Under the pieces are notes generated by a model. The model searched no databases, was not told the origin of the DNA, and worked only from the letters and a program-made list of their open reading frames with translations. This document shows positions 1 through 59,049 of a stretch of DNA of 59,049 bases, piece by piece. Source of the stretch: Fibrobacterota bacterium. GTDB lineage: Bacteria; Fibrobacterota; Fibrobacteria; UBA11236. The position numbers and the translations under genes are program-made. The stretch covers positions 1 to 59,049 of the forward strand of contig JAQBPN010000064.1 of the NCBI GenBank assembly GCA_028287505.1. The letters are read 5' to 3'. Positions within the stretch are counted from its first letter, which is position 1. Every line of letters starts with the position of its first letter.

Positions 1-558
1 GGTCGCTTCGATGGTGCCGAGCTGGCAGAATGTCCCTCCCAGGATGGCGTCTTTCCTGACCTCTTTGGCGGCGGAGGTGATTTCCAGGTACAACTGGCTA
101 CCCTTGATGTAGCGATTGTCGTCTCCCGGCATGCCCGAGGAATTGTTGGCCACGGAACCTTTCACCGTGGCGGCCAGGCTGGCATTGTCGATGGCGCCGA
201 TATAATAGTCCGGAGACGCCGCCACCAAGTGCTTCAACAGGGGCATGCCCCCGCCGCCGCAGCCCCGGCCGGAAAGCCCGTTCGCCATGGAGCCCGGTAT
301 TTCCTTCGCCGGCACCCATTTTTTGTCCGACAGCCAATGGTAATTCCAGGCTCTTGGACTGGTCACGCTGTCTGAACGGAGGTAATCCCGGCCCGCCATT
401 TGGGAATTGCCGATCATCAGATAGACGATGAATTTTTCCTTCGGGATGTTCGTCGCACCCAGCAGGATGTTCGAGTGCGCATGGGAAGACGCCGCCAGGG
501 CCGGCAACATGGCGGCCAGGATTATGGACCTGAGGTCCATTCGGTTTGCTGCTTCCAT
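1..558 (-). CDS. SASA-family carbohydrate esterase, C-terminus cut off by window edge
   Basis: The reading frame runs from an ATG at 558 to base 1 without a stop (186 codons seen). The N-terminus has a hydrophobic stretch ending at SSHAHS, which looks like a signal peptide, so the protein is probably exported. At about residues 43-56 VYLMIGNSQMAGRD resembles the GQSNM block I of the SASA/CE6 family (sialate or acetylxylan O-acetylesterases); the Ser in GNSQMAG would be the nucleophile. Such enzymes remove acetyl groups from sugars. The catalytic His block would lie outside the window, so activity cannot be judged. A GGGGGAG stretch just before the ATG at 558 supports this start, although spacing is short; an inner ATG at 540 is the alternative. 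Family call is from motif similarity only. Confidence 0.6.
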   Translation of the reverse strand, partial: MEAANRMDLRSIILAAMLPALAASSHAHSNILLGATNIPKEKFIVYLMIGNSQMAGRDYLRSDSVTSPRAWNYHWLSDKKWVPAKEIPGSMANGLSGRGCGGGGMPLLKHLVAASPDYYIGAIDNASLAATVKGSVANNSSGMPGDDNRYIKGSQLYLEITSAAKEVRKDAILGGTFCQLGTIEAT

Positions 559-747
559 GACTCCCCCTTGAAGGATGGGGATTTCTCCCGTCATCCCCAG
601 GGGAATCTATAGCCGTAGCGCGGGCGTGTCCTCCGGATCTTTTGGGGGTTTCCGGGATACGGAAATACCGATGCGCAAATTGACCGGAATCGCGCGCGGG
701 TGTTCACTTTTGAGAACACGGATTTTCCGGAATCGCCCGGGAACCGT

Positions 748-1866
<1,119 letters not shown>

Positions 1867-2015
1867 CTATCTTCACCCTGAACGTCGGGGTCCCAAATAT
1901 AGCCCAGGGGGGGACAGCCTGCCAAGCGCATCGGGGCGGGTGAATTACTATTTTGCCCAGGATTACGGCCCGTATCCGCAATTTCGGTGAATGGTTCATC
2001 CCCCAAGGAGCAGAA

Positions 2016-2789
2016 ATGAAAACGACCTTCCGGTTCTCCGCCCTGGTGTTCGCCCTCGCCCTTTCCGCGCGCGCAGGCGTCACCTTCGTCCAATCCATGC
2101 AGGAAATCGGCGGCCAGAAACCCGCCACCAACAACACCATCCACCTGGAGAAGGATCGCGTCCGCATCGATATGGGAAGCAACCCGGATACCTACATGAT
2201 CTACCGTGGGGACAAGAAGGTGTTCTATACCGTCAACCTCAAGGAGAAGTCCTACATGGAGATGACGGAACAGGACTTCAAGGACATGGCGGCCAAGATG
2301 GACGACGCCATGAAGAAGATGAACGAGAGCATGGCCAAAATGCCTCCCGAGCAGCGCAAGAGCATGGAGGCCATGATGGCCAAGATGATGCCGGGCGGCG
2401 CCAAAGCCCCCAAGATCACGTATAAGAAGGTCGGGAGCGGCGGCACGGTGAACGGGTGGAGCACGGACAAATACGAAGGCTCCCAGGAAGGCGCCAAGCG
2501 TTCCGAGATCTGGACGACCAGTCCCAAAAGCCTGGACCTCAACGAATCGGATTTCCAGGTGTTGAAGGACATGGCCAAGTTCTTCGAGAAGTTCGCCCAG
2601 AACATGCAGGGAATGGTCGGCGACAAGAGCAACGGCCTGGATGGCATTCCGGTCAAAACCGTAAGCTATAAGGACGGCCAACCCCATTTCCAGACCGAGG
2701 TGAAGGAAGTGAAGAAGGAAAGCCAGCCGGCCTCTCTTTTCGAGATTCCCGCCGGACTGACCCAGCGGAAAATGGGAAAGCCGCAATAG
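2016..2789 (+). CDS. Secreted DUF4412-like protein
   Basis: 257 residues beginning with a clear signal peptide (MKTTFRFSALVFALALSARA, cleavage near residue 20). The start is fixed by an AAGGAG Shine-Dalgarno eight bases before the ATG at 2016; the frame is open further upstream but without such support. The mature part has the beta-rich pattern of DUF4412 proteins (repeated short strands such as RVRIDMGSN, YMIYRGDKKVFYTVN) with a Met/Lys-rich helical insert at about residues 85-125. DUF4412 has no established function; members are periplasmic or outer-membrane associated. No operon partner is evident: leuB is divergent and the acyltransferase downstream has its own promoter. Confidence 0.65.
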   Translation: MKTTFRFSALVFALALSARAGVTFVQSMQEIGGQKPATNNTIHLEKDRVRIDMGSNPDTYMIYRGDKKVFYTVNLKEKSYMEMTEQDFKDMAAKMDDAMKKMNESMAKMPPEQRKSMEAMMAKMMPGGAKAPKITYKKVGSGGTVNGWSTDKYEGSQEGAKRSEIWTTSPKSLDLNESDFQVLKDMAKFFEKFAQNMQGMVGDKSNGLDGIPVKTVSYKDGQPHFQTEVKEVKKESQPASLFEIPAGLTQRKMGKPQ

Positions 2790-2810
2790 CCCTCTCCGGG
2801 CGATAAAGGC

Positions 2811-2840
2811 TTGGCGCCGGAAGCCGCTTTTTCATAGAAT
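2811..2840 (+). promoter_or_regulatory. Sigma-70-type promoter of the MBOAT gene
   Basis: TTGGCG at 2811-2816 and TAGAAT at 2835-2840 are separated by 18 bases. The start codon at 2867 follows about 20 bases after the expected transcription start, with GGGGTGATC as ribosome binding site. Confidence 0.5.
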
Positions 2841-2866
2841 CACCTCGGGTCAACCCGGGGTGATCG

Positions 2867-4246
2867 GTGCTTTTCTACTCCTTGGAATTCGCAGTCTTCT
2901 ACCTCGCCGTCTTCCTGGCGTACCGGCTCATTCCCGCCGCCGGGAAAAAGCCCCTCCTCCTGATCGCAAGTCTCTGGTTCTATGCCGCCTGGGACTGGCG
3001 GTTCCTGGGCCTGATCCTGCTTTCCTCCGGGACCGATTTCCTGTGCGGCCGCTTCATACACGGGGAGTCCCGCCCGGGAGCGAAGAAAGCCTGGCTGATT
3101 CTCAGTCTGGCCATGAACCTGGGCATCCTCGGCTTCTTCAAGTATTTCAACTTCTTCCTGGAATCCTTCCACGCGGTCTTTCCGCATGTCCCGGAGCCTG
3201 GGCTTAAAATCATCCTACCGGTGGGGATTTCCTTTTTCACCTTCCAAAGCCTCAGTTACACCATCGACATCTATCGCGGCCAGGTGAAGCCGGTTCCGGC
3301 CCCGGACTTCTTCCTCTTCGTCGCCTTCTTCCCGCAACTGCTTTCCGGTCCCATCGTGCGCGCCTCCGAGTTCCTGCCCCAGTTGCAAGCACTTCCCCGC
3401 TTCCGATGGGATGATGTCTGGGAAGGGGCCCTGCTGTTCGCGCGCGGCTTTTGCAAAAAGGTCCTGCTGGCCAATCTCCTGGCCCATTTCGCCGATCCGC
3501 GTTTCGCCCGTCCCGAAGCCTACGGGGCCCTGGAATGCCTCTTGGCCGTCTATGCGTTCGCGTTCCAGATCTATTGGGACTTCTCCGGATACACGGACAT
3601 GGCCCGGGGCTCCGCCCTGGCGCTGGGATTCCGCTTTCCGGAAAACTTCAACCTGCCCTACCTCTCCGCCTCGCCCCGGGAGTTCTGGCGCCGCTGGCAC
3701 ATGACCCTATCCACCTGGTTGCGCGACTATTTGTACAAAAGCCTCGGGGGCGACCGCCATGGCCGGCTGGCCACCTTGCGGAACCTGTTCCTGACCATGG
3801 CCCTGGGAGGCCTCTGGCATGGCGCAAACTGGACCTTCGTGATCTGGGGCTGCTACCACGGGACCCTGCTGGTAATCCAGCGCCTGCTTCCCGGACAAGA
3901 GCGCCAGGGTAACGTGCCGGATACCTGGCGTCCCCTCCGCATCTTTTTCACGTTCCACCTTGTCTGCCTGGGATGGGTTTTCTTCCGCGCGGAAAGCCTG
4001 GACATGGCGCTGCGCTTCCTGCGGCGTATGGCTTCAGGACCCTGGGACTGGCATCCCGCGCTGGCATTGACCGCCGGCGGCCTGCTGGTCTGCGCCGGGT
4101 GGCAAATCGTCTCCGAAGCGAACCGGGCCCGCAACGCATCGGGATTGATCTGGCAGGGAGCGCGCCTGGCGGTTACCGCCGCGGGCGTGGCGCTCGCATT
4201 CGTCTACTCCACGGACAGCGCCCCCTTCCTGTACTTCCAATTCTGA
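2867..4246 (+). CDS. AlgI-like membrane-bound O-acyltransferase (MBOAT)
   Basis: 459-residue polytopic membrane protein. MBOAT proteins of the AlgI type move acyl (usually acetyl) groups across or within the membrane for O-acetylation of exopolysaccharide or cell wall polymers. The sequence has the hallmark WDFSGYTDMARG block, then FWRRWHMTLSTWLRDYLY, then GGLWHGANWTFVIWG with the conserved catalytic His at residue 318. Length and hydrophobic profile match AlgI/DltB/PatA relatives. It starts with GTG at 2867, preceded closely by GGGGTGATC, a good match to the anti-Shine-Dalgarno. Only three bases separate it from the SGNH-type gene at 4250, the usual partner, so the two are an operon. The acceptor polymer is not shown by the sequence. 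Confidence 0.9.
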   Translation: MLFYSLEFAVFYLAVFLAYRLIPAAGKKPLLLIASLWFYAAWDWRFLGLILLSSGTDFLCGRFIHGESRPGAKKAWLILSLAMNLGILGFFKYFNFFLESFHAVFPHVPEPGLKIILPVGISFFTFQSLSYTIDIYRGQVKPVPAPDFFLFVAFFPQLLSGPIVRASEFLPQLQALPRFRWDDVWEGALLFARGFCKKVLLANLLAHFADPRFARPEAYGALECLLAVYAFAFQIYWDFSGYTDMARGSALALGFRFPENFNLPYLSASPREFWRRWHMTLSTWLRDYLYKSLGGDRHGRLATLRNLFLTMALGGLWHGANWTFVIWGCYHGTLLVIQRLLPGQERQGNVPDTWRPLRIFFTFHLVCLGWVFFRAESLDMALRFLRRMASGPWDWHPALALTAGGLLVCAGWQIVSEANRARNASGLIWQGARLAVTAAGVALAFVYSTDSAPFLYFQF

Positions 4247-4249
4247 ACC

Positions 4250-5266
4250 ATGAAGCCCTTCCGCAAAATCCTGTTCTTCGGCTTCTGCCTGGCGCTGTGC
4301 CTGGCCGGGATCGAAGCCTACGCGCGCTACAAGGTGACGACCACGCCGGCGCGCCAGGCTCTCGATCGTTATCGGCCGGACGGCCGTCCCCATGCCGTTT
4401 TTTTGGGAAGCTCCCTGACGGATGCGGGCATCCGCGCCGATCGCCTGGATTCCCTCCAGGCGGGGAACGCCCATGGCTTCCGCTCCTTCAACCTGGCCTT
4501 GGCGGGTTTGAGCGGAAGCGCCAACTATTACCTGCTCTTCAAGAATTTCATCCTGCCGCGCGCGCGGCCCAGATACCTGGTGGTGGAAGCCCCCGGGGTC
4601 CCGTTCTTTCCGCCGGCGGACCGCTTCAAAGCGGAAGGCAGCGGCCTGCGCGTGGAATCCTTCCGATCCGAGTTGATGGAGTACCCGGACTTCCTGTACC
4701 TGGCGGGCGGCTTTCCCGGTGCCGTCGAATCCCTCTCGTTCTGGCTGCATAAACATTGGCTGTCCTACCACTATCGTCTGGAAATCCAGGCCCGCATCCG
4801 GGAGCGCTTTCATGGGAACCAGAGCGGGAACGGGGATGAGGCCGCGGGGCAAGGGCCGTACCATATGGCCGCGGACGCCTTCGCAAGGTTCGCGGAGAAC
4901 ACCCGGGTGGATTTGCAGCGAATGGAAAAATCCGGCGATGGAGCGGAGGCGATGCGCCGAAAGGAAGCCCACCTGATCGATCTCGCGGCATTGGCGAAGG
5001 CTGAAGGCGTGCGCCTGGTGGTTCTGAAGCCGCCCTGTCCGCCCATGGACATGGAAACCCGCATGGTACCCGCTTTCGCCGACTATGACCGGGGATTCCG
5101 GGCCCTATGCGATTCCTTGGGCGTCGCCTATCTGGATTTCAGCACGGGGAAAAGCTGCGGCCCTTATGCCTATTCGGACGGAATCCATCTGGACGAAGCA
5201 AGCGCACGCACGCTTACGGCCTGCGTGTCCGGGGCCCTTGCCTCGCCAGGGGCGGAAGGGCCCTGA
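4250..5266 (+). CDS. SGNH/GDSL-type protein, partner of the MBOAT
   Basis: 338 residues with one N-terminal membrane anchor (FRKILFFGFCLALCLAGIE) and a periplasmic domain. VFLGSSLTDAGI has the block I Ser of SGNH hydrolases, FNLALAGLSGSANYY corresponds to block II/III, and SDGIHLDEAS near the C-terminus carries the Asp-x-x-His of block V. Proteins of this kind (AlgJ/AlgX/PatB/DltD-like) take the acyl group delivered by an MBOAT and attach it to a polymer outside the cytoplasmic membrane. It is translated directly after the MBOAT gene with no ribosome binding site of its own, which suggests coupling. Assignment to a specific polymer is not possible. Confidence 0.75.
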   Translation: MKPFRKILFFGFCLALCLAGIEAYARYKVTTTPARQALDRYRPDGRPHAVFLGSSLTDAGIRADRLDSLQAGNAHGFRSFNLALAGLSGSANYYLLFKNFILPRARPRYLVVEAPGVPFFPPADRFKAEGSGLRVESFRSELMEYPDFLYLAGGFPGAVESLSFWLHKHWLSYHYRLEIQARIRERFHGNQSGNGDEAAGQGPYHMAADAFARFAENTRVDLQRMEKSGDGAEAMRRKEAHLIDLAALAKAEGVRLVVLKPPCPPMDMETRMVPAFADYDRGFRALCDSLGVAYLDFSTGKSCGPYAYSDGIHLDEASARTLTACVSGALASPGAEGP

Positions 5267-5350
5267 AGATTGCTCATTTTCGGCATACCCGCCGTCACAT
5301 TTCCGATTTAAATTGACCCTACCGGACACCCGCACCGGTTTGGGAGGAAC

Positions 5351-6496
5351 ATGACCAGGAACCTGCGCATCTGGACCGTAGTATTGATCGCATTATTCAT
5401 GCCCTTGCGGGCCCAAACCGTCGATCACGACTTCCCTGGATTCAAAGTTCTGGTATTCTACGCGGCCCACGGATATCGCCATTCCTCCATCCCCCCGGCG
5501 ATGGAAATGTTCAAGCGGATGGATTCCCTCGCGACCGCCAAGCCGGGCTTTTTCAATCCCGTCACCGCCGACTTTACCGATCAGGTTTCCGTCTTCAATG
5601 CCGGAAACCTCGCGAAGTACAAGGTGGTGGTCCTGTTGCAGACCACGGACCTGGGATCCTGGCTTAACGACAATCAGAAACAAGCGTTGCTCGACTATGT
5701 CAATCACCAGGGCGGACTCGTGGCCATCCATGGCGCCCTGGACGCATCCCCGTCCTGGGGCGAGTATGTAACCTTGCTCGGAGGCGCCATGGCAGCCAAC
5801 AAGGGTCTATCCACGCATTCCATCCGTTGGTCGGAAAACTACGGAAAAGTGGGATTGCGCGGAGCTGTTCCCATTATGACCGGCCTACCGTCCCAACTCA
5901 CCCTGAAAGACGAATGGTATTCCTTGCAGGGCGCCGAGGACCTTTCCCTGGAGGGTTCCGACACCGTCGCCTTTGCGCAGAAAAGCGGGTTCGTGCCGGA
6001 AGACTCGATCGGTTCCGATCTGGTCGTGGCCTGGACCCGGGATCTCCCCAAAGGAGGAAGGGTATTCTCCACCACCTTGGGTCATACTGCCGAGGCCTAT
6101 GCCGATTGCGGTTTCAAACGCCTCCTGCGAAACGGGATTCTCTGGGCCGGATACCAGAACTGGAGTATTCCGGAGGATGTGGGATCGGTCCCGGGCTGGG
6201 ATTGCCCCGGCGCCGCGACCGGGAGCCGGGCGGTTTTCCGGGAACGGAAGGGGATGGCGGGATTCACCGCGGAGAGGAATGGGAATGCTTTGAAGGTAAC
6301 GACTCTGTTACCAGGGTCCCACCGGATTCTTCTCCGGACCCTGGACGGCAAGGTCCGGGCATCGGGGCAAATCGCAGGGGCCGGCTCCCATGAATTCCGC
6401 GGCCTCCGGTCGGACGTGGTCTATGCGGTGGAAGTGCGCCGGAACGGCGGACGCGCGGAGCGGCGTCTTATTTCACCAGGGCCTGGAGTTCCTTGA
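5351..6496 (+). CDS. Secreted ThuA-domain protein
   Basis: 381 residues. A signal peptide (about residues 1-21, ending LRAQ) precedes a ThuA domain, a class I glutamine-amidotransferase-like fold found in proteins linked to sugar utilisation. Recognisable parts are VLVFYAAHGYRHSS, VVLLQTTDLGSWLND, GGLVAIHGALD and the late TLGHTAEAYAD. Residues about 300-375 form a separate beta-rich tail (HRILLRTLDGKVRASG) resembling C-terminal domains of secreted FCB proteins. GGGAGGA precedes the ATG. The 3' end overlaps the convergent isochorismatase gene by 29 bases. The catalytic activity of ThuA proteins is poorly known; the substrate is unknown here. Confidence 0.8.
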   Translation: MTRNLRIWTVVLIALFMPLRAQTVDHDFPGFKVLVFYAAHGYRHSSIPPAMEMFKRMDSLATAKPGFFNPVTADFTDQVSVFNAGNLAKYKVVVLLQTTDLGSWLNDNQKQALLDYVNHQGGLVAIHGALDASPSWGEYVTLLGGAMAANKGLSTHSIRWSENYGKVGLRGAVPIMTGLPSQLTLKDEWYSLQGAEDLSLEGSDTVAFAQKSGFVPEDSIGSDLVVAWTRDLPKGGRVFSTTLGHTAEAYADCGFKRLLRNGILWAGYQNWSIPEDVGSVPGWDCPGAATGSRAVFRERKGMAGFTAERNGNALKVTTLLPGSHRILLRTLDGKVRASGQIAGAGSHEFRGLRSDVVYAVEVRRNGGRAERRLISPGPGVP

Positions 6497-7031
6497 ACTC
6501 GGGGGTTCCCGCCTCCCGCAGCCATTCGAAGATCACCATTTCCGTGGTCACCAACTCCGCCCCATGGCGCTGCAATCGCTGCAACGCCGCTTCCCGGTCC
6601 GGGTCCTTGCGGGAAGAAACCGCGTCGGTCACCAGGAACAGATTGTAGCCGGCGGCCAACAGCTCCAACCCGGTCTGCATCACGCACACGTGGGTCTCGA
6701 GCCCGGCCACCACCACCTGGCGCCGCCCCGTGGCCTCCAATCCCTGCCGCAACGGATCGCTGCCCAGGGCGCTGAAGCGCAGCTTGGTGAAATAGGTCTG
6801 ATTGTCCGGAAGCCATTGCAGCAGTTCCCCGGCGGTATTTCCCAGTCCCTTCGGATACTGCTCCGAGACCAGCACCGGGACCTTCAGCCTCAAAGCTCCG
6901 CGCGCCAGGGTCTGGGCATTCCTGGCCACCGCCTCGAATGCCGGCACCACGGGACGGAATTTTTCCTGGATGTCCACGATGAGGAGAGCGGATTCGGAAA
7001 CTTTCAAGAGCCTGTCGTCGGATAATGCCAT
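6468..7031 (-). CDS. Isochorismatase-family cysteine hydrolase
   Basis: 187 residues of the YcaC/nicotinamidase-like superfamily. The catalytic triad is visible: Asp20 in LLIVDIQEKF, Lys83 in FTKLRFSAL and Cys116 in GLETHVCVMQTG, the last after the usual non-proline cis-peptide region. Such enzymes hydrolyse C-N or vinyl-ether bonds of small molecules; the short form without extra domains is usually of unknown substrate. GGGAGG lies just before the ATG at 7031. It is downstream of ilvC on the same strand, but a hairpin at 7065-7088 separates them. Confidence 0.85.
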   Translation of the reverse strand: MALSDDRLLKVSESALLIVDIQEKFRPVVPAFEAVARNAQTLARGALRLKVPVLVSEQYPKGLGNTAGELLQWLPDNQTYFTKLRFSALGSDPLRQGLEATGRRQVVVAGLETHVCVMQTGLELLAAGYNLFLVTDAVSSRKDPDREAALQRLQRHGAELVTTEMVIFEWLREAGTPEFKELQALVK

Positions 7032-7064
7032 GGCAACCTCCCGGGAATCTGCCGGAAATGGAAA

Positions 7065-7088
7065 GGGCGGAGACTCGCATCTCCGCCC
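7065..7088 (-). terminator. Hairpin between ilvC and the hydrolase gene
   Basis: A perfect 9-bp inverted repeat (GGGCGGAGA / TCTCCGCCC) with a six-base loop. Read on the minus strand it is followed by TTTCCATTT, a poor U-tract, so it may be a weak or partial terminator of ilvC transcription rather than a full stop. Confidence 0.45.
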
Positions 7089-7155
7089 GCACCTTCAATA
7101 TATAATCCGAAAGCCTTTCAAGCCTCGGGAAGTCCCTTAAACTTCGGGAAGTTTT

Positions 7156-8160
7156 TCAGACTTCCTTGGACTCGATCCACTTCATGTTCTTGCGCAGCTT
7201 GCGCCCGACCACTTCCAGGGGATGGTTCTTTTCCTTGGCTTCCCAGGCGCGGAAATTCTTGCCGCCGCTCTGGAGTTCCGTCAAGAAGGCCTTCGCGAAC
7301 TTGCCGTTCTGGATTTCCTTCAGGACCTTCTTCATCTCCAACTTGGTCTTTGCAGTAATAATGCGGGGGCCCGTGACCATGTCGCCGTATTCGGCGGTGT
7401 TGGAAACCGAGTAGCGCATGTAGCTGAGGCCGCCCTGGTAGAACAGGTCGACGATGAGCTTCACTTCGTGCATGCATTCGAAATAGGCCAGCTCTTCCGG
7501 ATAGCCGCCTTCGATCAAGGTCTCGAATCCGGCCTTCACCAGCGCCGCGAGGCCGCCGCAGAGCACGCTCTGTTCGCCGAAGAGATCGGTTTCAGTCTCG
7601 TCCTTGAAGGTGGTTTCGATGGCGCCGGCCTTGAGGCCGCCCACGCCGCGGGCATGCGCCAGGGCGATATCGCGCGCTTTGCCGGTCGCATCCTGCTGGA
7701 TGGCGATGAGGCAGGGCACGCCGCCGCCTTTGACGAACTCGCTGCGGACCAGGTGGCCCGGTCCCTTGGGCGCGATCATGATCACGTTGACGTTCTTGGG
7801 GGGCACGATGTTCTTGAAATGGATGTTGAATCCGTGGGACCAGATCAGGGTCTTGCCCGCCTTGAGATGCGGCAGGATGTCGGTTTCATAGACGGACTTC
7901 TGCACTTCGTCCGGCAGGAGGATCTGGATGATATCGGCCTGGGCGGCGGCTTCGGCGGCGGACACGGGCTTGAAGCCATGCTTCACGGCGAGCTTGTAAT
8001 TGGCCGAACCCTTGCGCTGGCCGATGATGACCTTGACGCCGCTGTCGCGGAGATTCTGGGCCTGGGCGTGGCCCTGGCTTCCATAGCCGATCACGGCCAG
8101 GGTTTTGCCCTTGAGGGCGGACATGGAACCGTCTTTCATCGTATACACTTTCAGAGACAT
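7156..8160 (-). CDS. ilvC: Ketol-acid reductoisomerase, class I
   Basis: Catalyses the Mg2+- and NADPH-dependent isomerisation and reduction of 2-acetolactate or 2-aceto-2-hydroxybutyrate in valine/isoleucine synthesis. The 334-residue length is that of the short class I enzyme. Seen are the Rossmann motif GYGSQGHAQAQNLRDSG (from about residue 25), IAPKGPGHLVR, and the metal/substrate residues in ETDLFGEQSVLCGG and GYPEELAYFECMHE. AAAGGA precedes the ATG at 8160. A leader of roughly 80 bases separates it from the extended -10 element at 8243-8251. I see no attenuator peptide or T-box in that leader. Confidence 0.96.
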   Translation of the reverse strand: MSLKVYTMKDGSMSALKGKTLAVIGYGSQGHAQAQNLRDSGVKVIIGQRKGSANYKLAVKHGFKPVSAAEAAAQADIIQILLPDEVQKSVYETDILPHLKAGKTLIWSHGFNIHFKNIVPPKNVNVIMIAPKGPGHLVRSEFVKGGGVPCLIAIQQDATGKARDIALAHARGVGGLKAGAIETTFKDETETDLFGEQSVLCGGLAALVKAGFETLIEGGYPEELAYFECMHEVKLIVDLFYQGGLSYMRYSVSNTAEYGDMVTGPRIITAKTKLEMKKVLKEIQNGKFAKAFLTELQSGGKNFRAWEAKEKNHPLEVVGRKLRKNMKWIESKEV

Positions 8161-8242
8161 TGCTGGTCCTTTCTAAACCTCGAGAATCCGGTACGGTCCC
8201 GAAACGCATGGAATATGGCCGAAGCCATTAAAGCAGGGCGGT

Positions 8243-8251
8243 AAATTAGCA
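8243..8251 (-). promoter_or_regulatory. Extended -10 promoter of ilvC
   Basis: On the minus strand the element reads TGCTAATTT in the context ATTTGCTAATTTACC. It is one of a set of TGCTAnnnT elements found before genes across the window. Confidence 0.5.
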
Positions 8252-8379
8252 AATGTGGGGCGATTCCCGAAGAGGCGGGGCCGGAGCCTCATTCACGGGC
8301 CGGAACCCTGGATCGGCGGGGCTTGTTTTCCGTTATTCAAATAGAAGGGGTAAAACCCCTGCTAACCCCGGGAGACATT

Positions 8380-8829
8380 ATGGATGCGCGCGACGACAAA
8401 TCCGAACAATGGTCCCAACTGCTTGAGAAAATACAGGACATCAAATTCACCATGTTGACCACGGAAAATGAGGAAGGCGTCCTGCATTCCCGGCCAATGG
8501 CCACTCTGAACACACTGGAAGAGGGATCCCTCTGGTTCTTTACCGGCAAATCCACCCATAAGTGCCGGGAAATCGGCCGGCATCCGCGGGTCAACCTCGC
8601 CTTTGTCGCCGGGGGCAAGGATACTTTCGTGTCCATCGCCGGGGAAGCGCAACTGGTGGAGGATGCCTCCAAGGCCGAGGAGCTTTGGAACCCCATGATG
8701 CAGGCCTGGTTTCCGGAAGGGTTGGACGATCCCGAACTCATCCTGCTCAGAGTGGACGTGGAGGAGGCGGAATATTGGGACGTCGCTTCCAGGAAGATGA
8801 CCCGGTTCACCCAATTCGCCAAATCTTAG
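8380..8829 (+). CDS. PNPOx-like flavin-binding split-barrel protein (general stress protein 26 type)
   Basis: 149 residues. The fold is that of pyridoxamine 5'-phosphate oxidase-like FMN proteins: TMLTTENEEGVLHSRPMATL, LWFFTGKSTHKCREI and PRVNLAFVAGG follow the COG3871 pattern. These proteins bind FMN or related cofactors and are often stress-induced, but their reaction is mostly undefined. GGGAG seven bases before the ATG at 8380 fixes the start; the frame is open for 19 codons upstream without support. A small hairpin (AGGGG-TAAAA-CCCCT, 8346-8360) lies in the leader. It is followed by a hairpin and T-run before ffh. Confidence 0.8.
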   Translation: MDARDDKSEQWSQLLEKIQDIKFTMLTTENEEGVLHSRPMATLNTLEEGSLWFFTGKSTHKCREIGRHPRVNLAFVAGGKDTFVSIAGEAQLVEDASKAEELWNPMMQAWFPEGLDDPELILLRVDVEEAEYWDVASRKMTRFTQFAKS

Positions 8830-8848
8830 CGCCCGACCCGGCCTTTAA

Positions 8849-8885
8849 GCGGGTTTTCCGTCCGGGCGGACCCGCGGCATTTTTT
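8849..8885 (+). terminator. Terminator between the PNPOx gene and ffh
   Basis: GCGGGT (8849-8854) pairs with ACCCGC (8870-8875), with an inner CCG/CGG pairing, followed by GGCA and six T (8880-8885). The four-base offset before the T-run makes it imperfect. Confidence 0.5.
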
Positions 8886-8897
8886 ATCTTCTAAAGC

Positions 8898-10253
<1,356 letters not shown>

Positions 10254-10311
10254 ATTCCGTCCCGAATTGAGTAGGTTTTCTCCCGACTACCCGGTCCATC
10301 TGGAGACATCG

Positions 10312-11136
10312 ATGGGAATCGCCTTGTTCCGCACACTGCCTGCTTTGGCCGCGCTTTTGTTGGCCGCCTGCTTCGGAACCGATCCGGATGGAAGCTTCAC
10401 GCCCGGAGGCCTGTCCCGCGACCTGGGGACTTATTCCGTTTCCGGCGACAAGATCATCACGGATCGCGGGATCGATTCCATCGGCTACTGCAACCGGGAT
10501 TCCCTGACCATCCGCATCGACAGCACCCGATTCGATACGTCCCGGTTCCAATTGAAAGGCGATTCCCTGTATCTCTTCCAGGATTCCGGCAGCCTGGATT
10601 CCGCCGAGGTCATCTCCAGATGGAGCCTGGCCCGCATGGGATCCGGAACCGGTTTGACCGGCGTCTGGATGTTGATCGCAACGGAGGATATCCTCCTTTC
10701 CGGTGTCTTCACCCAGCAGGAAAAGGACCAGCAGGCGCGTTCCCGAGCCGTCCAGGCCGCGAATCATTCCGAGTTCCCCCTCTACTTCCGATACGACGGA
10801 TCGAGACTCACAGTGTTCGGCTCGGATGAGTCGGCAAAATTATTCATCTCCGTCTGGAACCGGGGCAATGGATACGACTCCATTCCGGACGGGTCCCGTT
10901 ATGACATCGCCCTCAGCGTATTGGACAAAAAAACGGTGGGACTGCAGGGAAGGATCAGCGGAGAAAAGGTCCGCATCGTGCTGGACTATGACGAACGCGC
11001 CTGCGAAATCCGCACCTATTCCAGCGACAACCCCGCCCACGCAACCCAAGTCTACAACCCCCGGCCCAGAACCTGTCCGAATCCCTACGAGCCGCAGTGG
11101 TATCTGGACTTCCTGGGCGCGAACACCAAACCATAG
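10312..11136 (+). CDS. Lipoprotein, first of a tandem paralogous pair
   Basis: 274 residues. The signal peptide LPALAALLLAAC ends in a lipobox (LAAC), so the protein should be lipidated at that Cys. GGAG eight bases before the ATG at 10312 sets the start; the frame is open 15 codons further upstream. The rest is a mainly beta protein of no family I recognise. It aligns along its length with the next gene: LGTYSVSGDKIITD versus IGPYTVVDGKIITP, FQLKGDSLYLF versus FELTGSSVTFL, and both end TCPN-x5-W-x(2)-DFL-x-AN-x-KP. Two Cys per protein (the YC and TCPN sites) are conserved and could form a disulfide. It follows ffh by 58 bases. Confidence 0.75.
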   Translation: MGIALFRTLPALAALLLAACFGTDPDGSFTPGGLSRDLGTYSVSGDKIITDRGIDSIGYCNRDSLTIRIDSTRFDTSRFQLKGDSLYLFQDSGSLDSAEVISRWSLARMGSGTGLTGVWMLIATEDILLSGVFTQQEKDQQARSRAVQAANHSEFPLYFRYDGSRLTVFGSDESAKLFISVWNRGNGYDSIPDGSRYDIALSVLDKKTVGLQGRISGEKVRIVLDYDERACEIRTYSSDNPAHATQVYNPRPRTCPNPYEPQWYLDFLGANTKP

Positions 11137-11193
11137 CCATGACCGGAATCTGAAGTTCGTATGCGACAACATCGTGAATGGAGAAACTACCCC

Positions 11194-12108
11194 ATGAAAT
11201 CAGCAATCGCCTCGCCCCTGTTCGCCCTCGCCGCATTATTGACGGGTTGCCTCACCGGAGGCACGGGAGGCACTACGCCGGCTCCTGACGGCACGGAGAA
11301 GATCATCGGCCCGTATACCGTCGTGGACGGGAAGATCATCACGCCGCTCCGGGTCGAGTCCTATTCCTACTGTTCCGGGAATACGCTTGAAACCTTTTTG
11401 GACACCTCGCGGGCCGATACCGTCCCGTTCGAGCTGACAGGGAGCTCCGTTACGTTCCTGGGGGGCCGCAAAGACACGCTTCCCTCAGGCACGATCGTGG
11501 AACAAGTCCTGAACGCAATGCGCGAAGGCTCGGGTTCGGGACTGGAGGGTTCCTGGATTTACCGTTCCTTCCAATCGCGCTTGGTCTCCGGCTCCCCCAC
11601 CGCGGAAGAACTGACCGAAATGCGCGCGAACGACTCCGAAATGACCGCGTTCCTTACCCTTAACATCGTTCGCGTGCGATTCTCCGGCGGCACGCTTTCC
11701 ACCTTCGAGGACATCCAGACCGCCGAGAGATTCCTCGGGGATTGGAACGGCAAGGAGGACTTTTCGGGCGATGAACCGGACAGCGCCAAATATGACGTGG
11801 CGGTAATCGTGTTGGGCAAACACACCGTGGCGCTCAAGGGACGGAAGTCCGGCGAGACCGTGACCCTGACCATCGATTCCGAAGGGAACCGGACTTACAC
11901 AAGCAGCGCGGCGGATCATCCGGAATACCATTACGTCGAGAATCCCAAAACCTGCCCCAATGACCAGCAGCCGGACTGGTACGGCGATTTCCTAGACGCG
12001 AATCTCAAACCCTTCGTGGCCCAGCCAAAAAGAGGTGCGGGCGCCGAAATCCGTTCAAAAAAGGGTATCTTGCGGCATTTTCCGCCCTTCCCTTTAAAAA
12101 CCCCATAA
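11194..12108 (+). CDS. Lipoprotein, second of a tandem paralogous pair
   Basis: 304 residues. The signal peptide (MKSAIASPLFALAALLTGC) carries the lipobox LTGC; this decides the start at 11194 rather than an in-frame ATG at 11161. A Gly/Thr-rich linker follows the lipidated Cys. The body is paralogous to the preceding lipoprotein (ITPLRVESYSYCSG versus ITDRGIDSIGYCNR, and the shared TCPN...DFLDANLKP ending) and then has an extra basic tail of about 25 residues absent from the first copy. Function unknown. The pair probably arose by local duplication and is transcribed together; only 57 bases separate them. Confidence 0.75.
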   Translation: MKSAIASPLFALAALLTGCLTGGTGGTTPAPDGTEKIIGPYTVVDGKIITPLRVESYSYCSGNTLETFLDTSRADTVPFELTGSSVTFLGGRKDTLPSGTIVEQVLNAMREGSGSGLEGSWIYRSFQSRLVSGSPTAEELTEMRANDSEMTAFLTLNIVRVRFSGGTLSTFEDIQTAERFLGDWNGKEDFSGDEPDSAKYDVAVIVLGKHTVALKGRKSGETVTLTIDSEGNRTYTSSAADHPEYHYVENPKTCPNDQQPDWYGDFLDANLKPFVAQPKRGAGAEIRSKKGILRHFPPFPLKTP

Positions 12109-12112
12109 TCCT

Positions 12113-12121
12113 TGCTAAATT
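12113..12121 (+). promoter_or_regulatory. Extended -10 promoter of the rpsP operon
   Basis: TGCTAAATT in the context CCTTGCTAAATTAGC, about 35 bases before the rpsP start. It belongs to the recurrent TGCTAnnnT promoter set. Confidence 0.5.
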
Positions 12122-12155
12122 AGCCCATCTTGAAAATTCCCGTGGAGGAACACTT

Positions 12156-12635
12156 TTGTCCGTTGTAATCAGATTGTCCAGACAGGGTCACCGTCACCTT
12201 CCTTTCTATCGTATCGCGGTGGCGGATCAGCGTAAAGCGGCCACCGGTAAATTTCTCCAGCATATCGGCTATTACGATCCCGCCGAGAATCCCCCGCTCA
12301 TCAAAGTCGATGAAGCCAGCGCCTTGAAGTGGATGCAGGTGGGCGCACAGCCTTCCGACACCGTCCGCTCCTTGTTCCAGCATCAGGGGATCATGGACAA
12401 ATTCGCCAAGACCAGGCAGGGCAAGGCCACCGCCGAGACGGCCGGCAAAGCCGTGACGTGGAAGACCCGCAAGCCGAAAATCCATAAGGTGAAGAAGGAA
12501 GAGCTCGCAAAAGCAGCCGCTGCCGAAACTGCCGCGGCAACTGCCGCGACCGCAGCAAGCGCAGCAGCAGCCAGTGCCGCAGCAGCTGCCGCAGCCGCAG
12601 CAGCTCCCGCCGCCGACGAAGCTCCCGCGGCTTAG
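12156..12635 (+). CDS. rpsP: 30S ribosomal protein S16 with alanine-rich tail
   Basis: 159 residues. The S16 core (about residues 1-85: VIRLSRQGHRHLPFYRIAVAD, FLQHIGYYDP, ALKWMQVGAQPSDTVRSLF) is typical. It is followed by a Lys-rich segment and a low-complexity tail of almost pure alanine (about 40 residues ending APAADEAPAA), so the protein is nearly twice the usual S16 length. The start is TTG at 12156, with GGAGG seven bases upstream. It is the first gene of the conserved rpsP-rimM-trmD-rplS operon. The tail would extend from the ribosome surface; its role is unknown. Confidence 0.95.
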   Translation: MSVVIRLSRQGHRHLPFYRIAVADQRKAATGKFLQHIGYYDPAENPPLIKVDEASALKWMQVGAQPSDTVRSLFQHQGIMDKFAKTRQGKATAETAGKAVTWKTRKPKIHKVKKEELAKAAAAETAAATAATAASAAAASAAAAAAAAAAPAADEAPAA

Positions 12636-12744
12636 TCCATCGTCGGGCGCGCCGCAAAGCGTGCCCCTTCGATTCCGCGGTTCCTCTTTCCCAATATCGC
12701 GCCGCCCTTCCCGCAAGGAGGGGCGGTCGGCAAACCCGCTAACA

Positions 12745-13278
12745 ATGCCTATGAATCCCCCACCCGATAATCTGGTCCTGATCGGATACACGCAAAAGCC
12801 CTACGGTCTGTTGGGCGAGTTGAAAGTGAGTCCCGCCAGTTTCGATTTCGAGCGGCACACCAGCCTCGGCACCGTCTACTTCCGCAAACGGGAAGGCGAA
12901 GCGCCGGAAGCCCTCGAGGTCCGGTCCACCCGCGCCGACGCGGAAAGCTGGTATCTGAAGTTCAAGGATCTCCGGACTCCGGAAGCGGTCGCCCGCCTGA
13001 GCGGCGGCCAGTTGCTCATCCCCGCCGAAGAGCGTTTGGAGCTGCCCGAGGACATGGTCTACGTCTCCGACGTTCCCGGCATGATGGTGATCGACGAAGA
13101 AGGCAAAACCCTCGGCAAGGTGGTCGAGGTCCTGGAGCAGGGCGCCCAGGAACTTCTGGTGGTGGGCACGGGCAAACAGGATTTGCTCATCCCCTGGAAC
13201 GACCATTTCGTGAAACAGATCGATAAAGCCGCGCGTAAGGTCCTGGTCGACATCTCCACCCTGCGGGGAATCCTATGA
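12745..13278 (+). CDS. rimM: 16S rRNA processing/30S maturation factor RimM
   Basis: 177 residues, normal length. RimM binds S19 and helps assemble the 30S head. The N-terminal beta-barrel (LIGYTQKPYGLLGELKVSP) and the C-terminal PRC-barrel (VYVSDVPGMMVIDEEGKTLGK, LLIPWNDHFVKQID) are both present. Two ATG codons, 12745 and 12751, could start it; an AAGGAGGGG stretch lies unusually far upstream (about 25 bases) within a small hairpin. The stop codon overlaps the trmD start (ATGA), so translation of the two is coupled. Confidence 0.94.
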   Translation: MPMNPPPDNLVLIGYTQKPYGLLGELKVSPASFDFERHTSLGTVYFRKREGEAPEALEVRSTRADAESWYLKFKDLRTPEAVARLSGGQLLIPAEERLELPEDMVYVSDVPGMMVIDEEGKTLGKVVEVLEQGAQELLVVGTGKQDLLIPWNDHFVKQIDKAARKVLVDISTLRGIL

Positions 13279-14000
13279 GGATCGACGTGCTCACCCTGTT
13301 CCCGGAAATGTTCGCGGCTCTGGACGCCAGCATTCCCGGACGGGCCCGCAAATCGGATTCCCTGCTCTTGAAATGTCATTATTTACGCGATTTCGCCATC
13401 AACAAATACGGCCAGGTGGACGACGTGCCATTCGGAGGGGAAGCCGGCATGGTACTGCGGCCCGAGCCCCTCAAAAAGGCCTTGGACCATATTTTGGAGG
13501 AATTGGGGCCGGCGAAACCGCATGTGGTGCATATGAGCGCGCAAGGAAGGATTTTCACCCAGGAAAGGGCCAAGGAATTGGCCAAAATGGATAATCTTCT
13601 TATTATTTGCGGGCATTACAAAGGCATCGACCAGCGATTCGCGGATGCCTATGTGGATGAAGAACTCAGCATCGGTGAGTATGTGGTCTCGGGGGGCGAA
13701 CTGCCCGCCATGATAATCATCGATGCGGTAGCCAGGCTTTTGCCAGGCGTTCTTGGTGACATGGCCTCGGCGGAAACCGATTCCTTTTACCTTCCCAATC
13801 GTCTCGGTTGGCCCGTGTATACGAGGCCGCAGGATTTCGAGGGAAGGACGGTTCCGGAAGTGCTGGTATCGGGGCATCACGAGAACATCAGGAAATGGCG
13901 CATCAAGGCCAGCCTGGAATTGACGCGAAAGAATCGCCCGGACCTGTTCCAGACTCTGGAACTGACGGACGAGGAAAAAAAGATTTTGGGGAGCCGTTGA
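13275..14000 (+). CDS. trmD: tRNA (guanine37-N1)-methyltransferase
   Basis: 241 residues. TrmD methylates G37 next to the anticodon using S-adenosylmethionine and prevents frameshifting. Family features are MRIDVLTLFPEMF at the start, the knotted SAM site HYKGIDQRF and SIGEYVVSGGELPAMIIIDAVARLLPGVLG, and the C-terminal tRNA-binding domain with RPQDFEGR and LVSGHHENIRKWR. The ATG overlaps the rimM stop by four bases. Third gene of the ribosomal/tRNA-modification operon. Confidence 0.97.
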   Translation: MRIDVLTLFPEMFAALDASIPGRARKSDSLLLKCHYLRDFAINKYGQVDDVPFGGEAGMVLRPEPLKKALDHILEELGPAKPHVVHMSAQGRIFTQERAKELAKMDNLLIICGHYKGIDQRFADAYVDEELSIGEYVVSGGELPAMIIIDAVARLLPGVLGDMASAETDSFYLPNRLGWPVYTRPQDFEGRTVPEVLVSGHHENIRKWRIKASLELTRKNRPDLFQTLELTDEEKKILGSR

Positions 14001-14033
14001 ACCGGCCCCGAAGAAGGAACGAAAGGTAATACT

Positions 14034-14498
14034 ATGCATCCCACCGTAGCCGCCATCCATCACGGCAATCTCCGCACCGACATCCCCGACTTCCGCGCCG
14101 GCGACACCGTCAGCGTCGACTTCAAGGTTATCGAAGGCGCCAAGGAGCGCATCCAGACCTTCACCGGCGTCGTGATCCAGCGCCGCGGTAACGGAGTCTC
14201 CGAGACCTTCACGGTCCGCAAGATCTCCAACAACATTCCCGTCGAGCGCATCTTCCCCTTGAACTCACCGCGCATCGCCGCCATCAAGGTGAACCGCCTG
14301 GGCAAAGTACGCCGCGCCCGCATTTTCTACATGCGCGACCTGTCGGGCAAAGCCGCCCGCATCAAGGAACGCGGAGTCAACGTCGACGTCGCCCCCCGGG
14401 TCACGACCATCGACGAAGGCACGGCCTCCAGGCCGACGAAGTCTTCCAAGATCAAGTCCGCCAAAGCCGCCAAGGCCAAGGCCGAAGCCGCAGCGTAA
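14034..14498 (+). CDS. rplS: 50S ribosomal protein L19 with basic C-terminal extension
   Basis: 154 residues; the L19 core is about 115. Visible are [54 protein letters not shown] and [26 protein letters not shown]. The last 35-40 residues are a Lys/Ala-rich tail ([16 protein letters not shown]), paralleling the alanine tail of S16 in the same operon. AAAGG precedes the ATG. The gene is last in its operon and is followed by a hairpin array and a strong terminator. Confidence 0.96.
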
Positions 14499-14510
14499 AA
14501 CCGCCGTACG

Positions 14511-14564
14511 CCGCGTAAGAACGCGGTTCGCGGCGTAAGAACGCCGTCGCCGGCAAAAGCCGGC
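14511..14564 (+). repeat. Array of three short hairpins with A-rich tetraloops
   Basis: Three perfect hairpins follow rplS: CCGCGT-AAGA-ACGCGG (14511-14526), CGGCGT-AAGA-ACGCCG (14531-14546) and GCCGGC-AAAA-GCCGGC (14549-14564). The first two share the loop and differ by a compensating G-C swap in the stem. A fourth hairpin with a GAAA loop forms the terminator downstream. The array would lie in the operon's 3' untranslated RNA. Confidence 0.6.
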
Positions 14565-14590
14565 TATCACACGCTCCGCATTTCCATACG

Positions 14591-14622
14591 GCGGCCACCC
14601 GAAAGGGTCGGCCGCTTTTTTT
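14591..14622 (+). terminator. Rho-independent terminator of the rpsP-rplS operon
   Basis: GCGGCC-ACCC-GAAA-GGGT-C-GGCCGC folds into a ten-pair stem with one bulged C and a GAAA tetraloop, directly followed by seven T. A textbook intrinsic terminator on the plus strand. Confidence 0.9.
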
Positions 14623-14701
14623 GTCACTTTTGTGACGGTAGCCCTCCAATTTCCGGATCCACCGGCGCCCATCCGCGCGGAAGCGTTACATTACACACGA
14701 A

Positions 14702-14730
14702 TTGTTAGGACGATCACGTTTCCATATAAT
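14702..14730 (+). promoter_or_regulatory. Strong sigma-70-type promoter of the hybrid kinase
   Basis: TTGTTA (14702-14707), a 17-base spacer and a consensus TATAAT (14725-14730). The ATG at 14743 begins only 12 bases after the -10, so the expected leader is about five bases. Confidence 0.75.
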
Positions 14731-14742
14731 ACCTTTCCGTGA

Positions 14743-16908
14743 ATGGCCGTCACATTCCTGCCCAAGCCCGTTCGGGCCGCCTACCAGTGGGGGGTTACCC
14801 TTGCGCCGGATCCGCGCCGCGCCAGGCGCATCTACCGATGCAATCGCTTCGCCGTCGAGTCCTGCATCGCTTTCCTGATGTGCGCCGGCTTCCTTCCGCT
14901 TTTGCGCCTGGGCAGGTTCGGCGCCTTTTCCCTGGCCATCGCTTGCGCATTCGCCGCGATACCCTTTTTCAATCGCCTCGGCCATACCCGGATTTCCCGC
15001 CTCCTTTTGCTCTGCCTCGCGAACGCGGGCATCGTGGGCTTCGCCCTGGCATTCGGCAGGGCCTCCGGCTCGCAACTGTTCCTGTTGCCCGTCGCATGGC
15101 TCGTCCTGATCCTGTTCGACTGGGAGGAACCGGGATCCACGGCCTGGGGCGTAGGCCTCAATTCCATCGCCGTGCTGATGCTGGAAGCCTTCGGGCCCGA
15201 GAAGGGACGCTTCCACTCCTTGACCGACGGCAACGCGCGTATCCTGCATTTCGCGTCGGTGGCCATGGCGCAAACCCTGCAGGTCCTGGCAGTCCTCTAT
15301 TTCTTCCTGGCCAACCGCCGCACGGAAACGGCGCTCGCGGAGGCGGGAGACGCCGCCCGGGCCGCGGACAAGGCCAAAAGCCAGTTCCTGGCGAACATGA
15401 GCCATGAGATCCGCACGCCCCTCAACGGCATCCTGGGTATGTCGAGTCTATTGCTGAAATCGGATCTGCAGGAGGCCCAAAAGGATCAGGTCCAGGCCAT
15501 CCAGTCTTCCGGGTTGGACCTGATGGTCATCATCGGCGAAATCCTGGACCTTTCCAAGATAGAAGCCGGGAAGATGAAGCTGGAGAGCGCTCCCTTCGCC
15601 CTGGAGCCCCTCCTCGAATCCATAATCCGCCCCTTTGAACATGAGGCCCGGCGCAAGCGCCTGGATTTGCGGCTGGATCTGGGCGCCGGCATTCCCGGAC
15701 TGCTGCTCGGGGATCCGGTGCGGCTCAAACAGGTTCTCAACAACCTGGTCGGAAACGCGCTGAAGTTCACCCCCAAGGGTGGAGTAACCTTGAGGATACG
15801 TGCGGGCGAAACGCGGCAGGCGGCGGCCGGGCCCGCGGTCATTATCCTGGCTTGCGAGGTGGAGGATACCGGCATCGGCATCCCCGCGGAAGCCCAAGGC
15901 AGGATTTTCGATTCCTTCAGCCAGGCCGACCAGACCTCCGCGCGGCGGTACGGCGGCACCGGCCTGGGACTTTTCATTTCCAGGCAGATCGTCGACATGA
16001 TGGGCGGATGCATAGGATGCCGCAGCCGACCGGGCGCGGGCAGCGTGTTCCATTTCGAAATCCCCTTCTCCGTGGCCACGGGCGAGGACGGGCAGCTCGT
16101 GGAGGCGCTTACCCCCGGCGCGGATTCCCTTGCAGCGGGCCAAGGCCGGGAATCCCGGCTTTTGATCGTGGAAGATCATCCCCTGAACCAGAAGGTGCTC
16201 TCCGGCTTCCTCACCCAGGCGGGATTCAGGGCGGATCTGGCATCGGGAGGCCAGGAAGCGCTGAAGGTTTTTTCCATTGCCCCATACGACCTGGTTTTCA
16301 TGGACTGCCACATGCCCGGGATGGACGGTTTCGAATGCACGCGCACCCTCCGGGGCTTGCGCTTCCCCGGAAAACGCCCCATCATCATCGGAGTCACCGC
16401 CGACGCCATGCGTGGGACCCGCGAGAAATGCATGCAGGCGGGCATGGACGACGTGATCACCAAACCCATCCTCACGGAAGAACTGCACGGAGCCCTTTCC
16501 CGCTGGTTGGGAAAGAGCGGGCCCAGCCGGACCCCCGTAACATCTTTGTTACACCGGTCGGATTGGCTGGACCTCAGCCACCTCCGGGAGATGGACGAGT
16601 GGATCCGGACCTATGATCCCCGTTTCTGGGAACGCGCCCAGGATCAGTTCCGCGGCTCGGCCCACCGGCTCCTCGCGTCCATCCGCGAGTCCTGCGCAAC
16701 GGGCCGATCCTCCGAAGCCGGGGAATCCGTCCACTCCCTAAAAGGCTTGTGCATGATGCTGGGGCTGAGCCGGATGGCGCAATCCTGCAAATCCCTGGAA
16801 AACCTTTGCGCCGGAGGGGATCCCGGCTGGGAGCCGCTGGTCTCCGAACTGGAATCCTCCCTGGAACCCTCGCTGGCGGAAATGCGGAAGCAGGTGGGTC
16901 GGGCCTGA
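14743..16908 (+). CDS. Membrane hybrid histidine kinase with receiver and HPt domains
   Basis: 721 residues. About six membrane segments at 45-190 form an N-terminal sensor of a type I do not recognise. HisKA follows with the phosphoacceptor His221 (FLANMSHEIRTPLNGIL), then the ATPase domain (NLVGNALKF, DTGIGIP, GGTGLGLFIS), a receiver with Asp521 (VFMDCHMPGMDGFECTR), and an HPt domain with His664 (SVHSLKGLCMMLG). All phosphorelay sites His-Asp-His are intact, so phosphate can leave to a separate regulator. No Shine-Dalgarno is evident and the promoter -10 lies 12 bases before the ATG. The next gene is a shorter paralogue with the same membrane domain, probably a partner. Confidence 0.9.
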   Translation: MAVTFLPKPVRAAYQWGVTLAPDPRRARRIYRCNRFAVESCIAFLMCAGFLPLLRLGRFGAFSLAIACAFAAIPFFNRLGHTRISRLLLLCLANAGIVGFALAFGRASGSQLFLLPVAWLVLILFDWEEPGSTAWGVGLNSIAVLMLEAFGPEKGRFHSLTDGNARILHFASVAMAQTLQVLAVLYFFLANRRTETALAEAGDAARAADKAKSQFLANMSHEIRTPLNGILGMSSLLLKSDLQEAQKDQVQAIQSSGLDLMVIIGEILDLSKIEAGKMKLESAPFALEPLLESIIRPFEHEARRKRLDLRLDLGAGIPGLLLGDPVRLKQVLNNLVGNALKFTPKGGVTLRIRAGETRQAAAGPAVIILACEVEDTGIGIPAEAQGRIFDSFSQADQTSARRYGGTGLGLFISRQIVDMMGGCIGCRSRPGAGSVFHFEIPFSVATGEDGQLVEALTPGADSLAAGQGRESRLLIVEDHPLNQKVLSGFLTQAGFRADLASGGQEALKVFSIAPYDLVFMDCHMPGMDGFECTRTLRGLRFPGKRPIIIGVTADAMRGTREKCMQAGMDDVITKPILTEELHGALSRWLGKSGPSRTPVTSLLHRSDWLDLSHLREMDEWIRTYDPRFWERAQDQFRGSAHRLLASIRESCATGRSSEAGESVHSLKGLCMMLGLSRMAQSCKSLENLCAGGDPGWEPLVSELESSLEPSLAEMRKQVGRA

Positions 16909-16910
16909 AT

Positions 16911-16919
16911 TGCTAAAAT
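16911..16919 (+). promoter_or_regulatory. Extended -10 promoter directly before the second kinase
   Basis: TGCTAAAAT (16911-16919) ends six bases before the ATG at 16926. If used, the transcript would start at or next to the start codon (leaderless). It lies in the 17-base gap after the first kinase. Confidence 0.5.
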
Positions 16920-16925
16920 TATCCG

Positions 16926-18755
16926 ATGGGTTTCCTTTCCGGAATTGCGCGGGCATTCGGCCTTTTTTCCCATATGGGGGTGGATGAATCCTTGGACCCG
17001 AGGGTGGCCAAGCGCATCATCCTGAGCAACCGGATCTCCGTTTCGGTGGCCTTGTTGAGCCTGCCCTACGTCCTCATTTACCTGTTCAGCGATGCCGGGA
17101 TGATGGGATGGCTGGAAATCCCCATCTTCCTCGGGTACGCGTCCGTACACCGCTTCAACAAGGCCGGCTTCACCTGGTTTTCCCGCTTCTGGCTGATCTC
17201 CCTCGCCAATGCGGACATCCTCATCTACACCCTGTCGATGGGAAAATCGATAGGACTGCATCTCTTCTATATCCTGGCCGGATGCGCGCCCCTGGTGCTT
17301 TTCAATTGGGAAGAGCGGAAATCCATCGTCTACGGGGTGGCCTTGAGCTCGCTGCTGTTCCTGGGCACGGAGGCGTTCGCTCCCGCGGTAGGACTCCTGG
17401 ATCCGGTGGCGGCCGCGTCCATCTATCCCTTGAAGCTGGTGGAGCTGTTCACCATGGATTTGATCCAGGTGTTGCTGATCGTTTATTTCCTGCGCGGCAA
17501 CCGCGACACGGAAATCGCCCTGGCGCGGGCCGGAGCGGAAGCCCGGGCCGCCGACGAATCCAAGAGCCTGTTCCTGGCCAAGATGAGCGGGGAAATCCGC
17601 GCGCCCTTGAACGAGATCCTGAGCCGCGCGCATGTCCTGTTGAAATCCGGATTGGCGGCGGAAAGGCGCGGGACCCTGGACGACATCCGGATGTCCGCGC
17701 AGGATCTGCTCGCCATCGTGGACGGGATACTCGATCTCTCCCGCATCGAGTCCGGCCTGATGCGGTTGGAGTCGGAGCCCTTCTCCCCCGTCCGGCTGGG
17801 GCATTCCGTCCTGCGCCCCTTCGAGTTCGAAGCCGGAAAGAAGGGTCTGAGCCTTTCCTTTGAAACCGGTCCCGGTCTCCCCGGACACCTGCTCGGAGAC
17901 TCCGCCCGCATCAAGCAGGTGATGAGGAACCTGATCGGGAACGCGTTCAAGTTCACGGAAACGGGCGCGATCGTGCTGCGGATACGCAACGGAACCGCCG
18001 GCGCGGACCCCGCCCTGCATACCCTGGTTTTCGAAATCGAGGACTCCGGCATCGGCATTCCGGAAGAAGCCCGCCAGCGCATTTTCGAACCCTTCTCCCA
18101 GGCGGACGCCACCACCGTCCGCAAGTACGGGGGAACCGGACTGGGACTTTTCATCTGCAAGCAGATCGTGGAATTGATGGGCGGGAGCATCGGCTTGCGA
18201 TCCCGCGAGCAGGGGGGAACCGTTTTCCATTTCAGCCTGCCCCTCCCCCGCGCTTTCGAGGCCGTGGCCAAGACCGAATCCCCCCGGCCACCCAGGCCGT
18301 TCTTACCGGCCGGCCTGTCCGGATACGCTTCCGGCTTCAAGGTATCGGCCGCCCAGGACGGCGTATTGCCGCCGGAGGCGCGGGCATTGCGCATCCTGGT
18401 GGTGGATGATCACCCCCTCAACCTGAAAGTCCTGGAATCCTTCCTGCAAAGCTACGGTCTATCCGCCGATCTGGTCCCGTCCGGGGAGAAGGCGCTGGAA
18501 GCCTGCGGTTCGTCGGATTACCATGTCGTCTTCATGGATTGCCACATGCCGGGCATGGACGGCTACGAATGCACGCGCCGGATGAGGGGCGCGCCCGCGG
18601 GCCTCAGGCCGACCATCATCGGAGTGACCGCGGATGCGATGGACGATACCCTGAGAAAATGCCTGGAGGCGGGGATGGATACGATGCTGATCAAGCCCAT
18701 CATGGAAAACCAATTGCGCGTGCTGCTCGCGGATTGCGCGGCCAGGATTTCCTGA
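16926..18755 (+). CDS. Hybrid kinase paralogue lacking the phosphoacceptor histidine (pseudokinase)
   Basis: 609 residues, paralogous to the preceding kinase throughout the membrane domain (FNWEE versus FDWEE) and signalling core. In the HisKA box the sequence reads FLAKMSGEIRAPLNEIL: the His is replaced by Gly222 (codon GGG at 17589-17591) and the following Thr by Ala. The ATPase motifs NLIGNAFKF, EDSGIGIP and GGTGLGLF and the receiver Asp538 (VFMDCHMPGMDGYECTR) remain intact. No HPt domain is present. It therefore cannot autophosphorylate in the usual way. It could transphosphorylate the neighbour in a heterodimer or act as a receiver-bearing scaffold. Gap to the first kinase is 17 bases. 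Confidence 0.88.
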   Translation: MGFLSGIARAFGLFSHMGVDESLDPRVAKRIILSNRISVSVALLSLPYVLIYLFSDAGMMGWLEIPIFLGYASVHRFNKAGFTWFSRFWLISLANADILIYTLSMGKSIGLHLFYILAGCAPLVLFNWEERKSIVYGVALSSLLFLGTEAFAPAVGLLDPVAAASIYPLKLVELFTMDLIQVLLIVYFLRGNRDTEIALARAGAEARAADESKSLFLAKMSGEIRAPLNEILSRAHVLLKSGLAAERRGTLDDIRMSAQDLLAIVDGILDLSRIESGLMRLESEPFSPVRLGHSVLRPFEFEAGKKGLSLSFETGPGLPGHLLGDSARIKQVMRNLIGNAFKFTETGAIVLRIRNGTAGADPALHTLVFEIEDSGIGIPEEARQRIFEPFSQADATTVRKYGGTGLGLFICKQIVELMGGSIGLRSREQGGTVFHFSLPLPRAFEAVAKTESPRPPRPFLPAGLSGYASGFKVSAAQDGVLPPEARALRILVVDDHPLNLKVLESFLQSYGLSADLVPSGEKALEACGSSDYHVVFMDCHMPGMDGYECTRRMRGAPAGLRPTIIGVTADAMDDTLRKCLEAGMDTMLIKPIMENQLRVLLADCAARIS

Positions 18756-18765
18756 CCCGGATCGC

Positions 18766-19959
18766 TCAGCCGACCTCGACGCGCACGAAGCTGCGTTTGC
18801 CGCATTTCAGCAAATGCGTTCCGGCGACCATGGCCTTGGCCTTGGGATCGGAAACCTTCGCGTCATCGAAGGTCACGCCCCCGTTTTCGATCAGACGCCG
18901 GCCTTCGCCGTTGCTCTTGGCCAGTCCCGCCTTCACGATGAGCTCGGGAATCCAATGCTCTCCCGCCGCGACCTTCAGCACCGGAATGTTTTCGGGGAGG
19001 GCTTCGCCGGAATGGATTTTCTTTTCCTGGACGGCCGCCTTTTCCGCCGCATCGGCCCCGTGGTACTGGGTCACGATATCCCGGGCCAATTCCTCTTTCA
19101 GCACGTTGGGGTTGGTCTTTCCCGAGGCCACTTCGGCCAGCTTGGCCTGGATCGATTCCAGGGGGATGTCGGTCAGCAACTGGAAATAACTTTCCACCAG
19201 GGCGTCCGGCAGGGAATAGAGTTTGTGGAACATGTCCTGGGGCGGCTCATTCACGCCGATGTAGTTGCCCAGGCTTTTGCTCATCTTCTCTTTGCCGTCC
19301 GTGCCCAGCAGGATAGGCAGGAAAAGGCCCACCTGCGGTTCCTTGCCCAGGCCGCGTTGCAATTCCCGGCCGCGCAGCACGTTGAACTTCTGGTCCATGC
19401 CGCCCAGTTCGACGTCGGCGTCGATCATGACGGAATCGTAAGCCTGCATCATCGGGTAGAGGAACTCGTGCAGGCTGATGGGCTGGCCTCCGCGGTAGCG
19501 CTTCTGGAAGTCGTCGCGTTCGAGCATCTGCGCCACCGTGATCTGGGACATCAGATTCGTCACCCCGGTGAAGGTGAGCTTGGAAAACCATTCCCCATTG
19601 TAGACGACGGAGGTCTTGGCCGGATCCACGATTTTGAAGAACTGCTGTTTGTAGGTCTCGGCGTTCTTGAGCACTTCCTCATGGGTGAGGATGGGCCGGG
19701 TCTTGTTCTTGCCGGAGGGATCGCCCACGGTGGCGGTGTAGTCGCCTACGATGAGGATGACGCGATGGCCCAGGTCCTGGAACTGGCGCAGCTTGCGCAT
19801 GACCACCGTGAACCCCAGGTGGACGTCCGGGGAAGTGGGGTCGATCCCCAATTTGATGTTCAGGGGGGTGCCCTTGGCGAGCTTCCTGCGGAGATCATCC
19901 TCCTCGATGATTTCCAGGACCCCCCGGGTGATGGTTTTCCAGGCTGCGTTATCCGACAT
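18766..19959 (-). CDS. tyrS: Tyrosyl-tRNA synthetase
   Basis: 397 residues. Class I synthetase that charges tRNA-Tyr. The HIGH-type motif is PDVHLGF (about residue 46), the KMSKS loop is KEKMSKS, and VELGGMDQKFNVLRGREL is the tyrosine/tRNA region; an S4 RNA-binding domain lies at the C-terminus (LAKSNGEGRRLIENGGVTFDDAKV). The arrangement fits the TyrZ-type branch. The start ATG at 19959 follows GGAAGG; a much longer open frame upstream runs antisense through hemJ and is not coding. It is divergent from hemJ and convergent with the pseudokinase gene. Confidence 0.96.
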   Translation of the reverse strand: MSDNAAWKTITRGVLEIIEEDDLRRKLAKGTPLNIKLGIDPTSPDVHLGFTVVMRKLRQFQDLGHRVILIVGDYTATVGDPSGKNKTRPILTHEEVLKNAETYKQQFFKIVDPAKTSVVYNGEWFSKLTFTGVTNLMSQITVAQMLERDDFQKRYRGGQPISLHEFLYPMMQAYDSVMIDADVELGGMDQKFNVLRGRELQRGLGKEPQVGLFLPILLGTDGKEKMSKSLGNYIGVNEPPQDMFHKLYSLPDALVESYFQLLTDIPLESIQAKLAEVASGKTNPNVLKEELARDIVTQYHGADAAEKAAVQEKKIHSGEALPENIPVLKVAAGEHWIPELIVKAGLAKSNGEGRRLIENGGVTFDDAKVSDPKAKAMVAGTHLLKCGKRSFVRVEVG

Positions 19960-20070
19960 TCCCAATCCTTCCGGCGCCCGTATCCCGGCGCCGCGCCTCC
20001 GCGCGGCAATCGCGCCATCGGGCGCGACCGCTTCGGTTAAAGTTAAAAAAAGTACCTTTAAGCCACGGAA

Positions 20071-20655
20071 ATGGACGCCTATCTCTACATCAAAGCCTTG
20101 CATCTGGTGGCCGTGGTCAGCTGGTTCGCCGGGCTGTTGTATATCGTGCGCCTGTTCATCTACCATGTGGAAGCGGAAGGACGCCCGGAACCGGAGCGGT
20201 CCCTTCTCCAATCCCAATTCGCCCTGATGGAGCGCCGGCTCTGGTACGGCATCACCTGCCCCGCCGCGATAGCCGCCGCGGGTTTCGGCCTGTACATGAT
20301 GGTCCGCATCCGCGCGTGGGAAGCCGGCTGGTTCCAGCTCAAACTGGTCCTGCTGGCCCTGCTCATAGGCTATCACCTGTATTGCGGCAGGATCCGCAAG
20401 GACCTGGCCGCCGGGCGCTGCCGCCTTAGTTCCGTAAGCCTGCGGATATGGAACGAGGTGGCAACCCTGCTCTTGTTCGCCATCGTTTTCACGGCGGTGC
20501 TGAAAAGCCCCTGGGCCGCGGGAAAAGCGATGGGGTGGGTCGTGGTGGTGGCGGGGATCGGCACTTGGATCATGGTGATGGTGAGGAAGCGGAGGCGCGC
20601 ATCTGAGGCGTCCCGTCGGGCGTCGGGCGTCGGGCGTCGGGCGCAAGAACCATGA
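20071..20655 (+). CDS. hemJ: HemJ-like protoporphyrinogen oxidase, tail encoded by a repeat
   Basis: 194 residues with about four membrane helices. HemJ (UPF0093) oxidises protoporphyrinogen IX to protoporphyrin IX in heme synthesis in bacteria lacking HemG/HemY. KALHLVAVVSWFAGLLYIVR with the conserved His and the ERRLWYGITCPA segment match the family. The last 14 or so residues (RRASGVGRRAQEP) are unlike HemJ and are encoded by the GTCGGGC repeat starting at 20615; the stop codon itself lies inside the repeat structure. This suggests that a repeat insertion replaced the original C-terminus. No other heme genes are nearby. Confidence 0.85.
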   Translation: MDAYLYIKALHLVAVVSWFAGLLYIVRLFIYHVEAEGRPEPERSLLQSQFALMERRLWYGITCPAAIAAAGFGLYMMVRIRAWEAGWFQLKLVLLALLIGYHLYCGRIRKDLAAGRCRLSSVSLRIWNEVATLLLFAIVFTAVLKSPWAAGKAMGWVVVVAGIGTWIMVMVRKRRRASEASRRASGVGRRAQEP

Positions 20656-20737
20656 GACCGCGAAAATCAGCGGCTCTCGGTTCTTGCTCTCCTCGCTTTC
20701 GTCTCTTTCCTTTTCTTAACGCCCGACGCCCGACGCC
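20615..20737. repeat. Nested palindromic repeat between hemJ and glpK
   Basis: Four GTCGGGC units (20615-20642) face GCCCGACGCCCGACGCC (20721-20737). Inside lies a perfect 9-bp inverted repeat GCAAGAACC/GGTTCTTGC (20643-20651 and 20679-20687), and inside that a CCGC/GCGG pairing. A pyrimidine-rich stretch fills 20688-20718. A further GCCCGACG occurs at 20776-20783. The layout resembles a REP/MITE-like mobile palindrome, although no target duplication is evident. Confidence 0.6.
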
Positions 20738-20833
20738 GAAGGGCGAAGCTTTAGCGCCAGGAGGGCGGCCTGTACGCCCGACGAGGGTCCAAAGGGTAAG
20801 GGCCGCAATGACCACCCAAAGGTAAAGACCACA

Positions 20834-22306
20834 ATGAAGTACATCATTGCCCTGGATCAGGGGACCACCAGCTCCCGCTCCGTCCTCTACAACGCCCGCC
20901 TGGAGAAGATCGACCAGGTCCAGAAGGAGTTCACCCAGCACTTTCCCCGGCCCGGCTGGGTGGAACACGATGCCGACGAGATCTGGGAAACCCAATGGGA
21001 AACCCTCCGCACCCTGATCGAACGCAACGGCGTGAAGCGGGAAAACATCGCGGCCCTGGGCATCACCAATCAGCGCGAAACCGTGGTGGCCTGGGACACC
21101 CGCACCGGCAAGCCCCTGGCCCGGGCCATCGTCTGGCAGGACCGGCGCACGGCGGCTTTCTGCCAGGCCCTGAAGCGCAAAGGGGCCGAGGCGGCCGTGC
21201 GCCGCAAGACCGGGCTGGTGCTCGATCCCTATTTCTCCGGCAGCAAGATGAACTGGCTCCTGAAGAACGACCCAGCGGTGCGCAAGGCCGCGGCGGAAAA
21301 ACGCCTGGCCTTCGGGACCATGGACAGCTGGCTGATCCATAAATTGACCGGGGGGAACCGGCATGTTACCGAGGCGGGCAACGCGTCCCGCACCCTGTTG
21401 ATGGACATCAGGACCCTGGCCTGGGACAAGAGCCTGCTCAAACTGTTCGGCGTCCCCGCTGCTTCCCTGCCGGAAATCCTCGCCTCGGACGCCATGTTCG
21501 GGGAAGCCACCCTGCCGGGACTGGAGGGCGTGAGGATCAACGGAGTGGCCGGCGATCAGCAGGCCTCCCTGTTCGGCCATCGCTGTTTCACCGCCGGCTC
21601 CCTCAAGAACACTTACGGAACGGGATGCTTCCTGTTGCGCAACATCGGCGCCAAATACGCGGCGCCGCCCAAAGGGTTGCTGGGCACGGTCGCCTGGACC
21701 CTGAAGGGAAAAACCACCTACGCCCACGAAGGAGCGGTGATGATCGGCGGAGCGGCGGTGCAATTCCTGCGGGACGGCCTGAAAATCATCGAGGATGCGG
21801 CCCAATCGGAAACGTTGGCGGCGTCGCTCCCCTCCAACGAGGGAGTCTATTTCGTGCCCGCCTTCGCGGGACTGGGCACGCCCCATTGGGACCCGGACGC
21901 CCGCGGCCTGATCATCGGCCTTACGCGCGGGAGCACGCGCGCGCACCTGTGCCGGGCCGCCCTGGAATCCATCGCCTACCAGAGCCTGGATCTGTGCCGC
22001 GCCTTCGGCGGCGCCATCAAATCCCTGAACGTGGACGGAGGCGCCAGCCAAAACCGCCTGCTGATGCAATTCCAGGCGGACATCACCGGCGCGGAAGTGC
22101 GCGTGAACCGAAGCCATGAAGTGACCGCCCTGGGCGTTGCGATGCTGGCCGCCCTGGGATGCGGTCTGGTGCCCAGCCAGCAGGAATTGCTCAAGTTGGA
22201 TCTGCGTCTGGACATCTTCAAGCCCGCCATGCAGGCGGGCCCGCGGAAGCTGCTGGTGGATCGCTGGAGGAAGGCCGTGAAACGTTCGATGAGATGGGCG
22301 GATTGA
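20834..22306 (+). CDS. glpK: Glycerol kinase
   Basis: 490 residues, FGGY family. Phosphorylates glycerol to sn-glycerol 3-phosphate with ATP. Diagnostic segments are ALDQGTTSSRSVLYN at the N-terminus, GITNQRETVVAWD, AIVWQDRRT, GTMDSWLIHKLTGG, NASRTLLMDIRTLAWD, GVAGDQQASLFGH, KNTYGTGCFLL, AFAGLGTPHWDPDARG and DGGASQNRLLMQFQAD. Start ATG at 20834 is preceded by AAAGG. No glpF or glpD accompanies it. The next gene follows after 11 bases, so they are probably cotranscribed. Confidence 0.96.
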   Translation: MKYIIALDQGTTSSRSVLYNARLEKIDQVQKEFTQHFPRPGWVEHDADEIWETQWETLRTLIERNGVKRENIAALGITNQRETVVAWDTRTGKPLARAIVWQDRRTAAFCQALKRKGAEAAVRRKTGLVLDPYFSGSKMNWLLKNDPAVRKAAAEKRLAFGTMDSWLIHKLTGGNRHVTEAGNASRTLLMDIRTLAWDKSLLKLFGVPAASLPEILASDAMFGEATLPGLEGVRINGVAGDQQASLFGHRCFTAGSLKNTYGTGCFLLRNIGAKYAAPPKGLLGTVAWTLKGKTTYAHEGAVMIGGAAVQFLRDGLKIIEDAAQSETLAASLPSNEGVYFVPAFAGLGTPHWDPDARGLIIGLTRGSTRAHLCRAALESIAYQSLDLCRAFGGAIKSLNVDGGASQNRLLMQFQADITGAEVRVNRSHEVTALGVAMLAALGCGLVPSQQELLKLDLRLDIFKPAMQAGPRKLLVDRWRKAVKRSMRWAD

Positions 22307-22317
22307 GGAGAAGAACC

Positions 22318-22776
22318 ATGGCCGGAACGGAAGTGAAAAAGGAAATCGTGAACGGGGAAGTGCGCTTGTCCGCCGGTTCGTGTGTCTTCGTGTTCCGCAG
22401 GATCAGGCCCGGGGTACTGCACGCGGTCATCACCGGGTTGGACAACGGTCAGTTCGGCACCACCACCCTGGACGAAATCCGCGCGGAAATCGGCCGGCAT
22501 AAACCGGTGGAACTTTTCGTCGATGCCCGCGAAGCCACGGGTGCGGCCGTCAGCGTGAGTGAAGAATGGACGCGGTTTTTCTCCGCCCATCGTTCGGAAC
22601 TCTCCCGCGTTCACGTCCTGGTGGGCTCTAAGGTGGTGTCCCTTACCGTGGCCATCGCCCAACATCTCTCCCGTACCGGGAACCTCATCCAGATCTATTC
22701 GGACCCGGAAACTTTCGCGTCCAAGCTCCCCGCTGCGGGCGGCCGCGGAGTCCGAGGTGAAAAATCCTCCGGTTAG
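22318..22776 (+). CDS. Small STAS-like hypothetical protein
   Basis: 152 residues, no signal peptide. The alternating beta/alpha pattern (HAVITGLDNGQ, PVELFVDAREATGA, WTRFFSAHRSEL, RVHVLVGSKVVSLTVAIAQHL) resembles SpoIIAA/STAS-like domains, but this is a fold-level impression only. GAGGAGAAG precedes the ATG at 22318. It sits 11 bases after glpK, and the promoter of the following glycosyltransferase lies at its 3' end. Function unknown. Confidence 0.55.
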   Translation: MAGTEVKKEIVNGEVRLSAGSCVFVFRRIRPGVLHAVITGLDNGQFGTTTLDEIRAEIGRHKPVELFVDAREATGAAVSVSEEWTRFFSAHRSELSRVHVLVGSKVVSLTVAIAQHLSRTGNLIQIYSDPETFASKLPAAGGRGVRGEKSSG

Positions 22777-22785
22777 CGGTATAAT
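22757..22785 (+). promoter_or_regulatory. Promoter of the glycosyltransferase gene
   Basis: Consensus TATAAT at 22780-22785, with GTGAAA 17 bases upstream as a weak -35. The -10 ends nine bases before the ATG at 22795, so the leader would be two or three bases. The TATAAT falls just after the preceding gene's stop codon. Confidence 0.6.
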
Positions 22786-22794
22786 AGGCGCAGG

Positions 22795-23820
22795 ATGAAT
22801 TCAGCGGAAGCGGATCCCAAGGTATCCAACAAATGGATGATGGTGCTGCCCCCGGATGGGGCCGCGCGCCAGGTGGGCGAAAAAGCCTGGGAATCCCTGT
22901 GCGGGCTTTTGCCCGCCATGAACCGCAAGCTCTTCGACACCAAAGCCTACCTGGACGCCTTCGATCGTCTCCTCAAGAATCCCGCCGACGACATGGTGGT
23001 GGATCTCGCCAACCAGGCGCTGGTGGTGCAATGCCTGGACTTCGCCGCCACCCACGTGCTGGTCATCGCCTTGAGCCCCGTCACGCGCTTCACCGTGGAC
23101 TTGCTGGGCCGGCAAGGCATCGCCACCCTGCATTGGTTCATCGAGGATTTCCGCGAGGCCAAGTATTGGAAGGACGTGCTTCCGGCCTACGGCCATTTCC
23201 TGGCCATCCAACGGGGACCCATCGAAGCCGCCTGCGCGGAAGCGGGCGTCCGCTTCGGCTACCTTCCCACGGCCGCAATCCTCAGGCCCCGCTCCGCGGT
23301 CAAAAGCTGGCGGGAACGCAGCGAAGGCATCGCGTTCATCGGATTTCCCAGCGCCTACCGGGTGGAAGTCCTGGAGGCCCTGGCGCGCGAGGGCTTGCCG
23401 CTGAAGGTGGCTGGACTGGGATGGGAGAAATATCGCGGGCCCCTGGAGCCGCATATGACGGGCCGGGGATGGTTCGGCCCGGAAGAAGCGTTCAAGCTCC
23501 TGGAAAACTCACGCATCGGACTGCATCTGCCGTCGGAGGATCCGGGCCCGGACCGCGGGAACTGCCATGTGAGCCCCAGGGTGTTCGACATCCTGGCGGC
23601 GGGCTGTCTGCTGATGTCGGAAGAAGCCCCCATGATCCGGGAGACCTTGAAGGATTTCACCATCCGGGAATTCCGCGGGCCGGCCGAAGCGGTGCGCGTG
23701 GCGCGCACTGCCCTCAGCGAAGGTATTGATGAAGGCGCCCTGGCCGCTAACCGGACCTTGGTGCTGCGCGACCATTCCTTCGCCCGGCGCATGACGGACA
23801 TTCTCGCCTTGGCGGGGTGA
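22795..23820 (+). CDS. CgeB-like glycosyltransferase
   Basis: 341 residues, soluble. The layout is that of CgeB/DUF3880-type glycosyltransferases: an N-terminal half with TLHWFIEDFREAKYWKDV, and a GT-B C-terminal half with IAFIGFPSAYRVEVLEAL, LENSRIGLHLPSE and HVSPRVFDILAAGCLLMSEE, where the last is the nucleotide-sugar binding region followed by the usual helical tail (VLRDHSFARRMTDIL). It would add a sugar to a surface glycan or protein; donor and acceptor are unknown. It has its own promoter and is convergent with trxB 14 bases downstream. Confidence 0.75.
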   Translation: MNSAEADPKVSNKWMMVLPPDGAARQVGEKAWESLCGLLPAMNRKLFDTKAYLDAFDRLLKNPADDMVVDLANQALVVQCLDFAATHVLVIALSPVTRFTVDLLGRQGIATLHWFIEDFREAKYWKDVLPAYGHFLAIQRGPIEAACAEAGVRFGYLPTAAILRPRSAVKSWRERSEGIAFIGFPSAYRVEVLEALAREGLPLKVAGLGWEKYRGPLEPHMTGRGWFGPEEAFKLLENSRIGLHLPSEDPGPDRGNCHVSPRVFDILAAGCLLMSEEAPMIRETLKDFTIREFRGPAEAVRVARTALSEGIDEGALAANRTLVLRDHSFARRMTDILALAG

Positions 23821-23834
23821 GACCGCTCTGACTC

Positions 23835-24782
23835 TTAAGCGTGGGCGGCTTCTTCCGTCTGCAAGAAGGCTTCCGCTTCCAGCGCGGCCATGCAACCCGT
23901 GCCCGCCGAGGTCACCGCCTGGCGGTATTTCTTGTCCTGCACGTCCCCGGCGGCGAACACGCCCCGCACGCTGGTATGGGTGGTGCCCGGCTCAGTCACG
24001 ATATACCCTTGCTCATCCGTCTTTATCTGGCCGCCCAGGAAAGCGGTATTGGGGGTATGGCCGATGGCATAGAACAGGCCCTTGGCGTCCATGTAGGATT
24101 CCTTGCCCGTCTTGACGTTCTGCAACTTGACCCGCTCCAGGCTGTCCTTGCCCTCCGCGTCCGTCAAAACCGTGTTCCAGACCATTTCCAGCTTGGGGTT
24201 CTTGAAGGCGCGCTGCTGCATGGCTTTGCTGGCGCGCAGGGAATCCCGGCGATGCACCAGGAATACCCTGGAAGCGAACTTGGTGAGATGGGTGGCTTCT
24301 TCCACGGCCGTGTCCCCTCCGCCCACCACCACCAAGGGCTGGTTGCGGAAAAGGGGAAGCGCACCGTCGCATACGGCGCAGGCGGAAATGCCGCGCTGCC
24401 AGAGCTGTTCCTCGCCGGGCACATGCATGCGCTTGGCGGTGGCCCCGGTGGCGATGATGACCGTTTTGGCCTCGATCATTTCGTCCTCGGTCCAGATCTT
24501 GAAAGGACGATGGCTGAAGTCGACCTTGATCACGGTTTCCGTGCGGATGCGGGCGCCGCAATGCACGGATTGTTCGCGCATCCGGTTCATCAGTTCCGTG
24601 CCGTCGATGGCGGTGAATCCAGGATAGTTCTCAACCTCCGTGGTAGTGGTCAATTGCCCGCCGGCGGCGACGCCTCCGGCCATGAACCCCTCGAACATCA
24701 GGGGGCTGAGATTGGCACGGGCGGCGTAGATGGCGGCGGTATGGCCCGCCGGACCCGACCCGATAATGACGACTTGTTCCAT
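23835..24782 (-). CDS. trxB: Thioredoxin reductase
   Basis: 315 residues, standard length. Flavoprotein that passes electrons from NADPH to thioredoxin. FAD-binding [16 protein letters not shown] at the N-terminus, redox-active Cys135 and Cys138 in CAVCDG, NADPH-binding [15 protein letters not shown], and the late FAD site [10 protein letters not shown] are all present. AGGAG precedes the ATG at 24782. It is single and divergent from the large hybrid kinase; 225 bases separate the two genes and I see no further gene there. Confidence 0.96.
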
Positions 24783-25007
24783 GGATTCGACTCCTGTTTA
24801 GGCAGAAATTTACAAATTATCGACCTTGAGGCGGCCCGGGACAATCAAAAGCGCCCAATCCTCGGCGGATATGGGGCGAAAATCCCTGGATGGGCCCGGA
24901 CGTGGATTCCCGTATGGGGATAGGACCTAAGCGCCGCTCCTCGAATCCGGTTACCTTATGGACTGCCGAAATAGGAGTTTTCGAATGGTTTCAATTCCGG
25001 AGCTTGA

Positions 25008-28000
25008 ATGGCCGCCAGCCAAACCCCGCTGAAAACCGACCCAGGGACCGCACCGGATATACGCAGATATTCCGGGGACATCGCCTTCGTGGGATCCATT
25101 GCGGCGGCCTATTTCCTGGCGAGCATCGCCGGCATGCATTTCACCCTCAGCCACAATGGCGTGTCCGCATTCTGGCCGGCGAACGGAATCCTGCTGGCCA
25201 TGCTGCTCAAATGCAAGCGCCCGCGCCGGGTACCGCTTATCCTGCTTTGCCTCGCATCGGGCGTGCTGGCCAATCTCGTCGAATCGAAACCGCTCCTCCC
25301 CGGATCGGGATACGCATTGGCGAACATCCTCGAGGTCCTGGCCGCCGAATGGATGATCCGCAGGTTGTCCATCGGGGCGGATTTCCTGCCCGATATCAAA
25401 AAGACCATGCTGTTCCTGACCGTGGTCGCACCGGGCGCCGCGGCCATTTCCGGACTGCTCGGCGCAATGGTCCTTACGATGTCCGCGGGCGGATCCTACT
25501 GGCCGTCCTGGTTGGCCTGGTTGCTGACGGACGCCGTGGGCCTGGCGGTGGTCACACCCGCGATCCTGTCCTGGCGAGTGCGCGACATAGCCTGGTCCGC
25601 CCGTAGTTTCAAGTACCTCGAATTCGCCGCCAGCGCCGCGGTTACCGGTTCGGTAGCGTATATCGTTTACGCCCATTGGGAAACGCTGTGGGGGCCGTTC
25701 GAGCATCCGCTGCCTTTGGCCACCCTTCCCTTCATCCTCTGGGGGGGATTGAGATTCGGGGCGAGGGGCGCCTCAACCCTTCATCTCCTGGTCTACATCG
25801 AGACGGCGTATTTCACCAGCAAAGGCATCGGTCCCTTCGCCGAGCTCAACCATTCGCCGCTTTCGACCCTCGCTTCCATGAACTTTTTCCATTTCGTCAT
25901 CGCGTTCTGCACCTTGATGCCTGCGGTTCTGGTCAATACGCACCGGCGCCTGCTGGCGGAATTGCGGGACAAGGATTCCCGATTCAACAACCTCTGGGCC
26001 AGCAAGCTGGTCGGCATATACATCTCGGACCTGGGCGGAAAAGTGCTCGAAGCCAACGAGACATTTCTGGCCATGGTCGGATACGACCGCGCGGAATTGC
26101 AGGCGGGTGAAATCCATATGCTCAAAATGGCCACGCCGGAATACCTGACCCAGGCGCGCATCAACGTGGAACAGTTCAGGCTGGAAGGGCGGATAGGTCC
26201 CATCGACCGCGAATGGGTATTGCGCGATGGAGGCCGGTTTCGCAGCCTGGTTTTCGCCACCAGGATGGAACCCGATCGGGCCATGGGAATGGTGCTGGAC
26301 ATCAGCGAACTGAAAAGGACCCAGCAGGAACTGCGCAGAAGCGAGAACCTCTTCCAGAGCCTGATGGATTCCAATATCATCGGCGTATCCATCGTCAACA
26401 ACGACAATGTGTTCGAAGAGGCGAACGACACCTTCCTGAAAATCATCGGGTATGATCGCGAAGATCTCGACGCGGGGAAGATCGCCGCGCGGATGATACG
26501 CATCGCCGAGGAGGATGACCAATATCAGTCCGTCGAAAACCGCGTCCGGACGCATGGAAGAAGCGATCCGCAGGAAGGCAAGTACCTCCGCAAGGATGGA
26601 ACGCAAGTCCCCATCTACCGCGGGGTCATCCGCCTGGAGGAAAGCGGACGCTTTCTGGTAGTGACGATGGATTTGAGCAAGTTGAAAGAAGTGCAGGTCG
26701 CGCTCCACCGGAGCGAGCACCTCTTCCGCACCCTGACGGAAGCCTCCTTCGTGGGCACTTTGCGGCTGGATAGCCGCGGCCTGTGCATCTACGCCAACCC
26801 CACATGGCTTTCCCTTGCGGGCATGGACCAGGAAAGCCTCAAGATCCTGGGTTGGCGGCACGCCATCCACCAGGCCGATCGCGCCAGGGTCTGCTCGGCC
26901 TGGGACGCGTTCCTGGCGGGCGGACCCGCGGTCATCTGCGAGTACCGCCTGCTCAAGCCCGATGGCACCGTAACCTGGGTATCGGGGTGGTCCACCGCCC
27001 TGAAGAACGAGGACGGCACCGTCATTGGATATCTCGACAAGAGCATCGACATCACCGATCACATGCGGGCCAAGGGCCAGCTGGAAAGCGCCATCAAATC
27101 CGCCGAAGACGCGAACCAGGCGAAATCCCAGTTCCTGGCCCATATGAGCCACGAGATCCGGACTCCGCTGAACGGGGTGTTGGGAATGATTTCCCTGGTG
27201 TCCGATACCGACCTCTCCCGGGAACAACGCAGTTACGTAGACGTGGCGCGGCAGAGCGGCGAGCACCTGGTGAACCTTATCAACCAAATCCTCGATTTTT
27301 CCAAGATCGAAAGCGGCCATCTCGAATTGGATGAAACGGAATTCTCCCTGGGCGAGGTGGCCGATGGAGTGATTTCCGCGGTGACCGGAATGGCGCAGAA
27401 AAAAGGATTGGAAATCCTGTCCCAACTGGATCCCGAACTGCCGGATCGCTTCACGGGCGATCCCCTGCGCCTTCGGCAGGTGCTTTTGAACCTGATCGGG
27501 AATGCGGTGAAGTTTTCGGACCATGGGGAAATCCGCCTGGCCATACGCAAGCTCGCCGATGCGAATGGGCAATCCCATCTCTTCTTCGAAGTCTCCGACC
27601 AGGGGCCGGGAATTCCGGAAGCGGTGGCGGCGAACCTGTTCCAACCGTTCAAGCAGGGTGACGCGTCCCTCTCCCGGAAGGCCGGCGGCACGGGCCTGGG
27701 CCTTGCGATAAGCAAAAACCTGGTGGAACGCATGGGCGGGAAGCTCTGGGTAGAAAGCCGCCCGAACCAAGGCAGCCGCTTCCAATTCACGGTCTTGTTG
27801 ACCCCGGCCGTAAAAGCGGCCACGGAAGAATCCGGGACCGGCGCGAGCCGCTCGGAGGTTTCCGTTTGGATAGGAGAGCCGCATCCCGCCAATTCCGGAC
27901 TACTTGCCGATATGTTCCGCGATTGGGGATATCGGGTGGAGTCCGGCGTCGAAGGCCTTGCCGTCGCGGGCAGACTGGAACAGGCCGCCCGCGATAAAGC

Positions 28001-29060
28001 GCTTCCCTCCATGATCATTCAAGCCGTTCCGGATGAAGGCCTGGAAAAGGACGCCCTCCACCTCCTGGAAATCGCGGACGGGCTGGGAGTGCCGGTTTTC
28101 TTCACCCTGCCTTTCATCTCGCAGGCCAAGGGAGCCGCTCTATTGCGCGCCGGGGCCGCAGGCCTTTTCACCAAACCGTTCCTCGCCTCCTCCATCCTGG
28201 CCACCATCAGCGGGTCGGCTCAGGATACGGCTCCCGCGGGAATCCCCTTAGGAAAACAGGAGGACCCCGGGCCTCGCAATCCTACTCCCCACATTCTCAT
28301 CGTCGACGATCATCCGACGAATCTGTTGGTGGCCTCTACCATGATCGGCAAGCTGGGTTGCACGGTGGAAAAGGTTTCGGACGGCGCGGCCGCCATCGCG
28401 GCCATCGATTCCGGGTACTACGATATGGTCTTCATGGATTGCGAAATGCCCATTATGGACGGCATCGAAACCGCGGCGCGCATCCGGTCCTTGCAAGGCC
28501 CTATGAGGAAGGTTCCCATCATCGCCCTCACGGCCCATGCCGTGGCCGGCGTACGGGAAAAATGCTTCCAGGCGGGAATGGATGACTATGTCACCAAGCC
28601 TTACGCATTGGAGACCATCAAGGGAATCCTCCGGAAATGGCTCGAATACGACCCGCCGCGCAATTCCCCGGCAATGCGAGCCGGCCGACCGGTGGCTCCC
28701 TCCCCCGGCGCCGATGCCGTCGACTGGACCCGCCTCGACATGTTCGAAGGCGGCTCCCCGGACGGAAAGCGGGACTTGCTGAAACTCCTGGACCTGTTCA
28801 TGGAAACCACGCGTGAGGATGTATCGTCCCTGCGGGATCACCTCCAGGCGGGCAGGCGGCGGGAACTGGAGCGTGCGCTCCACCGGCTGAAAGGCGGATG
28901 CGGCACGATAGGCGCAAAGGCCATGTCCGCGCTGGTGGCATCCATGGAAAGGAGTCTTTTGGAAGGGTATCCCGGGGAATGCGCCGCCTTGCTCGATCGA
29001 CTGGAAGCGGAAATGGAAAATACCGGGTCGATATTGCGGGAAAAAATGCAAACCCTTTAA
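25008..29060 (+). CDS. MASE1/PAS hybrid histidine kinase with two receivers and HPt
   Basis: 1350 residues. A MASE1 membrane sensor (about 25-310; FWPANGILLAMLL) precedes three PAS domains (about 325-695), HisKA with His715 (LAHMSHEIRTPLNGVL), the ATPase domain (NLIGNAVKF, DQGPGIP, GGTGLGLAIS), a first receiver-like domain (about 950-1070), a true receiver with Asp1144 (VFMDCEMPIMDGIE), and an HPt domain with His1292 (HRLKGGCGTIG). The first receiver lacks the phosphorylatable Asp (IIQAVPDEG at that position) but keeps the KP lysine, so it is a pseudoreceiver. GGAG precedes the ATG. The convergent NarL-type regulator next door is a candidate output. Confidence 0.92.
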   Translation: MAASQTPLKTDPGTAPDIRRYSGDIAFVGSIAAAYFLASIAGMHFTLSHNGVSAFWPANGILLAMLLKCKRPRRVPLILLCLASGVLANLVESKPLLPGSGYALANILEVLAAEWMIRRLSIGADFLPDIKKTMLFLTVVAPGAAAISGLLGAMVLTMSAGGSYWPSWLAWLLTDAVGLAVVTPAILSWRVRDIAWSARSFKYLEFAASAAVTGSVAYIVYAHWETLWGPFEHPLPLATLPFILWGGLRFGARGASTLHLLVYIETAYFTSKGIGPFAELNHSPLSTLASMNFFHFVIAFCTLMPAVLVNTHRRLLAELRDKDSRFNNLWASKLVGIYISDLGGKVLEANETFLAMVGYDRAELQAGEIHMLKMATPEYLTQARINVEQFRLEGRIGPIDREWVLRDGGRFRSLVFATRMEPDRAMGMVLDISELKRTQQELRRSENLFQSLMDSNIIGVSIVNNDNVFEEANDTFLKIIGYDREDLDAGKIAARMIRIAEEDDQYQSVENRVRTHGRSDPQEGKYLRKDGTQVPIYRGVIRLEESGRFLVVTMDLSKLKEVQVALHRSEHLFRTLTEASFVGTLRLDSRGLCIYANPTWLSLAGMDQESLKILGWRHAIHQADRARVCSAWDAFLAGGPAVICEYRLLKPDGTVTWVSGWSTALKNEDGTVIGYLDKSIDITDHMRAKGQLESAIKSAEDANQAKSQFLAHMSHEIRTPLNGVLGMISLVSDTDLSREQRSYVDVARQSGEHLVNLINQILDFSKIESGHLELDETEFSLGEVADGVISAVTGMAQKKGLEILSQLDPELPDRFTGDPLRLRQVLLNLIGNAVKFSDHGEIRLAIRKLADANGQSHLFFEVSDQGPGIPEAVAANLFQPFKQGDASLSRKAGGTGLGLAISKNLVERMGGKLWVESRPNQGSRFQFTVLLTPAVKAATEESGTGASRSEVSVWIGEPHPANSGLLADMFRDWGYRVESGVEGLAVAGRLEQAARDKALPSMIIQAVPDEGLEKDALHLLEIADGLGVPVFFTLPFISQAKGAALLRAGAAGLFTKPFLASSILATISGSAQDTAPAGIPLGKQEDPGPRNPTPHILIVDDHPTNLLVASTMIGKLGCTVEKVSDGAAAIAAIDSGYYDMVFMDCEMPIMDGIETAARIRSLQGPMRKVPIIALTAHAVAGVREKCFQAGMDDYVTKPYALETIKGILRKWLEYDPPRNSPAMRAGRPVAPSPGADAVDWTRLDMFEGGSPDGKRDLLKLLDLFMETTREDVSSLRDHLQAGRRRELERALHRLKGGCGTIGAKAMSALVASMERSLLEGYPGECAALLDRLEAEMENTGSILREKMQTL

Positions 29061-29083
29061 GGCTTAGGGTTTAGAGCCAAAGC

Positions 29084-29803
29084 TTATCCGGGATCTTTTC
29101 CCGCATCCCTGTTCAATTGGAAAGCCTGATATTGGAGTTCAGCGCCCGTGTTCAAGCCCAGCTTTTGTTTGATGTGCGCGCAATGGGCTTCGATGGTTTT
29201 GACGCTCAGGGAAAGTTTTTCCGAAATGCGCCGATTGGTATAGCCTTGTCCAATCAACCTGAACACTTCCAATTCGCGGTCGGTCAATCGATCCACGGAA
29301 AGACCTTTCCGGCCCTCCCGGTGGCCGGCCAGATTGCCGAGAATTTTCGCTTTTATTTTTTCGCTTAGGGTGATTTCACCTTTGAGCGCCGCGTATATCC
29401 CGGCAATCAACCGGTCCGGCGGCTCGTTCTTCATCAGATAGCCCCGGGCGCCGGCGCGCAAGGCCCTTTCGGCATACAACTCTTCGTCATGCATCGAAAG
29501 AATCAGGATGGGAAGCTGCGGATGGGAAGCGCGGATCGCCTTTATCAGATCCAACCCGTTCAGGCCGTCCAGGTCCAAATCGCTCAGCACCAGATCGGGA
29601 CGGAGGTTTTCGACGGCGGCCAAGGTATCCTTGAGACCTTCCGTTTCTCCGCATATCATCAGGCCCGGATCGCGGCCCAAGGTCATCGCCAACCCCTGGC
29701 GGACTACGGGGTGGTCGTCCACGACCAGTATCCTGGCGATCCCGGGAAAAGGCTTTCCTGCTTCGGCTTCCAGTTTTCCCTCCTTGTGATCCGCATCCTC
29801 CAT
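29084..29803 (-). CDS. NarL/FixJ-type response regulator
   Basis: 239 residues. Receiver with the acidic pair in ILVVDDHPVVR, phosphoacceptor Asp75 (LVLSDLDLDG) and Lys in GYLMKNEPP, then a LuxR-type helix-turn-helix (LTDRELEVFRLIGQGYTNRRI, LSVKTIEAHCAHIKQKLGL). It should bind DNA as a dimer when phosphorylated. Its 3' end faces the hybrid kinase 23 bases away. The -10 element ends six bases before its ATG, predicting a leaderless transcript. Pairing with the neighbouring kinase or with the orphan kinases at 14.7-18.7 kb is inference. Confidence 0.92.
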   Translation of the reverse strand: MEDADHKEGKLEAEAGKPFPGIARILVVDDHPVVRQGLAMTLGRDPGLMICGETEGLKDTLAAVENLRPDLVLSDLDLDGLNGLDLIKAIRASHPQLPILILSMHDEELYAERALRAGARGYLMKNEPPDRLIAGIYAALKGEITLSEKIKAKILGNLAGHREGRKGLSVDRLTDRELEVFRLIGQGYTNRRISEKLSLSVKTIEAHCAHIKQKLGLNTGAELQYQAFQLNRDAGKDPG

Positions 29804-29809
29804 GTCTGG

Positions 29810-29818
29810 AAGTTAGCA
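29810..29818 (-). promoter_or_regulatory. Extended -10 promoter of the NarL-type regulator
   Basis: Minus-strand TGCTAACTT ending six bases before the ATG at 29803. Same TGCTAnnnT form as other promoters in the window; predicts a leaderless mRNA. Confidence 0.55.
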
Positions 29819-29890
29819 ATTCCGGGAACGTGGCCGTCCATTTGCCGCCAACCTTTTCAAAGGATTGCCCCGTGATCGGGACGACGGGCC

Positions 29891-30859
29891 CTACTCGAAC
29901 TTGGTGGAAACGTTCATCGAGAGGATTTCCCGATTCAGATCGGGCATGCCGGAATCGGCCGATGCGGCCACCGGGTGGTAGATAAGCAACTGGGGCCTGG
30001 GAGACGGAGACCTTCCCGCCAGCGGCGTTTCATCTTGCGCCGGACCCGTAGGATTGCCCGCGCGTTTCCCTGACGGGTTGGCCGCAGCCAGCAGCTTTCC
30101 CAGCCTTGGATTGTATCTCACGCCTTCCAGGCCGACCCTTAGCGTACGGACCCGGTTCAGGATCCTGCATTCGAACCATGCATCCAAACCGGTAGCCTCC
30201 AACGCTTTCCCCTGCGAGTGGAAAACCACGGGATGCTGCAATTTGTATTGCACGGAAATCAGGCAATCGCTTTCCGCCTTTTGGATCAGCTTTTGGGATT
30301 CCCGGCAAAGCCAATTCCGGATCGGCTTTTCCCGGAAAAAGAGATCGGGCGAAGTCCCATCGAAGGTGAATCCCTTGCCTGCGGCGGGAGGAACCAGAAG
30401 GACCAGGGCCCAGGATTGGACCTGAACATGCCTCACGACCATGGGCTGGCCGAGATGTGCGCGCAAGCCGTCTTCCGATCCGGAACCCTCTATGGGAATG
30501 AGCCCCAATTTCAGGGCCAGCAGGATCGACTCGCCGGAAACCCCGACCGGCATGCACACGAAAGCCGCTTTCGCCTCCAGGGAATTTTTCCGCGCGGCCA
30601 GACTCAACAGGGGCTCCCCGAAACGGAGGTCGATCGCTCGCAACTCCTGTATCAGGACCCGGTGGGTTTGCCCATTCACTTTTCCTTCGAGGACGAAAAT
30701 GCCGTTCGCGCCCTCCTTTTCCCCCGGAGCTTCCTGTGAGTAAAGGATTTTGGAACGGACATCCATCGCCTTGTGGACGGTTTCGGCCACTTTTTCCCGC
30801 GGCGAAAGCCTTTTTCCGGCTTCGGACCGCTTCCACTCCTTTAATTGGAGAGCTTCCAC
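29891..30859 (-). CDS. Unrecognised protein divergent from the MoxR locus
   Basis: About 322 residues, cytoplasmic by appearance (no signal peptide or membrane segment). I recognise no family. The middle (about 55-150) alternates strands and helices (GIFVLEGKVNGQTHRVLIQEL, FVCMPVGVSGESILLALKLGLIPIEG), and the C-terminal part has a WFECRILNRVRTLRVGLEGVRY segment followed by a Pro/Ser-rich tail. The GTG at 30859 is preferred because AAAGG lies six bases upstream; a GTG at 30877 is possible. Codon use resembles its neighbours. It is divergent from the MoxR-like gene across 187 bases holding an inverted repeat and promoters for both sides, so a shared role is possible but unproven. Confidence 0.65.
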   Translation of the reverse strand: MEALQLKEWKRSEAGKRLSPREKVAETVHKAMDVRSKILYSQEAPGEKEGANGIFVLEGKVNGQTHRVLIQELRAIDLRFGEPLLSLAARKNSLEAKAAFVCMPVGVSGESILLALKLGLIPIEGSGSEDGLRAHLGQPMVVRHVQVQSWALVLLVPPAAGKGFTFDGTSPDLFFREKPIRNWLCRESQKLIQKAESDCLISVQYKLQHPVVFHSQGKALEATGLDAWFECRILNRVRTLRVGLEGVRYNPRLGKLLAAANPSGKRAGNPTGPAQDETPLAGRSPSPRPQLLIYHPVAASADSGMPDLNREILSMNVSTKFE

Positions 30860-30913
30860 AATTGGCCTTTCTCGCACGGAAAGCCCATCCTGGCCTTTCC
30901 TGCTCCAAATATG

Positions 30914-30922
30914 AGATTAGCA
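30914..30922 (-). promoter_or_regulatory. Extended -10 promoter of the unrecognised gene
   Basis: Minus-strand TGCTAATCT about 55 bases before the GTG start at 30859. Member of the TGCTAnnnT set; here a leader with a ribosome binding site follows. Confidence 0.4.
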
Positions 30923-30965
30923 CCTTCGAAGGGAATATGAATCAGGAAGGCTACCCGATTAGAGT

Positions 30966-31002
30966 TAGGGTATCCCCCCATATCTCATAGGAAAATACCC
31001 TA
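30966..31002. promoter_or_regulatory. Inverted repeat in the divergent promoter region, candidate operator
   Basis: TAGGGTAT (30966-30973) and ATACCCTA (30995-31002) form a perfect 8-bp inverted repeat, centres 29 bases apart (about three helical turns). It ends ten bases before the -35 of the MoxR promoter. A two-site dimer-binding operator is plausible; no binding protein is known. Confidence 0.4.
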
Positions 31003-31011
31003 GGTCTATTT

Positions 31012-31040
31012 TTGACCTTTTCCCCTCTGCCGTTTACATT
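31012..31040 (+). promoter_or_regulatory. Promoter of the MoxR-like operon
   Basis: TTGACC (31012-31017), a 17-base spacer and TACATT (31035-31040). The GTG start at 31047 follows after six bases, predicting a leaderless mRNA. Confidence 0.6.
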
Positions 31041-31046
31041 GCTTCC

Positions 31047-31961
31047 GTGAGAAAGACCCAAATAGAAAACGTGGAAATCCACCTGGCCAATCCGGTGGAA
31101 CTCAATGTCGAATGGATAGGGCAGGAAGAGCCCTTGACCCAGCTTATGGCCTGCTGGCTTTCCGTGAACCCGGGCGATCAACCCCTGTGTCCGCGCCTGG
31201 TGGGGCATCCGGGCCTGGGCAAGACCACTTTGGGCATGGCCGCCGCGAAAAAGCGGGGCCAGGAAGTCTACGTGCTGCAATGCACGGCGGATACGCGCCC
31301 GGAAGATCTCATCATCACTCCCGTGCTCGGCGAAAAAGGCAACATCAAATACCAGGCCTCGGCCCTGGTATCGGCCATGATAACCGGCGGCGCGGTAATC
31401 CTGGACGAAGGCAACCGCATGTCGGAGAAGTCCTGGGCCTCCCTGGCTCCCCTGCTGGATGACCGCAGGTCCGTGGACTCCCTGGTGGCCGGCATCAGCA
31501 TCAAAGCGCACAAGGATTTCCGTTGCGTGGTCACCATGAACGAGGACGATTCGACCTTCGAAATCCCGGACTATATCATGTCGCGCATCCAGCCCGCCAT
31601 CGAATTGCCGTTCCCGAAGGCCGAAGAGGAACTGCGCATCCTCAGGTACAATCTTCCCGGCGCGCCCGAGGACCTCATGCGGATCTGCGTGGGATTCCTG
31701 CAACAGGCCCATGGCCTGGATCTTCCCTACTCCATCCGCGACGGCCTCAACGCCATCCGCTTCTCGCAAAAGCTCAACGAATTGCGGCCCGACAAATGGG
31801 AAGCCTTGTTCACCACGGCCATCCGCCAGATCCTGGGGGATGAAGCCCTGGATATGGAGACCCTGGCCGAGAAGCGCAAGCGCGAAGGACGGCTTCCCAA
31901 CATGCAGTTGGGCGACTTCTTCTTCGACGAGGACAACCCCTTGAATCCGGACCGGGATTGA
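31047..31961 (+). CDS. MoxR-like AAA+ ATPase
   Basis: 304 residues of the AAA_5/MoxR type. Walker A is GHPGLGKTT, Walker B AVILDEGN, and sensor-like TMNEDDSTFEIPDYIMSRI includes the arginine-finger region; the C-terminal helical lid follows (LPYSIRDGLNAIRFSQKL). MoxR ATPases remodel or activate partner proteins, usually encoded next door and often carrying a VWA domain. Here the partner at 32023 has no VWA domain that I can see. Start is GTG at 31047, six bases after the -10 and with no Shine-Dalgarno, so it is probably leaderless. A hairpin lies between it and the partner gene. Confidence 0.88.
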   Translation: MRKTQIENVEIHLANPVELNVEWIGQEEPLTQLMACWLSVNPGDQPLCPRLVGHPGLGKTTLGMAAAKKRGQEVYVLQCTADTRPEDLIITPVLGEKGNIKYQASALVSAMITGGAVILDEGNRMSEKSWASLAPLLDDRRSVDSLVAGISIKAHKDFRCVVTMNEDDSTFEIPDYIMSRIQPAIELPFPKAEEELRILRYNLPGAPEDLMRICVGFLQQAHGLDLPYSIRDGLNAIRFSQKLNELRPDKWEALFTTAIRQILGDEALDMETLAEKRKREGRLPNMQLGDFFFDEDNPLNPDRD

Positions 31962-31970
31962 GAATCCATG

Positions 31971-31998
31971 CGGTCTGGCATGGCTGAAAACCAGACCG
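31971..31998 (+). promoter_or_regulatory. Intercistronic hairpin between MoxR-like gene and partner
   Basis: CGGTCTGG (31971-31978) and CCAGACCG (31991-31998) form a perfect 8-bp stem with a 12-base loop. No T-run follows, so it is not an intrinsic terminator. It could set relative expression by mRNA processing or protection. Confidence 0.5.
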
Positions 31999-32022
31999 TA
32001 AATCGCCATCTCTCCTAGTCCC

Positions 32023-33948
32023 ATGTCCATCCGGCTCACAGATAAGATCTCCGCCTTCCCCGTCCGCCACGGCCGGGCGCCCTTCGCGATGGAATTGCGG
32101 AAGCTTCTTTGGAACCAGGGCGGCAATCCTTCCGAAAGGTTCGACGCCTTCGCATTCGCTTTGCCGGCCGCGCTCCGCCGGGAGGCCCTGGAAGGCGCCG
32201 AGGCGTTGCCCATCATCCGTTCCCTGGTGATCCGGGTGGACGGCTCGGTACGGGCCTATTTCCCTTTCGATCCCTGCGACGCCTACGTGGAAGCCTTGCG
32301 CCAGGCGGGCCAGCGCCGGCTTCCCGTGGAATTCCTGGAGGACAACGCCCTTTTCGAAGGCCCGCTGATCCAGTCCCTTCCCGACGCCTACCTGGCCAAC
32401 GGAATCGGAATGGATCGATACCTGGAAGTGGCCAAACAAATCCTCGCCACCCAGGGAGTGGACGACAGGCTGGAACACCGCGGTTACGTCGTCTCGGCCG
32501 GTCTGCGCCGCATGGAGAAACGTTTCGGCAGGATCCTCCTGCTGTGCGACTTCCCTTTGCTGGGCCGCCTGCAAGAGCTTTTCCAGGAAGGTTCCATCGC
32601 CGCTCTGCTGGCGGAAGCGGAAAACCGGGATGCCGGGTCCGCCGCGCAAGGAGCGTCGGCCGCGCAAGCGGAGTCCGCCACCGCCGAAACCGTGGACATC
32701 CGCGCCTATCCGGTGAAGCCCGGTCTGGTGTATTTCGCCATGGGGGAACTCCCTTTCTATGCGGGCGAGATGGAAAAGGAGCGTCAGAATCCCCTCGCCG
32801 GACCCATGGACTACCTGGAACTGGTGAAACGCATTTTCGTCGAGACCCGGAACAAGTTCATCACCGAACCCGGGGAGGCCGAGGCCATTTCCATCAAGAA
32901 AATCCAGGCCGCCCTCGTGTTCCTGCGCAACATGGCCGTGCAGCAAGGCCGGCTGACTCCGGATCTGCTGGACGTGGTGAGCGCGGCAAAGGGAGTCTTC
33001 GGCAACGCCTTCGCGGCCAAGGTGCTGGAAGCCGCGCGTTTCTACCCGTTCCTGGATCCTTTGGATCTGGAGGAAGATCAATTGGAAATCGGGCGGGACC
33101 ATATCCGGGAGCCGGGCGAAGGCGAGCCCGCCGATGCAGGGCAACCTGTGGTTGCCTTCAACATGCTCGAGGACGAACCCAAGGTCTGGAAGACCATCAA
33201 CCTGAAGAAGGAGCCGGACCGGGAGAAACAGCGGCGTTACCGTTACGCCTGGGATCCGCGCGGGATGTGCTCCCACACCCCCGAGGACGAACGCATCGAA
33301 GGATTCAACCGCGCCGTGCGCCGCCGCTCCCAGGATCTGGATCTGCAGGGATTCGCCCGCACGGAGAAGCTCACCTCCTCCCTGAAGGACGGCATCGACA
33401 TCCGCGAGACCCTGCGCAACTGGACCACGGGCGGGATCTACGTCAAGGAAATCCCCCCCGCCAAGGGCCGGGTGGACACCGTGGTGATCATTTTCGACGA
33501 GGACAACGACGATCGCTATCCTTCCCGCACCACGTGGTATGCCGAGCATGACGAGGAATCCACCCTGACCTTTTTCGCGACCGATCCGCTTGTCAAGCTG
33601 ATCGGTCCCGGCATCGCGGAATCGGAATACGGGGGCCTGAGCCTGTTGTTCCCTCCCCGCCCGGTCCGGAACGTCTTCGAAATGCCCCTGGAAGAGTTCG
33701 GCTTCCACAGCCTCTCCGAGCAATTGTTGTACGGCGCCTTGTTGAACAGCGAGGAGAAATCCGTCGCCTACGTGGCCAACCGAAAGCCAGGCCTGCGTAT
33801 GAAGCGGATGGCCGCCGGATTCAAGAAGCGCCTGGTGTGGGTTCCCATGGCCTCCTTCAGCGCCGAAACCCTCCGCCGCCTCCGGAAATTCCACATCCTC
33901 AACGGCAAGCAGGTGAGGGCTTGGGCTTCCCGGTTCATTCCGGAGTAG
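32023..33948 (+). CDS. Unrecognised 641-residue partner of the MoxR-like ATPase
   Basis: 641 residues without signal peptide or membrane helix. I recognise no family and see no VWA MIDAS motif (DxSxS). Three parts can be drawn: an N-terminal domain (about 1-215), an Ala/Glu-rich linker (about 216-228), a central helical region (about 235-340) with an acidic linker near 355-380, and a C-terminal domain (about 395-641) with VVIIFDEDNDDRYPS, STLTFFATDPLVKLIGPG and GGLSLLFPPRP. The acidic DEDNDD cluster after a hydrophobic strand might bind metal. It follows the MoxR gene by 61 bases and is most likely cotranscribed, so it is the presumed ATPase substrate. No good ribosome binding site is seen at the ATG. 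Confidence 0.75.
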   Translation: MSIRLTDKISAFPVRHGRAPFAMELRKLLWNQGGNPSERFDAFAFALPAALRREALEGAEALPIIRSLVIRVDGSVRAYFPFDPCDAYVEALRQAGQRRLPVEFLEDNALFEGPLIQSLPDAYLANGIGMDRYLEVAKQILATQGVDDRLEHRGYVVSAGLRRMEKRFGRILLLCDFPLLGRLQELFQEGSIAALLAEAENRDAGSAAQGASAAQAESATAETVDIRAYPVKPGLVYFAMGELPFYAGEMEKERQNPLAGPMDYLELVKRIFVETRNKFITEPGEAEAISIKKIQAALVFLRNMAVQQGRLTPDLLDVVSAAKGVFGNAFAAKVLEAARFYPFLDPLDLEEDQLEIGRDHIREPGEGEPADAGQPVVAFNMLEDEPKVWKTINLKKEPDREKQRRYRYAWDPRGMCSHTPEDERIEGFNRAVRRRSQDLDLQGFARTEKLTSSLKDGIDIRETLRNWTTGGIYVKEIPPAKGRVDTVVIIFDEDNDDRYPSRTTWYAEHDEESTLTFFATDPLVKLIGPGIAESEYGGLSLLFPPRPVRNVFEMPLEEFGFHSLSEQLLYGALLNSEEKSVAYVANRKPGLRMKRMAAGFKKRLVWVPMASFSAETLRRLRKFHILNGKQVRAWASRFIPE

Positions 33949-34062
33949 AATTCCCCAAATTCCCCTCAACTCCCTCTCCCGCCGGCCAATCCTCATTTTC
34001 CCCTTCAAGTTCCGGTTCAAGTCCGGGCTGAAAATGCCGATATAAGGAGTCAGGGGGATCCA

Positions 34063-34617
34063 GTGGATATCAGCAGTCTTTCTTCGGCATCGCAAACGGG
34101 AATCCCCGCCCAAAACGCCATGGCCACCCTTTCGCAATTCAAAGCCCAGGCGGGCGGCCAGATGCTTTCCCTCCTGCCCTCCGCGGCCTCTTCGCCGGGA
34201 CTGGGCCTGAACCTGGATATCTACGCGGCCGTGGGCATGCAAACCCAGGGGATGCTCTCGGGAGGGCTCACCTCCATCGAACTCGCGAACATCTCCCTGG
34301 GCATAGACATGTCGCAACGCGCGAACGACGCGGCGACCGCCGACAGCGGATCCCCTGACGCTTCCGCCGCCGACGCGGCCTCCGCTCCCGCGGTCTCCCC
34401 GCCCGCCACCGCCGCTCCCTCCTCCCATACCAACACCGTTCTGAACGCCATTCTCAAGGCGGACGGCTTCGTCGCGCCGGAGGAAAACGCCTACGCGGTG
34501 CAAACGGATTTTTTCGCGCAACCCGCTTCCCCCGCGGCCGGACCCGCTCCCGCCTATTTCACCAATTCCAGCCTGGCCAATCCCGGCCTCGGCGGCCTGC
34601 TCAACTCCCTGGGCTGA
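34063..34617 (+). CDS. Low-complexity protein with a YjfB-like N-terminus
   Basis: 184 residues, starting with GTG at 34063 after AAGGAGTCAGGGGG. The N-terminus (DISSLSSASQTGIPAQNAM, then QFKAQAGGQMLSLL) resembles the small YjfB putative motility proteins, which begin MDI-x-SMS. After about residue 45 it is rich in Ala, Ser and Pro with no recognisable domain, ending in Gly/Asn/Leu. No signal peptide. The YjfB link is weak; the rest is unlike that short family. Confidence 0.5.
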   Translation: MDISSLSSASQTGIPAQNAMATLSQFKAQAGGQMLSLLPSAASSPGLGLNLDIYAAVGMQTQGMLSGGLTSIELANISLGIDMSQRANDAATADSGSPDASAADAASAPAVSPPATAAPSSHTNTVLNAILKADGFVAPEENAYAVQTDFFAQPASPAAGPAPAYFTNSSLANPGLGGLLNSLG

Positions 34618-34704
34618 AAAAAATCAATCCTCCCTTTGGCGGAGGCCATTGACTATTTTTGACCTTGCGCGGGAGTCCACCTTCGCCTCATCCCGGATCT
34701 TCGG

Positions 34705-35535
34705 TTGGCTGAACCCCACTTCCCTTTGCATACCCCGGGCGCGGCGGCCGGCCAGCCTCTGGTCCTGAGCTTTTCCGGTTCCGATCCCAGCGGGGGCGCC
34801 GGCCTGGAAGCGGATCTCAAGACTTTCCAGCATCACGGCGTGTTCGGCATGGCCGTCCCCACCCTGCTCACCGTGCAGAATACCACGGGCGTTCGCAGGG
34901 TCAAAACCCTCGAGCCCGACTTTTTCGAGGAGCAGGTCGAGTTCCTGTTGGAAGACATGTTTCCGTCGGTCATCAAGATCGGCGCCATCGGGGACAAGCG
35001 CATGCTGCAGGCGCTCATCCGCATTCTCTCCCAGAAGCGCATGGATGGGGTCAAGGTGGTGGTGGACACGGTGTTGAACTCCACGTCCGGAGCCAGCCTG
35101 TTCGACATGCGCGGACTCGCGGATTTCATCGATCGGCTTCTGCCGCGGGCCTTCATCATCACGCCCAACGTGCTCGAATTCGATCTGATTTCCGGCAAAC
35201 CCACCACGGAGGCGAACGCGGCGGCGCATCTTCTCGCTTTCGGCAGGGACAAGCCCTACGCCATCCTGCTCAAGGGAGGCCATTTCCCGGGCGATCCGAC
35301 CGATTTCCTGTATAACCGCCAGACGGTCCGGAATTTCCCCTCGCAACGCATCGATACGCCGCACACCCATGGAACGGGATGCGCCCTGGCCTCGGCCGTC
35401 GCGGCCAACCTGGCCCTGGGAATGGAAGTGACGGATGCGGTGATAAAGGCCCGCGCCTACGTGCGAGAAGCCATCCGGACCAACCCTGGATTGGGGAGCG
35501 GGCGGGGCCCGCTGAACTTCAATGCGGTTGTTTGA
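34705..35535 (+). CDS. thiD: Hydroxymethylpyrimidine/phosphomethylpyrimidine kinase
   Basis: 276 residues, ribokinase-like fold. ThiD phosphorylates HMP and then HMP-P in thiamin pyrophosphate synthesis. Signatures are LSFSGSDPSGGAGLEADLKTF at the N-terminus, NTTGVRRV, IKIGAIGDKRM, ITPNVLEFDLISG, ILLKGGHF and the anion-hole motif HTHGTGCALASAVAANLALG. The C-terminus GSGRGPLNF is typical. The start is uncertain: TTG at 34705 or 34726; no ATG or GTG is available upstream of the conserved region. I see no TPP riboswitch before it. The 3' end overlaps the convergent gene by 17 bases. Confidence 0.92.
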   Translation: MAEPHFPLHTPGAAAGQPLVLSFSGSDPSGGAGLEADLKTFQHHGVFGMAVPTLLTVQNTTGVRRVKTLEPDFFEEQVEFLLEDMFPSVIKIGAIGDKRMLQALIRILSQKRMDGVKVVVDTVLNSTSGASLFDMRGLADFIDRLLPRAFIITPNVLEFDLISGKPTTEANAAAHLLAFGRDKPYAILLKGGHFPGDPTDFLYNRQTVRNFPSQRIDTPHTHGTGCALASAVAANLALGMEVTDAVIKARAYVREAIRTNPGLGSGRGPLNFNAVV

Positions 35536-36016
35536 TTGCTTGGCCGTAAAGCACGGCGTGCCAGGAATCCTTCAGGGGTTTTGAGAAAACCCCCGGAGCC
35601 AGATCCGCGATGCGGGTCAAGGTGGTATCGAACACTTCCGTTTCGGGAGAGATCCTGCCTTCCGCCGCCAGGGCCTTGAACTCAAGGCGATTGACCGCTT
35701 CCACCGCGCCTTCGGCCGTCCGGTAGAATATCCGGCTGGAATCCAAAAGCCGGGTCCCCAATTCCTTTTCCAGCAGCTTGACCTCGCCCACCATGGAATC
35801 GATGCTGCATCCGGACACTTCAGCGCCTTCCGGTTCCCGAAGCACCACCAGAAAACGTCCTTCCAGGATCCGCCAGCGACCGGAAACGGGGGCGCCATGG
35901 GAATTCCATTGGGTAAAGAATCGAGTGAGGCGATCCACCAGTACCGGGTCCTCCTCCGACAGAGGACGCGAGCTTCCGAACACCCAGCATCTGACATCCC
36001 CGTTTTGATTCTGCAT
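35519..36016 (-). CDS. Conserved hypothetical protein (Bacteroidota-type family often misnamed 'ABC transporter ATPase')
   Basis: 165 residues. It follows the pattern of a small family common in Bacteroidota: an N-terminal CWVFGSSRPLSEEDPVLV, FFTQWNSHGAPVSG, RFLVVL, then the signature SGCSIDSMVGEVKLLEKELG, and a C-terminal FSKPLKDSWHAVLYG. There is no Walker A or ABC signature, so the common database name is wrong; function is unknown. Start ATG at 36016; the frame is open upstream but the conserved part begins here. A TGCTATTTT promoter lies about 90 bases upstream. Its 3' end overlaps thiD. Confidence 0.75.
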   Translation of the reverse strand: MQNQNGDVRCWVFGSSRPLSEEDPVLVDRLTRFFTQWNSHGAPVSGRWRILEGRFLVVLREPEGAEVSGCSIDSMVGEVKLLEKELGTRLLDSSRIFYRTAEGAVEAVNRLEFKALAAEGRISPETEVFDTTLTRIADLAPGVFSKPLKDSWHAVLYGQAIKQPH

Positions 36017-36103
36017 TTTCACGCCCGTTTCCGACTGATAGTGGGTTTGGAAGCAATCCGCCTGCCCGGCTCTAAAGACCGGATCAGGCGGAATCGTACT
36101 TTG

Positions 36104-36112
36104 AAAATAGCA
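36104..36112 (-). promoter_or_regulatory. Extended -10 promoter of the small conserved gene
   Basis: Minus-strand TGCTATTTT in the context GACTTTGCTATTTTCAAAG, about 88 bases before the ATG at 36016. The remaining 36113-36303 holds no gene that I can see. Confidence 0.5.
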
Positions 36113-36303
36113 AAGTCGCACCCCGATTTTTCCGCTCAAACCTCCCAAACCGGGGTGCGGAAACGCAAAGTCGCGGATAAATTGTCCTCACAGGTTGTCC
36201 AAAAAATTCGCCCGAAAGCCCGATTTCTGCCTATTTTTTGGGATGGAAATAGCTGGGGAGCATTTCCGGAGATATCACTTTTCGTCGGGGATTCCGCTGC
36301 TCT

Positions 36304-39300
36304 ATGACTGTTCTTAAGAACATCGTCCGTAACTTCCATCCAGTCATCCTGTTGTCCGTGCTATTCGCGGCCGTCCTGCCGGCTTCCGCCCAGCGCTTGG
36401 CCCCCGCGCCCGTAATGGTCCCGCAGGGCGATACCGGGTGGGTGGGCTCGACCAAAGCCTCTTTCAAGGACGTGGCCCAAGGCAAGATCTACTACACCCT
36501 GGATGGAAGCCTTCCCACCGCCAAAAGCGATGAATACAACGAAGGCAAAGACATCACCATTGATCATACCCTTACCCTCAAGGCGATCCATATCACCGGT
36601 GGCCTGCTGACGAGCGAGGTAGTCACCGGTCAGTTCATCCGGGCCAAGCTCCCCGTTCCCACCGCCAAGTACGGAGGCAAACCCGCATTCTATCCCGCGG
36701 TGCTCTGCACCCTCCAGGTAGTCCGGGACGGAATCACTCCTTTTATCCGCTATACCTTGGATGGCACCGCGCCCGGCCCCGCCAGTCCCCTATACTCCGC
36801 GCCCATCAAAATCACCAAGACGACCACCCTAAGGGCCTTCGCCACCGGGCCCGGCTACGATGACGGCGATCCCTTGCAGGTGGGCTTCACTCTGCTGGAG
36901 CCGCCCGCCGTTCCCGAAGCCACTCCCAAGAGCCAGAGCTTTTCCACCAATACCCTGACCATCAAATTGAAGACCGCCACCGCAGGTTCCTTTTTCCGCT
37001 ACACCCTGGACAATGCCGTGAAGTCCCTGGACACCGCGCATATAGTCGCGGGCGATTCGGTTTCCATCCTTGGCGCCAATGTCGGGGACACCACCTATCT
37101 CAGGGCCATCGCCTGCAAGACCGGATATCCCAATAGCGCCGTCATGACCGAAAAATACGTCTACCTCCCCGCGGTCGCCACCCCGTCCATTTCGAAACCC
37201 GCCGGATACTTCTACGATTCCGTCACCGTGTTCCTGACCGGGGCGAAGGGTTCGAACATCCGCTACGTAACGGACAATACCGTCATCACACCCACCTCCC
37301 TGGACGGGTCCAAGCCCATTATCCTGAGCACGGGAGCCACGCTGAGGGCGCAGGCGTTCAACCCGCCCCAACCTCCGAGCACCATCCTTAACGTATCGTT
37401 CGTGTTACGCCTCACCCCGCCTGAATTCGACATGCAATCCCGGCAATTCACCAACTCGCTGGACGTCCACATCACCTCCAGATGCCCCAAAGCATTCATC
37501 TACTACACCCTGGACGGAAGAATTCCCACCATCCAGACGGGCATCCCGCTGGATACTTCCGGAAAGGTCACCATCGGCGCCGACTCCACCACCGTCCTCA
37601 AAGCCATCGCCGTGAAGGATGGGATAGTCAGCGAACCCTATTCCGCCACCTATGTCAAAACGGCCGTGATTCAGAAACTATCCGCCCCCATCATCGATCC
37701 GGCCACGCGGGAATTCGAGGACAGCCTGGATATCAGGATGTTCACCAACGAATCGGACGCGGAGATCCACTATACCACCGACGGGACGGATCCCACTCCG
37801 GCCGGTCCCAAATACTCGAACGTCCCCATCCACCTGGACTCGTCGGCCGTGCTCCGCGCCCAGTCCTTCCCCACCAGGGGCAACCTGCAATCCAGCGTGG
37901 TCCGGGAGGAGCATTACAGCCTGACGCCTTCGCCGCCCATCGCCACTCCTCCCGCCACCGTGCCCTACGCGAACAGCGTGCTCGTCACCTTGGCCTCCCA
38001 CACCAAGAACGGGGTCATCAAGTACGTTACCGGAAGCATCCCTTTCGATTTGGCGCTGGCCACCACCTATGCGCCGGGCAAACCCATCGTCATCGCCACC
38101 ACCACCCGCCTGCAGGCCTTGACCGTCCTTTCCACCGGCGGCATCACGCGCTACAGCTCCGCATTGGATCTGACCTACGAAATCTACGCCAGCAATCCCT
38201 CCGACAGCCTGCTGCCCGGCTCGTCCCGGACGCTGACCGGCGGCTTCGTCTTCACCAACGCATCGGATCAGCCCATCACCGCCAAGACGCACACGACCGA
38301 TATTTTCGGGCTGGTCGGCTTCAAGGATGCGTCGCTCGCCGTGCAACTGCTCCCGGTCCTGGCCGGCCAGGCCATCAAGGTGAGCTTCACCAAACCCGCG
38401 GATCGGACCGGCGCTCTCTACCGCTATGCGAACGGAGTCGTCGATTTCATCACCGCCGACACGCAGAAAGACCTGACCCAGGCCGGGGATTATTTCATCG
38501 GCGTGGACACCATGCCCCCCGTCATCAGCCTGCTGTCAGCGGTTCCCAAGGCGGAGGACGCCACCCTGCTGAGGCTGTCCGTGAAGGATAACGTCAGCAA
38601 CCCTTCCTGCGAAATCCAGAGTCCGGGAATCACGGGTTCCAAAACGTCCCTCAAACCGGATGCGAACGGCGAAGTCGCCGTGGCGGTCGAGATGCCGGGA
38701 ACGGATTTGAAAGGTCTCTGGTTCCGCGCCAGCGCGGCCGATTTCTACAACACCGGCCGGCTCCCCAAGGACGCCGCGGGGAAGCTTTATGTTTCCCAAT
38801 TGTGGAACCGATTGAATACGCCGTCCGTTCTCGCCCTGGGGAGGACGAACTCCGCTTGGGACATGGCCGGCTTTCCCGTCAGCGCCGCCGAGCCGCTGAC
38901 CTGGAAACAGGTGCGGCAGGACAATGAAGGCGTCAGTCTGGACGCCGCGGTGTGGATGGATGCCATCCAGGACTATGTCTACCTGGAGGACACCAGTTCG
39001 ATCAGACCGGGCATGGCCTTCTGGATGGGCAGCCGCAGCGCTCTCTCCTCGGTGGGCCTGACCGGCTTCCGGGCGGGTGAATCCGAAACCGACGGCACCT
39101 ATCGCATGGTCATCCATCCCGGTTGGAACCAGGTCACCAGCCCGTCCATGGACAGGGTCTATTGGCCCGTCACCACGGCCGCGAGCAAGTCGCCGCTGGT
39201 ATACCTCAAGGCGCCCTACCGTTACCTGCCGGAAGCGGACGACTACGTCCAATGCGATTCCCTGGAACCGTGGCGGGGATATTTCGTCAACTATTTCGGG

Positions 39301-40119
39301 TCTCGCGATACGATCGTTACGCTTTTCACCGATGCATCCAAGCGTCCGGCCCCGAAGACCGCGGCGGCGCCCGCGCGCGGCGGAAACCGCAGCGTGGATC
39401 TGAATCTGGATATCGGCAGGACCATGCCCTTGAACCTGGCGGCGCAAACGGATGCCCAGGATGGAATAGGCGCCGAGGACGAGCCGGACATGCCCGCCCT
39501 GAAACGGAATTTCGCCGCCTGGTCGCAACGCGGGCGCCGCCATTTAATCACGGATGTGATCCATTTCACGGCGGGAGAGCCTTTGCGCTGGAACATCGTG
39601 GTGGCGGATTCCGGAAGCAGAGTGAACGGAACCGTAGGTTCCGGAAAATTGCGCGTGCTGGAAGGCACGCTTCCCCCGGGATATCAGGCTTGGGCCGTAT
39701 CGGGAACGCGCGGAATGAAGTTCCGTTTGGAAGCCGGAACGGAGATGCCTTTGTCCGGAATGGCGGGCGACACCCTGTCCGTTTATGCCGGTCCGTTGGA
39801 AAAACTCGCTGGAATTTCGGAATTCGCGCATGCGGTGATGTCGGTGGACAAGTTCGCATGCAACCTCGAGAGAGGCCCGAACGGTCGGACCCTGCGACTG
39901 GCGCTGCCCGCGGCCGCCAATGTGGACGTCAGCGTCTGGGCGCCCAGTGGCAAACTTCTGGCCACCCTCCATCCTGGACGCTTGGCGCCGGGCATCTACA
40001 GGCTGCCGTTTGCGGCGGACCGCGGAAACGCGGGAGAAAATCCGCGGATGGGATTCCTCCGGATCCGCCTGGATGGCGAAAACGGTTTCCGGGAATCTTC
40101 CCAAAAAGTGTTCTGGTGA
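36304..40119 (+). CDS. Secreted multidomain protein with seven chitobiase-type repeats
   Basis: 1271 residues. Signal peptide to about residue 29 (LLSVLFAAVLPASAQ). Residues about 30-620 hold seven repeats of roughly 85 residues of the chitobiase/beta-hexosaminidase C-terminal type, each with a core like IYYTLDGSLPT and TLTLKAIHI. From about 625 to the end runs a module shared with the next gene: SLEPWRGYF, HPGWNQV, MKFRLEAGTE and a final FlgD/T9SS-like sorting domain (VDVSVWAPSGKLLATLHPG, then GFLRIRLDG). No catalytic domain is recognised, so it is probably an adhesin or structural surface protein. The two paralogues are adjacent with 272 bases between. Confidence 0.8.
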   Translation: MTVLKNIVRNFHPVILLSVLFAAVLPASAQRLAPAPVMVPQGDTGWVGSTKASFKDVAQGKIYYTLDGSLPTAKSDEYNEGKDITIDHTLTLKAIHITGGLLTSEVVTGQFIRAKLPVPTAKYGGKPAFYPAVLCTLQVVRDGITPFIRYTLDGTAPGPASPLYSAPIKITKTTTLRAFATGPGYDDGDPLQVGFTLLEPPAVPEATPKSQSFSTNTLTIKLKTATAGSFFRYTLDNAVKSLDTAHIVAGDSVSILGANVGDTTYLRAIACKTGYPNSAVMTEKYVYLPAVATPSISKPAGYFYDSVTVFLTGAKGSNIRYVTDNTVITPTSLDGSKPIILSTGATLRAQAFNPPQPPSTILNVSFVLRLTPPEFDMQSRQFTNSLDVHITSRCPKAFIYYTLDGRIPTIQTGIPLDTSGKVTIGADSTTVLKAIAVKDGIVSEPYSATYVKTAVIQKLSAPIIDPATREFEDSLDIRMFTNESDAEIHYTTDGTDPTPAGPKYSNVPIHLDSSAVLRAQSFPTRGNLQSSVVREEHYSLTPSPPIATPPATVPYANSVLVTLASHTKNGVIKYVTGSIPFDLALATTYAPGKPIVIATTTRLQALTVLSTGGITRYSSALDLTYEIYASNPSDSLLPGSSRTLTGGFVFTNASDQPITAKTHTTDIFGLVGFKDASLAVQLLPVLAGQAIKVSFTKPADRTGALYRYANGVVDFITADTQKDLTQAGDYFIGVDTMPPVISLLSAVPKAEDATLLRLSVKDNVSNPSCEIQSPGITGSKTSLKPDANGEVAVAVEMPGTDLKGLWFRASAADFYNTGRLPKDAAGKLYVSQLWNRLNTPSVLALGRTNSAWDMAGFPVSAAEPLTWKQVRQDNEGVSLDAAVWMDAIQDYVYLEDTSSIRPGMAFWMGSRSALSSVGLTGFRAGESETDGTYRMVIHPGWNQVTSPSMDRVYWPVTTAASKSPLVYLKAPYRYLPEADDYVQCDSLEPWRGYFVNYFGSRDTIVTLFTDASKRPAPKTAAAPARGGNRSVDLNLDIGRTMPLNLAAQTDAQDGIGAEDEPDMPALKRNFAAWSQRGRRHLITDVIHFTAGEPLRWNIVVADSGSRVNGTVGSGKLRVLEGTLPPGYQAWAVSGTRGMKFRLEAGTEMPLSGMAGDTLSVYAGPLEKLAGISEFAHAVMSVDKFACNLERGPNGRTLRLALPAAANVDVSVWAPSGKLLATLHPGRLAPGIYRLPFAADRGNAGENPRMGFLRIRLDGENGFRESSQKVFW

Positions 40120-40391
40120 CCGCAAAAAGGTCCAACCCGGGCCCGTTCCCGCTTTCATAAAAAACTACCCCCTCATAGGCCCAAAAGCCTAATTTATCCG
40201 GCATGGCTGCATCCCCTTCCGGATGTGAAAGCGCCCGACAATCTGTTATATTTCGGTTCGCAATTTCGCGCTTTTTTTGTGGGTGGAAAAAAAACGGTAC
40301 CCCGTCGGGCGTTGATACGTCTAATGCCGGGTCCGGTGGGTCTTGGTGTTTTGTCTTGGGTGTTGGGTAACTTTTAACTGAAAATCAGGCT

Positions 40392-43300
40392 TTGAAAAAA
40401 CTTTCGCTACTTGTAATCGCGATGCTTTCCCTGGGAAGAGTTGTCGCAGCCCAGGGAAATGATAGCATCCTGTTTCCTCCCGCGCCTCCCACGTCCGACC
40501 AAGACCCCGGCACGGTCAATCCCTTCGCCGACAATCTGTCCGTCAACCTGACCTGCGCGGCAGGCACCAGGACCTTTTACGATATCAACAATCAGGCCGC
40601 ATTCGATCGCTCCAGCAACCAGACTTACGAATACACGCCGGGCACCCCCATCGCGCTGACCGCCACGTCCACCTTGCGGGCCGTCTGTTACGACGAAGTG
40701 AACCTGATCGACGGCGAGAGCAAGGTCGCTACCTGGCAGTATAACCGGGACGTGAAGCCGACCGTCCAGTTCACCTCGCCCGCCAACGGTCAGGTTTACC
40801 ATGTCGGCAATACGGTAAGCATTACGTCCGCCGTCTCGGATCCGGACGGACCCGCTCCCATCAACGTGACTTATTATCGTGCGGCGGCGGGCGGCGCGAC
40901 ATGGCAGACTCTGGGCCAGGGCTCCGGCCCGAACTACCAGTTTGACCAGGCCATTCCGGAGGGGACCGCCGCGGGAACCTACACTCTGCGCGCCATCGCC
41001 ACGGACGGACGGGGACTGACGGACAATACCGATATCACGATCACCATCGCCAACGCGAACCAGGCCCCGGTCGCGCATGCGGGCGCGGACGCGCAGATAA
41101 TCCTGCCCACCAACAGCATACAACTCAATGGTTCCACGTCCACCGATCCGGACGATCCAAACGGCACGCTGACTTACGAATGGACCGGAGCCGGCGCCAC
41201 GTTCACCGGTGCGGCCACGGCCACCCCCACCGCCCAGTTTGCCGGCACGGGCAACTACACGCTCACCCTTAAGGTGACCGATCAAGGCTCGCCGCCCCTG
41301 AGTTCGACCGATCAGGTGGTCGTGAGCGTCTACTCCAAACCCGCGATTACCAGCCCGCTTGCGGCAACCGGGACAGCCGGCGTGGCCTTTTCCTACACGA
41401 TGACGGCGTCGGGCTTCCCGGCTCCGACTCTCTCTACCACGGGATTGCCTTCCTGGCTGGCATTCAACGCGGGCACGGGGGTTCTCTCCGGTACGCCTCC
41501 GGCCGTCGGCAACTTCCCGGTCACCTTGACGGCGCTCAGCAGCGGAGGCAGCGACAGCAAGACCTTGACGATCACGGTCCTCTCCAAACCGCTCATCACC
41601 AGCCCGATTACCGCGTCCGGTTCCACCGGCACGGCATTCTCATACACACTCACGGCCACGGGCACTCCCACTCCCACCCTGGGCATGGCCGCGGGCGGAC
41701 CGGCATGGCTGTCCCTGAACGCCGCTACCGGAGCATTGACCGGCACGCCTCCCGCAGCGGGGACATACACCGTGACCCTGACCGCGACCAACAGCCAGGG
41801 AAGCGACAGCAAGAACCTGGGCATCACCATCACGGACGCCCTCGCTAAGCCGATCATCACAAGCCCCACCGCGGCTTCGGGGTCGGCGGGCCAGGCCTTT
41901 TCCTACACCATCACCGCCAGCGGAAACCCCGCGCCCACGTTTACCGTCGCGCAAAATCCCGGCTGGCTCCAATTCAACGCCGCGACGGGAGTCCTGTCCG
42001 GCAACCTGCCAGGATCCGGCACTTTCAACGTGAACATGACGGCGACCAACACGCAGGGGAATGATCAGAAAACGCTCACCATCACCGTGCTCACGAAGCC
42101 GGCCATAACCAGCCCTCTGGCGGCTTCGGGACCGGTTGGCCAGGCCTTTTCCTACACCTTGACCGCATCCGGCACCCCGGTTCCCACCCTGGCGGCCACC
42201 GGATTGCCGCCTTGGCTGAGCTTCAAACCGGCCACCGGCGCCTTGACCGGAACGCCTTCGGCCACGGGGATATTCCAGATTACCCTGACGGCCAGCAACT
42301 CCCAGGGTACGGACAGCAAGTCCTTGACCCTCACCATCGGGCAACCGCTTTCCACTCCCGCCATCACCAGCCCCCTCACGGCCTCGGGCACTTCCGGCGC
42401 CCCTTTCAGCTACACCATAACCGCCACCGGCAACCCGTCTCCCGGCTTCGGCCTAGGCGCGGGAGGACCGGCCTGGCTGAGCGTCAACTCCACCACCGGC
42501 GTCCTGTCCGGTACGCCTCCCGTCGCGGGTGATTTCACGGTGAAGCTCATCGCGACCAACAGCCAGGGAAGCGACAACAAGGATTTGAAGATCTCGATTG
42601 GCGCAGCCTTGGCGCCGCCGTTGATCAATCCGGTGAACACAAACCCCGTCTTGGCCTCCGGCACGGCGAAGGTGCTGTTCTCCTATACGGTCACCGCCAC
42701 GGGCAATCCTACCCCCACCCTTTCCGCCACCGGTTTGCCGGCCTGGCTGGCCTTCAACGCCGGGAATGGCGTGCTATCCGGTACTCCGCCCGCAAAGGGC
42801 GATTTCACCGTAAACCTTACCGCCACCAACGGCCAGGGCAGCGGCGACGCCAAGACCCTGAAAATATCCGTCAGCGATTCCACCGTCAAACCGTCCCTCA
42901 CAAATCCGAATACCAACCCCACGAACGCTCCCGCAAAAACGGGATCGACCTTCGCTTACAGCATCACGGCGACGGGAACATCCCCCATCGGGTACACCAC
43001 ATCCGCCTTGCCTGCCGGCATTACGCTCTCCGGTTTCGTTATCAGCGGTTCGCCCACCGTTACGGGAACGTTCCCCGTGACCGTCACCGCGACAAATGCA
43101 TACGGCAGCGATGCGAAGGTCCTGAACATCACCGTCACCGCCGACCCCAAAATCACCGTGGACCTGGATACCGGGATTACCGTCTTCGACAAATCCAAGG
43201 TGGTCTTTTCGGTGACCGCCACCGGATTTCCCGCGGTGACCTACCAGTGGCAATACAGTTCCACCGCCGCGGGCGCCTTCGCCAACACCGGCCCCAACTC

Positions 43301-46300
43301 CGCCACCTATACCATCGATTCCGTGACCGCCTCTTCCGCGGGCTACTACCGGGTCATCGTCAAGAACGGCGCGGGACCGGATGCCACCAGCCGCGTGCGC
43401 CATCTGATCGTCAAGCCCCTCCCCGTCCCGATCCGCATCGCCACCCAGCCGGTGGCCACCACCGCCCTGGTGGGGGAAAAAGTCAAAATCGTATCAAGGG
43501 CCACCGGAGAGCCCCCTTTGCTATACCAATGGTTCAAGGGTAGCGCATCGGTTACCCCTGCTCCCAAGGTGGACGATTCCGTCTTCACCATCGCCGCAGC
43601 CGTGGTCGGGGATGGAGGGCAATACCGCGCCCGCGTCACCAACTCCTATACGGACGACACCAAACCGGCGACCTTCGCATTCAGCGACTCCGCCAAACTG
43701 ACGGTGCAGGAGCCGAAGCTGCTCAAGCCGGTGGCCAAACCGGCCGGGGGAGCTTTCTATCCCTCCACCATGGTGGTCCTGAGCAACGACACGGCCGGAA
43801 CGAGCATCTACTACACCCTGAACGGCGATGATCCCGTCCAGACCAGCGCCAAGTTCAACGCCGGCGACACCATCCGCCTCTCCGCCACGACCACCGTAAA
43901 AGCGAGGGCTTACAAGGACAAATTCCGTTCCAGCGATATCATGATCGAAACCTACACCTACACGGTTCCCGGCAAAGTGGTCAAACCGGTGATCAAGCCG
44001 CTTGTCCCCACGTTCCAAAACTCCTTGGTCTGTTCCTTGAGCACCACCACCCCGGGCGCCGACATTTACTACACCAGCGACGGTTCCAGTCCCTTGATCG
44101 GTTCGCCCGCCAAAGCCTCGGGGTCCTTCACCATCACCGCCACCACCACCATCACCGCAGTGGGCAGGAAAAGCGGGATGTTGGACAGCGATACCTTGAA
44201 GATGACCTATACCCTGGAAAAGAATCCGAGCAAGGTACTGCCTCCCAAGATCAGCCCTCCCGGCGGCCCCATCAGTTCACCGATTTCCGTCACCCTGTCC
44301 AGCCCCGCCGATACGGCGGCGACCATCTGGTATACCCTGGACGGGACTCCGCCGGACACCTCCTCCACCCACATCAAATACACCGGAACGCCGATAACGG
44401 TTTCCAAAACCACCATCGTCAAGGAGGTCGCCGTCCGCAACGGATTCCTGCCCAGCGACGTGGTTTCCGAGACGTACAAGCTCGTCCCCGGGGCCATCAC
44501 CGCCCAGCCTCCCCCCTTCGTCTTCGACAGCGTCGTCACGGTAAAGCTGTCGGCGGTGCCGGCCAACGCCGAAATCCGGTATATCCTGGACGGAACGCCC
44601 ACGCTGACCTCCCCCGTGTTCCCTTCCGAAGGGCTGGTGCTGAAAACCACGAACACGATTTCCGCCATCTCCGTGATCGACGGGATTTCCAGCGCGGTGT
44701 ACTCGTTCGGGTATACCCTTAAGGGCGGGCAATTGTCCACCCCCACTCCTACCACCACCAACAACCAGACAACCTTCAAAGACAGCCTGCGCATCTGGCT
44801 GATGGCCCCCACCCCGGACGCGGAGATGTATTACACCCTGAACGGAAACCTGCCCACCACCCGGAGCGACAAATACACGGGGCCCATCCTGATCGACACC
44901 ACTTCCACCCTGCAGGCTATCGCGGTGCAGACGGGATTCGACAATAGCAGATTGCTGGTGGCCACCTATACCCTGGTGCCGGAAACGCCCGTGATCTCCC
45001 CTCCCGGCGGCAGTTCCCCCACCACGGTCTTCGCCAAGATCACCTGTACGTCCAAGCGCGCGTCCCTCTTCTACACCTTGGACGGAAACGATCCGGCGCC
45101 CGACAATTGGCTGTCCTATTCCCGGAAGGATTCCATCGCCATCCCCGTCAACATGACCCTGAAGGCGGTGGCGGTGGCCGGCAACGTGTCCAGCTCCATC
45201 CGCGAAGAGACCTATGCGATATTCGGCAATATCGAATTCGTGCTCCTGCCCGGCGTGACCACGCCTCTTCCGGGCGGCTACACCCTGCGCACCCCGGAGG
45301 ATCAGTCCGCCAAGGTGCTGGCGCGCCTGGCCGGAGCCGGACCGCTCCACCTGGTGGGGTTCGATGGCGTCCAATACGGCTTGACCCTGGCGCTGGACGC
45401 AAGCCAAGCCCATACCGCCGCGGAATTCCCGGGCGTCACGTTCACCAGCCCTTCCTCGGACAAGCGTTCCATGTACAAGATCGATCCTTCGGGAAAGGTC
45501 TACTTCGTCTCCAGCGCGGATACGGTCACCCTCTCCCAGGCCGGCACCTACTTCATGGGCATCGACATTGCTCCGCCGGTCATCACCTACATCAGCGAAT
45601 CGTTCGACGAAAAGGATTCCACGCGCGTATCCTTCCATATCGAAGACAACATCGCCAACCTCTCCTTCGACATCAAGCGCAATGACGACCCGACCCGCAA
45701 TACGAGCCAGGCATCCATCTTCAGCGGCACGGATTTGTCCGTGAAGCTCAAGCATCCCCCGGGCACCCTCAAACCCCTTTACGTGCAAGTCATCGTCAGC
45801 GATTACCAGCAGGCCGCTTTCTTTCCGTCCGACGCGGGGACCATGTTGTCGCTTTCGCAGCGCATGGGATCCATCAAGGGCCCTCCGGCCTGGACCATCG
45901 GCTCTCCCAATTCGCCTTATGACTTCATCAGCATCCCGCTGGCGCTCGATCCCCCTCTCACCTTGAAGAAACTGCGCGACGCCAATCCCGGCGCCATCAT
46001 CGAGGGCGCGGGCTGGAACGATATCGACGGCGTCTACCAACCCTTGGCGGCAAGCATCACCCTCCAGCCCGGACACGGCTATTGGCTGGGTTCGCGCACT
46101 CCCGTCTCGTCCTTCTCGATACCCTCCGCCACCACCCTGCCATCCGGCCTGGAAACCTTCTCCGTGGTCCTTCACCATGGCTGGAACCAGATTGGCAATC
46201 CGCATCTGGAAGAGCTTTACTGGCCCTATTCCCGCAACCTGGGCGAAATCTACAAGAGCTTCCCCATCAAAGGCCTGTGGGAATATTCCGCCGCGGTGGC

Positions 46301-47156
46301 GAACTATGTGGAAACGGAATCCCTGAAACCCTGGCGCGGCTACTATGTCTACAACCACCTGGAGGACACGGTAATCGCCTTGGCGCCCCGTCCCATCTCC
46401 GTGTTGGCGATGAAGAAGGAAGGCGCGGTAAACCGCATCCAGCTTTCCATGGGCTGGGGCATGTCGCGCATCCTGCGCCTGGGAGCCGACTGGACCTCTT
46501 CGGAGGGGCTTGGCGTGGAAGATGAATTCTCCCTGCCCCAGCGGAACAAAGGATTGTTCATGGCGGCCATGCGCCAAGGCCGCGCCCTGTCTTCGGATTG
46601 GGTGCGCCTCGATCAGAACGGCATCCAGGAATGGAAAGTGGCCATGGGCGGAACCGGGGATTCCCTGCCTCCCCTCAAGGTTCTCGCGCAGGATTTGCCT
46701 GCCGGCTATGAAACCTGGGCGGTCTCTCCGGCCCGGGCCATGAAGTTCCGGATCGAATCCGGCACGGAAATAGCGGCTTCCGGTCTGGCCCAGGATACCT
46801 TGCTGATCTACTCCGGTCCCAAGGAGAAGATGGCCGGCTTCTCGCTCCTCAAGAACCTGGCCGTGGCCGCGGCGCCCTTGGACCTGCGCGTCTCGGCCCG
46901 GGACGGCGGCTTCGGGATGCTGATGACCCTTCCCTCCAAGGCCAAAGTCCACGCGGTGGTTTGGGGCCTGGATGGAACCCGCAAAGGCGATCTGACCCTG
47001 GGTCCACTGTCCGAAGGGTTCTACCGCTTCTCATGGGCGTCGGATTTCCGCTCCGGCGGCAGGCGATTGGCCCCGGGCATGTATTTCCTGAGCCTGGAAA
47101 TACAGGGTGCCGGTCTCAATACCCGCCTGACCCGGAAAATCGCCCTCTCCAACTGA
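40392..47156 (+). CDS. Giant secreted Ig-like/PKD/chitobiase-repeat protein
   Basis: 2254 residues. TTG at 40392 gives a complete signal peptide (KKLSLLVIAMLSLGRVVAAQ); an ATG at 40422 would lack the basic start. Domains in order: an Ig-like domain (about 118-220), a PKD-like domain (about 225-320), seven He_PIG repeats (about 320-910; core GLPSWLAFNAGTGVLSGTPP), two Ig-like domains (about 915-1110; YQWQYSS and YQWFKGS), six chitobiase-type repeats (about 1115-1610; SIYYTLNGDDP), and from about 1612 the C-terminal module shared with the preceding gene (HHGWNQIGNPHLEELYWP, SLKPWRGYYV, MKFRIESGTE), ending in a FlgD/T9SS-like sorting domain. Probable cell-surface or secreted adhesin. The 272-base leader region is G/T-rich and holds a weak hairpin at 40176-40191. 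Confidence 0.85.
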   Translation: MKKLSLLVIAMLSLGRVVAAQGNDSILFPPAPPTSDQDPGTVNPFADNLSVNLTCAAGTRTFYDINNQAAFDRSSNQTYEYTPGTPIALTATSTLRAVCYDEVNLIDGESKVATWQYNRDVKPTVQFTSPANGQVYHVGNTVSITSAVSDPDGPAPINVTYYRAAAGGATWQTLGQGSGPNYQFDQAIPEGTAAGTYTLRAIATDGRGLTDNTDITITIANANQAPVAHAGADAQIILPTNSIQLNGSTSTDPDDPNGTLTYEWTGAGATFTGAATATPTAQFAGTGNYTLTLKVTDQGSPPLSSTDQVVVSVYSKPAITSPLAATGTAGVAFSYTMTASGFPAPTLSTTGLPSWLAFNAGTGVLSGTPPAVGNFPVTLTALSSGGSDSKTLTITVLSKPLITSPITASGSTGTAFSYTLTATGTPTPTLGMAAGGPAWLSLNAATGALTGTPPAAGTYTVTLTATNSQGSDSKNLGITITDALAKPIITSPTAASGSAGQAFSYTITASGNPAPTFTVAQNPGWLQFNAATGVLSGNLPGSGTFNVNMTATNTQGNDQKTLTITVLTKPAITSPLAASGPVGQAFSYTLTASGTPVPTLAATGLPPWLSFKPATGALTGTPSATGIFQITLTASNSQGTDSKSLTLTIGQPLSTPAITSPLTASGTSGAPFSYTITATGNPSPGFGLGAGGPAWLSVNSTTGVLSGTPPVAGDFTVKLIATNSQGSDNKDLKISIGAALAPPLINPVNTNPVLASGTAKVLFSYTVTATGNPTPTLSATGLPAWLAFNAGNGVLSGTPPAKGDFTVNLTATNGQGSGDAKTLKISVSDSTVKPSLTNPNTNPTNAPAKTGSTFAYSITATGTSPIGYTTSALPAGITLSGFVISGSPTVTGTFPVTVTATNAYGSDAKVLNITVTADPKITVDLDTGITVFDKSKVVFSVTATGFPAVTYQWQYSSTAAGAFANTGPNSATYTIDSVTASSAGYYRVIVKNGAGPDATSRVRHLIVKPLPVPIRIATQPVATTALVGEKVKIVSRATGEPPLLYQWFKGSASVTPAPKVDDSVFTIAAAVVGDGGQYRARVTNSYTDDTKPATFAFSDSAKLTVQEPKLLKPVAKPAGGAFYPSTMVVLSNDTAGTSIYYTLNGDDPVQTSAKFNAGDTIRLSATTTVKARAYKDKFRSSDIMIETYTYTVPGKVVKPVIKPLVPTFQNSLVCSLSTTTPGADIYYTSDGSSPLIGSPAKASGSFTITATTTITAVGRKSGMLDSDTLKMTYTLEKNPSKVLPPKISPPGGPISSPISVTLSSPADTAATIWYTLDGTPPDTSSTHIKYTGTPITVSKTTIVKEVAVRNGFLPSDVVSETYKLVPGAITAQPPPFVFDSVVTVKLSAVPANAEIRYILDGTPTLTSPVFPSEGLVLKTTNTISAISVIDGISSAVYSFGYTLKGGQLSTPTPTTTNNQTTFKDSLRIWLMAPTPDAEMYYTLNGNLPTTRSDKYTGPILIDTTSTLQAIAVQTGFDNSRLLVATYTLVPETPVISPPGGSSPTTVFAKITCTSKRASLFYTLDGNDPAPDNWLSYSRKDSIAIPVNMTLKAVAVAGNVSSSIREETYAIFGNIEFVLLPGVTTPLPGGYTLRTPEDQSAKVLARLAGAGPLHLVGFDGVQYGLTLALDASQAHTAAEFPGVTFTSPSSDKRSMYKIDPSGKVYFVSSADTVTLSQAGTYFMGIDIAPPVITYISESFDEKDSTRVSFHIEDNIANLSFDIKRNDDPTRNTSQASIFSGTDLSVKLKHPPGTLKPLYVQVIVSDYQQAAFFPSDAGTMLSLSQRMGSIKGPPAWTIGSPNSPYDFISIPLALDPPLTLKKLRDANPGAIIEGAGWNDIDGVYQPLAASITLQPGHGYWLGSRTPVSSFSIPSATTLPSGLETFSVVLHHGWNQIGNPHLEELYWPYSRNLGEIYKSFPIKGLWEYSAAVANYVETESLKPWRGYYVYNHLEDTVIALAPRPISVLAMKKEGAVNRIQLSMGWGMSRILRLGADWTSSEGLGVEDEFSLPQRNKGLFMAAMRQGRALSSDWVRLDQNGIQEWKVAMGGTGDSLPPLKVLAQDLPAGYETWAVSPARAMKFRIESGTEIAASGLAQDTLLIYSGPKEKMAGFSLLKNLAVAAAPLDLRVSARDGGFGMLMTLPSKAKVHAVVWGLDGTRKGDLTLGPLSEGFYRFSWASDFRSGGRRLAPGMYFLSLEIQGAGLNTRLTRKIALSN

Positions 47157-47165
47157 GCCCTTCAA

Positions 47166-47226
47166 GGGCCGGAATCGCCCCGGGCAGGGTCGAAGCGCCC
47201 CGGGCGGGGCCGAAGTGCCCCGGTTG
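47166..47226. repeat. Three tandem 20-21-base GC-rich repeats
   Basis: Units GGGCCGGAATCGCCCCGGGC (from 47166), GGGTCGAAGCGCCCCGGGCG (from 47187) and GGGCCGAAGTGCCCCGGTTG (from 47207), with a partial fourth. Each unit is partly self-complementary (GGGC/GCCC). They follow directly after the stop of the giant gene. Confidence 0.6.
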
Positions 47227-47300
47227 GGGCTCCCAGTTTCCAAACCTTCCTCAGCACGCAAAGCCTAACGGTGGTACATTTGCTCCGGGGCCGACCTGGG

Positions 47301-47329
47301 TTGGCCCAAACGCCCTTTAAGGACAGAAT
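47301..47329 (+). promoter_or_regulatory. Candidate promoter of the 606-residue secreted protein
   Basis: TTGGCC (47301-47306), a 17-base spacer and CAGAAT (47324-47329), 15 bases before the ATG at 47345. Both boxes match the consensus at four of six positions. Confidence 0.4.
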
Positions 47330-47344
47330 CTGAGTTCCAACATC

Positions 47345-49165
47345 ATGAGATCCAGTATCTTGCCGGCCCTCGGCGTAGGGCTGATATTGTCCTTCGCGTC
47401 CGCCGTCCACGCAGGCACGGATGAGGATGTGGCCCAGGCCAAAACCTATCTGAAGGCCTACCTGAAGCAGGTAAACCAGAAGTATCCCTTTTCCGATTGG
47501 GAGAAACAGGCCTCAAAGTGCCGTTCCAACCTCGATCGCATGCGCTCCAAACCGGGATTTTCCGGGGAGGGGTTCGACCGGGGAGCATACTCGCAATTGG
47601 AACCGATGGGCCGCGAAGTCCAGGAGTTGATCAAGCACCGCGCCGATGCCGACCGGCTGATCAAAGACCTGTATGTCACGTCCCTGGTCGGGCACATCGA
47701 GGGGGATTTTTTCCAGGACGGCAAACGCTGGGACCCCGATGCGAAGCTCGCATTCCAGCGATCGCTCATGCCTTATGAATCCGGAAGCCTCAAGCCCAAG
47801 ACCGCCTTCGTGGCGAACGTGGCCGGCCTCGATCGGGATTTCCGCAAATTGCAGACCGATTGGATGTACGCTTTCGCCCAGGACTTCCTGGGCCGCCGCG
47901 TCGAAGAACACCTACGCACCCACAACCTCGCCAAGATCGAAGCCCTGTACGACGACTATTCCCTGCAGCTGGATTATTGGAACCGGCAATTGCAGGCCAA
48001 CGCTTCGCAGACCCAGGAACAGCTCCAGCAGCTTTCCCGGAAGTACGAGGAGAACAGGACCTGGCTCAAGCAGGATCTTGAGAGCCTGCTGGAGGCGTTG
48101 AACACGGATTTCCTGTTCAGCGATCTGCTGGAATACGCCCGCAAGCAAAAGGTGGATTTCACCATCGAAGTGGAAGATAAGATCGAGGCCTCCCTGAAGG
48201 AAAGGAACCAATCCACCCTGGTCCCCATCCAGGAGCGCATCGCCCTTTGGAAAACGTTCTCATCCCTGCTGCGGGATCGCATGGCGCAGGCGGGATCGCT
48301 GGCCAAGAACCAGCAAAGCCAGGCGCTGGCCAGGGCCGAGGATGATCGCAAGGAGCGCGATCGCATGGAGGCCCTCAAGGAAGAACAGCAGCGCATGGAA
48401 AAGGAGCAGAAAGAGAAATTCAAGCAGACGCTTTCCGCCCTCAAAACCTTCACCTTCAAGAGCGAAACCTCGGTGGAACTGGACGACGATTCCAAGAAGG
48501 CCCTGAAGACCAAATCCGGATTCCTCAAGACCAGTTACGTGCGGTCGGGCGTGAACAAACTCAAGGTGGACAAGTCCCTTTTCAATGACACCCTGGCCTT
48601 GGTGCAGAAATTCACCGTGGAGGAAGGCCAAGTGGATTTCTCGAAGATGTCCCTGCAAGATCGCTCCAACCAGAGCGCATACACCTACTCGTCGCCGGCC
48701 GGGCGCACCAGCCAGGGCGATCTGGAGAACTTCGTGGCGGAAGTGGCGCTGGGCTCCTTCAGCACCTATTACAACTTCCTTTCCTACGTGGTTCCCTCGC
48801 GTTGGAACCCGGGAAAGCAGGTCAACTGGACGGCGGATCGGAGCCAGGAAAAGGAAGCCCACGATCGGGAGTTCAGCTACGTGGACCTGGTTGTGGACGC
48901 GCATCGCAAGCGCTCGGGCGGAAGCAACCGCTCGGAGTCGACCACCAACATCCCGGCCAACATGATAGTGATCTTCGATCCGCAGGGAGCCATCATCCGT
49001 TACGAGCCGTTCGGGGACGTGGATCAGGTTTCCATCCGGAACGGGGATTTGGTGGGAGGGAAGCTCTACTACAAGTTCCTGAACTACTCCACCGACCGGC
49101 AGCACATCTACTTGAACGGCATCGATCCGGAGATGAAGGTCGCGGCGCCGGCGGGGAAATCCTAA
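47345..49165 (+). CDS. Secreted coiled-coil protein of unknown function
   Basis: 606 residues. Signal peptide MRSSILPALGVGLILSFASA, cleavage near AVHAG (about 23). The mature protein is mainly helical and highly charged to about residue 400, with a clear coiled coil at roughly 330-375 (RKERDRMEALKEEQQRMEKE), then a more globular C-terminal half including YYNFLSYVVPSRWNPG, YVDLVVDAHRKRSGG and MIVIFDPQGAIIRYEPFGD. I recognise no family. It follows the giant surface protein on the same strand but has its own candidate promoter; a role in presenting or assembling the surface proteins is a guess. Confidence 0.7.
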   Translation: MRSSILPALGVGLILSFASAVHAGTDEDVAQAKTYLKAYLKQVNQKYPFSDWEKQASKCRSNLDRMRSKPGFSGEGFDRGAYSQLEPMGREVQELIKHRADADRLIKDLYVTSLVGHIEGDFFQDGKRWDPDAKLAFQRSLMPYESGSLKPKTAFVANVAGLDRDFRKLQTDWMYAFAQDFLGRRVEEHLRTHNLAKIEALYDDYSLQLDYWNRQLQANASQTQEQLQQLSRKYEENRTWLKQDLESLLEALNTDFLFSDLLEYARKQKVDFTIEVEDKIEASLKERNQSTLVPIQERIALWKTFSSLLRDRMAQAGSLAKNQQSQALARAEDDRKERDRMEALKEEQQRMEKEQKEKFKQTLSALKTFTFKSETSVELDDDSKKALKTKSGFLKTSYVRSGVNKLKVDKSLFNDTLALVQKFTVEEGQVDFSKMSLQDRSNQSAYTYSSPAGRTSQGDLENFVAEVALGSFSTYYNFLSYVVPSRWNPGKQVNWTADRSQEKEAHDREFSYVDLVVDAHRKRSGGSNRSESTTNIPANMIVIFDPQGAIIRYEPFGDVDQVSIRNGDLVGGKLYYKFLNYSTDRQHIYLNGIDPEMKVAAPAGKS

Positions 49166-49181
49166 GGCTTCGCTTCCCCGT

Positions 49182-49979
49182 TCACAACCTCTTCTTCGAG
49201 AACACGAAAAGCCCGGTGACCGAGGCCACCACGGACCACAGCGCTCCGTTGGCCAAGGCGTGCCAGGATTCCGGCCTCATGAAAAAATCGCTCACCATGC
49301 CCAGGGACCAGACGTGGATCCCGCCGAACTGGGGCAGCATGTTGATGCCCTCGGCCAATGGCCCGCCCTCCCGCAGGAATCCGGCGTAGTAGCGCCAGAG
49401 ATTGACCACGTAAATGACGGGGAGCATCAGGAGCCACAGGAAGAAGATCATGAAATTGCCCAGGAAGTTGCGCATCAGGAAATACAGGCTGACCAGGCAA
49501 AGCATGCTCAGACCCAGCGGCATGATGAGGATGAACACGTGGGACAGATTGACGCCCGCCACCCGGTAAAGCTCTTCCCAGAAAAGCGTCACCGCCAGAA
49601 TCCCGTACGCCAGGGAGGGAATGAGCACCGAGGCCATCTTGGCCAGGTAGAAATGGGGCCGGCCCATCGCGCGGGACAGGATCAGCAAATCGTTGTTGCG
49701 GAGGTAATGCGTCCCGGTGCGATCGAGGCAGAAGCAGAGCGTGAACAAAGTGGTGAGGAAGACGATGGTGGAATATCCGATCGCGACCACGTAGTTGAGA
49801 CGCAAGGCCTGGCCCACCAGCTCTCCGTTGACGTGGATGTCCCCGACCATGATATAGCGGATGGGAACCACCAGGATCATGAGGCTGGCGAGCGCCGCCC
49901 ACAACAACGGTCCCTTCAGCGCGGGCCCCAATTCGAAAAACAGGACCGCGCGCAAGCGCATGCTGGGACCCTGGCTCAT
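49182..49979 (-). CDS. ABC-2-type transporter permease
   Basis: 265 residues with about six membrane helices (VVAIGYSTIVFLTTLFTLCF, FILIMPLGLSMLCLVSLYFL, NFMIFFLWLLMLPVIYVV, and others). The layout matches ABC-2 type membrane subunits. Its ATG overlaps the stop of the ATPase gene by four bases, so the two are translationally coupled and form one transporter. The substrate is unknown; the lipoprotein first in the operon may be an accessory factor or cargo. Confidence 0.8.
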   Translation of the reverse strand: MSQGPSMRLRAVLFFELGPALKGPLLWAALASLMILVVPIRYIMVGDIHVNGELVGQALRLNYVVAIGYSTIVFLTTLFTLCFCLDRTGTHYLRNNDLLILSRAMGRPHFYLAKMASVLIPSLAYGILAVTLFWEELYRVAGVNLSHVFILIMPLGLSMLCLVSLYFLMRNFLGNFMIFFLWLLMLPVIYVVNLWRYYAGFLREGGPLAEGINMLPQFGGIHVWSLGMVSDFFMRPESWHALANGALWSVVASVTGLFVFSKKRL

Positions 49980-50683
49980 TTGACGCGCTCCAGGAAATAT
50001 TTTTCGAATGCCGGAAAATCATGGAAATCGGACATGGCGCTCTCGCCCGCCACCTTGCCTTTGTGGAGGACCAGCACCTGATCGGCCAGGTGCATCACCT
50101 CCGCCAGACGATGGGTGGAAATGAGCAGGGTGGTCCCTTCCGCCTTCAGGGCGTCCAGCTTGGCGCGCAACATGGCGATGCCCACGGGATCCAATCCGCT
50201 GTTCGGCTCGTCCAGGATCAACAGGCGCTTGCAATCCAGCATGGCGATGGCCAGGGCCAATCGCTGTTTCATCCCCTTCGAATAGGCGCGGATGGGCTTG
50301 GAGGTCAGCTCCAACCCGAAACCGTCGAGGTAACTTTCCAGTTCCCTTGCCGCCTTGCGGCGGTCCAGGCCGGTGAGGCGGGAATGCAGGGCGATGAGGT
50401 CATGGGCGCGCGCGCGCTCGGGGAAATCCACGGACTCCTGCAGGTACCCGACGCCCAGGCGCGACCCCGGCGTGGGGGCGGCGACGCCGAAGAGGGAAAC
50501 CAGGCCCTTGGTGGGGGGGCGCAGTCCCAGAATCATACTGATGAAAGAGCTTTTGCCGGCGCCGTTTTCGCCCACCAGGGCCACGCAGGATCCGGCCGGG
50601 ATATCCAGGGTAAGCGGGCCGATCCGGCTGCCCCGGCCGTAGTCCAGCTCCAGACCCTGGCAGGAAATGGCGGGCGCGTCCAT
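49976..50683 (-). CDS. ABC transporter ATP-binding protein
   Basis: 235 residues. Walker A GENGAGKSS (38-46), Q-loop in GYLQESVDFP, signature YSKGMKQRLALA (the canonical LSGGQ is replaced by YSKGM, common in ABC-2 exporters), Walker B LLILDEPNSGLDP and H-loop STH. It powers the permease encoded next, whose start overlaps its stop. Three bases separate it from the lipoprotein gene upstream, so all three form an operon. Confidence 0.92.
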   Translation of the reverse strand: MDAPAISCQGLELDYGRGSRIGPLTLDIPAGSCVALVGENGAGKSSFISMILGLRPPTKGLVSLFGVAAPTPGSRLGVGYLQESVDFPERARAHDLIALHSRLTGLDRRKAARELESYLDGFGLELTSKPIRAYSKGMKQRLALAIAMLDCKRLLILDEPNSGLDPVGIAMLRAKLDALKAEGTTLLISTHRLAEVMHLADQVLVLHKGKVAGESAMSDFHDFPAFEKYFLERVK

Positions 50684-50686
50684 GTT

Positions 50687-51421
50687 CTACAGCCTTTCCA
50701 GGGAACGGCGCAATTCCACCTTGGCGGGACTGGAACCGTTCGCGTCGCGCCAATCGAATCCGCCCCAGGTCTGGTCCGCCTTGAGCAGCCCGGAAACCCC
50801 GTACAGGAAAAGCCCTTCGGACAGGACTGTGTTTCCATCCAATACCGTTTCCTTGATGCCCCAGGACTCTTCGAGATGGCCCTGGTAGGATAAAGTGTCG
50901 ACGGTGACCTGTTCGCGGCGCACCGTAAGCACGCCCAGGCTGCGGGTGTCGTTCCACCCTTGCACCAACAAGGCCGGCAGGGCCAGGTAGGCGGAGCTGT
51001 CCGCAGCCGCGCTTGCGGATGCCTTGAGGGGGAAAAACCGCGCGCCGCCTCCCGCTTCCACCGTGTTGAGAAGGACGCCCTCCCGGGTGAACCTCACCAG
51101 CCGCACGCTGTTCTCCAACAAGGTTCCGGCGGAGTCATCCCGGATGCTCAGGGAAAGGATCTTGAGCGTATCGGTTCCGTCCAGGGAGTCGCCCAGGAAG
51201 GTGAAAACCAGCCGCCGCCTGGAGAGGATTTTCGTGCGGGTATCCGCGGCGGCGTCCCAGAGGGATTCCGTGACGCGGTAGGAAACGCTGTCGCCCGGAG
51301 CGGAGAGACCCGACAGCGAACGGATTTCCGAAGGCTTGAAGCGGAACTCGCGCGTGGAGAAGAAGTCGCAGCCCGAAAGGAGCACAGCCGCCACGAAGAA
51401 AAGGACGGATTTCCGCAGCAT
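50687..51421 (-). CDS. Lipoprotein encoded with the ABC transporter
   Basis: 244 residues. The signal peptide LRKSVLFFVAAVLLSGC ends in a lipobox (LSGC), which fixes the start at 51421 rather than the longer open frame upstream. The mature part is beta-rich with repeated Asp/Ser/Thr strands (DSVSYRVTESLWDAA, RRLVFTFLGDSLDGTDTLKIL) and no family I know. First gene of the lipoprotein-ATPase-permease operon. The promoter -10 ends ten bases before the ATG and a 12-bp palindrome fills that gap. Confidence 0.75.
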   Translation of the reverse strand: MLRKSVLFFVAAVLLSGCDFFSTREFRFKPSEIRSLSGLSAPGDSVSYRVTESLWDAAADTRTKILSRRRLVFTFLGDSLDGTDTLKILSLSIRDDSAGTLLENSVRLVRFTREGVLLNTVEAGGGARFFPLKASASAAADSSAYLALPALLVQGWNDTRSLGVLTVRREQVTVDTLSYQGHLEESWGIKETVLDGNTVLSEGLFLYGVSGLLKADQTWGGFDWRDANGSSPAKVELRRSLERL

Positions 51422-51460
51422 TTGCCTAGGCAATATACTTGCAAACCGGGCCCGCGCCAA
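51422..51460 (-). promoter_or_regulatory. Promoter and palindromic operator of the lipoprotein-ABC operon
   Basis: Minus strand: TTGGCG (51460-51455), a 17-base spacer and TATATT (51437-51432). The perfect palindrome TTGCCTAGGCAA (51422-51433) overlaps the end of the -10 and covers the predicted transcription start up to the ATG, an ideal place for a repressor. Confidence 0.55.
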
Positions 51461-51470
51461 CCCGGGGGAT

Positions 51471-51498
51471 TTGGCAACCCGCGAACATTTGGTAGGTT
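51471..51498 (+). promoter_or_regulatory. Promoter of the YkgJ-like gene
   Basis: TTGGCA (51471-51476), a 16-base spacer and TAGGTT (51493-51498). The ATG at 51505 begins six bases later, predicting a leaderless mRNA. It is back to back with the promoter of the lipoprotein operon, ten bases between the -35 boxes. Confidence 0.55.
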
Positions 51499-51504
51499 TT
51501 CGCC

Positions 51505-52365
51505 ATGCCGGATGCCAAAGCCGACCCAGGCCAAGATGAAGAAGGTCCCAGGACCCTCCAAATCGATCTGCAAACCTCCTTCGGCCGCATAAAGGGTAAC
51601 CTGGCGGTTCCGCCGGGCAGCGTCCGTCTCTCCGAACTGGCCTGGAACTCCATGGCCATCGATGAAAAACTGGTGGGCATGGCCGTCGCCTCCGAAGCCA
51701 GGCAAGGCCGGCAGGTATCCTGCACAAAGGGATGCGGCGCCTGCTGCCGACAGGCCGTCCCCCTCTCCCCCGCGGAAGCCTTCATGATCGCGGACGTGGT
51801 GGCCTCGTTTCCACCAGAACGCAAACAGGAAACCCTGCGACGGTTCGCGGCAGCCAAGGAAGGCCTGCAGGCCCGCGGTTTCGGAGACCGCTCCCTGGGC
51901 GGCACCGCCAGCGAGGGGGAAATCCTGGATCTCGGCCTCGATTATTTCCGGTTGGGGATCCCGTGCCCTTTCCTGGAAGACGAGTCCTGTTCCATCCATC
52001 CCAGCCGCCCCTCCGCCTGCCGGGAATACCTGGTCACCTCCCCCGCCTCCAATTGCTCGGAACCGGGAGTCAAACCCATCCAAGGCGTTCCCACCGCGGG
52101 CAGCCTCACCGAGGCCCTTTCCAAACTTTCCGCGTTGGTCCTGGGCGGCGAGCCCAGGGTCATCCCGATGACGCTGGCTTTGGAATGGGCGATGGAGAAC
52201 CGCGATGCCGGGCGGGAACGCTACGATGCGGCCATGCTGATGGCCGCCCTGGTCGATTTTCTCGGCAGCCCGGACGCGAAGAATAAACCCGGTCCCGGAA
52301 ACCAAACCGGTTCGGTGGCGCCGGAAGCCGACCCGGCCGCCCCGGAAGCCGGCCAGGCGACGTGA
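51505..52365 (+). CDS. YkgJ-family protein with Cys cluster (putative metal-binding)
   Basis: 286 residues, cytoplasmic. The YkgJ/UPF0153 signature is present: CTKGCGACC from Cys73, then IPCPFLEDESCSIHPSRPSACREY. These Cys are proposed to bind Zn or an Fe-S cluster; the biological role of the family is poorly defined. N- and C-terminal extensions beyond the core are present, the latter Pro/Ala/Gly-rich (about 260-286). No Shine-Dalgarno; the -10 lies six bases before the ATG. It precedes a two-component operon that has its own promoter. Confidence 0.82.
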   Translation: MPDAKADPGQDEEGPRTLQIDLQTSFGRIKGNLAVPPGSVRLSELAWNSMAIDEKLVGMAVASEARQGRQVSCTKGCGACCRQAVPLSPAEAFMIADVVASFPPERKQETLRRFAAAKEGLQARGFGDRSLGGTASEGEILDLGLDYFRLGIPCPFLEDESCSIHPSRPSACREYLVTSPASNCSEPGVKPIQGVPTAGSLTEALSKLSALVLGGEPRVIPMTLALEWAMENRDAGRERYDAAMLMAALVDFLGSPDAKNKPGPGNQTGSVAPEADPAAPEAGQAT

Positions 52366-52392
52366 ACCGTGAATCCGGGCCCGCGCGCTTCT

Positions 52393-52401
52393 TGCTAATT
52401 T
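52393..52401 (+). promoter_or_regulatory. Extended -10 promoter of the two-component operon
   Basis: TGCTAATTT (52393-52401) ends seven bases before the ATG at 52409; predicts a leaderless mRNA. TGCTAnnnT type. Confidence 0.55.
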
Positions 52402-52408
52402 TGAAATC

Positions 52409-53338
52409 ATGAGCCTCAAAACCGCGTTCTCCATCGTGGTTTTCGTTCTGGCCGCGGGCATGGTCATCACCCTGCTCGTCTTCTGGAACGTCTACATCAT
52501 TTCCGATTACCATACCATCAAGGAATTGTACATGGTCACCCATGGCACTCCGGAAGTCCCCGCCGCGGGGCGATGGACGGTGCTCGCAGTGGGCATCACC
52601 TTCCTCTCCCTGGTGCTGGTGGTGCTCTCCTTCTATTTCGTCACCTTCCTGCGCGGTTCGCGCTTCAAGCAGCAGCAAAAAGACTTCGTGAACATGATGA
52701 CGCACGAGCTCAAGCTGCCCATGTCCTCCATCCAGATGTTCGCCCAGACCCTGAAGCAGCGCAGCACCGGCCCGGAGGATCGCGAACGCTTCCTGGACGC
52801 CATCCTGAACGACTGCGCCCGGCTCAACCTGCTGCTCGATCACCTTCTGAAGTCCCAGCAGATCGAAAAGGGCAAACTTCCGGTCAACCTCCGGCGCCTC
52901 GACATCGGGGAGTTCGTCGAGGAGTTCGCCCGCAAATGGCCCCGGCCCCTCACTCTCCGGATGATCGGGAACGTTGAGGCCCAGGTGGATCCCGTGCTGC
53001 TGGAGCTTGCCATCACCAACCTGGTCAACAACGCGGAGAAATACGGCAAGGGCTGCACTCCGGAGGTGGTGATGGAAACCGAAAAGAACCTGGTGCGCCT
53101 CAGCATCCGTGACTCGGGCGCTCCCATCCCCAAGAAGTACGCCAAGAAGATCTTCAGACGCTTCTTCCGCATGCCCAACCGGGACACCCGGCGCCAGAAC
53201 GGCGTGGGATTGGGTCTCTATATCGTCAAGACCATCGCGAAGCTGCACCAGGGCTCCATCGACCTCACCACCGGCATGGTGGATGCGGACGGGTGGAAAG
53301 GCAATCGTTTCACCTTAACCATCCCGAGATCGAAATGA
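52409..53338 (+). CDS. Membrane sensor histidine kinase
   Basis: 309 residues. Two membrane helices (about 6-30 and 56-80) flank a short periplasmic loop of some 25 residues, too small for a large ligand domain. HisKA with His99 (FVNMMTHELKLPMSSIQMF) and an ATPase domain with NLVNNAEKYG, RDSGAPIPKKY and GVGLGLYIVK follow; no HAMP domain is evident. The stop overlaps the response regulator start by four bases, so the pair is cognate. Confidence 0.93.
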   Translation: MSLKTAFSIVVFVLAAGMVITLLVFWNVYIISDYHTIKELYMVTHGTPEVPAAGRWTVLAVGITFLSLVLVVLSFYFVTFLRGSRFKQQQKDFVNMMTHELKLPMSSIQMFAQTLKQRSTGPEDRERFLDAILNDCARLNLLLDHLLKSQQIEKGKLPVNLRRLDIGEFVEEFARKWPRPLTLRMIGNVEAQVDPVLLELAITNLVNNAEKYGKGCTPEVVMETEKNLVRLSIRDSGAPIPKKYAKKIFRRFFRMPNRDTRRQNGVGLGLYIVKTIAKLHQGSIDLTTGMVDADGWKGNRFTLTIPRSK

Positions 53339-54024
53339 ACCGCATCTTGCTTATCGAGGATGACCGGAACATGGCCATGGGGCTGGAGTTCAATCTCAAG
53401 TCGGAAGGATTCGAGGTCACCCATTGCCTGGACGGGGAATCCGGCCTGGCGGCCATGGCCGAGAAGGAATTCGATTTGCTGGTGCTCGACTGGATGCTTC
53501 CCGGCGTGGACGGCCTGGAAGTCCTGCGGCGACTGCGGGGACGGAACGTTTCGGTTCCGGTACTGCTCCTGACCGCCCGGGATTCCAAAGAGGATATCGT
53601 GGAAGGCCTCGACAGCGGCGCGGACGATTATCTGGCCAAGCCGTTCGATCTCAACATCCTGATGGCCCGCATCCGCTCATTGCTCCGCAGCCGCGCCTGG
53701 CTCAGCCAGAAGGAGAGCCAGCAGGAAGCCCGCTTCGGCAACGCGCACGTGAATTTCGAGACCTTCGAGGCGGCCATAGACGGCAAGCAGGTGCGGCTGA
53801 GCTATAAGGAAGCCATGATCATGAAGCTTTTCTGGGAAAAGCGCAATCAGGTCATCACCCGGGAGGAGTTGCTCCAGAAGGTGTGGGGCATCGAGGGATA
53901 TATCCAAAGCCGGACGGTCGACAACCATATCGTCCAGCTGCGGAAAATCTTCGAGGAGAATCCCAAGAATCCGAAATTGATCCTTTCCATCCACGGTTCA
54001 GGCTACAAATTCGTGGGCGGATGA
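53335..54024 (+). CDS. OmpR/PhoB-type response regulator
   Basis: 229 residues. Receiver with ILLIEDD, phosphoacceptor Asp52 (LLVLDWMLPGVDG) and Lys in YLAKPFDL, then a winged-helix domain (RLSYKEAMIMKLFWEKRNQVI, RTVDNHIVQLRKIFEENP, LILSIHGSGYKFVGG). The ATG at 53335 overlaps the kinase stop (ATGA), which decides the start. Targets are unknown; the secreted metalloprotease gene 84 bases downstream is an obvious candidate to test. Confidence 0.95.
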   Translation: MNRILLIEDDRNMAMGLEFNLKSEGFEVTHCLDGESGLAAMAEKEFDLLVLDWMLPGVDGLEVLRRLRGRNVSVPVLLLTARDSKEDIVEGLDSGADDYLAKPFDLNILMARIRSLLRSRAWLSQKESQQEARFGNAHVNFETFEAAIDGKQVRLSYKEAMIMKLFWEKRNQVITREELLQKVWGIEGYIQSRTVDNHIVQLRKIFEENPKNPKLILSIHGSGYKFVGG

Positions 54025-54108
54025 CCCGCGGGCTTGGATATTGCGATACGTGTGGGTTAAGATGGAACGGGCTCGCGGAATAGGCCCGCCGGTACACCAG
54101 GGGGCTTT

Positions 54109-55872
54109 TTGACAGGATTACGTTTTCCCGCGTTCGCAGCGATGGTCGGATTGGCGGCGGCGATCGGGACCTCCCGCCTGGAAGCGGCCCGGTGCGGCAC
54201 CGCCATCCTTTTCGAATTGAAAAAGCACCCGCGCGCAAGCTTCAAATCCGGAGCCATGCAAATCAGCGGCGCATTCGCGGACAACCGGGCCCGCACCCTG
54301 GAGTCCGATCATTTCCTGTTCCATTACTCCCTGCGCGCCTGGCATCGGGTGCATACCGAACCGGAGGACTCGGCCCTGGTAAGGACGGCGGATTCCCTCT
54401 TCGCCGCCCTCGCGGATCTTTCCGACGCCACACGCGACTCCACCGTATACGCGCGCCTGGATTCGGCCCATTTCCCCCATCCGGTCTACGTGCGCAAGCT
54501 GCAGGAATATTTCGAGGCGGCCAGGGCCTACTATATCGGCACCCTGGGGATGCTGGCCCCCGTCTCCGGAGTCCTTTCCGTGCAATACTCCGTGTCCGCT
54601 TCCATGAACCGCAAGTTCCCCGTCGACGTGGTGGACGTGGGCACGGCCGATCCCGATTTCGCCGGCGAGACCTACGCCGTCACCTATCCCCCGAACCAGC
54701 TTTCCATCACCTTCGAGAACGATTTCATCTGCCGCACCTCCCTGGACGCGCAGGGCCGCATCCACGGGGACAGCATCAAGAGCATTCTTTCGGGGAACGT
54801 GGTCCACAACTATGCCCGGGAATGGGAGATGGGCATCAAGGTGACCGCCTTCCATGAGTTCTACCACGCCGTCCAGTTCACGTATATCCCCAACCCCAGG
54901 ACGTATCACGCGTGGTACGAGATCTCGGCTACGGGGATGGAAGAGCGCAATGCCGGCGAAGTGGACGACTATCTCCAATACCTGCCCTGCGTGCTGTACA
55001 ATCACGCCACCGTGCCGCTCAACTCCACCCTGCAGGGACCCTGCACGCATTATCCCATGTATGGCCAAAGCATCTTCCACCAGTACCTGAGCAAGGCCCT
55101 GGACTCCGCCTTCGACGTGCGCGTATGGGAACAGCTCAACCGCAACGGGGACGCGCTTAAGGACGGGCTGGAAACCGCCTTCGCCAAATACGGGCAATCC
55201 ATGGCATCCCTGTATCCCGACTATGCCGCCCAACTCCTGTTCAGCGGCGCGCGCTTCAAACCTTCCGGCACCCTCTTCTCTCCGGACATGGCCCGTTGGC
55301 CGGATGTCTCCCTGGACTCGGTGGACATGACCGCCGCCAACCTCCACAAGATCATCACCCTACCCGCCCTCACGTTCGGGATCCTGAAAGTGAAATGGGG
55401 GCCCAATGCCGCCGCCAGGCTGCTGCAGGCAAAGGTCGCTTCCGGCATCTCCCGCATCCATGCCGGACCGGGCGGGAGCGAAGTAGAGCATCTCCAGGAG
55501 ACCCAATTCATCCTGGGCGCCCCCAACGACGGCTTCCAGGAATACTATCTGGTGCTGCCCAACCCGTCGTTCACGGAAAAGGCCACCATCGAGATCAAGG
55601 ATCAGGACGGCGTCTTCAGCGCCTTTCCCAATCCCGTCCGGACCGTTTCCCCCGCCACCCTCTTCTTTTCACAGTCCAGGGGAATGGCCTTTCCCGCCCA
55701 GGTGCGCATCTATGCGGAAGACGGGAGCCTGGTGAATGCCATGGTGTTCCAAAGCGCCGGCCAGTCTCTCGCCTGGAACCTGAAGGACCTGGACAACCGC
55801 AGCGTGAGGCCCGGAATCTACTACTATCGGCTGGAAGAAGAACCTCTCAAGACCCTGGTAGTGCTTCCCTAA
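54109..55872 (+). CDS. Secreted zinc metalloprotease (MXAN_6640-like) with T9SS-like C-terminal domain
   Basis: 587 residues. TTG start at 54109 preceded by GGGGG; hydrophobic N-terminus to about residue 27 (FAAMVGLAAAIGTSRLEA). The zinc motif is TAFHEFYHAVQF with His249 and His253, followed by WYEISATGMEERNAGEVDDYL, whose acidic residues fit the downstream Glu ligand region of MXAN_6640-type putative metalloproteases. Residues about 505-587 form a T9SS-type sorting domain: FSAFPNPVRTVSPATLFF, VRIYAEDGSLVNAM, then GIYYYRLEEE. It should be exported and cleaved or anchored at the surface. Directly follows the two-component pair. Confidence 0.78.
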   Translation: MTGLRFPAFAAMVGLAAAIGTSRLEAARCGTAILFELKKHPRASFKSGAMQISGAFADNRARTLESDHFLFHYSLRAWHRVHTEPEDSALVRTADSLFAALADLSDATRDSTVYARLDSAHFPHPVYVRKLQEYFEAARAYYIGTLGMLAPVSGVLSVQYSVSASMNRKFPVDVVDVGTADPDFAGETYAVTYPPNQLSITFENDFICRTSLDAQGRIHGDSIKSILSGNVVHNYAREWEMGIKVTAFHEFYHAVQFTYIPNPRTYHAWYEISATGMEERNAGEVDDYLQYLPCVLYNHATVPLNSTLQGPCTHYPMYGQSIFHQYLSKALDSAFDVRVWEQLNRNGDALKDGLETAFAKYGQSMASLYPDYAAQLLFSGARFKPSGTLFSPDMARWPDVSLDSVDMTAANLHKIITLPALTFGILKVKWGPNAAARLLQAKVASGISRIHAGPGGSEVEHLQETQFILGAPNDGFQEYYLVLPNPSFTEKATIEIKDQDGVFSAFPNPVRTVSPATLFFSQSRGMAFPAQVRIYAEDGSLVNAMVFQSAGQSLAWNLKDLDNRSVRPGIYYYRLEEEPLKTLVVLP

Positions 55873-55906
55873 ACCCGGTCCCCGGACCGGGTCCCGGACA
55901 GGGCAT

Positions 55907-55933
55907 AAAAAAACCCCTCCGTAGGGAGGGGTT
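55907..55933 (-). terminator. Intrinsic terminator of the Spy-like gene
   Basis: On the minus strand AACCCCTCC-CTAC-GGAGGGGTT is followed by a T-run (plus-strand A7 at 55907-55913). Another perfect 9-bp hairpin (55873-55892) lies just after the metalloprotease stop on the plus strand, without a T-run; together they separate the convergent genes. Confidence 0.8.
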
Positions 55934-55959
55934 GCAAAGCGCGCCATCCGTTTCCGGAT

Positions 55960-56613
55960 TCACTCTTCGTCGTTATCCTTGCCGATGCCGTTCTGCAAGG
56001 ATTTCAGTTTCTCCAATTGCAGCTTGCGGATTTCTTCTTTGCGGATTTCCTGCTGACGCGCTTCCGCCTGCTTGCGGCGGGTGTCGGCGGCTTCGCTTTT
56101 CTTCGCGTCCTCTTTCCCGGCGGATTTTTCCTCCAGAACGGCGGCGGCCGGTTTATCCGTGCGCGCGCTCATGACGGTCCCCCCTGCCGTGCTGAGCCCC
56201 GGCCCGGACTCCTTTTCAAGCATCAGGCTGTGCAGTTCCCGGGCGATGACGGCGCGCTCCTCCGGCTTGGCGGCGGCCATGGCCTTGCGCTTCTCCTTGA
56301 TGACGGCGATCATGCCCTCCATCTTTTCCTTGCGATCGCGGAACGCCTGCTTCTGGGCATCCGTGAGACCGCCGCGGGCATGGTTCTTCTGCCAGGCCTT
56401 GGATTCCCGGGCCGAACTCAATGGAGCGGCCGTCTTCGGCTCCTCCACCTGCATCCGGCCAGGGCCCGGCGCCACAGGGGCGGAGGCGGCCTTGGCGGAC
56501 CTGGAGACGGTCTTCCGGGCGTCGCTTCCCGTGGACGTGGCGCCGCCGGAGGCGAATGCCGCCCCGAAGGCCAGTAGCCCGATGACCGTCAATGTGATTC
56601 TTACCGTAGCCAT
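55960..56613 (-). CDS. Periplasmic charged helical protein, weakly Spy/CpxP-like
   Basis: 217 residues. The start is taken at ATG 56613 (MATVRITLTVIGLLAFGAAF, a signal peptide); an ATG at 56655 would add 14 residues before it. The mature protein is helical and rich in Lys, Glu, Arg and Ala. GGLTDAQKQAFRDRKEKMEG resembles the LTxxQ segment of Spy/CpxP chaperone-like proteins, but only one such segment is seen. The C-terminal third is a likely coiled coil (RRKQAEARQQEIRKEEIRKL). Followed by a good intrinsic terminator. Role unknown. Confidence 0.6.
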   Translation of the reverse strand: MATVRITLTVIGLLAFGAAFASGGATSTGSDARKTVSRSAKAASAPVAPGPGRMQVEEPKTAAPLSSARESKAWQKNHARGGLTDAQKQAFRDRKEKMEGMIAVIKEKRKAMAAAKPEERAVIARELHSLMLEKESGPGLSTAGGTVMSARTDKPAAAVLEEKSAGKEDAKKSEAADTRRKQAEARQQEIRKEEIRKLQLEKLKSLQNGIGKDNDEE

Positions 56614-56841
56614 GCTGTTACCGTTCCGTGTGTCATAAAAATAAAAACCATGCAAGATTTACGCCTAAGATTATGCCCTGTAATCGGGCTGAAATCGGCA
56701 TATCCCGTATCGCAATTCCCCATAAAAGCGACACCTTTCGTTCCAACCTTTGTCCAACGCTTCCGCTCACGGACCCTAAGTGGCACTCATCGGCTCACTT
56801 ACATCCATGCGGAAGGTCAGGAACGTTTTAACCCGGCCAGG

Positions 56842-58616
<1,775 letters not shown>

Positions 58617-58620
<4 letters not shown>

Positions 58621-59049
58621 GGTTTACCGGCCCTCCTCGTGAAATCGTAAACGGTGGGCTCTCCCCCTCCGATGGCCACCGAATCCCGCAGCACGGAATG
58701 GTTGCCCGCGTCCTGCACCTCCAGGAGGTGCCGGCTGGCGGGAAGATGGATTTCCCCGCCCACCGGATAGCGGACGCGGTTGACCATCACCCGGTAATCC
58801 TTGGGCACTCCCGTGACGATCAGAACCCCGTAGGGGCGCAGGGCCGGCCTATGGTTCGGAGCATGGGTCGCGGCGACCGCGGACTTGGTTACCGTGTCAT
58901 TTTCCTTGGACAGGATATTCATCTCCCTTTCCATCAGATCGCGGCCCAGATCGTCGACATGGGGGCGGCCTTCAAGATAAAAAAACCCGCCGGTTACCGC
59001 GACGAATACCACGGAAGCGGCGATGACCAGGAACCGGGTCCGGGCGCCT
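58617..59049 (-). CDS. Membrane protein with PEGA-like C-terminal domain, N-terminus outside window
   Basis: The frame is open to the window edge (first full codon from 59048), so the true start is not seen; a GTG at 59012 falls within a membrane helix (RFLVIAASVVFVAVTGGFFYL) and is unlikely to be the start. After the helix comes a short helical linker and a PEGA-like beta domain (YGVLIVTGVPKDYRVMVNRV, HLPASRHLLEVQDAG). PEGA domains often form the extracytoplasmic end of membrane Ser/Thr kinases, and the FHA-domain activator next door would suit such a partner, but no kinase domain is in view. Confidence 0.6.

Follow-up and report, generated by a model that had tools for sequence, protein, structure and literature searches.

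Which protein does a MoxR-type ATPase work with when the gene beside it does not encode a VWA protein? MoxR ATPases often act on the protein encoded by the neighbouring gene and are thought to pair typically with VWA proteins. The window analysed here, a stretch of 59,049 nucleotides, is contig 14 of a 6.07 Mb MAG of Fibrobacterota, and it carries a MoxR-like ATPase gene followed by a gene for a large protein of no named family. The features of the locus are as follows.

29891-30877, minus strand: ORF of the divergent third gene, 328 aa, no family
31047-31961, plus strand: ORF of the MoxR-like AAA+ ATPase (AAA_5 group), GTG start, 304 aa
32023-33948, plus strand: ORF of the partner, 641 aa, no named family, 61 bp downstream of the ATPase gene
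32023-32610, plus strand: partner residues 1-196, predicted TIKI/ChaN-fold domain, homologous to the DUF5682 (YehM) N-terminus (hhalign, VIA-align)
32812-33045, plus strand: partner residues 264-341, helical domain, possibly AAA-lid-like or histone-like (VIA-align)
33208-33948, plus strand: partner residues 396-641, C-terminal module with no recognised relatives (conservation, profile searches)

An earlier note, made from the DNA letters, had placed the system at 30859-33948. The genes are as it described, including a partner of exactly 641 residues, but position 30859 belongs to the upstream region and the ATPase gene begins about 190 bp later.

The ATPase and its partner are conserved genes

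Between congeners, dN/dS is about 0.04 to 0.08 for the ATPase (dN about 0.04 versus dS about 0.9 for the closest) and about 0.1 to 0.2 for the partner (dN about 0.1 versus dS about 0.9 for the closest). Since dN is far below dS, indicating strong purifying selection, both are real, constrained genes.

In a Pfam profile search, the ATPase exceeds the cut-offs of AAA_5 (65 bits) and AAA_3 (33 bits). The Walker motifs are intact, as had been claimed: Walker A (GHPGLGKTT) occupies residues 53-61 (G53-T61) and Walker B (AVILDEGN) residues 116-123, and both are invariant across the ATPases from ten genomes. N165, R180, and R231 are also invariant, and by position they are candidates for sensor 1, the arginine finger, and sensor 2, respectively. 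The closest solved relatives by profile comparison are the midasin AAA modules, followed by CbbQ and NorQ. In a small AAA_5 tree, the ATPases of the pair cluster together with a support of only 0.57; they and YehL fall into separate groups, and no special sister relation was resolved.

Co-inheritance of the pair

Is this gene pair kept in other genomes? In a set of 61 relatives, the partner was found in 10 genomes, and the same 10 have the ATPase (10/10), whose subfamily is easily told apart there (at least 55% identity in those 10, at most 36% for every other match). In Planctomycetota, 46 of 244 genomes have the subfamily ATPase and 45 have the partner, and both genes are present in 45/45 partner genomes (Fisher p about 1e-48 (1.5e-48), calculated over related and hence non-independent genomes). 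The two genes are linked in 17 of these 45 pairs. The other 28 pairs are unlinked, 17 of them lying on one contig at a distance of 0.23-4.6 Mb and 11 on different contigs. Genes that stay together without being linked are unlikely to be mere hitch-hikers.

Scanning GTDB genomes for the partner yielded 53 loci, whose record titles name Fibrobacterota, Planctomycetota, Gemmatimonadota, Latescibacterota, Nitrospirota, and Omnitrophota. In 41 of them, the subfamily ATPase precedes the partner on the same strand, and one more has an ATPase fragment at the contig end. Eleven loci with no ATPase nearby were followed up; the ATPase was found elsewhere in 10 of the genomes, twice as a partial match, and nowhere in one MAG (G061). 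Among the tabulated linked loci, which include some near-duplicate records and are not 57 independent events, the ATPase gene precedes the partner gene in the same orientation in 57/57 with a median gap of 15 bp, and the gap is 50 bp or less in 35/57. A fused form of the two genes was not noticed, which counts against the reading of a two-gene machine discussed below. By record title, which can be wrong for MAGs, partner homologues occur in at least seven phyla, Chlamydiota included. The mirror-tree correlation between ATPase and partner (0.93) was set aside as evidence because common descent explains it.

In summary, the partner is a near-obligate genomic companion of the ATPase. A system of two genes kept in distant genomes, which the earlier note had anticipated, is strongly supported, and the finding it had set against its own proposal, homologues mostly in genomes that lack the ATPase, was not made.

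Several individual loci deserve mention. One near-single-contig planctomycete (G179, L193 6888-7904) has the ATPase and no detectable partner even by a wider profile, the sole case in 244 genomes, and the ATPase may therefore function by itself at times. In a genome of the same order (L026 2272-5488), a citrate synthase gene and a DNA alkylation repair gene lie between the ATPase and the partner. In planctomycete G089, the unlinked partner is followed after about 0.7 kb by the gene for a different MoxR-like ATPase (L153 8627-9625). A congener with an intact pair also holds a second, degenerate partner copy on the minus strand (L029, G001:C48:41556-42143), covering residues 422-631 at 72% identity with one internal stop. 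Neochlamydia sp. S13 has an adjacent pair on plasmid pS13 (L215 3305-7008), directly 3′ of a ttcA-family tRNA thiolation gene. Two partner relatives, one with the ATPase upstream, are on IMG/VR contigs (L219 368-3260 and L220 125-1957), which are possibly bacterial contigs misfiled as viral.

Other genes around the pair

Does the system include a third gene? The gene at 29891-30877 is divergent from the same region, as had been described, but it does not travel with the pair: it was found in 3/61 genomes, all of the source genus, and in one of these (G002) it is on another contig. It is a lineage-specific orphan and was rejected as a third component. Apart from the ATPase and the partner, no gene near the pair is conserved across phyla. 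Other neighbours show only lineage-level synteny, such as the genes for NusG_II and heptaprenyl diphosphate synthase component I in Chitinispirillia, and were likewise rejected as components. Among 4,659 flanking ORFs, there is no VWA gene of the CoxE type, the only VWA subfamily profiled, and no DUF5682 gene lies within the flanks of the pair.

Domains of the partner

Profile searches of the partner against Pfam, NCBIfam, and PHROG gave no family above chance, and a PDB sequence search using partner profiles gave no match. When 50 homologues were compared with Pfam and NCBIfam, the matches were at chance level apart from one to DUF5682 (PF18934) at E 0.063, the best of the 50 and short of the cut-off for the whole protein. 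A structure model built from 91 homologues has a mean pLDDT of 90.7 and a pTM of 0.81, superseding a model from 10 sequences that was too weak (pLDDT 69.5). The new model agrees with the three regions proposed earlier. Foldseek of the model against PDB and viral models gave no significant match; the best viral one was a TraB family protein (E 0.05).

The N-terminal domain resembles the N-terminus of DUF5682 with an hhalign probability of 97.7 (E 2e-12), versus 0.6 for the reversed control and 0.1-3.4 for the VWA and AAA controls. The claim that the partner matches no known family therefore holds for Pfam, NCBIfam, and PHROG but not for its N-terminal third, which is related to the MoxR-associated DUF5682/YehM. 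VIA-align of residues 1-196 gave Z-scores of 7.3 with ChaN and 6.8 with HopBA1, and more TIKI members are among the lower matches; the top match, above ChaN and HopBA1, is a Tetrahymena complex IV subunit (Z about 10). These Z-scores are individually near the usual background but agree with the matches to DUF5682 and to the viral TraB protein. Together, the profiles and the model assign the N-domain, along with the DUF5682 N-terminus, to the parallel beta-sheet core fold of the TIKI superfamily.

The catalytic set of TIKI proteins consists of 2His/2Glu (PMC6254334). In the sequence alignment, this set is not evident in the partner: there is only one conserved His (H16, kept in about 91% of homologues), the Glu two residues before the first His is absent, and at the strand-2 Glu the partner has 'LPP' in place of the 'IEGP' kept by DUF5682. 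Hydrolase activity in the N-domain is thus unlikely.

Residues 264-341 make up a helical domain that matched a Mg-chelatase ATPase subunit (VIA-align Z 7.1, rmsd 2.4 Å over 71 residues). The match weakly suggests a layout like that of an AAA lid or a histone fold, an arrangement that is common.

The C-terminal module (residues 396-641) is the most conserved part of the partner, with a mean column conservation of 0.64 versus 0.53 in the N-domain. It contains the motifs CSxPPED, SxxDGxDxRETxR, TWxAExxxES, GPGI, YGG, and LRxFHxLNG, and C416, E421, D422, E426, D456, R461, R465, E508, E512, and H624 are invariant or nearly so. The module has no PDB sequence match, was seen only as part of full-length partners across 199 genomes, and is a candidate new domain. 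The acidic cluster DEDNDD noted earlier is present at residues 492-497, but it is not kept as a cluster: across 91 homologues, position 492 is Asp or Glu in 100% and D496 is kept in 87%, while no other position is kept. DEDNDD was therefore rejected as a family motif.

Could the C-terminal half be a diverged VWA domain or a DUF5682 relative? No Pfam VWA was found in the 50 homologues. The hhalign probability with DUF5682 was 0.6, no better than reversed controls, and the scores with YehP-type VWA were at the level of reversed controls in a profile comparison whose reach ends short of a degenerate VWA fold. On these scores, a DUF5682 relation of the C-terminal half and a VWA domain within reach of profiles were both rejected; the half may still hold a degenerate VWA fold. 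VIA-align of the model returned zero rows for the C-terminal half, which the structure comparison barely covers. No clear VWA fold was found over the full length of the partner, nor the fold of another known MoxR partner; the earlier note had named either result as speaking against a new system.

A possible two-component machine

What might the two proteins do together? Given their joint occurrence in very different bacteria, also where the genes are unlinked, they almost certainly function together, most likely in a complex for ATP-driven remodelling. The leading reading, given slightly less than an even chance, is that they form a dedicated two-component machine of this sort, akin to the YehL-YehM type but lacking a VWA. 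By analogy with NorQ, the ATPase would form a hexamer. The partner would dock on the ATPase where a VWA co-chaperone usually sits, and ATP turnover would change the conformation of the partner. The C-terminal module would then act on, or assemble, a third protein or a metal cofactor. The TIKI domain, probably no longer capable of TIKI-type catalysis, would serve as a binding scaffold. Counted in favour are the co-occurrence, the order of the linked genes, the negative results for neighbours, the homology of the N-domain to DUF5682, and the NorQD analogy. Counted against are the genome with the ATPase and no detectable partner (G179), the chance that a third subunit is encoded away from the pair, and the set of invariant polar residues in the C-terminal module, which would suit an enzyme that is the client of the ATPase.

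Such a chaperone and client pair is a less probable but serious alternative. In it, the ATPase would mature or reactivate an active or metal site in the C-terminal part of the partner, itself an enzyme, and would have no other substrate. The conservation of exactly two genes, the invariant Cys/Glu/Asp/His/Arg set, and the habit of MoxR ATPases of acting on the product of a neighbouring gene agree with this. The module, however, could not be assigned to any enzyme family, and the N-domain resembles a MoxR-associated protein, DUF5682, whose operon also has a VWA gene. The co-chaperone reading is preferred over the client reading because of this DUF5682 kinship, though the separation is not firm.

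A reduced YehL-YehM-YehP-type system that recruits an unlinked VWA protein from elsewhere in the genome is a rather improbable reading of the pair. The N-domain homology would fit, as would the fact that both ATPases are AAA_5 members in the broad sense, with a profile match probability of 92.9. However, the homology ends with the N-domain, the C-terminal half matching neither DUF5682 nor VWA; the ATPases form separate groups with no resolved sister relation; and some planctomycetes have both systems.

That the ATPase regulates the partner as a hydrolase of TIKI type, either a protease or an esterase, would agree with the TIKI/ChaN-like fold and the retention of H16, but it is quite improbable given the missing 2His/2Glu set (PMC6254334) and an N-domain less conserved than the C-terminal module. 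Least probable of all is a MoxR-centred system of defence or other conflict: MoxR-VWA ternary conflict systems are known from planctomycetes (PMC7159879), and one pair is on the Neochlamydia plasmid and two relatives come from contigs classified as viral, but the PADLOC match is a weak generic AAA+ one (TRIP13, to the AAA core), the pair occurs once per genome and keeps its synteny within the genus, no phage genome matched, and no gene is conserved beside the pair across phyla.

A more far-reaching reading is tentative: the pair may represent an undescribed class of MoxR machine, in which the VWA co-chaperone has given way to a three-domain protein whose C-terminal fold is new and probably serves catalysis or metal binding. 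The class would be widespread across Planctomycetota and Fibrobacterota as well as several other phyla. A co-inherited pair in which no VWA is detectable would mean that another protein can take the VWA role, and it would offer a simpler two-gene model.

Comparison with known systems

The pair shares with the MoxR-VWA pairs (NorQ-NorD, CbbQ-CbbO, RavA-ViaA, and CoxD-CoxE) a MoxR/AAA_5-type ATPase and one dedicated partner; unlike theirs, its partner has no detectable VWA domain. Its best-studied analogue is NorQD. MoxR-type ATPases and their partner proteins remodel targets or insert metals, and in NorQD the ATPase remodels a linker in the VWA partner, allowing metal insertion (PMC13036017). 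Compared with the TIKI superfamily (ChaN, HopBA1, Ere esterases, and RRSP), the predicted fold of residues 1-196 is alike, whereas the partner shows no evident 2His/2Glu set, has two further domains fused to it, and is tied to an ATPase.

The closest likeness is to the YehL-YehM-YehP(-YehQ)/DUF5682 loci. In E. coli, the gene order is yehL (MoxR ATPase), yehM, and yehP (VWA), and DUF5682 genes of planctomycetes have AAA_5 and VWA_CoxE neighbours; G064 and G089 are examples of planctomycetes with both this system and the pair. Among open-licence papers, no literature was found on DUF5682 or on yehM together with MoxR. In these loci, too, a MoxR-like ATPase gene adjoins a gene for a large protein with the homologous N-domain. 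In contrast, the pair has no adjoining CoxE-type VWA gene or yehQ, the C-terminal half of its partner is unrelated by profile to that of YehM/DUF5682, its ATPase belongs to an AAA_5 group separate from YehL, and its genes are often unlinked. The pair thus looks like a new two-gene, VWA-less relative of the uncharacterised YehL-YehM-YehP operon, and the link of YehM/DUF5682 to the TIKI fold makes the orphan yehLMP operon of E. coli easier to test.
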